Assembly (NCBI GenBank): GCA_017412045.1
Contig: JAFQOX010000013.1
Location: 1 to 34,929 of the forward strand
Direction: 5' to 3'
DNA: 34,929 bases
Source: Clostridia bacterium
GTDB taxonomy: Bacteria > Bacillota > Clostridia > Oscillospirales > CAG-272
In this document: positions 1 through 34,929 of the stretch, one piece after another
How positions within the stretch are numbered: the stretch's first letter is position 1
How the letters are laid out: the number at the start of each line of letters is the position of its first letter
Position numbers and translations under genes: made by a program
The notes under the pieces: model-generated
What the model was told of the DNA's origin: nothing
The model's input: only the letters and a program-made list of their open reading frames with translations
The model's database searches: none

Positions 1-138
1 ATGACCAAAAGTGAGGAATTTTTTCGTAGAACAAGCTGATTTTTTGCAGAAATACGATATGTATTTCAAAAAAAATAAGCGCAGTTATGCGGAAAAATAA
101 CCGCTTTTTGGGCGTGTTGTCATTTTTCAAACAAGCCC
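1..138. mobile_element. MITE-like element, copy 1 (cut by the window edge)
   Basis: This is the reverse complement of the complete element at 12261-12421, with only about two substitutions over 138 nt. It ends with the 17-bp terminal inverted repeat ATTTTTCAAACAAGCCC at 122-138, followed by a TA. The other terminal repeat lies outside the window. It contains no plausible gene, so it is non-autonomous. A TA target suggests mobilisation by an IS630- or IS5/IS427-type transposase; that assignment is inference. Confidence 0.8.
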
Positions 139-1439
139 TAAATATTCAATCCTTTGATTTTGCAGAATTCATCTATCGAAACGATTGTTTTATGATGGCG
201 GGATTCTTCTGCCGCGAAGCCGATCATATGGTTTTCAACGGAAATGCCTATTTCCGACGCACCGAACTGAACCTCGTTACCCTCCAAAAATTCGTAAAGG
301 TCGGCAACAATGCCGTGGTCGCCGCCGCCGTGACCGCCCGCGATCGATTCTTCCGTTTCCTGTACGGGAATGAAATGTCTTTTTCTCGCGGAAAGCGTGC
401 GCACAAATATTTCCTTATCGGACATAAACGCCCAAAGCTCGCCCTTCGTGCCGTAAACGCGCGTATATCTGCCGCCGGCATTGAACGCATTCACCGTGAG
501 CGTTGCCGTAGCGCCGCTCTCGAATTCCATATTGACCACCTGGTGGTCGAGCACGTCGTTATCGCAACGGTAAACGCAATTACCGTAATTCGTATTTCTG
601 AGCACCTCGCATATTTCCTCATCGCTGAAATCAGGGTGTGTCGCATACATCGTCTTTAAAAGCTCTTTCCAGCCATGCCATACCCTGCCCTCCTGATCCA
701 CATATACTCTGTAGCAGTTATAGGGGCATTCTTCCTTGGCGGGACAAGTACCGTCTATACATTTTTGGGGAGCGCCATCGGGCGCATTTTCAGCCTTAAA
801 ATGCTTGAGACTGCCGAAGGAGGAAACCTTCCGGCAGGGCTTTCCTACGAGCCACTGAACGATATCGAGGTCGTGGCAGGCTTTTGCGAGTATCATGGGC
901 GCCGCTGTTTTTGTGCTATGCCAGTTGCCGCGCACGTAGCTGTGGGAAAAATGCACGTCGCCGATGGCTTCCACCTGGTCTACGGAAACCACCTCGCCGA
1001 TCATGCCGCTTTCGATGATGGATTTCACCGTTCTGTAAAACGGCGTATAGCGAAGCACGTGGCAAACGAGCACGCGCACACCCTTTGCCCGCGCCGCGTT
1101 TGCGATATCGATACATTCTTTTTCGGTGTTGGCAACGGGCTTTTCGAGCAGCAGGTCATATCCGAGTTCGATCGCCTTCATCGCAGGCTCGTAGTGCATA
1201 TCGTCCATCGTGGCGATTACTGCGATATCCGCCATTTTCGGTTTCGCAAGAATTTCACGCCAATCGGTATAGCACTGCTCTGCCTTAAGACCGAACTCCT
1301 TCATGCATCTTTCGCGCTTGTAGTCAAGCGGGTCAGCCATGCCCACAAGCTTGTACTTTTCGGGCATTTTCAGCATTTCGCGGGTGTACGTCATACCCCT
1401 GTTGCCTGCGCCAATCAAAACAAAAGAATACTGTTTCAT
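138..1439 (-). CDS. Gfo/Idh/MocA family NAD(P)-dependent oxidoreductase
   Basis: The 433-aa protein has an N-terminal Rossmann fold (VLIGAGNRG at about residues 7-15) and the family EKP motif (EKPVANT, near residue 99), then the usual C-terminal alpha/beta substrate domain. Members oxidise or reduce sugars, inositols or sugar amines with NAD(P); the substrate here cannot be read. A cysteine cluster near residues 227-242 (CIDGTCPAKEECPYNC) is an insertion seen in only part of the family and could bind metal or form disulphides. A consensus sigma-A promoter lies just upstream and AAGGAG precedes the ATG. The stop codon TAG is built from the TA target site plus the terminal G of the adjoining MITE, so the native C-terminus may have been longer. 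Confidence 0.88.
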   Translation of the reverse strand: MKQYSFVLIGAGNRGMTYTREMLKMPEKYKLVGMADPLDYKRERCMKEFGLKAEQCYTDWREILAKPKMADIAVIATMDDMHYEPAMKAIELGYDLLLEKPVANTEKECIDIANAARAKGVRVLVCHVLRYTPFYRTVKSIIESGMIGEVVSVDQVEAIGDVHFSHSYVRGNWHSTKTAAPMILAKACHDLDIVQWLVGKPCRKVSSFGSLKHFKAENAPDGAPQKCIDGTCPAKEECPYNCYRVYVDQEGRVWHGWKELLKTMYATHPDFSDEEICEVLRNTNYGNCVYRCDNDVLDHQVVNMEFESGATATLTVNAFNAGGRYTRVYGTKGELWAFMSDKEIFVRTLSARKRHFIPVQETEESIAGGHGGGDHGIVADLYEFLEGNEVQFGASEIGISVENHMIGFAAEESRHHKTIVSIDEFCKIKGLNI

Positions 1440-1480
1440 ATTGAAATCTCCTTGAAACGAGAAAATTTTAACTATCTCCT

Positions 1481-1509
1481 ATTATAAATAATCGCCGTAT
1501 CTTTGTCAA
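1481..1509 (-). promoter_or_regulatory. Consensus sigma-A promoter of the Gfo/Idh/MocA gene
   Basis: On the minus strand TTGACA (1504-1509) and TATAAT (1481-1486) are separated by exactly 17 nt, a perfect match to the housekeeping consensus. It sits about 40 nt upstream of the start codon. Confidence 0.85.
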
Positions 1510-1628
1510 CAGCAATTTTCCAAAGACAGGGGAAGTAAATGCTGGTTGGCACAAATCAAAAACCCAAATTTGTCGGTCAATTCTTCCGAAAGATGAAGCC
1601 ACGGTTCGCCGCGGGCTTCTGTCAGCAT
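1506..1628 (-). pseudogene. Possible 40-aa ORF or gene remnant
   Basis: A minus-strand frame starting at ATG 1626-1628 reads MLTEARGEPWLHLSEELTDK and continues for another 20 residues. The composition is protein-like, but there is no ribosome binding site and the end overlaps the -35 box of the neighbouring promoter. I do not recognise it. It may be the tail of a decayed gene. The rest of 1510-1671 shows nothing else. Confidence 0.2.
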
Positions 1629-1671
1629 TGGCTATGTAAAAAGGATTGTTTGATTGTTTTTACCGTCAGGG

Positions 1672-1700
1672 TTTACATTGGTGAAAGGATATGATATAAT
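1672..1700 (+). promoter_or_regulatory. Strong promoter of the Imm26-like gene
   Basis: TTTACA (1672-1677) and TATAAT (1695-1700) are spaced by 17 nt. It places the transcription start near 1707, which excludes the upstream in-frame start codons and fixes the coding start at 1762. Confidence 0.8.
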
Positions 1701-1761
1701 GATTTCAACAAAAAATAAGAATGATCCGATTACAGGATATGAATTCGAAAAAGGAGAGGGT

Positions 1762-2352
1762 ATGAAACGCGCCAAAATCGGAGACGTATTTTATGTCAAA
1801 GGTCCCAATGGATATAAACTTTATCAATGGGCTTATACTGTGCGCATTGGCGATCTTATCAGAGTTTTCGGCGGATTATACGATACGATTCCCGAAAATA
1901 TTGAAGAGATTGTAACCCAACCGCATGATTATGTGATTGCGACGGAACCGAAATTCTTATACCGTCTTAAGCTCGCGCATTTGATCGGAAACTATAAGGT
2001 TCCCGAGGAATATCCTGAGCCGGAATTCGATATCAGCTGGGTCATTACATCAACAGGAAAAGTTTTTCGCATCTACGTTCGTCAAACTAAGGCGCCTTGG
2101 GACGTTCGGAAATTTGACGTAAGCCGAATGGACGAACTTCCGATTGAATATCAAAATGAAAAGATGATCGGCGACATCGTTTCTTTGGATTGGTTGCTTT
2201 ATCTTTTTGACACGGATTGGAATTTAAAACGGCTCGAAAAGTTTTATCCTTTCGAAAAGATCCATCTGTATTCGGATATTTACAACAGACATTATGATCA
2301 ATACACGGAAGAAAGATTGCAAAAGAAACAAACGCCACGGCGCAGACAATAA
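1762..2352 (+). CDS. Imm26-like immunity-type protein (orphan)
   Basis: The start is ATG 1762, preceded by AAAGGAGAGG, because earlier in-frame starts lie at or upstream of the promoter. The 196-aa protein opens with KRAKIGDVFYVKGPNGYKL, the beta-strand-rich opening typical of Imm26-type immunity proteins, followed by an acidic segment (YPEPEFDISW). Imm26 proteins neutralise polymorphic or contact-dependent toxins. No toxin gene is adjacent, so it would be an orphan immunity gene. The gene is richer in A+T than its neighbours, which suggests transfer. The family call rests on the N-terminal pattern only. Confidence 0.5.
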   Translation: MKRAKIGDVFYVKGPNGYKLYQWAYTVRIGDLIRVFGGLYDTIPENIEEIVTQPHDYVIATEPKFLYRLKLAHLIGNYKVPEEYPEPEFDISWVITSTGKVFRIYVRQTKAPWDVRKFDVSRMDELPIEYQNEKMIGDIVSLDWLLYLFDTDWNLKRLEKFYPFEKIHLYSDIYNRHYDQYTEERLQKKQTPRRRQ

Positions 2353-2388
2353 CCATAACAAAATTCTTTTTGATTGGAAGTGAAACAA

Positions 2389-3759
2389 ATGACAATTTTG
2401 CATAAAAGCGTAAAACGGGATTTCTCAAGCGGTCCCGTATGGAAATGCATTGTCGCGCAGGCAATCCCTCTCACCGTTGCGCAGCTGGTGCATTTGCTGT
2501 ATAACGTGGTGGACAGAATCTATCTGGGGCACATGGGAGGAGACAGTATGGCTCTGACGGGTGTCGGTCTGACCTTTCCCATCGTTTCCCTGATCATGGC
2601 GTTTACGGCGCTCTTCGGTACGGGAGGCGTTCCGCTCTTTTCCATTGCGAGAGGCGCGGGGGACGAGGAGCGGGCAGGAAAGATTCTCGGAAATTCCTTT
2701 GCCTTGTTATTGGGCAGCTCCTTGATTTTGACCTTGGCGGGATTTCTTTTCGCTAAACCCATTCTCTTTGCGTTCGGCGCGGGCGAGGAATCCTACGTCT
2801 ACGCGAAGATGTATCTGGATATCTATTTGATCGGCACGGTTTTCTCCATGATCAGTACGGGTCTGAACGGCTATATCAACGCGCAGGGATTCCCGAAGAT
2901 CGGAATGTTGTCTGTCACCATCGGGGCTCTTTGCAATATTATTCTGGACCCCATCTTCATTTTCGGTATGCGTATGGGCGTTGCGGGCGCGGCGCTGGCA
3001 ACGGTCATCAGCCAAGCCGCTTCCGCGCTGTGGGTGCTGTTCTTCCTGACGGGAAAGAAGGCTTTGATCCCGCTTCGACGCAAACATATCGCCGTTCGCA
3101 AGGATATTACGAAGGATATCTGCAAATTGGGCACGGCAGGCTTTATCATGCAGGGAACGAACTGTCTGGTCCAGGTGGCTTGCAACTCCACGCTCCAGAC
3201 CTTCGGCGGAGACCTGTACGTGGGCATCATGACCGTGACGAACTCCGTCAGGGAAATCTTCACACTCCCCGTCTCGGGTATCGTTAACGGCGCCCAGCCC
3301 GTCATCGGCTTCAACTACGGCGCGAAGCAATACGACCGTGTCCGGCAGGGCATCCGTTTCAATACGCTCATCGGTACCGCATATACGATGCTGGCGTGGT
3401 TGCTCGTCATTCTGTTCCCGAAATTCTGGTTCGGCATTTTCTCCGACGATATCATGATGACCGAGCCGGGCATCGAGGCGCTGAAGATCTATTTTTTCGG
3501 CTTCGTATTCATGGCGTTGCAGTTTGCGGGGCAATCCACCTTCCAGGCGTTGGGAGATGCCAAGCACGCCATCTTTTTCTCACTGCTGCGTAAGGCTGTT
3601 ATCGTCGTTCCGCTGACGCTTCTGTTGCCTCACTTAGGCTTCGGCGTTCTGGGCGTGTTCATCGCAGAGCCCGTATCCAACGTGATCGGCGGCACTGCCT
3701 CCTACGTAACCATGCGTATGACGGTTTACAGAAGAATCAAAAACGAAATCAAAGAGTAA
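2389..3759 (+). CDS. MATE family multidrug/cation antiporter
   Basis: About 456 aa with twelve predicted membrane helices in two related halves, the usual MATE size and layout. Landmarks are the first-helix segment AQAIPLTVAQLVHLLYNVVD and LGHMGGDSMALTGVG. The second half repeats the pattern, with PVSGIVNGAQPVIGFNYGAK around residues 300-320. MATE proteins export drugs or metabolites in exchange for Na+ or H+. I chose ATG 2389 because GGAAGTG lies six nt before it; an upstream in-frame TTG (2374) has no such site. It follows the Imm26-like gene by 36 nt and may share its transcript, ending at the hairpin at 3946. Confidence 0.93.
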   Translation: MTILHKSVKRDFSSGPVWKCIVAQAIPLTVAQLVHLLYNVVDRIYLGHMGGDSMALTGVGLTFPIVSLIMAFTALFGTGGVPLFSIARGAGDEERAGKILGNSFALLLGSSLILTLAGFLFAKPILFAFGAGEESYVYAKMYLDIYLIGTVFSMISTGLNGYINAQGFPKIGMLSVTIGALCNIILDPIFIFGMRMGVAGAALATVISQAASALWVLFFLTGKKALIPLRRKHIAVRKDITKDICKLGTAGFIMQGTNCLVQVACNSTLQTFGGDLYVGIMTVTNSVREIFTLPVSGIVNGAQPVIGFNYGAKQYDRVRQGIRFNTLIGTAYTMLAWLLVILFPKFWFGIFSDDIMMTEPGIEALKIYFFGFVFMALQFAGQSTFQALGDAKHAIFFSLLRKAVIVVPLTLLLPHLGFGVLGVFIAEPVSNVIGGTASYVTMRMTVYRRIKNEIKE

Positions 3760-3945
3760 CGTACCATTTTATTACCGCGTAACAACGAAGACCTGACTAT
3801 GTTCCCCCGCCCGTGTCATCCTCGAACAAGCCTCGACATTCGAGCTTCGGTATTCTTTTTCCTTGAGTTTGGCGATTCTTGCTTGATCATTCATTTCGTT
3901 TCATCACCCATATACCGGATTTTTTTGCTTTTTTCGACAGTCTGA

Positions 3946-3990
3946 GGCTGTCCCCCATGCATTTATTTTTGCATGAGGGACAGCCTTTTT
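3946..3990 (+). terminator. Rho-independent terminator after the MATE gene
   Basis: A 16-bp stem with one mismatch (GGCTGTCCCCCATGCA, 3946-3961, with TGCATGAGGGACAGCC, 3970-3985) is followed by TTTTT on the plus strand. There is no T-run on the minus side, so it serves the MATE transcript. Confidence 0.85.
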
Positions 3991-4006
3991 AACGGCAAAA
4001 CGATCT

Positions 4007-4591
4007 TCAGACGATGTAATACGGGCTGAGCGTAAAGACCGTTTCCGTTCTGATTTTTTTGAAAAGCTTCGCCGTATTGACGGCATCCACGAGGGCGTCG
4101 TGCGCGCCGTCGCTGTAATCGTTGATATTCGCAATGATGAGCGCTTCCGAAAGCATATACTGTCTGTCGGAATTCATTTTATCACCGAAGGCTTCCTGGC
4201 AGTCGATGATTTCCTCCAGAAAATCCTCCAATCTGTCGTTGCAGATCTCCTTTCCGTCCAGCTCGTGATAAAGCTGGGAACGGTCGTTTTCACTCCATTC
4301 GACCAGGATCGCGTCATCGGGGATCCATTCGGCGAAGCGGGCAAGTGCCTCCTCCGTGGAGGGCGCGCCCTTCAGCTTCTCGCGCGTGATCCCCGTCAGC
4401 TTGATGATCTCGGGATCCAGAGCGCCGAATCGGGGCGTTACGTACGTGATGAAGCGGTCCGTAATTTCATAGGATTCATCCAGCAGAACGGCTCCGATCT
4501 GGATCAATTCATTTTTGTAATAAAAAAGGCTCGTTCTTTTGTTTTTGCCGACCTTGCACATTTCAAGGTCAAATACGACGTATTTACTCAT
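4007..4591 (-). CDS. DEDDh-type 3'-5' exonuclease family protein (KapD-like)
   Basis: A compact DnaQ-like exonuclease of about 194 aa. The first metal-binding motif is VVFDLEM (D and E near residues 8-10). The last is HDALVDA near residue 160, which gives the DEDDh signature, with an intervening LTGIT segment. Such stand-alone proteins trim RNA or DNA 3' ends; KapD of Bacillus is the nearest named relative I can suggest. Two in-frame ATGs lie two codons apart (4597 and 4591). The second has better spacing from AAAGGAAG. It has its own promoter and lies downstream of bioY on the same strand. Confidence 0.85.
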   Translation of the reverse strand: MSKYVVFDLEMCKVGKNKRTSLFYYKNELIQIGAVLLDESYEITDRFITYVTPRFGALDPEIIKLTGITREKLKGAPSTEEALARFAEWIPDDAILVEWSENDRSQLYHELDGKEICNDRLEDFLEEIIDCQEAFGDKMNSDRQYMLSEALIIANINDYSDGAHDALVDAVNTAKLFKKIRTETVFTLSPYYIV

Positions 4592-4636
4592 GTTCATCTT
4601 CCTTTCCTGTCATCTATTCTATATTACACAAAGTTT

Positions 4637-4665
4637 ATCATACCATATGGAAGGGAAGGATACAA
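4637..4665 (-). promoter_or_regulatory. Probable promoter of the exonuclease gene
   Basis: On the minus strand TTGTAT (4660-4665) and TATGAT (4637-4642) are 17 nt apart, about 45 nt before the start codon. Confidence 0.55.
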
Positions 4666-4733
4666 GAGAAAATTTATATTTTTATCAAAATCCGCCGAAA
4701 TTGATTGGATTTCCCGTTCGATCGGTTGTTTCG

Positions 4734-5267
4734 TCAAAATCGATGTGTGGGAAGTCTTTTGCGTATTTTCCGACATAGCGTCCATGCGCAAAATACGGAA
4801 ACCGCATCCTTCGGGAGATAGGGCAAGGAGGCGATCCAGAACGCCTGCGCGAGAGATACGCCCGAGACGCGCGCGAACCAAAAAACGCCGGGCAGATGAC
4901 AGAAAAGAAGCCCCGCCGCGGCGAGCAGAAGAAAGACAAGCTTTTTTTCGGACGTTTTCCTTGACGCAATTCCGCAGAAAAGCGAGAGAAAAAGGAAGCC
5001 GACGAGAAAACCGCCCGTCGGTCCGGCGAGAAAGGCGAGAGAACCGCCGAATCCCGCAAAAACGGGAAGTCCGACCGCGCCGAGCGCCAGATAGACGGCA
5101 GCCGCGCAGACACCGCCGCGCGCACCGAGCAAAAATCCGCAGAGAGCCACGCCGAAGGTCTGCAAGGTCATCGGTACGCCGCCGAGCGGGATGGCGATCC
5201 ACGAGCATAGGCAGATCCAGCAAGAAGCAAGCGCGGTCAAGGATATTTTCAAGGCGGATTTTTTCAT
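4734..5267 (-). CDS. bioY: BioY, biotin-specific S component of an ECF transporter
   Basis: The 177-aa, very hydrophobic protein has about six membrane helices. It carries the BioY hallmark GGVPMTLQTFGV near residues 29-40 and the LAGPTGGFLVGF segment near residue 84, which line the biotin site. BioY captures biotin and works with shared EcfA/EcfT energising subunits, not found in this window. AAAGGAG precedes ATG 5267. It lies 69 nt downstream of uxaC on the same strand and may be read through from the uxa operon. The C-terminus is basic (KIRKRLPTHRF). Confidence 0.9.
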   Translation of the reverse strand: MKKSALKISLTALASCWICLCSWIAIPLGGVPMTLQTFGVALCGFLLGARGGVCAAAVYLALGAVGLPVFAGFGGSLAFLAGPTGGFLVGFLFLSLFCGIASRKTSEKKLVFLLLAAAGLLFCHLPGVFWFARVSGVSLAQAFWIASLPYLPKDAVSVFCAWTLCRKIRKRLPTHRF

Positions 5268-5336
5268 CGTATTCTCCTTTGAGATCGAATTTTATTCTGT
5301 ATCGGTTCCAAACGGTCCGGCTGAGTTTGCCCCGCT

Positions 5337-6713
5337 TCAGACGCCGAAATAGCGGATCGAATTATAATAGCATACGTCACGGACGACGCTGCCGACGAGC
5401 GCCTCGTCTGCGGTCATTTCGCCGCGTTCCATCATACCGCCGAGATAATTACAGAGGATGCGTCTGAAATAATGGTGGCGCGGATAGGAGAGCAGAGAGC
5501 GGCTGTCCGTCAGCATACCGATGAAGGTCGCGATATGTCCCGTCGCCGTAAGGTCCTCGAGGTGCTTTTCCATGCCCGTTTTATTGTCGAGGAACCACCA
5601 CGCGGGACCGTATTGGATCTTACCGCGCGCCTCGTCGCTCTGGAAACAGCCGATCAGTGTCATGATCTCCGCGTTCATCTTCGGATTCAGATTGAAAACG
5701 ATGGTTTTGGGCAGAGCGTTTTCGCTGTCCAGCCTGTCGAAAAGACGGGACATATATTTGATGGAATTGTCCTCGGCAATGCTGTCGAAGCCCGTATCCA
5801 AGCCGAGTTTTGCGAGCATACGGCTGTTGTTGTTCCGCATGGCGCCGATGTGAAGCTCGGTGGCGATATCGTATTTTGCGTAGAGCTTGAAAAGAAAATA
5901 GGTCAGATAGCCCTTGAAGATCTCACTTTCCCTTTCGCTGACGGATTCGCCCTTCATGCGTTTTTCAAACACGCTTGCCGCTTCAGCTTTTTGCGAGATG
6001 GGATATACGCTTTGCAGGGCGATGTCTGCCGCCCTCGCGCCGACGGCGATAAAGGCTTGCAGACGTTCCTCCAGCTTGGCTTCGAGCGCGTCGAGGTTTT
6101 CGACAATGCCGAGCTTGCCGACGAATTCAAGGTATTTTTCGGCTTCGATATTCATGATCTTGTCGGCGCGGAAGGCGGGAATGACCTTGAATTTGTAATT
6201 TTTCTCCGCGATCCTTCCGAAGGTGGAGAGATCGTCAAAGACCTCGTTGGTCGTACACAGATGCGTGACGTTCGACTGCTCGATCAGCATTTGGGGCGTG
6301 ACCTTGTTTGCGCGGATATAGGCGTTGCATTCGTCCCAGATCGCTTCCGCGTTTTCTTCGTTGATCTCCCTTTCACAGCCGAAAAATTCCTTCAGCTCGA
6401 CCTGCGACCAATGGTAGAGCGGGTTGCCGAAGGCGGTGCCCAGCACACGGCAGTAGGTGACGAATTTTTCCTTATTGGACGCGCCGCCCGTGATATATTC
6501 CTCACTCACGCCGTAATTTCTCATGAGACGCCATTTGTAATGGTCGCCCGCAAGCCAGATCTCGAAGGCATCGTGGAAAGGCTCGTTTTCCAGAATCTGC
6601 TTTTCGGGCAGATGGCAGTGATAGTCGAAGATGGGCATATCCTTCGCATAGGAAAAATAGAGTCTTTCCGCCGTCTTACCCGTCAATAAAAAATTGTTTC
6701 TGATGTAGTTCAT
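5337..6713 (-). CDS. uxaC: Uronate isomerase (glucuronate/galacturonate isomerase)
   Basis: The 458-aa protein catalyses D-galacturonate to D-tagaturonate and D-glucuronate to D-fructuronate, the first cytoplasmic step of hexuronate breakdown. It belongs to the amidohydrolase superfamily; the metal-binding HxH is visible in FDYHCHLPE (near residues 29-37). Further family segments are LAGDHYKWRLMRNYG and, near residue 410, GMLTDSRSLLSYPRHHYFRR. Length is normal. Its ATG overlaps the uxaA stop codon (ATGA), showing translational coupling in the order uxaB, uxaA, uxaC. Confidence 0.96.
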   Translation of the reverse strand: MNYIRNNFLLTGKTAERLYFSYAKDMPIFDYHCHLPEKQILENEPFHDAFEIWLAGDHYKWRLMRNYGVSEEYITGGASNKEKFVTYCRVLGTAFGNPLYHWSQVELKEFFGCEREINEENAEAIWDECNAYIRANKVTPQMLIEQSNVTHLCTTNEVFDDLSTFGRIAEKNYKFKVIPAFRADKIMNIEAEKYLEFVGKLGIVENLDALEAKLEERLQAFIAVGARAADIALQSVYPISQKAEAASVFEKRMKGESVSERESEIFKGYLTYFLFKLYAKYDIATELHIGAMRNNNSRMLAKLGLDTGFDSIAEDNSIKYMSRLFDRLDSENALPKTIVFNLNPKMNAEIMTLIGCFQSDEARGKIQYGPAWWFLDNKTGMEKHLEDLTATGHIATFIGMLTDSRSLLSYPRHHYFRRILCNYLGGMMERGEMTADEALVGSVVRDVCYYNSIRYFGV

Positions 6714-8101
6714 AACGTTACCCCCGTTTTATAAAATGCGATTTCTCTGATATCCTCGCTCTTGCAAGTATATTCTCCGTTTGCGGTCCTGAGGATCAGT
6801 GCAAAGAGCGCTTCCTCGTCCATGCCGTAGGCATTGAAGTCGATCCAATTTGCCTTGCGCGCGGAAATGCCGTCGTTTGTGGCGATCTTCAGCGTCGGCA
6901 CGAAGGTGGAAAAGGGCGTGCCCCTTCCCGTAGTGAAAAGGATGATCTGCGCCCCGCTCGCTGCCAGCGCCGTTGCCGCGATCAGATCGTTGCCGGGCGC
7001 GTTCAGCACGGAAACGCCACGCTCCCGTACGGGCTCGCCGTAGTCCAGCACGTCGTTGACCGCGCTCGTCCCCGCCTTCTCAATACAGCCGAGGGACTTC
7101 TCCTCCAGCGTCGTGATCCCGCCCTTTTTGTTGCCGGGGCTGGGATTCTCGTAAACGGGAAAGCCTGCGCGGAGATAGGAATCCTTGAAATCCACGATCA
7201 TTTTGCGATACCGCTCGAAAATTTCCGCGTTTTTGCATTTATTCATCAGAATCTGCTCCGCGCCGAACATTTCAGGCACTTCGGTGAGGATCGCACTTCC
7301 GCCCGCGCCCACGATCCTGTCGGTGATCCTGCCCACGAGCGGATTTGCCGTAAGACCCGAATAGCCGTCGCTGCCGCCGCATTTAAGCCCGAGGCATAGC
7401 TCCGAAAGATCGACGTCCTCACGGCGAAGCGCACTCGCCTTCTCGGCGAAGGCGCGAAGGAGCTCCATGCCGTACGCGTGCTCGTCCTCCACGTCCTGAC
7501 AGTTGAAATAGGCGATATTTTCTCTGCCGTAAGGCGCGAGGTATTCCTTCACACCCTCCAGACCGTTGTTTTCACAGCCGAGACCGACGAAAAGCACGTA
7601 GGCGGCGTTCGGATTCAGCGCGACGGCGCAGAGCAGCTTTTTGATATTTTCGTTGTCCTCGCCGAGCTGGGAACAGCCGAACTGATGGGTGAGCGCAAAA
7701 ACGCCGTCAAGACCTCCGCGTACGTATTTCTGCGCGTCCTTCGCCAGACGCATACAAACGTTGTTGACGCATCCGACCGTCGGGATAATATAGATCTCGT
7801 TGCGAACGCCCGCCCTGCCGTGCTTGCGCCTATAGCCGCGGAAGGTGTGCTTCTCCGGAGCGGGAACGTCGGCGCGGAAACTGTAAGCGTATTCCACGCT
7901 CTCGTCCAGATGGGATCGCAGATTATGCGTATGCACCCAATCGCCCGCGGCGATGGGACGCGTGGCTTTGCCGATGATCTCGCCGTATTTGACGACGGCT
8001 TCGCCCTCGGCAATGGGGCGCAGAGCGTATTTGTGTCCTGCGGGGACGGTTGCGTTCCCTTCAAGGCATACGCCCACGTTATCTTTTTTGTCAATAATCA
8101 T
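6710..8101 (-). CDS. uxaA: Altronate dehydratase
   Basis: About 463 aa. It dehydrates D-altronate to 2-keto-3-deoxygluconate, the third step of galacturonate catabolism. An N-terminal SAF domain (about residues 1-75, containing GDWVHTHNLRSHLD) precedes the UxaA catalytic region with GYRRKHGRAGVRNEIYIIPT and LGLKCGGSDGYSGLTANP. I chose ATG 8101 because it overlaps the uxaB stop (ATGA) and gives the normal SAF start; a 29-residue upstream extension inside uxaB is not conserved-looking. It overlaps uxaC in the same way at its other end. Confidence 0.95.
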   Translation of the reverse strand: MIIDKKDNVGVCLEGNATVPAGHKYALRPIAEGEAVVKYGEIIGKATRPIAAGDWVHTHNLRSHLDESVEYAYSFRADVPAPEKHTFRGYRRKHGRAGVRNEIYIIPTVGCVNNVCMRLAKDAQKYVRGGLDGVFALTHQFGCSQLGEDNENIKKLLCAVALNPNAAYVLFVGLGCENNGLEGVKEYLAPYGRENIAYFNCQDVEDEHAYGMELLRAFAEKASALRREDVDLSELCLGLKCGGSDGYSGLTANPLVGRITDRIVGAGGSAILTEVPEMFGAEQILMNKCKNAEIFERYRKMIVDFKDSYLRAGFPVYENPSPGNKKGGITTLEEKSLGCIEKAGTSAVNDVLDYGEPVRERGVSVLNAPGNDLIAATALAASGAQIILFTTGRGTPFSTFVPTLKIATNDGISARKANWIDFNAYGMDEEALFALILRTANGEYTCKSEDIREIAFYKTGVTL

Positions 8102-9498
8102 AGCAGACAAGCTCCGTTTTTGATTTTTTCGATGTTGGCGGCGACCGCTTCGTAAAAGCCCTCGTACCGCGTGAGATCCTCGCCCCACACGCGCTCATCC
8201 GCCAGAAATGCGCGAAGCGGATTTCTCTCCGCGAAATATTCTAAATACGCGGCTTCGTCCTTGATCTCGATCGCGCGGTCCGCAAGTCTGACCGCGTAGC
8301 CGTCTGCCGTCCTTTCGATGCCCGAATAGAGCGCCATCAGATAGGAGAAGCCCACGGTCAGCCTCGGCGCGATCTCGCCGTGCTCCGCGTAATAATCACG
8401 GAAGGATGGAAGCACACGCGCCTTCCATTTGGAGATCGAATTGAGGGCAATGCTGACGAGAAGATGGTTCAGGAAGGGATTGCGGAAGCGATCCTTTACG
8501 CTTTCGGCAAACGCCTCCGTCGCCGCGGTATCGCTCGATACGTAGGGAATGATCTCGTTTTTCAGCGTTTCTTCCGCAAAGGCGGAAAGCCTTTCGTCGG
8601 TCATGCAGTCGTAAACCGTTTCCATGCCGAGCATGAGCCCCGCGGGGACGAGATTGGTGTGACTGCCGTTCAGCACGCGCACCTTTCTCTTTTTGTAATA
8701 CCCGATGTCGTCCGTCAGAACGACCTCAATATCGTGGATACCTTCCTTGATATAATCCGAAATATTCCCCTTTTTTTCGATCGCCCAGAGTCCGAAGGGC
8801 TCCGCGACCGTCATCAGTCCGTCAGACGCACCGATCAGCTTTTCCAGATGCACCTTTGTCTGACCGTCGGCGGGATAGCCCGATACGATGCGGTCCACGA
8901 GCGTATTGCAATAGAAATTCTTCTCGTCGTTCCAACGCTTGAAGCCCTCGGGCAAATGCCAGAGTCCGATATAGCGATCCACACAATCCTTCAGTGCGTC
9001 GGCGTTGCCGTCGATCAGCTCTGCGGGGAGGATATAAAGCCCGTCCAGTCCCGCGCAGTATCGCGCGAAAAGAAATTGCGTCAGCTTGGCGGGATAGGAG
9101 ATGCTGTGAAAGCCATCGATCCGATCGTCGGCGTTGAAACAGATCCCCGCCTCGGTGGTATTGGAGATCACCAGCTTCAGCTCGGGATCGCCCGCAAGCG
9201 CGATATAAGCGCCGTGATCCTCAAAGGGATTGATGAAGGCGCGGATCGCCTCCACCCGATTCGCCGTTTCCACCGTCGAGCCGCCCTCACAGCCGCGGAG
9301 AATCACGTGATACCGATTCTGCTGCTTTTCAAAAAGCGCCGTCTGTCCCGCCTTTTTCGAGGGCGTTGGCTTGATAACGTATACGCCGTAATCGCCGCCC
9401 TCATGATTGGGGGTATCCTCGCGGTTCAGCGTATGAAAATAAGCGTCGGCAAAGGCGCGCAGAAAATTGCCCTCGCCGTATTGTAATACTTTGATCAT
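8098..9498 (-). CDS. uxaB: Tagaturonate reductase (altronate oxidoreductase)
   Basis: The 466-aa member of the mannitol dehydrogenase family reduces D-tagaturonate to D-altronate with NADH. It starts with VLQYGEGNFLRAFADAY, the nucleotide-binding opening shared with fructuronate reductase. The signature VRVLNGSHTNLVPAG lies near residue 270. It is the first gene of the uxaB-uxaA-uxaC operon, divergent from the GH4 gene, with AGAAAGGAT before its ATG. No fructuronate branch gene (uxuA/uxuB), kdgK or kdgA lies in the window. Confidence 0.93.
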   Translation of the reverse strand: MIKVLQYGEGNFLRAFADAYFHTLNREDTPNHEGGDYGVYVIKPTPSKKAGQTALFEKQQNRYHVILRGCEGGSTVETANRVEAIRAFINPFEDHGAYIALAGDPELKLVISNTTEAGICFNADDRIDGFHSISYPAKLTQFLFARYCAGLDGLYILPAELIDGNADALKDCVDRYIGLWHLPEGFKRWNDEKNFYCNTLVDRIVSGYPADGQTKVHLEKLIGASDGLMTVAEPFGLWAIEKKGNISDYIKEGIHDIEVVLTDDIGYYKKRKVRVLNGSHTNLVPAGLMLGMETVYDCMTDERLSAFAEETLKNEIIPYVSSDTAATEAFAESVKDRFRNPFLNHLLVSIALNSISKWKARVLPSFRDYYAEHGEIAPRLTVGFSYLMALYSGIERTADGYAVRLADRAIEIKDEAAYLEYFAERNPLRAFLADERVWGEDLTRYEGFYEAVAANIEKIKNGACLL

Positions 9499-9604
9499 AT
9501 TGATATCCTTTCTTCCGTGAAGTCAAGCTTTTGCGGAAAGCACGTTCTTGATTATAATCACCCGCGCGTATAAAGATAGCACAATATTGTCTGCTTTTCT
9601 CATC

Positions 9605-9694
9605 TTTGCAAAATATTGCGCAACTTTCGTCATAATCCGAAGAAAAACAGGTCAGAATTCCGAAATCGGAGCAATATTTTGCAAAAACGAAAGT
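9605..9694. promoter_or_regulatory. Inverted-repeat operator candidate between uxaB and the GH4 gene
   Basis: TTTGCAAAATATTGC (9605-9619) recurs as its exact reverse complement at 9671-9685. A second short pair, ACTTTCGT (9623-9630) and ACGAAAGT (9687-9694), flanks both. Placed in the divergent promoter region, the pair is a good candidate for binding by a dimeric or AraC-type regulator, possibly the one encoded at 11240-12040. The regulator assignment is inference. Confidence 0.5.
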
Positions 9695-9712
9695 AAGAAG
9701 GCAAGATTTTAC

Positions 9713-9741
9713 TATAAACGCCGTCCGCGTGCTGATATAAT
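9713..9741 (+). promoter_or_regulatory. Probable activator-dependent promoter of the GH4 gene
   Basis: TATAAT at 9736-9741 is a perfect -10 box, but the position 17 nt upstream reads TATAAA, a poor -35. A good -10 with a poor -35 directly downstream of the inverted repeat fits control by an activator. Confidence 0.5.
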
Positions 9742-9750
9742 AAAATTATA

Positions 9751-9839
9751 AAAAGCGGCGAATCGCCGCTGATGATTGCCGCCGTATCGCAGTTGATTAC
9801 ATGGCTCGACGGCGGATCGGATTTGCGCAATTTCCTATG
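9751..9839 (+). repeat. Structured intergenic repeat, copy I
   Basis: Hairpin 1 is GCGGCG-AAT-CGCCGC (9755-9769). Hairpin 2 pairs CCGCCGT (ending 9785) with ACGGCGG (9809-9815). The copy ends with TTTGCGCAATTTCCTATG (9822-9839). It lies between the predicted GH4 promoter and its ribosome binding site, so it would form part of that mRNA leader. Confidence 0.7.
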
Positions 9840-9866
9840 CAAAAAAAATTATGCAGGAGGCTCATT

Positions 9867-11237
9867 ATGATCTATGAAAATCACTCCGTCAAGGAATTGA
9901 AGATCGCGTATATCGGCGGCGGCTCCCGCGGCTGGGCGTGGACGCTGATGAACGACCTTGCCAAGGCGACGGATATGTCGGGCACGGTATATCTCTACGA
10001 TATCGACTTCGAAGCCGCGAAGAACAACGAGACGATCGGCAAAAAGTTCCCGGGAACGGGCTGGGAATACAAGGCTGTCAGGACCGCCGAGGAGGCGATG
10101 ACGGGAGCGGACTTCGTTATCATCTCGATCTTGCCCGCAACGTTTGACGAAATGGAATTTGACGTCCATGCACCCGAAAAATACGGTATTTATCAATCGG
10201 TCGGCGATACCGCAGGCCCCGGCGGCTTCTTCCGCGCCCTGCGTACCGTTCCCATGATGCGCGAGATCGCCGCAAACGTGCGGAAATACTGTCCGCGCGC
10301 GTGGGTCATCAACTATACCAACCCGATGGCAGTCTGCATCGGCGCGCTCTACCGCGAGTTCCCCGAGATCCGCGCCTACGGCTGTTGCCACGAGGTTTTC
10401 GGCACGCAGACGCTTCTCTCCAACGCGCTCGAGGAGATCGAAGGGATCAAGGGCGTTTCCCGTCGGAGAATCGCCGTCAACGTAGTCGGCGTCAACCATT
10501 TCACATGGTTTACGTCCGCGCAATATCAGGATAAGGATCTTTTCGAGGTCTACCGCCGTTTCATCGACAAATATTACGAATGCGGTTACAACAGAAAGGG
10601 GCTCGGAAACTGGATGAACGACTTTTTCCAGAGCGATGCGAGGGTACGCATGGACCTTTTCCGCCGTTTCGGCTACGTTGCCGCCGCAGGCGACCGCCAT
10701 CTCGCCGAGTTCATGGATTTTGAGGACTATCTGGCGGATTGCAAAAAATGGTCCTTTGCGCTCACGCCCGTTTCCTGGAGAAAGAACAATCTGAAGGAAC
10801 GCCTCGCGCGAAGCGAACGCCTGCTTTCGGGCGAGGAGCAATGGGAGCTGAGGAGCACGGGCGAGGAAGGAACCGAGCAAATGCGCGCGCTTCTCGGTCT
10901 GGATACGCTCGTCACCAATATCAATATGCCCAACCGCGGACAGATCGAAAACCTTCCCTACGGCGCGATCGTGGAGACCAACGCCGTATTCCGCGCGGAT
11001 TCGCTTTCGCCCGTCATGGCGGGCGCCGTACCCGACAGCATTTATCCCCTCGTTGCGCGCGCCGCGCGTGAAAACGAGGCGACGCTGGATGCCGCGTTCA
11101 GTCTGGATCTCGGCTACGCATACGAGAAATTCGCCGCGCTGAACCTGCTGAAATCCCTGAAGGAAGAGGAGAAAAAGGAACTCTTCGCAACAATGTGCAA
11201 GGGCACGGAGGCATATCTCGGCGCATATAAGAAATAA
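9867..11237 (+). CDS. Glycoside hydrolase family 4 enzyme, probable alpha-galacturonidase
   Basis: About 456 aa. GH4 enzymes use NAD+ and a divalent metal to cleave glycosides by an oxidation-elimination route. The NAD-binding GGGSRGW lies near residues 17-23. NYTNPM is followed by the metal-binding cysteine in YGCCHEV (near residues 173-179) and histidine in VVGVNHFTW (near residue 210). The closest family I can name is the LplD-type alpha-galacturonidase subgroup. The neighbouring galacturonate pathway supports that substrate, but it remains an inference. AGGAGG lies six nt before ATG 9867; earlier in-frame starts fall in the repeat. It converges with the AraC gene, their stop codons only two nt apart. 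Confidence 0.88.
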   Translation: MIYENHSVKELKIAYIGGGSRGWAWTLMNDLAKATDMSGTVYLYDIDFEAAKNNETIGKKFPGTGWEYKAVRTAEEAMTGADFVIISILPATFDEMEFDVHAPEKYGIYQSVGDTAGPGGFFRALRTVPMMREIAANVRKYCPRAWVINYTNPMAVCIGALYREFPEIRAYGCCHEVFGTQTLLSNALEEIEGIKGVSRRRIAVNVVGVNHFTWFTSAQYQDKDLFEVYRRFIDKYYECGYNRKGLGNWMNDFFQSDARVRMDLFRRFGYVAAAGDRHLAEFMDFEDYLADCKKWSFALTPVSWRKNNLKERLARSERLLSGEEQWELRSTGEEGTEQMRALLGLDTLVTNINMPNRGQIENLPYGAIVETNAVFRADSLSPVMAGAVPDSIYPLVARAARENEATLDAAFSLDLGYAYEKFAALNLLKSLKEEEKKELFATMCKGTEAYLGAYKK

Positions 11238-11239
11238 AT

Positions 11240-12040
11240 TTATTTTCCCTTCATATTTTTGCGGTAGACGGTAGGCGAAACGCCTTTTTCGGCTTTGAAC
11301 ACCTTACAGAAATAGGAGGACGAATTGAAGCCGGCGCGGGTGGCGATCTCGGTGAGATTCAGATCCCTGTTTTTCATCAGCTCCGCCGCCGCGCGGATCT
11401 TGATGGTATTGAGATAGGAAACGAGCGGGATCCCGAGATTTTTGTTGAAGGTACGGCAAAGATAGTATTTTGAAATGAAAAAATGCCGGGCGATCTGCTC
11501 AATATCATGGATCTCTCCGTAATACTCATTGATATAGCGCACGATCTGCCCGATCCTTCGGTCGAAAAGCGGCGTTTGCGTATAGCCGTTCGGCGCGCCG
11601 TCGATGCAGAGAAGCAGTCGGCAGAGACGGCTTGCGACAAGCGGCGTTTTTCCGTCCGCATATTCCGCCGACATGGCGAAAAGCTCGCTCTCGATCTCTG
11701 CCCGAAGCGTCTCGCCCGGACGAAAGACCAGCGGCTCTCTCCCGGGAAGCGCCGCCATCATCTCTTCGTTAAAGAAGCGGCGCAGAAATTTCTCCGAAAA
11801 ATAGAGCAAAAAGCGCGTAGCACCCTTACCCGCGGTGCGATGCAGAAGCTCCGGCGGGATCAGCACGAGATCGCCCTCGCCGACCTTATAAAATTGATCT
11901 CCGATGAAATATTCCCTTTCTCCGCGGCACAGATAATAAAGCTCGAAGGCGGGATGATCGTGCATGTGCGGCATCGTCGCTTTGCCGACGGCTCTTTCCA
12001 TATAAAAATCGGGGATCGCATCATACGTCACTTGCGTCAT
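11240..12040 (-). CDS. AraC family transcriptional regulator with cupin sensor domain
   Basis: About 266 aa. The N-terminal cupin fold (MPHMHDHPAFELYYLCRG) is the usual sugar-sensing domain. Two helix-turn-helix units at the C-terminus (IEQIARHFFISKYYLCRTFN and LTEIATRAGFNSSSYFCKVF) bind DNA. The order and length are typical of AraC regulators of carbohydrate genes. I placed the start at ATG 12040, behind AAAGGAG, because the longer frame begins upstream of the -10 box. Given its position, it probably activates the GH4 and/or uxa operon in response to an oligogalacturonide or uronate. Confidence 0.93.
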   Translation of the reverse strand: MTQVTYDAIPDFYMERAVGKATMPHMHDHPAFELYYLCRGEREYFIGDQFYKVGEGDLVLIPPELLHRTAGKGATRFLLYFSEKFLRRFFNEEMMAALPGREPLVFRPGETLRAEIESELFAMSAEYADGKTPLVASRLCRLLLCIDGAPNGYTQTPLFDRRIGQIVRYINEYYGEIHDIEQIARHFFISKYYLCRTFNKNLGIPLVSYLNTIKIRAAAELMKNRDLNLTEIATRAGFNSSSYFCKVFKAEKGVSPTVYRKNMKGK

Positions 12041-12073
12041 GGCATGGCTCCTTTCCGCGCTTGATTTGCTTCC

Positions 12074-12102
12074 ATTATACACCGAATCGGATCAAAACGC
12101 AA
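12074..12102 (-). promoter_or_regulatory. Promoter of the AraC regulator gene
   Basis: On the minus strand TTGCGT (12097-12102) and TATAAT (12074-12079) are 17 nt apart; the ribosome binding site follows about 25 nt downstream. Confidence 0.65.
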
Positions 12103-12130
12103 GATACACGGGCATTTTTTTATGATTGCG

Positions 12131-12258
12131 TGAGATAAACGGAAATTTAGCGGCGAATCGCCGCGGATGGTTGCCGCCGTATCGTAGTATATTCCGGTTT
12201 GGTATACTGCTCGACGGCGGAGCTCTCACAAAAAGCGAGCCTTTCAGAATCATTCGCT
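12131..12258 (+). repeat. Structured intergenic repeat, copy II (long form)
   Basis: GCGGCG-AAT-CGCCGC (12150-12164) and the pair CCGCCGT/ACGGCGG (ending 12180 and 12214-12220) reproduce copy I. Flanking sequence (TGAGATAAACGGAAATTTA before, GAGCCTTTCAGAATCATTCG after) is shared with the copy at 34675-34800 instead of with copy I. It fills the intergenic space beside the MITE. Confidence 0.75.
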
Positions 12259-12260
12259 TA

Positions 12261-12421
12261 GGGCTTGTTTGAAAAATGACAACACGCCCAAAAAGTGGTT
12301 ATTTTTCCGCATAACTGCGCTTATTTTTTTTGAAATACATATAGTATTTCTGCAAAAAATCAGCTTGTTCTACGAAAAAATTCCTCACTTTTGGTCATAT
12401 CGCTATTTTTCAAACAAGCCC
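12261..12421. mobile_element. MITE-like element, copy 2 (complete)
   Basis: A 161-bp element with 17-bp perfect terminal inverted repeats (GGGCTTGTTTGAAAAAT, 12261-12277, and its complement at 12405-12421), flanked by TA on both sides. It has no coding capacity. It is almost identical to the inverted copy at 1-138. The two flank the whole 12-kb metabolic segment. Confidence 0.88.
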
Positions 12422-12492
12422 TAAACAACTGTAAACAATCATTTATCTTTTCTTTTGACAAGTCCCATAAAAAACATCACAGGAGAACAAAT

Positions 12493-13974
12493 ATGCGTAT
12501 CTGTACACCCGAACAGGCCGGGATCTCCTCTGCCCGCGTCCGTCGGTTTTATGAAACGCTGGAGGGGTATCACATCCCCGTTCACAGCGTGATTCTGGCA
12601 AGAGGAGACTCCGTTTTTTCCGAATGCTATTACGCGCCCTTTCATAAGGATTTCCTGCATCGGATGTATTCCACGTCCAAAACCTTTGTGGCGATCGCCA
12701 TCGGCTTTTGCGAGCAGGAAGAATTGCTTTCCCTTGACGATCCGATCACGAAATTCTTTCCCGAGTATCTGGAAAGAGAAGGCGCGGTGCATCATCCCTC
12801 CACCGTACGCGAGCTTCTGACGATGGAAAGCTCGATCCGCGGCGTACATTGGTTTTTGAGGAGCGTGACCGACCGTCCCGCCATCTATTTTGAAGCGCCG
12901 CAGACCAAGCTTCCCGGCACGCTTTTTGATTACGACAGCTCCGGCTCGTTCATGCTGGGCGTGATCGTCGAAAAGCTGACGGGCAAGCCCTTTCTGGAAT
13001 ATCTGAAGGAGAAATTTCTGCGCGAGATCGGTTTTTCCGAGGAGTCCTACTGCCTGAAGGCGGTGGGCGGCTATTCGTGGGGCGATTCCGGCGTGCTTTG
13101 CACGGCGAGAGATCTTTTGCTCTTCGCCCGCTTCCTTCTGAATGGCGGTACGTTTGAGGGCAAGCGCTATCTGAACGAAGCGTTTATGCGCGATGCGACG
13201 GCGATGCACGTCTGCAACAACGATTACGGCTTCGTTACGCACGACGGCTTCGGCTACGGCTATCAGATCTGGGGAATGGCGCGCGGCTGCTTCAGCACCT
13301 TCGGCATGGGCGGACAAATCGGTTTCTGTGACCCGAAGCACGATCTGATCTTCGTCATCAACGCCGATACGCAGGGAAATCCGCACGGCTACGAGCAGAT
13401 CTTCGACGCGCTCTATCGCAATATTCTGGATCACGTCAGCGAGGACGGATCGCCTCTGCCCTGTAACGAAACCGAAAGCGGTGCGCTGACGGCATGGCTT
13501 TCGCAAAAGAAGCTTTTCTGCCTGACGGCAGCGAGGGAAAGCCCCTTTTCCGCCAAGATCGACGGCGTGACCTTCCGCGCGCAAAGAAACCCGATGGGCA
13601 TCCAATGGTTCCGTTTGGATTTCAGCGCAAACGAGGGCGCGTTCCTTTATGAAAACGCGCAGGGGGTCAAACGGATCCCCTTCGGCTTCGGTCATAACGT
13701 ATTTGACCGGTTTCCCGAGGAGGGCTATTCCGACGAGGTGGGCAATGAAGCCGCGCCCGGAAACACCTATCGCGCCGCCTTCAGCGCCGATTGGCCGGAG
13801 GAACGCAAGCTTCGGATCCGCGTACAGATCATAGACAAATATTTCGCCAATCTCGCGATCGTTTTCGGCTTCCGCGACGGGAAGAACGTCTCCGTCAGAA
13901 TGGTCAAGCAAGCGGAAAATTTTCTGAATGAATACAACGGCGTTATGACCGCTACGGCGGAACCGAGCGCATAA
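12493..13974 (+). CDS. Serine hydrolase of the class C beta-lactamase family
   Basis: About 493 aa. The N-terminal ~330 residues have the penicillin-binding/beta-lactamase fold. The nucleophile motif SxxK is S60-T-S-K63 in MYSTSKTFV, the second motif is Y-D-S in FDYDSSGSF, and HDGFGYGYQIWG marks the third active-site edge. The last ~150 residues form an extra domain I do not recognise. Relatives include esterases and D-amino peptidases as well as true beta-lactamases. Given the neighbours, an esterase acting on decorated pectin fragments is plausible but unproven. No signal peptide is visible, so it should be cytoplasmic. ATG 12493 follows AGGAGAACAAAT; no clear promoter is seen between the MITE and this site. 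Confidence 0.85.
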   Translation: MRICTPEQAGISSARVRRFYETLEGYHIPVHSVILARGDSVFSECYYAPFHKDFLHRMYSTSKTFVAIAIGFCEQEELLSLDDPITKFFPEYLEREGAVHHPSTVRELLTMESSIRGVHWFLRSVTDRPAIYFEAPQTKLPGTLFDYDSSGSFMLGVIVEKLTGKPFLEYLKEKFLREIGFSEESYCLKAVGGYSWGDSGVLCTARDLLLFARFLLNGGTFEGKRYLNEAFMRDATAMHVCNNDYGFVTHDGFGYGYQIWGMARGCFSTFGMGGQIGFCDPKHDLIFVINADTQGNPHGYEQIFDALYRNILDHVSEDGSPLPCNETESGALTAWLSQKKLFCLTAARESPFSAKIDGVTFRAQRNPMGIQWFRLDFSANEGAFLYENAQGVKRIPFGFGHNVFDRFPEEGYSDEVGNEAAPGNTYRAAFSADWPEERKLRIRVQIIDKYFANLAIVFGFRDGKNVSVRMVKQAENFLNEYNGVMTATAEPSA

Positions 13975-13976
13975 GC

Positions 13977-14016
13977 AACGCCAAACGGCGAGGTTCTATT
14001 TGCGCAATTTCCTATG
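13977..14016 (+). repeat. Structured intergenic repeat, right half only
   Basis: The 34 nt ending at 14016, covering AAACGGCGAGGTTC and TTTGCGCAATTTCCTATG (13999-14016), are identical to the right end of the copy at 21284-21380. The left hairpin is missing. A local CGCC/GGCG hairpin remains. Confidence 0.6.
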
Positions 14017-14027
14017 CGATAAAAAAG

Positions 14028-14056
14028 AAAAACCGCAGATTTTTCTGCGGTTTTTT
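14028..14056. terminator. Bidirectional terminator
   Basis: AAAAACCGCAG (14028-14038) pairs with CTGCGGTTTTTT (14045-14056). With A- and T-runs on both sides it can stop the hydrolase gene (plus) and the zinc-ribbon gene (minus). Confidence 0.85.
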
Positions 14057-14065
14057 ATTCAGGTA

Positions 14066-14596
14066 TCAAAAGATCAGCTTCCAGGGCAGTTTGCTGTCAA
14101 CGTAAGTATTGTGAAGCTTGACGAATTTTGCACGGGATGCTTCATACTCACTGATGGAGGAAGACGAAGCGTGATTTTTGGCTTTTTTCTTCATCGCCTT
14201 CTTTTGCATCTTATAAATGTCGTCCGCTACCTTAAACAGCGTTTTGCACTGCTGATACTGATCGGGTTCAATCGAATTGAAGCCCTTGGTCAGACAAGCG
14301 ATCATCGCCATCTGAAATTGCAAATCGTTATGAAGATGCTCATGGGCGTTCGTAAATGCCATAAAATCCCTGTAGAGCTGATCCCACGGGGTCATCTGCC
14401 AATCCTCAAATCCGCGGCGCAGTCTGCTGAAAAGCTCGTTTTTTGCATCTTCATAAATCAATTTTGCACCGGTATCGGTTTCTGCGGAAAAGTCATACGA
14501 CTTGCCGCAGTAGGGGCATATATAATGGGAAGTCTGCGCGTCGGAGCTTTGATAATCCAAAGCACCGCCGCACAATTCACACTTTTTGCTAACCAT
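14066..14596 (-). CDS. Zinc-ribbon/helical protein, paralogue A
   Basis: 176 aa, not a family I can name. The N-terminus is a zinc ribbon (CELCGG and CPYCGK, near residues 6-11 and 27-32). The rest is helical with a block shared with the proteins at 15952 and 18203: LRRGFEDWQ, a W, then DLQFQMAMIACLTKGF and YQQCKTLFKVADDIY. The C-terminus is basic (KKAMKKKAK) and ends in a hydrophobic tail. AGAGGAG precedes ATG 14596, which follows the 104-aa gene by 20 nt. It is the last gene of the unit started by the SPFH-like gene at 15808. The shared block suggests a conserved protein or membrane contact; function unknown. Confidence 0.75.
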   Translation of the reverse strand: MVSKKCELCGGALDYQSSDAQTSHYICPYCGKSYDFSAETDTGAKLIYEDAKNELFSRLRRGFEDWQMTPWDQLYRDFMAFTNAHEHLHNDLQFQMAMIACLTKGFNSIEPDQYQQCKTLFKVADDIYKMQKKAMKKKAKNHASSSSISEYEASRAKFVKLHNTYVDSKLPWKLIF

Positions 14597-14616
14597 AAGC
14601 GATCTCCTCTTTCCGA

Positions 14617-14931
14617 TTATCTGTAGCTGCCGAGCTCGCCCAGCTTATGTTCGATATCCCTGATGATGTCCAGCGCTTCTTTCTGTACCCACTCGTCTTC
14701 ACGGAGCAAAGCGTACAGCTTTTCGTACAGCACTTCAATGTCCTTCTGACATTTTTTTACGCTTCTGTTTTCGGGGGGAGCAACCGTAAAGGTAAATGCT
14801 TCCGATACGGAAACAAGCTTTTTGGTAACGTCCTCGTTGCCTTCCGCAAAGGTCAGGAGAGAATTGATTTTCTTCGCATAATTACGCAGAAAGGTCACGG
14901 AGGATTCTGTTTTTTTTGCATATCCAAACAC
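14617..14931 (-). CDS. Small helical protein, unknown function
   Basis: 104 aa, acidic and helical, without motifs I recognise. It opens with a short MFGYAKK segment, followed by alternating charged and hydrophobic residues that suggest a coiled coil. It starts with GTG 14931, preceded by a perfect AAGGAGG eight nt upstream. It sits between the SPFH-like gene (145 nt upstream) and the zinc-ribbon gene (20 nt downstream), both on the same strand. A GCGGT-TTC-ACCGC hairpin lies in the upstream gap. It has no counterpart in the other two units. Confidence 0.6.
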   Translation of the reverse strand: MFGYAKKTESSVTFLRNYAKKINSLLTFAEGNEDVTKKLVSVSEAFTFTVAPPENRSVKKCQKDIEVLYEKLYALLREDEWVQKEALDIIRDIEHKLGELGSYR

Positions 14932-15076
14932 GATACAAACCTCCTTATATTAATAAATAGTTGATTGATGTTGTATGATTGACGGAGCTGACACCGGATA
15001 TCCGCGGACAGCTACCGTATTCAATCGGATTCGCGGTGAAACCGCATATCACGCCTCAGGCAGAATAAACGTCTGA

Positions 15077-15808
15077 TTATTTGTCGCGAGGCTTTACGAG
15101 ATTGCTGGGTCTGATGCTCAAGCCGCCGAGGAAGGAATTTCTGCTTGCAACCATGTCAATGGTACAACCGAAATGATCAAAGATTCCGTGTACTCTTTCT
15201 GCCGTGATGTCGCTGATCTCCAGCTTCTGGCTGGGAGTCAGTGCGGTCAGATCGCCGAGCATGATCGGGTAATTCGCCAGCGTTTTCTCGATGGCGTCGC
15301 CGATTTCGTTTTCAAACGCTTCCTTCAGATAATTGCAAACGGCCTCCGTAGTCATTTTGGAGGAATCAAACTGAGAAAGAAGCGAACGGTAGAATTTATT
15401 GGGGCTCTGGTCGTCGGTGGGATCGAGCTTGGCGTAAATCACGCCGCTTGCGCCGACGAGATAATCACGACCGTCTCTGTCGTGCAGGGTGAAATCATTG
15501 ATGCCCCATTTAATCTTAAAGACGAACTGATTGGAGAGACAGATGACTTTCGCACTGACGATCTTTCTTTTCTGAGCTCTCGAACCTTTTTTGATGGGAT
15601 TTTTGGAGAACGGATAGAGCAAGCCGCCGTTGGGGAGGGGCTGACCGAGAAATACTCCGTTCTGGAAAAAGAGATTGTAATGAATCGCCTGGGTGGTGAT
15701 GGTAAATTTATACGCGCACTCGTAGTTCTGCGCTTCCCATACGGTGCAGAATTGGTTGGGATCCAGCGTAAGCTGCATATTTTTCTTAAATCTCTTACGA
15801 AATAACAT
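15077..15808 (-). CDS. SPFH-like protein, paralogue C
   Basis: 243 aa, clearly related to the protein at 16533-17306. Shared segments are QFCTVWE, YNLFFQNGVFLG, PNGGLLYPFSKNP, KVICLSNQFVFKIKWG, LDPTD, KFYRSLL and LTPSQKLEIS. The pattern KWG, then a short strand, then G-IYAKLDPTD, then a long helix resembles the SPFH/band-7 fold of YdjI-type proteins. That is a fold impression, not a motif match. There is no transmembrane segment. Basic residues at the N-terminus (RKRFKK) could contact membrane or nucleic acid. AAAGGA precedes ATG 15808, behind its own strong promoter. YdjI-like proteins sit in phage-shock or membrane-stress operons, which is the best functional hint. Confidence 0.6.
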   Translation of the reverse strand: MLFRKRFKKNMQLTLDPNQFCTVWEAQNYECAYKFTITTQAIHYNLFFQNGVFLGQPLPNGGLLYPFSKNPIKKGSRAQKRKIVSAKVICLSNQFVFKIKWGINDFTLHDRDGRDYLVGASGVIYAKLDPTDDQSPNKFYRSLLSQFDSSKMTTEAVCNYLKEAFENEIGDAIEKTLANYPIMLGDLTALTPSQKLEISDITAERVHGIFDHFGCTIDMVASRNSFLGGLSIRPSNLVKPRDK

Positions 15809-15862
15809 TGTATTTTTCCTTTCATCAACATATTCTCAAACAGATAAAAATATCTGTATTTG

Positions 15863-15891
15863 ATTATATCACAAAACATTCTTTATGTAAA
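15863..15891 (-). promoter_or_regulatory. Promoter of the SPFH-like paralogue C unit
   Basis: TTTACA (15886-15891) and TATAAT (15863-15868) with a 17-nt spacer on the minus strand. Confidence 0.8.
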
Positions 15892-15951
15892 GACCTAATA
15901 TTGCTTTTTTTGAAATTTATTTTGTTTTTTGTCAGAAAAACATTTTTTGCA

Positions 15952-16524
15952 TCAAAATGGCATAAGGGGCTTGAACACTTGCTTCAACAGAATAGAAACC
16001 GCTTTTTTCGTCGTTTTGACCGCAAGATATGCGGCTCTCAAATGATTGTAGTTGCTGCGTAATTGCTCGTAAACCTCCAGATCTTTGGAGATCAGGGGAT
16101 CTTTTGCCGTTTTTATCTGCATGTTCATGAGACCCTTATAAATGTCCTCGGCAATCCGAAAGCGTTGGGTGCATCTCTGATAGATGTCCTCGTCCATGAT
16201 CTGAAAGCCTCTGGTGATACAGGCAATGATCGCCATCTGAAAACGCATATCGTTTTCAGCGTAGGAATGTCCATTGATGAAATCTATAAGATCTTTGTGA
16301 AACGAGTCCCACGGCATCGTCTCCCAATCGATCAGACCGAGGCGCAAACGGTTGAGGATGTCACGGTTTTCCGCATCCGCAAAACGGCGAAACGTATTAT
16401 GATCGGGAAAGGTATAGGTATACATGACGTGGCAATGGGCGCAACGGATATAGATCCGCTGCTCGTCACAACGCCAAAATTCAAATTTGCCGCCGCAATA
16501 TTTACAAGATCCGTTAATTTTCAT
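15952..16524 (-). CDS. Zinc-ribbon/helical protein, paralogue D
   Basis: 190 aa with a zinc ribbon (CKYCGG and CAHCH, near residues 7-12 and 28-32). The shared helical block follows: LRLGLIDWE, W, DMRFQMAIIACITRGF and YQRCTQRFRIAEDIY. The second knuckle CxxCH differs from the CxxCG of paralogue A. A basic, hydrophobic C-terminal helix (TTKKAVSILLKQVFKPLMPF) could attach to membrane. It starts eight nt after the SPFH-like stop codon, with GAGGTGG overlapping that stop, so the two are translated together. Confidence 0.75.
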   Translation of the reverse strand: MKINGSCKYCGGKFEFWRCDEQRIYIRCAHCHVMYTYTFPDHNTFRRFADAENRDILNRLRLGLIDWETMPWDSFHKDLIDFINGHSYAENDMRFQMAIIACITRGFQIMDEDIYQRCTQRFRIAEDIYKGLMNMQIKTAKDPLISKDLEVYEQLRSNYNHLRAAYLAVKTTKKAVSILLKQVFKPLMPF

Positions 16525-16532
16525 AAGCCACC

Positions 16533-17306
16533 TCAGAATATGATGTCATGCTCGGGGAACACCGGACCGGAACCGCCAACAGGGATGGGGGTATTTCCGT
16601 TCGGTCTGATGAAAAGCTCACCCATCAAGGCGCCCTTGCATTCCACGTCCAAGGTAAGACCGAAATTCTTAAAAACCGGAACCAGATGATCGAAAGCGGT
16701 GCCGCTGATTTTCAGCTTTTCGCTCGGCGTTAACGACGTGATCTGACTGATCGGGTATTGCGAAGCTGTCATAAAATTCTCGATCTCCTTGCCGATCAGA
16801 TTGACAAATGCGGCGAGAATCACTTTTTTGATTTCAAAAACGTCCATGCTGCTTGCCTCTCCCTGAGCAAGTAATTTGCGGTAAAATTTATCCGCGCTCG
16901 TTGCATAGTCGGTGGGATCCAGATAAAGATAAAGATTTCCTCTCGCGCCGAAGGAATGCGTCTTGCCGTTTTCATCCTTCAGGCAGATGGCATCATCCGG
17001 TCCCGTACCCCACTTCATTTTGAAAGTGAAGGCGTTGCTGAGACAAACGACCTTTGCGTTGCGGATATACTTGTTTCTGAAATGGAAGCCCTTTCGTTTC
17101 GGATTTCGCGAGAACGGATAGATCACGCCGCCGTTCGGTCTGACCAATCCCATAAACTCACCGTTCTGGTACAGCAGATTGTAATAAGTTCCGTCCGCGA
17201 TGACACGGTATCCGCGCACGCATTCGCCGGCGGATTTTTCCCAGACCTCACAAAATTGTTCTCGCTCCAAATGCAGGGTAACCGGTTTTTTGATTTTTTT
17301 GGACAT
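16533..17306 (-). CDS. SPFH-like protein, paralogue E
   Basis: 257 aa, the fullest member of the three. It carries REQFCEVWEK near residue 15, YNLLYQNGEFMG, PNGGVIYPFSRNPKRKG, KVVCLSNAFTFKMKWG, FGARGNLYLYLDPTD, a helical stretch (FYRKLLAQGEASSMDVFEIK) and SLTPSEKLKIS. The C-terminus is a Gly/Pro-rich tail. GGAGGAG precedes ATG 17306 behind a TTTACA/TATAAT promoter. It is co-transcribed with the zinc-ribbon gene D. The fold assignment (SPFH-like) is an inference from the strand/helix pattern; the paralogy with 15077-15808 is seen directly. Confidence 0.6.
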   Translation of the reverse strand: MSKKIKKPVTLHLEREQFCEVWEKSAGECVRGYRVIADGTYYNLLYQNGEFMGLVRPNGGVIYPFSRNPKRKGFHFRNKYIRNAKVVCLSNAFTFKMKWGTGPDDAICLKDENGKTHSFGARGNLYLYLDPTDYATSADKFYRKLLAQGEASSMDVFEIKKVILAAFVNLIGKEIENFMTASQYPISQITSLTPSEKLKISGTAFDHLVPVFKNFGLTLDVECKGALMGELFIRPNGNTPIPVGGSGPVFPEHDIIF

Positions 17307-17357
17307 TTTGGCATCTCCTCCAAAGTTAATTTGTTCAAATTATTATCGTGTAACTAT

Positions 17358-17386
17358 ATTATAGCATACGAATCGAGCATTGTAAA
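17358..17386 (-). promoter_or_regulatory. Promoter of the SPFH-like paralogue E unit
   Basis: TTTACA (17381-17386) and TATAAT (17358-17363) are 17 nt apart on the minus strand. Confidence 0.8.
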
Positions 17387-17486
17387 TATGAAATGGATTT
17401 TTTGTTGGCTGATTCTTATTTGGGTCAAGTGCGAAAATTCGCCCACCCTGATGGTGAGCGAACATCAAGATCCGTTTCCGCCCGGA

Positions 17487-17683
17487 TCATATCGCTTGAA
17501 AGCTTATATGATCAATCAGATGATCCACGCTCTCCTTGCACAGGGAAAGTCCAAACTTATTTGAAAGAATCGCGCGCAAAATCCCACGCCGTAATCCGAC
17601 GCCTTTCCTTCCCGGACGTCAAACAGCTGATCTGCCGGCAGTTTTGAAAAATCAATCATTTTTTTGTTTTTTGCAGAATTCAT
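17487..17683 (-). pseudogene. Small ORF with an apparent frameshift
   Basis: A minus-strand ATG at 17681-17683 follows AGGAGAAC at six-nt spacing and reads MNSAKNKKMIDFSKLPADQL onward to a stop at 17516. Adding one base in the GTGGGATTTT run near 17580 joins it to another protein-like frame ending LIDHISFQAI at 17487, about 66 aa in all. I do not recognise it. It occupies the otherwise empty 438-nt gap between two transcription units. Confidence 0.35.
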
Positions 17684-17709
17684 GATAAAGTTCTCCTGTC
17701 ATTATGATC

Positions 17710-17739
17710 ACGTCGTTGTCAAAAATCGGACAACGACGT
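17710..17739. terminator. Stem-loop after the truncated SPFH-like gene
   Basis: ACGTCGTTGTC (17710-17720) pairs perfectly with GACAACGACGT (17729-17739), an 11-bp stem with an eight-nt loop. No T-run follows on either strand, so it may protect or process the mRNA instead of terminating it. Confidence 0.5.
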
Positions 17740-17744
17740 CTCAT

Positions 17745-18194
17745 TTATCGATCGATGAGAACGAAATTGGAAACGGCGTCCGTTTCGCAATCCGACGCCA
17801 ACTCCATTCCGTATGCGGCAAACACGTTTTTCGCTTTTCCGTAAAATATTCGGCTGAGCCGATGCAGCCGATGCTCCGTCATTTCGTAAAGCGTTTCCAT
17901 CGTATAACCGCAATCTGAGAGGGCAGAAGTGAGAAACCGCTCCGCGGGCGCGCGGAAGTGATCCCGCAGCCAGAAGCGAAGCTCCTCCCGATCGGCGCAA
18001 GCGGGATAGAGGCAGAGAAATTTTTCGCGAAAAAGCGCCTCGTCGAAAACGGAAAATCGGATTCTGCCGGAGGCGCTGAATTCATAAACCCGACCGTCCC
18101 GCGGATCACGGAAACGACAGCCGTCCGAGCAGCCCCAGACCAGATCCGTCTCCGAAAATACCGCTGCGCGGGATTTGATAGCGGAATCGTTCAT
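17745..18194 (-). CDS. Truncated SPFH-like protein, paralogue F
   Basis: 149 aa. DLVWGCSDGCRFRDPRDGR followed by FSASGRIRFSVFDEALFREK matches the KWG, D-DG, G-A-G-I-Y-A-K-L-D pattern of the two longer paralogues. The N-terminal ~90 residues with QNG and PNGG are absent. The C-terminal helix region aligns loosely. ATG 18194 is eight nt after the zinc-ribbon stop codon, so it is co-transcribed with that gene but in reversed order relative to the other pairs. Its higher GC content and shortness suggest degeneration or specialisation. Confidence 0.5.
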   Translation of the reverse strand: MNDSAIKSRAAVFSETDLVWGCSDGCRFRDPRDGRVYEFSASGRIRFSVFDEALFREKFLCLYPACADREELRFWLRDHFRAPAERFLTSALSDCGYTMETLYEMTEHRLHRLSRIFYGKAKNVFAAYGMELASDCETDAVSNFVLIDR

Positions 18195-18202
18195 ACGTGT
18201 TC

Positions 18203-18823
18203 TTATTTGAAGAAAACCTTCAGAGCAAACCAGAACGTCCTGTACATCAGCTTCGTTTGCAGAAATTCGTTTCGGAGCTTCACGTATTTCTGACGGGAGA
18301 GCTTATAATCCTCCATGGAGTCTAAAAATGCAGGATTTTTCTCCTGTACACGCAGAATTCGGAGCCGTTGGCCATACATTTTGTCGACGATTTTGAAAAG
18401 TCTTGTGCACTGCTTGTACTTTTCGCGTTCCATATGATGAAAGCCCTTTGTCATACACGCAATGGTTCCCATCTGAATCTGAATATCGTCTTCCAGATAC
18501 GGATGACGGTTGATGAATTCGATGAAGTCCTTGCTGAGTGCGTTCCAGTCCGTGGTCTGCCAATCGACGAAGCCCCTGCGAAGTTTGCTGAAAAGCTCGA
18601 ATTTCGCTTCCTCCAGATAATATTGAGCTTCTTCCTCACTTTGAAATGTATAAAGCTCCGAGTACCCACAGGGGATACATTCAAAAGTGAGCTGATCGCC
18701 ATCACAGTGCTTGATCGTCATCATCGCCTGACAAAGCGGACATTTTCTCTGACTCAGATTCACGTTCAGATTTTTTTCCGCATTGACGTTCACATCGGTA
18801 TCCATATTGATATTAAAATCCAT
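18203..18823 (-). CDS. Zinc-ribbon/helical protein, paralogue G
   Basis: About 206 aa. An Asn/Asp-rich segment (NINMDTDVNVNAEKNLNVN) precedes the zinc ribbon (CPLCQ and CIPCG). The block shared with the other two follows: LRRGFVDWQ, W, DIQIQMGTIACMTKGF and YKQCTRLFKIVDKMY. The C-terminus is basic with a hydrophobic stretch (MYRTFWFALKVFFK), a possible membrane anchor. GGAGG precedes ATG 18823; the longer frame starts farther upstream without a site. Its promoter lies back to back with that of the plus-strand operon at 19038. Confidence 0.75.
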   Translation of the reverse strand: MDFNINMDTDVNVNAEKNLNVNLSQRKCPLCQAMMTIKHCDGDQLTFECIPCGYSELYTFQSEEEAQYYLEEAKFELFSKLRRGFVDWQTTDWNALSKDFIEFINRHPYLEDDIQIQMGTIACMTKGFHHMEREKYKQCTRLFKIVDKMYGQRLRILRVQEKNPAFLDSMEDYKLSRQKYVKLRNEFLQTKLMYRTFWFALKVFFK

Positions 18824-18880
18824 AGCAATTCCTCCATTTTTGATCCGTAAATGCAACGTGTCATTTGTTTTTGCATTTCC

Positions 18881-18909
18881 AATATACCATAAATTGCCTC
18901 AATTGTAAA
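18881..18909 (-). promoter_or_regulatory. Promoter of the zinc-ribbon paralogue G unit
   Basis: TTTACA (18904-18909) and TATATT (18881-18886), 17-nt spacer, minus strand. Confidence 0.75.
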
Positions 18910-18970
18910 TAGTTTTTTCGACAAAGGGCAACGAAAAAATTGCTGTTTTTCATATTTTTTGATTTACATC

Positions 18971-18999
18971 TTGCAAACGGTGTCGATTTATGTTATATT
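18971..18999 (+). promoter_or_regulatory. Promoter of the membrane-protein operon
   Basis: TTGCAA (18971-18976) and TATATT (18994-18999), 17-nt spacer, plus strand. The two outward promoters are about 60 nt apart, which allows joint regulation. Confidence 0.6.
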
Positions 19000-19037
19000 A
19001 TAATCTAATTGGAATCATTTATCGCAAGGAGGGCCGT

Positions 19038-20621
19038 ATGACTGATATATGCAGTTATCATACGTTTATTTTGCCCGTCGTTATGAGCGGAACGGGCAAG
19101 GCGATCCACTCGTTTGACCAGATTACGAAGTGCTTCGATCGGAACTTCTATTGGAAAAGAAGTGATCCGAAGGACAAAAACAGTTTTCCCGATGAGGAAA
19201 ATTTCCGCTCTTATTATAAAGAGTATCAATACTTTTACCCGCAGGTCCGCAACGCCATTTACGGAAACGACGGCAGTATCGTCAGATCCTATTCGTTTGC
19301 GGCGGAAAACGTGCACGAAAAGGCACATTACTACATTACGAAGCGAAACAGAACCTACGATCTCCTGATCAACGCGATCCGCCTGAAGGTCTATAATACG
19401 GGCGTGGCGCTCTTTATTATGGAGTGTGAGAATCACGGCAGGGACAAATTCGGAAACAAGCAGGATTCTTTCGCAGATATTAAAAATATCAACGACTACG
19501 GCAGAAGAATCACGCTTCCCTTTATTCCCGAAAAGCCCGAATTTTCCATCTGCGCGGATAAGCTGGAAATCAGCATTCCGGAGCTCAGCATTTCCTTCGG
19601 ATCGGATTTCCGAAGCTTTATCGAAAACGTAAACCAAAGCAACACCCCCAAAGAGTTGATCAATCTCAATCATCTTTGTGATTTCGTGAAAAGCATTATC
19701 AATTACGGCGGAGATTATTGCTTTTCCACCAACGGCGAAAAGGACGCACCCAAAAACGCTTTCCGCCTCCGTCTGGCTCTTGACGACCGTATGTTCGTCG
19801 CTTGCATCGCCATCAACGGAGACGAAGCGAAAGCCATGCTTGCTACCGATCAAAATAAATCCTTTGATGAAGAACGCCGGTATGCTTATGAGACCGATGA
19901 AAAGCTCTCAAAAAGTCTCTACGAGTTTATCTTTGTGGACCCTGCCGGGGATTGCACCTGTCAGTCCGGTACCATGCGTAAGTCTCTTTTGGAAGAGCAC
20001 GTCTATAAAAGATGGTTTGATTACGGAAGCATATACGGTTTAGCGGCGCAGAGCATCGTATTTTTGTTCGATGGAAGCGTCGATCACTTGATCGAATCAT
20101 TTCTGACCGTCTATGAGAAGATCGCTTGTCTCTGCATCGTGCAAAGAGCGTCCATCGTGGAGTTTCAGAAGGAACTGGCGAACCTTTCCATCCAGATTCA
20201 CGACAAGGGCAACCGCATGAGAACCAGCACGATCACGCTTTTGATGGATTTACAGGAACGCTTCGCAGCGTTTGAGAGCCAGATCTGCTTTACGGAGATT
20301 TCCTGCCAGGAGCAGGCAATTGAGATTTACGAAGCGATGACGAAATTCTTCTTTATCGACGACGAAATGGCGAATATCAAATCTCAGCTTGCCGTTCTGA
20401 ACGAGGCGGCAAATACTTACCTGGATTTCGGATTCAATAAGGTCGGTTATATTTTCACTATCCTAGGCGGTATTTTCGGCGTACTTGGACTCAGCTGGTT
20501 GGGAACGGATAATGCTGTTATGATGGGTCCTCACGACAAAATGATACTCATCAACAGTTTTGGCTTTGGCGCTTTGGTGTGGATTTCGGTATTTTGGCAT
20601 TACAGAAGGAGAAGAAATTAA
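19038..20621 (+). CDS. CorA-like membrane protein with two C-terminal helices, unknown function
   Basis: About 527 aa, no family recognised with certainty. A long soluble N-terminal region (about 1-465) of mixed strands ends in helices, followed by two membrane helices (about 469-490, FTILGGIFGVLGLSWLG, and about 501-522, INSFGFGALVWISVFWHY) and a basic RRRRN end. This layout matches CorA-type channels, but the GMN selectivity motif in the loop is absent, so Mg2+ transport should not be assumed. The loop reads TDNAVMMGPHD. AAGGAGG precedes ATG 19038. The next gene begins one nt after its stop. Placement opposite the zinc-ribbon/SPFH genes suggests a membrane partner for them. Confidence 0.6.
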   Translation: MTDICSYHTFILPVVMSGTGKAIHSFDQITKCFDRNFYWKRSDPKDKNSFPDEENFRSYYKEYQYFYPQVRNAIYGNDGSIVRSYSFAAENVHEKAHYYITKRNRTYDLLINAIRLKVYNTGVALFIMECENHGRDKFGNKQDSFADIKNINDYGRRITLPFIPEKPEFSICADKLEISIPELSISFGSDFRSFIENVNQSNTPKELINLNHLCDFVKSIINYGGDYCFSTNGEKDAPKNAFRLRLALDDRMFVACIAINGDEAKAMLATDQNKSFDEERRYAYETDEKLSKSLYEFIFVDPAGDCTCQSGTMRKSLLEEHVYKRWFDYGSIYGLAAQSIVFLFDGSVDHLIESFLTVYEKIACLCIVQRASIVEFQKELANLSIQIHDKGNRMRTSTITLLMDLQERFAAFESQICFTEISCQEQAIEIYEAMTKFFFIDDEMANIKSQLAVLNEAANTYLDFGFNKVGYIFTILGGIFGVLGLSWLGTDNAVMMGPHDKMILINSFGFGALVWISVFWHYRRRRN

Positions 20622-20622
20622 A

Positions 20623-21246
20623 ATGAAAGAAAAGAAAAATATGGTTGAAGATACGTCTCGGTCTAGAAAATTGTTTTTGATGAAAAGAGAGATGCGTAAG
20701 TGTAAAAACAGGTTTTATTTCTTCAGAAATAATTTTAGGAGCACGAACTATTATTACAATAAATTTATTGAGATTATCGGACTTGAAAATTGGAAAAACT
20801 TAGACTCCTATTATAAAAGCGAGTGGAACAGCGCCAGATACAGCTTTGATCGTATGTATGGCTTGATCCGCGCATGGTACCAAAAGAATGAATTCCCGCT
20901 GGCTTCGAATGATAACAGCAAAAATGATGATCCTCGTCAAATTCTTGCAGAGGTGTCCGAAAAAGTTGATGAGATCGCTAAACAATTGAACAACAAAGAA
21001 ACCCTTGCACTGGAAAAGGCGGTCAAAAACATTTCGGAGAGCGTGGAACAGCTCCGTGAGCATATTAAAAACGACGACTCCTCCAAGACCAATCTCGAAA
21101 AAGATATAGAAAAACTCACCGCAAACTTGGACGAGCTTTTGAAAAAAACGCAAAATCAAGATGCTTCCGACGACAAAAAGGACGCATTCGATGAAAAAAA
21201 GGAAGCTCCCGCTCAAGAGCAACCTGCGAAAGAAGCAACCGCATAA
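20623..21246 (+). CDS. Coiled-coil protein, unknown function
   Basis: About 207 aa. A basic, aromatic N-terminal part (RFYFFRNNFRSTNYYYNKF) is followed by a long coiled coil from about residue 105 to 185 with heptad-like hydrophobics (VDEIAKQLNNKETLALEKAV). It ends in a Lys/Glu/Ala/Pro-rich flexible tail. GAAGGAGAAG precedes ATG 20623, one nt after the membrane-protein stop codon, so the pair is translationally coupled and probably forms a complex. The ORF can be opened farther upstream only inside the preceding gene. Confidence 0.65.
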   Translation: MKEKKNMVEDTSRSRKLFLMKREMRKCKNRFYFFRNNFRSTNYYYNKFIEIIGLENWKNLDSYYKSEWNSARYSFDRMYGLIRAWYQKNEFPLASNDNSKNDDPRQILAEVSEKVDEIAKQLNNKETLALEKAVKNISESVEQLREHIKNDDSSKTNLEKDIEKLTANLDELLKKTQNQDASDDKKDAFDEKKEAPAQEQPAKEATA

Positions 21247-21283
21247 ATTCTGTTTTCGCAATTTCCGGAACAATCAAATAAAA

Positions 21284-21380
21284 AAGCGGGCAACGCCCGC
21301 TGGAGGTTGCTCGCCTATCGCAGTTAAGACTGTATCCAAACGATATAAACGGCGAGGTTCTATTTGCGCAATTTCCTATG
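21284..21380 (+). repeat. Structured intergenic repeat, copy IV
   Basis: Hairpin 1 is GCGGGC-AAC-GCCCGC (21286-21300). Hairpin 2 pairs CTCGCC (21310-21315) with GGCGAG (21351-21356). Sequences differ from copy I in both stems but pairing is kept. The copy ends in TTTGCGCAATTTCCTATG (21363-21380). A diverged version of the same motif (TTTTCGCAATTTCCGGAAC) lies before the first hairpin near 21253. Confidence 0.7.
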
Positions 21381-21384
21381 GAAT

Positions 21385-21429
21385 AAAAAAACTGCTTCCC
21401 GTGCATTTCTGCGCCGAAAGCAGTTTTTT
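21385..21429. terminator. Bidirectional terminator between convergent genes
   Basis: AAAAAACTGCTT (21385-21397 region) pairs with AAGCAGTTTTTT (21418-21429). It separates the coiled-coil gene from the DUF2828 gene. Confidence 0.8.
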
Positions 21430-21460
21430 CGTTTTGCGGAAAATTTGTAAGATTGTCGCT

Positions 21461-22915
21461 TTATGCGCAGAGATCACGGTAGCGCTCCGAAGCAAGGATG
21501 CTTTTCATCATACCGAACGGCGTAATATCGCAGGACATTGCCTGACGGAAGAGGGAGGGGGACGCACCGGAAAACAGCGCGACGCCCTTTTCATTCATAT
21601 CGACGGGGAAGGCGTCTCTGCGCGCACACAGATTCCAATAGACAATCTGCGGCAAACGGTAGCCGTATTTCTCATAATATTTCCGCGCCGTTTCGATCGG
21701 CCGCGCGGACGGCTCCACGCCCATGTCGAATTGCATATCGGAAAGAATATAGATCATTTCGGGCAGCTCCGATTGCGGAAGCTTGTACTTGACTGCGGTC
21801 CTTAAAATGAGCGCATACACCGCGCAAAGATTGGTATTGGCAACCTCATTGTAGGAGCGGCAGTATTGTACCTTGTCGCGGAGTGTGTTTCCTTTGATCT
21901 CGATCAAACGGGGCGTGGATGAAAACGTGATAAAATGATTGGCGAATTTTCCTTTGTTTCTTTCCGCAAAATACAAGCCGAGAGAAAGGGCAACATCGAT
22001 CGGACGCGGCGAATTTTCATTGTAACTGCCATACATAGAGCCGGATCCGTCGACGACGGCGATGGCGTTACGTCCGTCGGTATAATCGGGCAAAGCGTTC
22101 CAGGCAGCGTCGAGGCTGTCGTTCAGAGCCTCGCCTTCGTCCTGATCGACGGCGCGTATGAGCTCGTATGGATAGAGAGTGGAGGTGTTCATTTTTTTGC
22201 GGTTTTCCGAGACGTCGCGAATGTAGGTTTCATAGTTTTTCGTATCGTGGACGGAAAACGCTTTCCGATATTGAAACAAAGCTTTTGACGGGATTTTTTC
22301 ATAATCAAAGGAGTAATCTCCCCGGCATAAATGCGTTTCCGGAACGTCAATTTCCGCGCGAAGCCGAGAGAGGGTCTGTCGGTATTCCTTCTCCGTCATA
22401 TGGAGAAGCTTGCAAATTTGTTTTGCTTGCGCTTTGGACCCGGAGGCGTTTACGGAGGGAAGCCATTTGGCGAGCAGGGATACCGGCTTGCCCGCCTGCA
22501 AATTCCTCAGGTCCGATCGCAGTTGCTCCTTGAGATATTCTCCGAGCGCCGCTTCGCACGGTGTGCCGAGAAGCTCCAGCAGATCGTCGAAACGTCCGTA
22601 TTCGGGAACGTTGCGCAGGTTTTTCAGAACGGACTGCGTTTTTTGATTGGCAAGATACCGCAGGACGATTCTGAAAAAACGACGCTCGCCGAGTCCACCT
22701 CTGACGTCTCTCGCGTAAAAAAGTATTTTTATTGCCGCATCGGGGTCTTCTACGTAAGCGCGGAGAAATTTATGACAAATTTCAGACGGTTCTTCCCCGC
22801 GCAAAGCGCCGCACGTGGCGAACAGGTCAAGACAGGACGAATGCGTGGAACGATAAGCGACCGCTCCGTTTTCGGTGGTCGTCAGATTGGATTCTTCTTT
22901 GAATGCATTTAACAT
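21461..22915 (-). CDS. DUF2828 protein: TROVE-like RNA-binding region plus vWA domain (Ro60-related)
   Basis: 484 aa. The opening TENGAVAYRSTHSSCLDLF is typical of DUF2828. A HEAT-repeat-like, TROVE-type helical region follows (ILFYARDVRGGLGERRFFR near residue 65, FDDLLELLGTP near 110, LLAKWLPSVNASG near 145). A C-terminal von Willebrand A domain starts near residue 283 with a MIDAS motif DGSGSM (VVDGSGSMYGS), then FITFSS and ILSDMQFD. Ro60/Rsr proteins have the same two-part build and bind Y RNAs and misfolded RNAs for quality control with exonucleases. DUF2828 members are little studied, so an RNA role is inferred. AAAGGAGG precedes ATG 22915. A candidate small RNA gene and a tandem repeat lie upstream on the same strand. 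Confidence 0.85.
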   Translation of the reverse strand: MLNAFKEESNLTTTENGAVAYRSTHSSCLDLFATCGALRGEEPSEICHKFLRAYVEDPDAAIKILFYARDVRGGLGERRFFRIVLRYLANQKTQSVLKNLRNVPEYGRFDDLLELLGTPCEAALGEYLKEQLRSDLRNLQAGKPVSLLAKWLPSVNASGSKAQAKQICKLLHMTEKEYRQTLSRLRAEIDVPETHLCRGDYSFDYEKIPSKALFQYRKAFSVHDTKNYETYIRDVSENRKKMNTSTLYPYELIRAVDQDEGEALNDSLDAAWNALPDYTDGRNAIAVVDGSGSMYGSYNENSPRPIDVALSLGLYFAERNKGKFANHFITFSSTPRLIEIKGNTLRDKVQYCRSYNEVANTNLCAVYALILRTAVKYKLPQSELPEMIYILSDMQFDMGVEPSARPIETARKYYEKYGYRLPQIVYWNLCARRDAFPVDMNEKGVALFSGASPSLFRQAMSCDITPFGMMKSILASERYRDLCA

Positions 22916-23116
22916 GGTATACCCTCCTTTCAGGGTTTGAATTTACAATAAATCTGTTTTTGATCGGAACGCCGTTTTCTCCCACACGATACCGAGATTT
23001 GTATTTAATTGTAGCGGAGAACGCAGTCTCCTTTCGGGCGCCCTTTGAAACGGGCTTTGCCGTATGTACGGCAAATAAAAATAAATTCCACTTCAAAAAT
23101 TTGCTGTGTGTATCGT

Positions 23117-23191
23117 TCAGGGAGTGACCGATGCGGGATCTGGATATGCAGGATTGCCGATCCGACGGTTAACCTCGGAGATCAGCGGCAT
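23117..23191 (-). CDS. Short ORF in tandem repeat unit 1 (24 aa)
   Basis: AAGGAGG lies six nt before ATG 23191. The peptide begins MPLISEVNRRIGNPAY and ends DPASVTP. It is not hydrophobic. Compared with the unit-2 copy, most changes are at third codon positions, as expected for translated sequence. An opposite-strand frame shares the same wobble positions, so this is supportive only. Could be a leader peptide or a small protein. Confidence 0.4.
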   Translation of the reverse strand: MPLISEVNRRIGNPAYPDPASVTP

Positions 23192-23379
23192 CAAAGACCT
23201 CCTTGCAATGAAATATGGCGTACCCAATCCGAACGCTGTTTTCTCCCACACGATACCGATATTTGTATTCAATTGTAGCGGAGAACGCAGTCTCCTTTCA
23301 GGCGCCCTTTGAAACGGGCTTTGCCGTATGTACGGCAAATAAAAATCAATTTCACTTCAAAATTTGCTGTATGTATCGT

Positions 23380-23454
23380 TCAGGGAGTGACCGACGCGGG
23401 ATCGGAATATGCCGGATTGCCGATCCGGCGGTTAACCTCGGAGATCAGCGGCAT
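23380..23454 (-). CDS. Short ORF in tandem repeat unit 2 (24 aa)
   Basis: Same ribosome binding site, length and stop position as the unit-1 copy, with one amino-acid difference (Pro to Ser before DPASVTP). Unit 3 keeps only the tail (DPAS, then a stop at the equivalent place), so it is broken there. Confidence 0.4.
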   Translation of the reverse strand: MPLISEVNRRIGNPAYSDPASVTP

Positions 23455-23781
23455 CAAAGACCTCCTTGCAATGAAATATGGCGTGCCCGATCCGAGCGCC
23501 GTTTTCTCCCACACGATACGGATTACTCAATTATAACGGTAGCGGAGAACGCAGTCTCCGTTCAGACGCCCTTTGAGACGGGCTTTGCCGTATGTACGGC
23601 AAACAAAAATCATGTCAATCATTGCTGTGCGTATCGTTCAGAGAGAAGCTGAAGCGGGATCGGTATGCCAAGGTGCTTATGCAATTATCAAAGAACAAAG
23701 CGGACGTACCCGCCGGAATCGGCTCTCCGCCCATTTGCCCGAAGTGGGACAAAAATGGGGCAGATTGCGCAAATTCCTATG

Positions 23782-23944
23782 AAAAAATAAAAAATGAGAC
23801 CTTTAATTTCAGCATTTAGATACAGTTATCCCCTGGAATCGAAGATGACAATTTTAAAAATATCTAAATACAAAAATTAAAGGTCTCAAACTTTAAATTT
23901 TGATTCAATTTTAGCGGGTTGCCGAAGAAGCGGCTTCCGAATTC
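23782..23944 (-). ncRNA. Candidate small RNA with long terminal hairpin (Y-RNA-like)
   Basis: The predicted minus-strand transcript runs from a start near 23944, just after a consensus promoter, to a U6-A-U6 tract at 23782-23794, about 160 nt. Its 3' two-thirds form a 94-nt hairpin (23795-23888). A perfect 15-bp outer stem (TGAGACCTTTAATTT with AAATTAAAGGTCTCA) leads to a 4x4 internal loop, a perfect 9-bp inner stem (ATTTAGATA/TATCTAAAT) and a 38-nt apical loop. A small GCCG/CGGC hairpin sits in the 5' leader. There is no convincing ORF. Y RNAs, partners of Ro60 proteins, likewise have a long stem closed by their ends, a large loop and a U-rich tail, and lie beside their protein gene. I cannot see a definite Ro-binding motif. 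It could instead be an unrelated sRNA or just an unusually large terminator. Confidence 0.6.
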
Positions 23945-23950
23945 TCTCCT

Positions 23951-23979
23951 ATCATATCACATTATTTGATATTTGTCAA
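23951..23979 (-). promoter_or_regulatory. Consensus promoter of the small RNA
   Basis: TTGACA (23974-23979) and TATGAT (23951-23956), 17-nt spacer, on the minus strand. No coding region follows before the U-tract at 23782, so it must drive an RNA. Confidence 0.8.
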
Positions 23980-24016
23980 TAGGAAAATCAAAAAATTAAA
24001 TTTTTTTGAAGCTTCC

Positions 24017-25348
24017 TCACGAAAGCGCTTTCAATTTCAGATAGACGTATGCGTTCGCTTCAGCATCACACCAAGCGCGGTGCGCTTCATTCTGGACGAT
24101 GCCGAAGTGCGAGGAAAGCGTGGTGAGTTTGATATTCTCCCAGCCCTGCGCTTCCTTGTGCTTCATCGCGAGCGCTTTGGTATCGAGATACGAGTTTTCA
24201 AAGCGGATGCCTGCGCGTTTTGCGGCGCGGGTGATATGGGGAATGTCACAGCTCTTGATATTGTGTCCGACCAGAACCGCATCGCCGACGAAGTCCTTGA
24301 AGCGCTTGACGGTATCGCTGACAGAGGGCTTGTTCGCGACCATACTGTCGGTAATATGCGTGAGGCGGGCAACTCTCGGAACGATCTTTCGTCCGGGATT
24401 ACAAAGCTCGTCAAATCGGTCTACGACGACACCGCCGACGACCTTGACCGCGCCGATTTCGATGATCTCCGCCTCGGCATCGCCGTGCGCCGCGCCGAAG
24501 GTGCCCGTATGTTCAATATCAAAGGCGACGAAGGTATCAAAGTCGGGAACTGTCTTTTCCTGCATACACTTCGGCATACCGTCCTCGATCTCCTCCACGT
24601 CGAGCCCCATCAGGTCCATCTGTGTCAGAAGTTGGAGCATCTGACGCTCGTTTGCGACGATCTTCAGCACCTTATAGCCGAGAACACCGACGTCCTCTTC
24701 GGCTTCGGGTTCCTCCTGCTTGCTCTCGTTCAGGGATGCCATGAACTGCTCCGCACGCGCCAAGGAAAGCGTCTCGTAATAATGCGCCATCAGAGCGGGC
24801 GCGTTCTTGCCAGCGGCGGACTGAATACTGCGGATATCGCTCGATGCCTGTCCGACGGTGGCTTCAATATCCGCCTTCCACTGTTTTTCGCGGTACGTGG
24901 CGTTCAACCATTTGGGATTGAAGAAAGCAGGGCTTTCCACGATCTTATCGGCGTATTCTCCGAGAACTTCCGCTTTTTTCTTGGCAAAAGCGAGAATTTC
25001 CTGACGCTTGATCTCCTTTTCTGCGGATTTGATGAAATCGTCGGCAACCGTGAAGGGCGCTTTTACCATCTCGATCAGCTCCTTCAGCTTTGCCTCCACG
25101 TCGATATAGGGGGCGGTGTAAGCGGCTTCGATCTCTTTTTTCTTATCCTCAAGAAGCTTTTTCACCTTTTTGAGTTCATCGCGATGGGTTTTCGCGATCT
25201 CGATATTTTCGACCGAATACGTAAAGCCCTGATAATACTTGACTCCCTTTGCCAGCGCTTCCCTGAGCGCTTCATAATTGTGAAACAGTACGATGCCCGG
25301 CTCATGCTCCGTCTGAACGACGAGCTCGGCAGAATAAAATTTTTGCAT
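24017..25348 (-). CDS. DUF1351 (phage-type) domain fused to a DnaQ-like exonuclease
   Basis: 443 aa. The N-terminal ~215 residues match DUF1351, a coiled-coil-rich phage protein family (KYYQGFTYSVENIEIAKTHR, LEDKKKEIEAAY, KWLNATYREKQWKADIEATV). An acidic linker (EEPEAEEDVG) follows, and from about residue 268 there is a DEDDh exonuclease: FVAFDIEHTG, IIEIGAVKVV, LVGHNIKSCDIPHI and HRAWCDAEA, all catalytic acids and the histidine present. DUF1351 genes normally sit in phage recombination modules beside RecT-type genes; no phage genes are here. AAAGGAG precedes ATG 25348, behind a TTGCAA/TATACT promoter. An exonuclease beside a Ro60-like gene is suggestive of RNA turnover, but DNA is an equally possible substrate. 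Confidence 0.85.
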   Translation of the reverse strand: MQKFYSAELVVQTEHEPGIVLFHNYEALREALAKGVKYYQGFTYSVENIEIAKTHRDELKKVKKLLEDKKKEIEAAYTAPYIDVEAKLKELIEMVKAPFTVADDFIKSAEKEIKRQEILAFAKKKAEVLGEYADKIVESPAFFNPKWLNATYREKQWKADIEATVGQASSDIRSIQSAAGKNAPALMAHYYETLSLARAEQFMASLNESKQEEPEAEEDVGVLGYKVLKIVANERQMLQLLTQMDLMGLDVEEIEDGMPKCMQEKTVPDFDTFVAFDIEHTGTFGAAHGDAEAEIIEIGAVKVVGGVVVDRFDELCNPGRKIVPRVARLTHITDSMVANKPSVSDTVKRFKDFVGDAVLVGHNIKSCDIPHITRAAKRAGIRFENSYLDTKALAMKHKEAQGWENIKLTTLSSHFGIVQNEAHRAWCDAEANAYVYLKLKALS

Positions 25349-25400
25349 AGCGACTCCTTTATATATAATAGATGCAGTACAATAAACATGATATAGAAAC

Positions 25401-25429
25401 AGTATATCTTATTCGTTTCATTTTTGCAA
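25401..25429 (-). promoter_or_regulatory. Promoter of the DUF1351-exonuclease gene
   Basis: TTGCAA (25424-25429) and TATACT (25401-25406), 17-nt spacer, minus strand. Confidence 0.65.
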
Positions 25430-25549
25430 GCATTTGATCGTAAAATAAACGGAATTTTACGATAATCAATTGATCAAAGCCGAGATTCAAAAAGTCTCTC
25501 GCTTTTGGATCGGTGGCGCGGCTTGTTACATAGCTTTTTCGACGGTCTG

Positions 25550-25581
25550 AAGAAAAGAGCGGGCAAAAGCTCGCTTTTTTG
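25550..25581. terminator. Terminator of the cysteine synthase gene
   Basis: AGCGGGC (25558-25564) pairs with GCTCGCT (25569-25575) around AAAA. TTTTTT follows on the plus strand and a CTTTTCTTC tract on the minus strand, just after the cysK stop. The segment 25440-25550 before it is a weak relative of the structured intergenic repeat. Confidence 0.7.
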
Positions 25582-25586
25582 CATGA

Positions 25587-26516
25587 TTATTCTTCAAATA
25601 AGGGGGTGGAAAAATACCGTTCCGCGGTATCGGGGAGAATGGTCACGACCGTTTTGCCCTTGCCGAGCTTTTTGGCGAGGCGGAGCGCCGCCGCCACGTT
25701 CGTTCCGCTGGAGATGCCGCACATGATGCCCTCCCTGGAAGCAAGCTCCTTGGAGGTACGGATGGCTTCCTCGTCCTTGATGATGCAGATGTCGTCGTAG
25801 ATGTCTACGTTGAGAATCTGCGGAATCAGCCCGTCGCCGATGCCCATCTGGAGATGCGTACCGATCGAGCCGCCCGAAAGAATGGCGGCATGCTCGGGCT
25901 CGACCGCCCAGATCTCAATATCGGGATTGGCTTCCCGCAGGGTTTCGCCGATGCCCGTGATCGTGCCGCCCGTGCCGATGCCGGAACAAAAGCCGTGGAT
26001 CTGCTTTCCGACCTGCCGGAGGATCTCCACGGCGGTCTGCTCGCGCTGGATCGCGGGATTGGCGGGGTTTTCAAACTGCTGCGGGACGAATACGTTGGGA
26101 TCCTCTGCCTTCATACGGAGCGCGGTCTGCATACATTCCTCAATGCACGCACCGATATTGCCCGCGTCGTGAATCAGGATCACCTCCGCGCCGTAATGGC
26201 GAACGAGCTTTCTTCTCTCCTCGCTGACGGAGTCCGGCATGATGATGACCGTTTTATACCCTCTGACCGCGCCGACGAGCGCGAGACCGATGCCCTGATT
26301 GCCGCTGGTCGGCTCGACGATGACGGTATCCTTATGAATGAGCCCCTTGCTTTCGGCATCCACGATCATGTTATACGCGGTTCTCGTTTTGATCGAGCCG
26401 CCGACGTTCAGTCCCTCAAATTTCACGAGCACCTCCGCAGAATCCTCCTCGCACATATTCGAAAGTCGGATCACGGGGGTATTTCCCAAAGCGTCAAGTA
26501 TGGAATTGCAAATCAT
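25587..26516 (-). CDS. cysK: Cysteine synthase (O-acetylserine sulfhydrylase)
   Basis: 309 aa, PLP-dependent, makes L-cysteine from O-acetyl-L-serine and sulfide. The PLP lysine lies in NVGGSIKTRTAY (near residue 43). The substrate loop is PTSGNQGIG (near residues 69-77), and the phosphate-binding GIGTGGTITG lies near residue 180. GIMCGISSGTNVAAAL near residue 270 completes the fold. Length is standard for CysK. The family also contains O-phosphoserine- and cystathionine-type enzymes, so the exact acceptor is inferred. A TTGGAA/TATAAA promoter precedes it; the ribosome binding site AGAGG is weak and distant. Confidence 0.92.
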   Translation of the reverse strand: MICNSILDALGNTPVIRLSNMCEEDSAEVLVKFEGLNVGGSIKTRTAYNMIVDAESKGLIHKDTVIVEPTSGNQGIGLALVGAVRGYKTVIIMPDSVSEERRKLVRHYGAEVILIHDAGNIGACIEECMQTALRMKAEDPNVFVPQQFENPANPAIQREQTAVEILRQVGKQIHGFCSGIGTGGTITGIGETLREANPDIEIWAVEPEHAAILSGGSIGTHLQMGIGDGLIPQILNVDIYDDICIIKDEEAIRTSKELASREGIMCGISSGTNVAAALRLAKKLGKGKTVVTILPDTAERYFSTPLFEE

Positions 26517-26549
26517 TGTATATATACCTCTGAATGTGTTTTATATTAT

Positions 26550-26578
26550 TTTATACAGTATACCATTTGTCGTTCCAA
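26550..26578 (-). promoter_or_regulatory. Promoter of the cysteine synthase gene
   Basis: TTGGAA (26573-26578) and TATAAA (26550-26555), 17-nt spacer, minus strand. Confidence 0.6.
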
Positions 26579-26716
26579 ATTTCAATACATATCTTAAATT
26601 TTTACGGGATAACCACATTTACTTTTTGAAGCGTCCGGAAGATCACCAAACGATCCTCCGTATCGGTGAAAAACAGAAAAAAATTCCTCTTTTTTTGAAA
26701 ATCCGACGAAAATCTC

Positions 26717-26745
26717 TTGATAATCGGGAAAATATCGTGTAAAAT
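26717..26745 (+). promoter_or_regulatory. Promoter of the pth gene
   Basis: TTGATA (26717-26722) and TAAAAT (26740-26745), 17-nt spacer, plus strand, about 50 nt before the start codon. Confidence 0.65.
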
Positions 26746-26797
26746 AATAAAACTGTTGCTTTTTAACGGTATATTTTCATAATAAAGGAGAATATCC

Positions 26798-27424
26798 ATG
26801 TCTATCGAAGATTTGTTCAAGCAGATTTCGTCTGGCGGCGCGAGCGCCGCAGGCAAGCCTGCTTATATCATCGCGGGGCTGGGCAATCCCGGCAAGGAAT
26901 ACGAGCAGACCCGTCACAACGCGGGCTTTCTGGCGATCGATTACCTGGCGGAGAAGCTCGGCGTGAAGATCAACCGCGCGAAATACAACGCCCTGTGCGC
27001 GGAGGTGCGCATCGGCGACAAGAACGTGCTTCTGATGAAGCCGCAAACCTACATGAACCTTTCAGGCACGTCCGTCTGCACGGCTGCCGATTTCTATCAG
27101 ATCCCGCCGCAGAACATCCTCGTGCTCTGCGACGACATCACGCAGAATCCCGGCAAGATCCGCATCCGCAAAAGCGGAAGCGCAGGCGGTCATAACGGAC
27201 TCAAAAACATCATCACCTACGGCGGAAGCGACAAATTCCCCCGCATCCGCATCGGCGTCGGCGCGAAGCCCACGCCCGAATACGATCTGGCGGATTGGGT
27301 CACGGGCAAATTTTCCGCCGAGGACAAAAAGGCGATCACCGCCCGTTTCCCCGATATTGAAGCGGTCATCCCGCTCATTCTGAACGGAGATTTTGAAACG
27401 GCAATGTGCCGATGCAACGGATAA
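26798..27424 (+). CDS. pth: Peptidyl-tRNA hydrolase
   Basis: 208 aa. It recycles tRNA by cleaving peptidyl-tRNA released from stalled ribosomes. IIAGLGNPGKEYEQTRHNAGF contains the catalytic histidine (near residue 46). MKPQTYMNLSG, LVLCDDIT (catalytic aspartate) and SAGGHNGLKNI complete the signature. A ~20-residue N-terminal extension (IEDLFKQISSGGASAAGKP) precedes the core. AAAGGAG sits before ATG 26798, so the extension is probably translated. The order pth then mfd is the usual Firmicute one. Confidence 0.96.
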   Translation: MSIEDLFKQISSGGASAAGKPAYIIAGLGNPGKEYEQTRHNAGFLAIDYLAEKLGVKINRAKYNALCAEVRIGDKNVLLMKPQTYMNLSGTSVCTAADFYQIPPQNILVLCDDITQNPGKIRIRKSGSAGGHNGLKNIITYGGSDKFPRIRIGVGAKPTPEYDLADWVTGKFSAEDKKAITARFPDIEAVIPLILNGDFETAMCRCNG

Positions 27425-27575
27425 ATACGGGGCTTTCCGGGATGTCAACTTTTAAGTTATCTAACAAATATTTTTACTGTGATTCGTGTTTGTTAATTGA
27501 TCTTACGACCGTCATCACACAGACGGCGTTCCTTCCAAGGAAAAATTTTCAACCTACAAAGAAAGGGGGAAAAGC

Positions 27576-30500
27576 ATGAAGCTTTTTACGGACCGTATCC
27601 GAGAAAATCGGGAATACGGTGAAATCATCAAAAATCTGAGGCGCACGGAGAATCGCCCGCGCCCCTTGCCGCTAATGGTAACGGGACTCTGCGAGGGCGC
27701 GATGGACGTTTTCCTCGCCGCGGCTGTTTCGGAGAAGGACCTTCGCTCGTCCTTCTCCTTTCTCTGCGTTCCCGACGAAAAAACGGCGGCGCGCCTCTAC
27801 CGCTCGCTGACGGCGTTCGGCGTGAGAGCGGCGATCTACCCGGAGAGAGACCCCGTCCTCTATAATATGGTATCCTCGCACGAGCTGGAGCACGAGCGCA
27901 TCGCGGTTCTGACGGATATGCTTGCGCATAAGCTGGAGGCGGTCATCGCTACGCCTACGGCGGCGCTCTCCTTTACGATCCCCGCGGATATGCTGAGGGG
28001 CGCGACGAAAACGCTCGCGGTTGGAGATTGCACGGCGCTTTCCGACCTCGCGGAATTTCTCGTTGGCGCCGGATACGTTCGCTCCGACCTCGTGGACGGC
28101 AAGGGCAAATTCAGCATTCGCGGCGGCATTATTGATATTTTTCCGCCCCATCTGCACGCGCCCGTGCGAATGGAATTTTTCGGCGACGAGATCGACCAGA
28201 TCGGCTTTTTCGATCTGATGACGCAGAGAAAAACGGAGAATATCCGCAGCGTCGAGATCACCTGTGCCCGCGAGATCCTGATCTCCGACGAGAAGAGAAG
28301 GGGACTTGCCGCGCAGATCCGCACCGTCGCGCAGAAGGCGAAATCCGCGCAGGTCAAGGCGTCGCTCATGCACGAGTACGAGTCGCTGACGAATTCTTCG
28401 GAGATCGCCTTTTCGGACAAATACATTTCCTATATCTATCCCGAGCGCACGACGTTGCTCGACTATATTGCGCCCGACGATCTCGTTTTTGCGGTGGAAA
28501 CGCCCGCGATCGCCGACCGTCTGCAAGCGGAAGCCACCCACACGGAGGCAACCGTCGGGGATCTGCTCGGTCAGGGACTCCTTCTTCCGAAATACTGCGA
28601 GTTCGCGCTAACCGCGCCCGCGCTTTTCTCCTTTCTGGACACGCATACGGCGGTTCTGATCAATAATTTCATCACGCAGTATCCGGGCAGGCTCTCGGGA
28701 ACGTATTCGTTCTCCGTCCGTCCCACGCCCTCCGTCGCATCAAGCTTCGAGATCGTCACGGAGGACGTTTCCTCCTATATGCGCGCGGGCTATTCCGTGC
28801 TCCTGCTTTGCGAGAACGAGGCGGAGGCGGGTGCCATGCGTACCCTTCTGATCGAAAGCGGCATTCCCGCCGTGCTGATGACCGACCCGCAGGGGGGCGC
28901 GATCGCAGGTATGGCAATGGTGGCGGCGTTCACGCTCAAGGGCTTTGAAATGCCGACGGAGCGGTTCGTCTGCATCTCGCTCACGGGCGGCGGCAATAAA
29001 ACGGAGCGCGCGGTCCGACGAAGAGAAGCGGGCGCGAAAAAGTCGGCTTCCGTTTCGAAGGAAAAAATCCTTTCCTACGCAGATCTGCACGTCGGTGACT
29101 ACGTCGTTCACGACGTTCACGGCATCGGCATCTATCAGGGTCTGGAGAGCATCAAAAATTACGAGGGCATCCGCCGCGACCACATCAAGATCCAATATTC
29201 GGGTAAGGACGTTCTCTATATCCCCTGCGAGCAGATCGACAGCGTTTCCAAATACATCGGCGCGGCGGCGGAAAACGGCGCGCTGAAGCTTTCCCGTCTC
29301 GGCGGCGCGGAATGGGGCAAGGCGAAGGCAAAGGTCAAATCGGCGGTCAAGTCGATGGCGAAGGAGCTGATCGCCCTCTACGCGGAGCGTATGAGAAGGC
29401 CCGGCTTCGCCTTCTCGCCCGACGACGAGCTGCAAAGGGAATTTGAATCGACCTTTGATTACGAGGAAACGGACGGACAGCTTCTGGCGGTCCGCGACAT
29501 CAAGGACGATATGGAGCGCTCCGTCCCGATGGACCGTCTGCTCTGCGGCGACGTCGGATTCGGCAAAACGGAGGTCGCCCTTCGCGCCGCTTTCAAGGCG
29601 GTCATGGACAGTAAGCAGGTCGCGATCCTCGTCCCCACGACGATCCTCGCCATGCAGCATTACAATACCATCTGTGCCCGTATGCGCGGATTTCCGATCA
29701 AGATCTCCTATCTCTCCCGCTTCAAGAACACCTCCGAGCAGGATGCGACCGTCCGCGCGGTCAGAAGGGGTGACGTCGATATCATCGTCGGCACGCACCG
29801 TCTGCTGTCCGCCGACATCAAATTCAAGGATCTCGGGCTCGTCATCATCGACGAGGAGCAACGCTTCGGCGTCGCGCACAAGGAGAAGCTCAAGCAGCTC
29901 GCAAAAAACGTGGACGTTCTCACCCTGACGGCAACGCCGATCCCGCGTACGCTCAATATGGCGATGACCGCCATCCGCGATATGTCCGTGCTGGACGAAG
30001 CGCCCTGCGACCGTCTGCCCGTGCAGACCTACGTGCTGGAGCACGACGACGTGGTGATCTTCGAGGCGATCCGCAGAGAGCTTCACCGCGGCGGTCAGGT
30101 ATTCTATCTCTATAATAAGGTAGAAACGATCATGGATAAGACCGCGCATCTGCAGAAGCATTTTCCCGACGCCTCCATCCGCTTCGCGCACGGACAGATG
30201 AGCAAAACGGAGCTTTCGGACATCTGGCAGGAGCTCGTGGACGGCAATATCGACATCCTCGTCTGCACGACGATCATCGAAACGGGCGTGGACGTTGCCA
30301 ACGCCAATACGCTCGTGATCGAGAACGCCGACCGCATGGGACTTTCCCAGCTCCATCAGATCCGCGGCCGCGTGGGACGCTCGGCGAGAAGGGCGTACGC
30401 CTACTTCACCTATCCCGCAGGCAAGGTGCTCACGGAGATCTCCGCCAAGCGCTTGCAGGCTCTGCGCGATTTCACGGAGTTCGGCTCGGGCTTCAAGATC

Positions 30501-31094
30501 GCCCTGCGTGACCTGGAGATCCGCGGAGCGGGCGACCTCCTCGGCGCGCGTCAGCACGGCCATATGGAGAGCGTCGGCTACGATATGTACCTCAAGATCC
30601 TGAACGATGCCGTTCTGGAGGAAAAGGGCATCGTGCCGAAGCCCAAGCTCGAATGCGTGATCAATATCGGCAAGGACTCCTATATCCCCGAGGAATATAT
30701 CCCCTCGGCGGCGCAGCGCATCGACGTTTACAAAAAGATCGCCTCCATCGAGAACGAAGCGGATATGGACGACGTCGCGGACGAGCTGCTCGACCGCTAC
30801 GGCAATATGCCGACCTCCGTCAAGGCGCTGCTGAGCATTTCCCTCATCCGCGCGATGGGCTCGGAAAGCGGCTTTTTGCAGATCGACCAGCAGCACGACG
30901 ATATCCTGATCTATCCCGCCTCGCTCGACGTGGTGACGTGGTCGGAGATCGCCGCGCAGTATCCCGGCAGAATCATGATCCGTCCGACGGACAGACCGCA
31001 TATCCTGTGCAGGAGAAAACGCGCCGAGCCGATCCTCGATTTTATTCACGAAATATTAAAAAAATATCTTGAAATAAAATTCAAAAAAGAGTAG
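27576..31094 (+). CDS. mfd: Transcription-repair coupling factor Mfd
   Basis: 1172 aa, full length. It removes stalled RNA polymerase at lesions and recruits UvrA. In order there is a UvrB-like N-terminal region (about 1-350) and the CarD-like RNA-polymerase-interacting domain (about 498-570, GDYVVHDVHGIGIYQGLESI). The translocase follows, with Walker A CGDVGFGKTEVALRA (near 657), Walker B IIDEEQRFGV (near 755), LTATPIPRTLNMAM (near 790) and motif VI GRVGRSARRAY (near 930). The C-terminal TRCF domain ends the protein. AAAGGGGG precedes ATG 27576. The 151-nt gap before it shows no clear promoter, so read-through from pth is possible. Confidence 0.97.
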   Translation: MKLFTDRIRENREYGEIIKNLRRTENRPRPLPLMVTGLCEGAMDVFLAAAVSEKDLRSSFSFLCVPDEKTAARLYRSLTAFGVRAAIYPERDPVLYNMVSSHELEHERIAVLTDMLAHKLEAVIATPTAALSFTIPADMLRGATKTLAVGDCTALSDLAEFLVGAGYVRSDLVDGKGKFSIRGGIIDIFPPHLHAPVRMEFFGDEIDQIGFFDLMTQRKTENIRSVEITCAREILISDEKRRGLAAQIRTVAQKAKSAQVKASLMHEYESLTNSSEIAFSDKYISYIYPERTTLLDYIAPDDLVFAVETPAIADRLQAEATHTEATVGDLLGQGLLLPKYCEFALTAPALFSFLDTHTAVLINNFITQYPGRLSGTYSFSVRPTPSVASSFEIVTEDVSSYMRAGYSVLLLCENEAEAGAMRTLLIESGIPAVLMTDPQGGAIAGMAMVAAFTLKGFEMPTERFVCISLTGGGNKTERAVRRREAGAKKSASVSKEKILSYADLHVGDYVVHDVHGIGIYQGLESIKNYEGIRRDHIKIQYSGKDVLYIPCEQIDSVSKYIGAAAENGALKLSRLGGAEWGKAKAKVKSAVKSMAKELIALYAERMRRPGFAFSPDDELQREFESTFDYEETDGQLLAVRDIKDDMERSVPMDRLLCGDVGFGKTEVALRAAFKAVMDSKQVAILVPTTILAMQHYNTICARMRGFPIKISYLSRFKNTSEQDATVRAVRRGDVDIIVGTHRLLSADIKFKDLGLVIIDEEQRFGVAHKEKLKQLAKNVDVLTLTATPIPRTLNMAMTAIRDMSVLDEAPCDRLPVQTYVLEHDDVVIFEAIRRELHRGGQVFYLYNKVETIMDKTAHLQKHFPDASIRFAHGQMSKTELSDIWQELVDGNIDILVCTTIIETGVDVANANTLVIENADRMGLSQLHQIRGRVGRSARRAYAYFTYPAGKVLTEISAKRLQALRDFTEFGSGFKIALRDLEIRGAGDLLGARQHGHMESVGYDMYLKILNDAVLEEKGIVPKPKLECVINIGKDSYIPEEYIPSAAQRIDVYKKIASIENEADMDDVADELLDRYGNMPTSVKALLSISLIRAMGSESGFLQIDQQHDDILIYPASLDVVTWSEIAAQYPGRIMIRPTDRPHILCRRKRAEPILDFIHEILKKYLEIKFKKE

Positions 31095-31186
31095 ATTTTT
31101 TCAAAAAACTATTGTATAATAGAAAAAGTATCGCTTGCTTGAACGAACGGTTGAAAAATTGTCACTTAAAATAAGAATCTGAGAAG

Positions 31187-31445
31187 CCTCCCTACGTGAG
31201 GCAATGTTGTCAACTTAAAACAAAAGCCATGTCTGTTGCTCAAAAATCAGTTTTGTTTGCCTCCCTCGGGAGGGAGGGGAATCACGAAGCGGCTGACAGA
31301 GCCCGGCGTGCAGAAAAGAGTTTGTATGATGATTTGTTTGCGTATCATTTCAGATTTGCAAACAGACAAATCCGATTCAAAATCTTTCATCACGCACTCT
31401 CCTCCACCGCCTTACGGCGGAGCCCCCTCGCAGAGGGAGCCTGAC
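31187..31445. repeat. Degenerate palindromic intergenic element
   Basis: Holds hairpins GCCTC/GAGGC (from 31187), CCTCCCTCGGGAGGGAGG (near 31260) and CCGCCTTACGGCGG (near 31410), then GCCCCCTCGCAGAGGGAGCC. It is a diverged relative of the cleaner element at 31586-31707. Plus-strand frames through it are repeat sequence, not genes. The rest of the 735-nt gap between mfd and the foldase gene shows nothing further. Confidence 0.6.
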
Positions 31446-31585
31446 AGTGTTTCGATCATTTGGGTTTAACTTGTTCAAAAATCATTTTTCCGGAGTTGAC
31501 ACCGTTATCTTCGTTGGGATTCTCCTCTCGGAGAGGGCTTTTCGGAGCTTGAACTTTTAAATGAAACGGCGCAGCGATGATTCCG

Positions 31586-31707
31586 AAAGCCTCCCTTGTG
31601 CAAAGGGAGGGGGACCGCGGAGCGGTGGAGGGATTGTCTCACCGGCTTCTGCCAAAAACAATCCCTCACCGCCTTTGGCGGAGCTCCCTTTACACAAGGG
31701 AGCCTTA
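31586..31707. repeat. Large palindromic intergenic element
   Basis: The left arm (CCTCCCTTGTGCAAAGGGAGG, 21 nt from 31590, then ACCGC/GCGGT and GGAGGGATTGT) is mirrored by the right arm (ACAATCCCTC, CCGCCTTTGGCGG, GCTCCCTTTACACAAGGGAGC). Each arm also folds on itself. Such clustered-hairpin elements are known as dispersed repeats in Clostridia; function unknown. Confidence 0.75.
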
Positions 31708-31829
31708 TGAAAGGTTCGTTTACCGTTGGTTTGTACTTTAAGGGATCGTCTGAACGACCGATTTTGATTTTTTAACCCGTTCTCATGCGGCGATACACGG
31801 ATAAAAAATATCATTTAAGGAGAAAAAAC

Positions 31830-33128
31830 ATGAAAAAAACAAACCTGTTGATCAAGCTGATCGCGGCGGTTCTCGTCGTTTGTACGGCTGCCATGCTTTT
31901 CGCGGGCTGTAACAAAAAGGCGCAGACGACCGTTATGTCCTTTGAAAAGGACGGCAAGACCTACACCATCAACGAAGAAGAGTTTTCCATGCTCATGAAG
32001 ATCAGAAAGCGTATCTTCTTCTGCAACCTGCTGTATACCACCTCCAAGGATACCGCAAGCTTCTGGGCTGCAAAATCCTCCGAGGACGAGAACAAGACCA
32101 ACGAGCAGTACTACAAGGAGCTCGTGATGGATCAGGTCAAGGCTGTCCTCGTTGAAAAGTATCTTTTTGAAAAGAACGGGCTTTCTTTCTCTCAGGATAC
32201 GCTCGACGGCTTCAAGACCTCCATCAAGTCCGCTGAAAAGGAACAGGGCGGTAAGGGCGCTTACAAGCAGTATTACGGCTTCACCGCAAAGGCAAACTAC
32301 GAAATCTACGAGCCCATGGTAACCAGATCCGAAATGCTCTACAAGGCGCTCTGCGCAGACGATGCACTTCTGGCGGCTACCGATGCGGACCTCAAGACCT
32401 TCTACGAGGAAAACTACGTCGGCTACCAGTATATCGTCATTGATATGAAGAACAGAGTCGTCAAGGACGAAAACGGCAACCGCGTCGTCGCAACCAAGAA
32501 GAACGACAAGGGCGAGGAAGAGCCCACCGATTCCTACAAGACCGAAAAGCTCGACAACACCAAGGAAGAGGACAAGAAGGAGCTGGAAGCAAAGCAGAAT
32601 CTCGGTGCTTCCATCCTCAAGGAGCTCACCAAGGAAGAAAACCCCATGAGCTTTGAGGAAGCGATCGCAAAATATTCCGACGAATACTACTCCGTTGAAT
32701 TTGCGGACGGCTGGTTCGTCAACAAAGAAGGCAACTTCATCAACGCGACCGTTACCGACAAGGTAAAGGATCTCAAGGTCGGCGACATTTTCGCTGAGGT
32801 CATCACCTCCGGCGATTACCAGTACATCGTCAAGAGAATCGACCTCAAGGCAAACGTCTACGACGAATTCGAAAAGGACGAAAACGGCGAAACCGTCAAG
32901 GACGAGAACGGCAAGGAAGTCGAAAACAAATACCACGAGTTCTTCGAGGACTTTGAAGAAACCGTAGAGTACGACAAGTATGAGAAATACGTAGAAGGCT
33001 TCTTCGGCGAAATCAAGGTAGAAACCTCCATCACCGATTCCTACACGATGGAAAAGACCTTCCTTTCTCCCTACGTTGACTACTACTATCAGATGATCCT
33101 CTACTATTACTACGGCATCCAGATGTAA
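31830..33128 (+). CDS. PrsA-like lipoprotein foldase (parvulin-type peptidyl-prolyl isomerase)
   Basis: About 432 aa. A lipoprotein signal peptide ends in LFAGC with the lipidated cysteine at residue 27, so it sits on the outer face of the membrane. A SurA/PrsA-type chaperone region (about 40-210) precedes a parvulin-like domain (about 270-350: ILKELTKEENPMSFEEAIAK, FADGWFVNKEG, GDIFAEVITSGDYQYIVKR). The latter is interrupted or flanked by charged, low-complexity insertions rich in Asp, Glu and Lys. The C-terminus is Tyr-rich. It assists folding of secreted proteins. AAGGAG precedes ATG 31830. Confidence 0.85.
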   Translation: MKKTNLLIKLIAAVLVVCTAAMLFAGCNKKAQTTVMSFEKDGKTYTINEEEFSMLMKIRKRIFFCNLLYTTSKDTASFWAAKSSEDENKTNEQYYKELVMDQVKAVLVEKYLFEKNGLSFSQDTLDGFKTSIKSAEKEQGGKGAYKQYYGFTAKANYEIYEPMVTRSEMLYKALCADDALLAATDADLKTFYEENYVGYQYIVIDMKNRVVKDENGNRVVATKKNDKGEEEPTDSYKTEKLDNTKEEDKKELEAKQNLGASILKELTKEENPMSFEEAIAKYSDEYYSVEFADGWFVNKEGNFINATVTDKVKDLKVGDIFAEVITSGDYQYIVKRIDLKANVYDEFEKDENGETVKDENGKEVENKYHEFFEDFEETVEYDKYEKYVEGFFGEIKVETSITDSYTMEKTFLSPYVDYYYQMILYYYYGIQM

Positions 33129-33134
33129 TCCAAG

Positions 33135-34028
33135 GTGTTCGGTTACGTCAAGCCCTATATCCCCGATCTGCGGGTCAGGGAATACGAATTTTACAGGAGC
33201 GTTTACTGCGGACTGTGCCGCTCGATGAAGAAGCACACGGGCGGCCTCTCCCGCGTGACGCTCAGCTTTGATATGACTTTTTTCGCGCTCGTGCGGATGG
33301 CGCTCTTGCGCACGGACGCGCGGGTGCGGCGGAGAAGATGCTTTCTGCATCCGCTCCGCAAGCGTCCGATGATGGACGATAACGAGGCGCTTGCCTACAC
33401 CGCGCAGATCAGCGCGGTTCTTGCTTATTATAAGCTGGAGGACACGGTTTCCGACGAAAAGGGGCTCAAGCGCTTCGTCGCGCGTACGCTCAAGCCCTTT
33501 GCGCGGCGGTTCCGCCGACGCGCCCTGCGTTCGCTCGCGGATGTTTCGCGGATCGCGGAGGACTCTCTGCGCGCGCTCTCCGCGCTGGAAAAGGAAAAAT
33601 GCGCGGTCCCCGATATGCCCGCGGACGTGTTCGGTGATATGCTCGGCAAGCTTCTGGCGTACGGGCTGGATGGAACGGATGCAAGGATCGCCTACGAGAT
33701 CGGCTTGCATACGGGCAGATGGGTCTATCTCGCCGACGCGCTCTGCGACCGCGAGAGCGATCGGAGGAGCGGCTCCTACAACCCCTTCCTGCTCAGCGAG
33801 ACGTCCGATGCGCCCGCGCTGACGGCGGATGCAGTGATGGGCGGCGTGATGGCGCTGGAGGCGGAGGCGACCATGCGCGCCGTGGATCTGATCGACTTTT
33901 CGGACCGCGGCATCCTGCGCGCCTGCATAGAAAACATTATATACGACGGTATGGAGAACGCAGTCTCCACGGCGTTGGGAAAGGAACGGAACGATGACGA
34001 ACGATCCCTACAAGATCCTTGGCATTGA
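33135..34028 (+). CDS. DUF5685 family protein
   Basis: 297 aa. The opening [20 protein letters not shown] and [10 protein letters not shown] (two close cysteines, near residues 25-28) are diagnostic of DUF5685, a Clostridial family of unknown function. [19 protein letters not shown] and SYNPFLL are further family segments. It resembles an all-helical enzyme fold, but no reaction is known. The start codon is GTG 33135, seven nt after the foldase stop. Its last 35 nt overlap the DnaJ-domain gene, a pairing often seen for this family and suggesting joint action. Confidence 0.85.
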
Positions 34029-34614
34029 TCGCTCGGCGAGTGATGAAGAGGTCAAAAAAGCGTATCGCGAACTGGCGAGAAAGTACCATCCCGACAACTA
34101 TGTCAACACACCTCTGGCAGATCTGGCGGAAGAAAAAATGAAGGAGATCAACGAGGCGTACGAAACGATCCGCAGGTGGCGCAAGGCGCAGGCCAACGGA
34201 AACGCGGAAGCCTCCTCGGGCGCGTACCGCGACACCTCCGACGGAAACGTCTACGGAGAGGAACGCTTGCGAGAGATCCGAAGCTATATCGAAACGAATA
34301 ATTTTTACGAAGCGGAGATCCGTCTGAATTCCATTCCGACCGCACAAAGAAGCGCGGAATGGTATTTCCTCAAGGGCGTCGTATTCCGCGCGAGAGGCTG
34401 GTATTTCGAGGCGGCGAAGTATTTCGAGGCGGCGTCCCGCATGGATCCGACGAATGAAGAATACCGCATAGCCGCGGAGAGTATACGCAATTATACCGCC
34501 TCGCGCAGTACGCGCGCGAAAAACGAGGACGCGGTCTGCAATCTCTGCTGCGGTCTGATGGCTGCCGACTGCTGCTGTGAATGCTGCGGCGGCGATCTGA
34601 TCTCCTGCTGCTGA
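33994..34614 (+). CDS. DnaJ-domain protein with TPR-like region and cysteine-rich tail
   Basis: 206 aa. A J domain at the N-terminus (about 4-66) has the HPD tripeptide in KYHPDNY and should stimulate a DnaK ATPase. A TPR-like helical pair follows (about 85-160, [32 protein letters not shown]). The last 25 residues hold ten cysteines in clusters ([18 protein letters not shown]), a probable metal-binding or lipid-modified tail. It is not a full DnaJ: the Gly/Phe and zinc-finger regions are missing. It overlaps DUF5685 by 35 nt, with AAAGGAACGG before ATG 33994. Confidence 0.9.
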
Positions 34615-34618
34615 CGCA

Positions 34619-34653
34619 ATCAATGCCGTCAACGTGAAGTTGACGGCATTGAT
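34619..34653 (+). terminator. Perfect 15-bp stem-loop after the DnaJ-domain gene
   Basis: ATCAATGCCGTCAAC pairs fully with GTTGACGGCATTGAT around GTGAA. It starts five nt after the stop codon. No T-run follows directly (GTATTTCG), so termination strength is uncertain. Confidence 0.6.
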
Positions 34654-34674
34654 GTATTTCGCCCTGTTTTTTGA

Positions 34675-34800
34675 TGAGATAAACGGAAATTTAGCGGCGA
34701 ATCGCCGCGGATGGTTGCCGCCGTACCGTAGCTTGTTCCGACTCCGTATATTGCTCGACGGCGGATCTCTCCCGAAAGACGAGCCTTTCGGAATCATTCG
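34675..34800 (+). repeat. Structured intergenic repeat, copy V (long form)
   Basis: Shares both hairpins and the long flanks with the copy at 12131-12258. An extra hairpin, CCGAAAG/CTTTCGG, lies near its right end. The remaining bases to the window end show no gene. Confidence 0.75.
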
Positions 34801-34929
34801 TATAAACAATCATTCTTTTTGCCATCATACTATGCAAAATTCCCACGAACCGTAAGGTTCGCGTGATACGCTTGGATACGCACCCGCGCCATCAAATCGA
34901 AACCGCCGATTCGCTGAACCGACACTTCC

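What the first reader, a model, noticed from the sequence alone, without database searches (positions are those of the whole stretch)
23782..23979. Orphan promoter driving a Y-RNA-like hairpin upstream of a Ro60-related gene
Seen: a TTGACA-17-TATGAT promoter on the minus strand is followed by no ORF, a 94-nt hairpin with 15-bp and 9-bp perfect stems around a 4x4 internal loop, and a U6-A-U6 tract. Established: Ro60/Rsr proteins bind Y RNAs, which have long end-paired stems, large loops and U-rich 3' ends, and whose genes often lie beside the protein gene. Inference: this is the RNA partner of the DUF2828 protein at 21461-22915. As far as I know, RNA partners of DUF2828 proteins are not described.
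Basis: partly seen in the sequence, partly recalled or inferred. Interest (0 to 1): 0.8.

Follow-up and report, generated by a model that had tools for sequence, protein, structure and literature searches.

The report
RNA array beside Ro60-like gene
Next to a gene for a Ro60-like protein lies a small array of structured RNAs, part of a large family seen beside this gene in gut bacteria and phages, many of whose members imitate pieces of transfer RNA; the hairpin first pointed out is a neighbour, not one of them.

Summary
The promoter and hairpin exist as described; the fold is far from chance (z -8.0). The hairpin is single-copy in its genome, has no clear relative in 58 other genomes or viral contigs, and lacks the signature below. 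It is best read as a short RNA ending in an intrinsic terminator.

Between hairpin and gene lie three tandem units (23645-22980, minus strand): basal stem, two bases, ACAGCA, variable interior, closing stem, G. The signature taken from other genomes occurs three times in the window, only here (0.04 expected). The same units flank DUF2828 genes in Clostridia, plasmids and phages. In a test not selecting for pairing, 226 of 256 five-prime motifs have their own closing arm, against 22 on average with foreign arms and 1 of 36 elsewhere. A covariance model hits 61 of 80 bacterial and 50 of 80 viral loci, every hit on the gene strand. Many interiors mimic tRNA. RtcB and WYL genes are frequent neighbours. 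I found no description of this family; its decoy or repair role is inferred.

The parts
21461..22915 (-). DUF2828/DUF7788 protein, 484 aa, Ro60-like, with DGSGSM (vWA-type metal motif, recalled)
   Evidence: Pfam PF11443 E=2e-33, PF25043 E=1e-42; phrog_850 'RNA-binding protein' E=4e-136; profile match to TROVE E=2.9e-4, probability 41%
22980..23123 (-). Y-RNA-like unit C (core 22985-23116): ACGATAC-AC-ACAGCA ... GTATCGTG, outer UCCC/GGGA stem, three inner hairpins
   Evidence: (z -3.1, 1 of 200 shuffles as low)
23243..23386 (-). Y-RNA-like unit B (core 23249-23379)
   Evidence: (z -3.1, 1 of 200)
23506..23645 (-). Y-RNA-like unit A (core 23512-23637), the most diverged of the three
   Evidence: (z -2.9, 4 of 200)
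22962..23612 (-). 264-bp tandem repeat that carries the units
   Evidence: 2.5 copies, 91% matches
23117..23191 (-). inter-unit segment with a possible 24-codon frame behind AAGGAGG; ends in the outer arm of unit C
   Evidence: function unknown; segment 23117-23247 has no special fold (z -0.5)
23380..23454 (-). second copy of the 24-codon frame, ends in the outer arm of unit B
   Evidence: z -8.0; no clear relatives
23951..23979 (-). sigma-A type promoter TTGACA-17-TATGAT with TG before the -10

Best explanation
The window holds a three-unit array of Y-RNA-like noncoding RNAs (23645-22980, minus strand) that are the RNA partners of the DUF2828 protein encoded just downstream. Each unit is a module whose ends pair in a basal stem followed by two bases and ACAGCA; I infer that the Ro60-like protein grips this conserved base. 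The interior differs between units and in many relatives copies part of a tRNA: a T arm, a lone anticodon arm, a whole tRNA body, or a circularly permuted tRNA. With RtcB ligase and WYL regulators as frequent neighbours, the system most likely serves tRNA damage: the array offers tRNA look-alikes on a Ro60-like scaffold, to occupy or report anticodon nucleases or to bring repair and decay enzymes to tRNA pieces. Shown: the array, its signature, its link to DUF2828 in bacteria and phages, the exchange of stem pairs, the tRNA mimicry in relatives. Inferred: transcription, processing, binding by DUF2828, the decoy or repair role.
For: Window: consensus of the other units, GRYRCNNACAGCAA, gives 3 sites, all in the array and on the gene strand, 0.04 expected, 0 of 100 shuffles; the exact window stem ACGATAC/GTATCGTG recurs in a viral and a bacterial DUF2828 array (L199, L140). 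Relatives: 226 of 256 five-prime motifs upstream of DUF2828 have their own closing arm + G, foreign arms mean 22 (max 38 of 200 permutations), 1 of 36 elsewhere and 1 of 45 on the other strand. Viral loci, 64 distinct: 93 units in 75.6 kb upstream (42 of 64 loci), 55 in 389 kb elsewhere on the strand, 2 in 464 kb of reverse strand. Covariance model R1: hits in 21 of 25 DUF2828 loci that gave it no sequence and 0 of 6 non-DUF2828 loci in the same call; 61 of 80 and 50 of 80, all hits on the gene strand; 0 of 27 control loci; in 197 genomes 11 had a hit and 10 of them are DUF2828 genomes. Pattern AAGGCACNNACAGCAA in 394 genomes: 18 of 27 sites lie upstream of DUF2828; the other 9 have no closing arm by the rule. 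tRNA mimicry. Neighbours RtcB and WYL.
Against: No expression or binding data. The window units themselves do not reach significance with the model (12.0 and 11.0 bits for B and C, E about 1; unit A not listed), presumably because their interiors are more than twice as long, and their interiors show no clear tRNA arm (one search finds no tRNA). The window array lacks the promoter element of the relatives and has no RtcB or WYL gene within the 16 kb scanned. 30 of 256 motifs have no closing arm. 4 of 25 DUF2828 loci, 19 of 80 and 30 of 80 have no model hit at E 0.01. Only about a quarter of units show a tRNA arm by the strict rules (54 of 226; 24 of 96). Similarity of DUF2828 to TROVE is weak and no structure could be predicted. 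No PDB sequence matches the profile at E up to 1.
Confidence: 0.75

Rival explanations
1. The reader's hairpin (23782-23908) is itself the RNA partner of DUF2828, a Y-RNA with long end-paired stem and U-rich tail.
For: Strong promoter-like site and very stable fold; same strand and about 0.9 kb upstream of the gene.
Against: No clear copy or relative found; lacks ACAGCA; a set of conserved RNAs occupies the space between it and the gene; its stem followed directly by U6 is what an intrinsic terminator looks like.
Confidence: 0.08
2. The hairpin is an intrinsic terminator or attenuator: the sigma-A promoter makes a short RNA of about 160 nt, and the array and DUF2828 are expressed by read-through, perhaps regulated.
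For: GC-richer stem base directly before U6-A-U6; promoter-like site 23979-23951, none listed on the minus strand between hairpin and unit A; in 11 of 80 bacterial relatives a promoter element begins 52-55 nt before the next unit, which leaves no room for such a hairpin, so the hairpin is an addition of this locus.
Against: Attenuators usually show an alternative fold, which I did not look for systematically; no relatives to compare. The terminator scan does not list it (its loop rule is 3-8 nt).
Confidence: 0.6
3. The array is a cis-acting leader (T-box-like or attenuation control) of the DUF2828 mRNA rather than a set of trans-acting RNAs.
For: In many bacterial loci the array lies directly upstream of DUF2828 or of RtcB; tRNA-like parts are known in leaders (recalled).
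Against: Units lie downstream of the gene in phages Finnry, CF1 and nataliec; hits per locus vary from one to seven; each unit closes on itself with its own stem. Stem-NN-ACAGC hairpins also sit inside phage tRNA genes.
Confidence: 0.12
4. The array is a mobile repeat or a decaying tRNA cluster with no bond to DUF2828.
For: High variability; tRNA pieces inside; the window's repeats are tandem duplicates.
Against: Strand-specific bond to DUF2828 across bacteria and phages, with no hit in 27 control loci; paired arms exchanged together; single place in the own genome.
Confidence: 0.05

Closest known systems
Bacterial Y RNA YrlA and its Ro60 orthologue Rsr (rsr-yrlBA-rtcBA operon of Salmonella)
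   Same: Ends pair in a basal stem; tRNA-like domain in many units; 3 of 25 classifiable bacterial units, and by eye some phage units, are circularly permuted with D, T and acceptor arms; gene beside a Ro60-like protein and often RtcB (passages in PMC7790460, PMC8394870).
   Different: Protein is DUF2828, and TROVE was not found in 394 genomes of the order; up to seven model hits per locus instead of the two Yrl RNAs of the Salmonella operon; ACAGCA after the stem; many units carry anticodon arms, which the reviewed YrlA domain does not; WYL-type regulators recur as neighbours (RtcR was not looked for).
Vertebrate Y RNA bound by Ro60
   Same: End-paired stem as binding site, highly variable loop (PMC4726728 passages).
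   Different: Binding site there is a 7-bp helix with a bulged C and an opposite 3-nt bulge; not seen in these units. No homology claimed.
Ro-like RNA-binding protein of mycobacteriophages (annotation)
   Same: Same protein family as the window's DUF2828 (38.5% identity, Finnry); band-7 gene and a tRNA nearby.
   Different: The units found there stand downstream of the gene.
Intrinsic terminators
   Different: Unusually long and AU-rich stem with a second hairpin on top.

Membership tests
Bacterial Y RNA (Yrl) | 5' and 3' ends pair in a basal stem | tested here: met
   relatives; window units
Bacterial Y RNA (Yrl) | bound by a Ro60 orthologue through the basal stem | not testable with these tools
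   genomic bond only
Bacterial Y RNA (Yrl) | encoded beside a Ro60-family gene | tested here: inconclusive
   beside DUF2828, whose match to TROVE is weak
Bacterial Y RNA (Yrl) | tRNA-like domain | tested here: inconclusive
   met in a part of the relatives' units; not evident in the three window units
Bacterial Y RNA (Yrl) | match to a known RNA family model | tested here: not met
   Rfam at gathering: none in window; in 11 + 13 related loci only tRNA and, outside the arrays, SAM riboswitch. I did not check whether Rfam holds a YrlA family
Ro60/TROVE (PF05731) | match to the TROVE profile | tested here: not met
   window protein hits PF11443 and PF25043 only; profile comparison E=2.9e-4, probability 41%, over 96 columns
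DUF2828 (PF11443) | profile over the curated cut-off | tested here: met
   116.2 bits against 29
The ACAGCA array family described here | stem of 7 pairs, two bases, ACAGCA, interior, closing stem, G | tested here: met
   three units in the window; but no significant model score
   no ACAGC in the printed sequence of 23944-23782; no model hit there
Intrinsic terminator (hairpin) | stem with GC-richer base directly followed by a U tract | tested here: met
   sequence and fold; termination itself not testable

The most novel reading that the evidence does not exclude
DUF2828 proteins and their arrays are a defence and counter-defence layer against anticodon nucleases: each array is a library of anticodon-arm and tRNA decoys (in phage units the recognisable anticodons are UGA, GUU, UUU, GCA, GCU and GAU) held on a Ro60-like protein, used by bacteria together with WYL sensors and RtcB, and by phages, some of which even build the stem with ACAGC into full tRNA genes.
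Probability: 0.3. Interest if true: 0.92.

Novelty: new variant of a known kind. Interest (0 to 1): 0.78.

Why it matters
DUF2828 genes occur in 673 of 50,697 phage records and in many gut and rumen Clostridia (record titles), with no described function in the papers I could search (four papers listed, all on plants; listing only). A definable RNA family bound to them turns an unknown protein into a testable Ro60-type ribonucleoprotein, suggests that Y-RNAs can come as hypervariable arrays, and that tRNA mimicry by Y-RNAs includes the anticodon arm, the part that anticodon nucleases cut. It gives a simple search rule (stem, two bases, ACAGCA, stem, G) by which others can find the RNAs.

Tried and rejected
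Hairpin as mobile element: single copy in the genome. Hairpin as known RNA: no Rfam match at gathering; the permissive search gives weak microRNA-type and other matches far below gathering. Promoter-region matches in other genomes: ordinary promoters by eye, no shared downstream RNA. First genome contigs and viral-contig scans with the single protein confirmed no relatives; alignments did (both lists capped at the best 80). Window-array pattern in viral contigs: none. Canonical TROVE in the order: none in 394 genomes. Model R1 on the window: not significant. Inter-unit segment as a structured RNA: not more stable than shuffles. The promoter element count gave 0 of 80 through a mistake in my pattern; corrected to 20 of 80.

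Caveats on counts: the 100% pairing is by selection and is not used as evidence; the test without that selection is. The unit rules also admit chance pairs. R1 was built from 84 of the 115 short units listed (46 viral, 38 bacterial); these match by construction. Burroughs and Aravind 2016, Chen et al. 2014 and two reviews of bacterial Y RNAs are not held, so prior mention of arrays beside DUF2828 there cannot be excluded.

Full report
The minus-strand promoter (23979-23951) and the hairpin with U6-A-U6 tail are present. The hairpin folds at -41.2 kcal/mol, z -8.0. It has no second copy in the 2.57-Mb genome; the only other matches there are its own opposite arm and chance stretches of 16-21 bases. 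In 58 other genomes (35 of genus and family, the rest of the order) the whole intergenic stretch matches only through the promoter region (11 genomes) and, in G006, through 31 T-rich bases at the hairpin's tail, 23795-23765. A degenerate 27-base pattern of its arm finds nothing in viral contigs. The promoter resembles ordinary promoters of these bacteria, by eye also of tRNA genes.

Between hairpin and DUF2828 lies a tandem array, period 264 bp, 22962-23612. On the minus strand it holds three units: CTCYC-TGA-ACGATAC-NN-ACAGCAA ... GTATCGTG-TGGGAG with three inner hairpins, z -2.9 to -3.1 each. Five DUF2828 homologues found in 97 genomes searched (own included; about 52% identity) each have directly upstream two or more units of the same build with other stems, for example AAGGCAC-NN-ACAGCAA ... 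GTGCCTTG.

IS THE ARRAY REALLY TIED TO DUF2828? PF11443 occurs in 23 of 394 genomes of the order. I took flanks of 25 DUF2828 genes plus the window; strict units number 82 in 46.8 kb upstream (1.75 per kb), 39 in 270 kb elsewhere on the strand (0.14 per kb) and 38 in 355 kb of the other strand (0.11 per kb). A search that ignores DUF2828, pattern AAGGCACNNACAGCAA in 394 genomes of the order, gave 27 sites in 21 genomes; 18 sites in 12 genomes lie upstream of DUF2828; the other 9 sites in 9 genomes have no closing arm by the rule used and no DUF2828, WYL or RtcB homologue within the 8-12 kb fetched. The reversed control pattern has, by my reading of that table, 7 hits in 7 genomes. Eighty named loci (the best 80 of 572; Clostridia mostly by title, also Synergistaceae, Acidaminococcaceae and others) and eighty viral loci (the best 80 of 329) extend this. 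A model built from 84 short units of relatives hits 61 of 80 bacterial loci (131 hits) and 50 of 80 viral loci (138 hits), every hit on the gene strand (the 84 building sequences are drawn from these loci). In loci that gave it no sequence it hits 21 of 25 DUF2828 loci (not L064, L065, L190, L196) and 0 of 6 others. In another call it hits 0 of 27 control loci and, at E up to 0.1, 2 of 10 DUF2828 loci that had no closed unit. In 197 genomes it hits 11; 10 are DUF2828 genomes; the eleventh (G215, one hit, 29.7 bits) is within what chance allows at E 0.01 per genome. The own genome is not among the 11.

IS IT AN RNA STRUCTURE? Choosing only by the 5' motif, 226 of 256 sites have their own closing arm plus G within about 260 nt; with arms of other units 22 on average, 38 at most in 200 permutations; the same motif elsewhere closes in 1 of 36 and on the other strand in 1 of 45 cases (106 loci, the window's own stem does not fit that motif and is not counted). 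Stems differ widely, also within one array, so pairs are exchanged together. In 64 distinct viral loci 42 have a unit within 1.2 kb upstream: 93 units in 75.6 kb, 55 in 389 kb elsewhere on the strand (long arrays and downstream units included), 2 in 464 kb of the other strand; own closing arm 83 of 184 against 5.8 on average, 15 at most.

DOES THE WINDOW ARRAY BELONG? The consensus GRYRCNNACAGCAA of the other units finds exactly three sites in 34,929 bases, all in the array on the right strand; 0.04 expected, 0 of 100 shuffles reach three. A variant, RYGCNNACAGCAA, finds none. The window's stem ACGATAC/GTATCGTG is found in units of a viral locus (L199) and a bacterial locus (L140). Against this, the model scores window units B and C only 12.0 and 11.0 bits, E about 1, as partial matches, and does not list unit A: their interiors are about 100 nt rather than about 40.

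WHAT THE INTERIORS ARE. 226 bacterial-set units have a median of 84 nt, range 46-275. A 5-pair hairpin with a 7-nt loop of tRNA type is present in 54 of 226 (shuffled mean 1.4, at most 4), the T-arm motif in 50 (shuffled 4.1, at most 9), an anticodon-arm hairpin by a looser rule in 46 (shuffled 11.4, at most 19). Of 25 units with T- and D-arm motifs 22 have tRNA order and 3 are circularly permuted like YrlA. Of 96 distinct viral units from 39 loci 24 hold a 7-nt loop CU-NNN-RA on at least four pairs (shuffled mean 1.0, at most 3; seven altered loop rules 0-4), with only six triplets: UGA, GUU, UUU, GCA, GCU, GAU; some of these loci are close relatives. By eye, units of phages TJE2, PJN02 and Finnry contain permuted tRNAs. 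Within the arrays of the loci scanned Rfam sees only tRNA; SAM riboswitches were seen elsewhere in two flanks. The window's own interiors are three plain hairpins; I could not show tRNA mimicry for them.

COMPANY. Around the 26 DUF2828 genes of the first set the recurring neighbours are two WYL-type regulators (18 and 15 loci) and RtcB (13 loci) (named from one representative each); in 77 named loci with at least 300 nt upstream RtcB is near in 41 and WYL in 45. In 20 of 80 loci an element CGCA-N1-3-T7-CCGTG stands upstream, in 11 of them 52-55 nt before a unit; it occurs 0 times after the gene start and 0 times on the reverse strand. A -10 like hexamer follows it in many of these (by eye), which would put the start of transcription near the first unit; the WYL proteins are its likely readers (inference).

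THE PROTEIN. TROVE was not found in 394 genomes of the order; 6 of 299 in the phylum have it. Profile comparison of DUF2828 with four of these TROVE proteins: E 2.9e-4, probability 41%, over 96 columns ending past the DxSGSM motif. Mycobacteriophage annotators call the homologue 'Ro-like RNA binding protein', so the Ro link of the protein is not new. 673 of 50,697 phage records and 4 of 72,556 plasmid records encode it. I looked at 11 of these: units upstream by the strict rule in the Bacillus phage and its plasmid relative, the Listeria and Enterococcus phages, a Subdoligranulum plasmid and a gut phage scaffold; three by eye with short stems in the Jeotgalibacillus plasmid; downstream by the model in Finnry, CF1 and nataliec; none in the Vibrio phage apart from one chance-like pair.

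MECHANISM. From published work, seen as passages: the Salmonella operon rsr-yrlBA-rtcBA is switched on by tRNA fragments, and the authors suggest that the tRNA-like part of YrlA, which the nuclease did not cut, might inhibit the anticodon nuclease competitively (PMC7790460); YrlA mimics D, T and acceptor arms and tethers Rsr to PNPase (PMC8394870); WYL domains are said to recognise cyclic nucleotides (PMC7824862). The arrays here fit such a system in which the RNA part has multiplied. I favour: DUF2828 holds the base of each unit, the interior shows a tRNA-like surface to nucleases or repair enzymes. The decoy reading fits the anticodon arms and their presence in phages; a scaffold for repair or decay fits equally the T-arm and permuted units. 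Neither is tested.

THE HAIRPIN. Most likely a terminator or attenuator at the head of the transcript. It could give a short stable RNA, but nothing ties it to DUF2828 other than position.

LIMITS. No transcripts, no binding data, no structure. Literature was searched for DUF2828 and for Ro60/Y RNA with arrays, WYL, RtcB, tandem, hypervariable, anticodon decoys and phage Ro-like proteins in open-licence papers only; of the listed papers I saw passages of four and the listing of the rest; key papers are not held.

Noticed in passing
L204:2236-2346, 2434-2548, 2635-2749; L209:2125-2240, 2248-2364: Viral tRNA matches of 111-117 nt; by eye each holds, after the D arm, a hairpin stem (two of the five with a mismatch) followed by two bases and ACAGC, as if the unit's basal stem were built into a full tRNA.
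   Followed up: partly
L099 (own genome contig C140), 5507-11282: WYL-WYL-SPFH-RtcB gene order with the same promoter element as the DUF2828 arrays, a tRNA-Asp call at 8711-8783, but no DUF2828.
   Followed up: partly
bacterial DUF2828 loci, e.g. L104, L114, L117, L143: Element CGCA-N1-3-TTTTTTT-CCGTG, often about 54 nt before the next unit; 20 of 80 loci, never after the gene start or on the reverse strand. Possible operator of the WYL regulators.
   Followed up: partly
window 23454-23380 and 23191-23117, minus: Two copies of a 24-codon frame (MPLISEVNRRIGNPAYSDPASVTP and one variant) behind AAGGAGG; by eye four of five differences fall in third positions; its stop lies in or beside the outer stem of the next unit.
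   Followed up: no
window 18990-20621, plus: Divergent CorA-like protein (PADLOC CorA, E=1e-68), a name that I recall from type III CRISPR loci; no Pfam match.
   Followed up: no
window 24017-25348, minus: DUF1351 fused to a DEDDh exonuclease, phage-like, directly upstream of the promoter.
   Followed up: no
L197 about 2870-3270 (Enterococcus phage TJE2): Each unit is preceded by a repeated segment (about GGTTTTxxCA...CATAG...GGAACATAAAGAA) that differs between copies; perhaps a processing signal (by eye).
   Followed up: no
L193 (Listeria phage LMSP-25, 8.5 kb): DUF2828, units, several tRNAs and a tRNA-splicing ligase gene (6338-7549) together in one phage stretch.
   Followed up: partly
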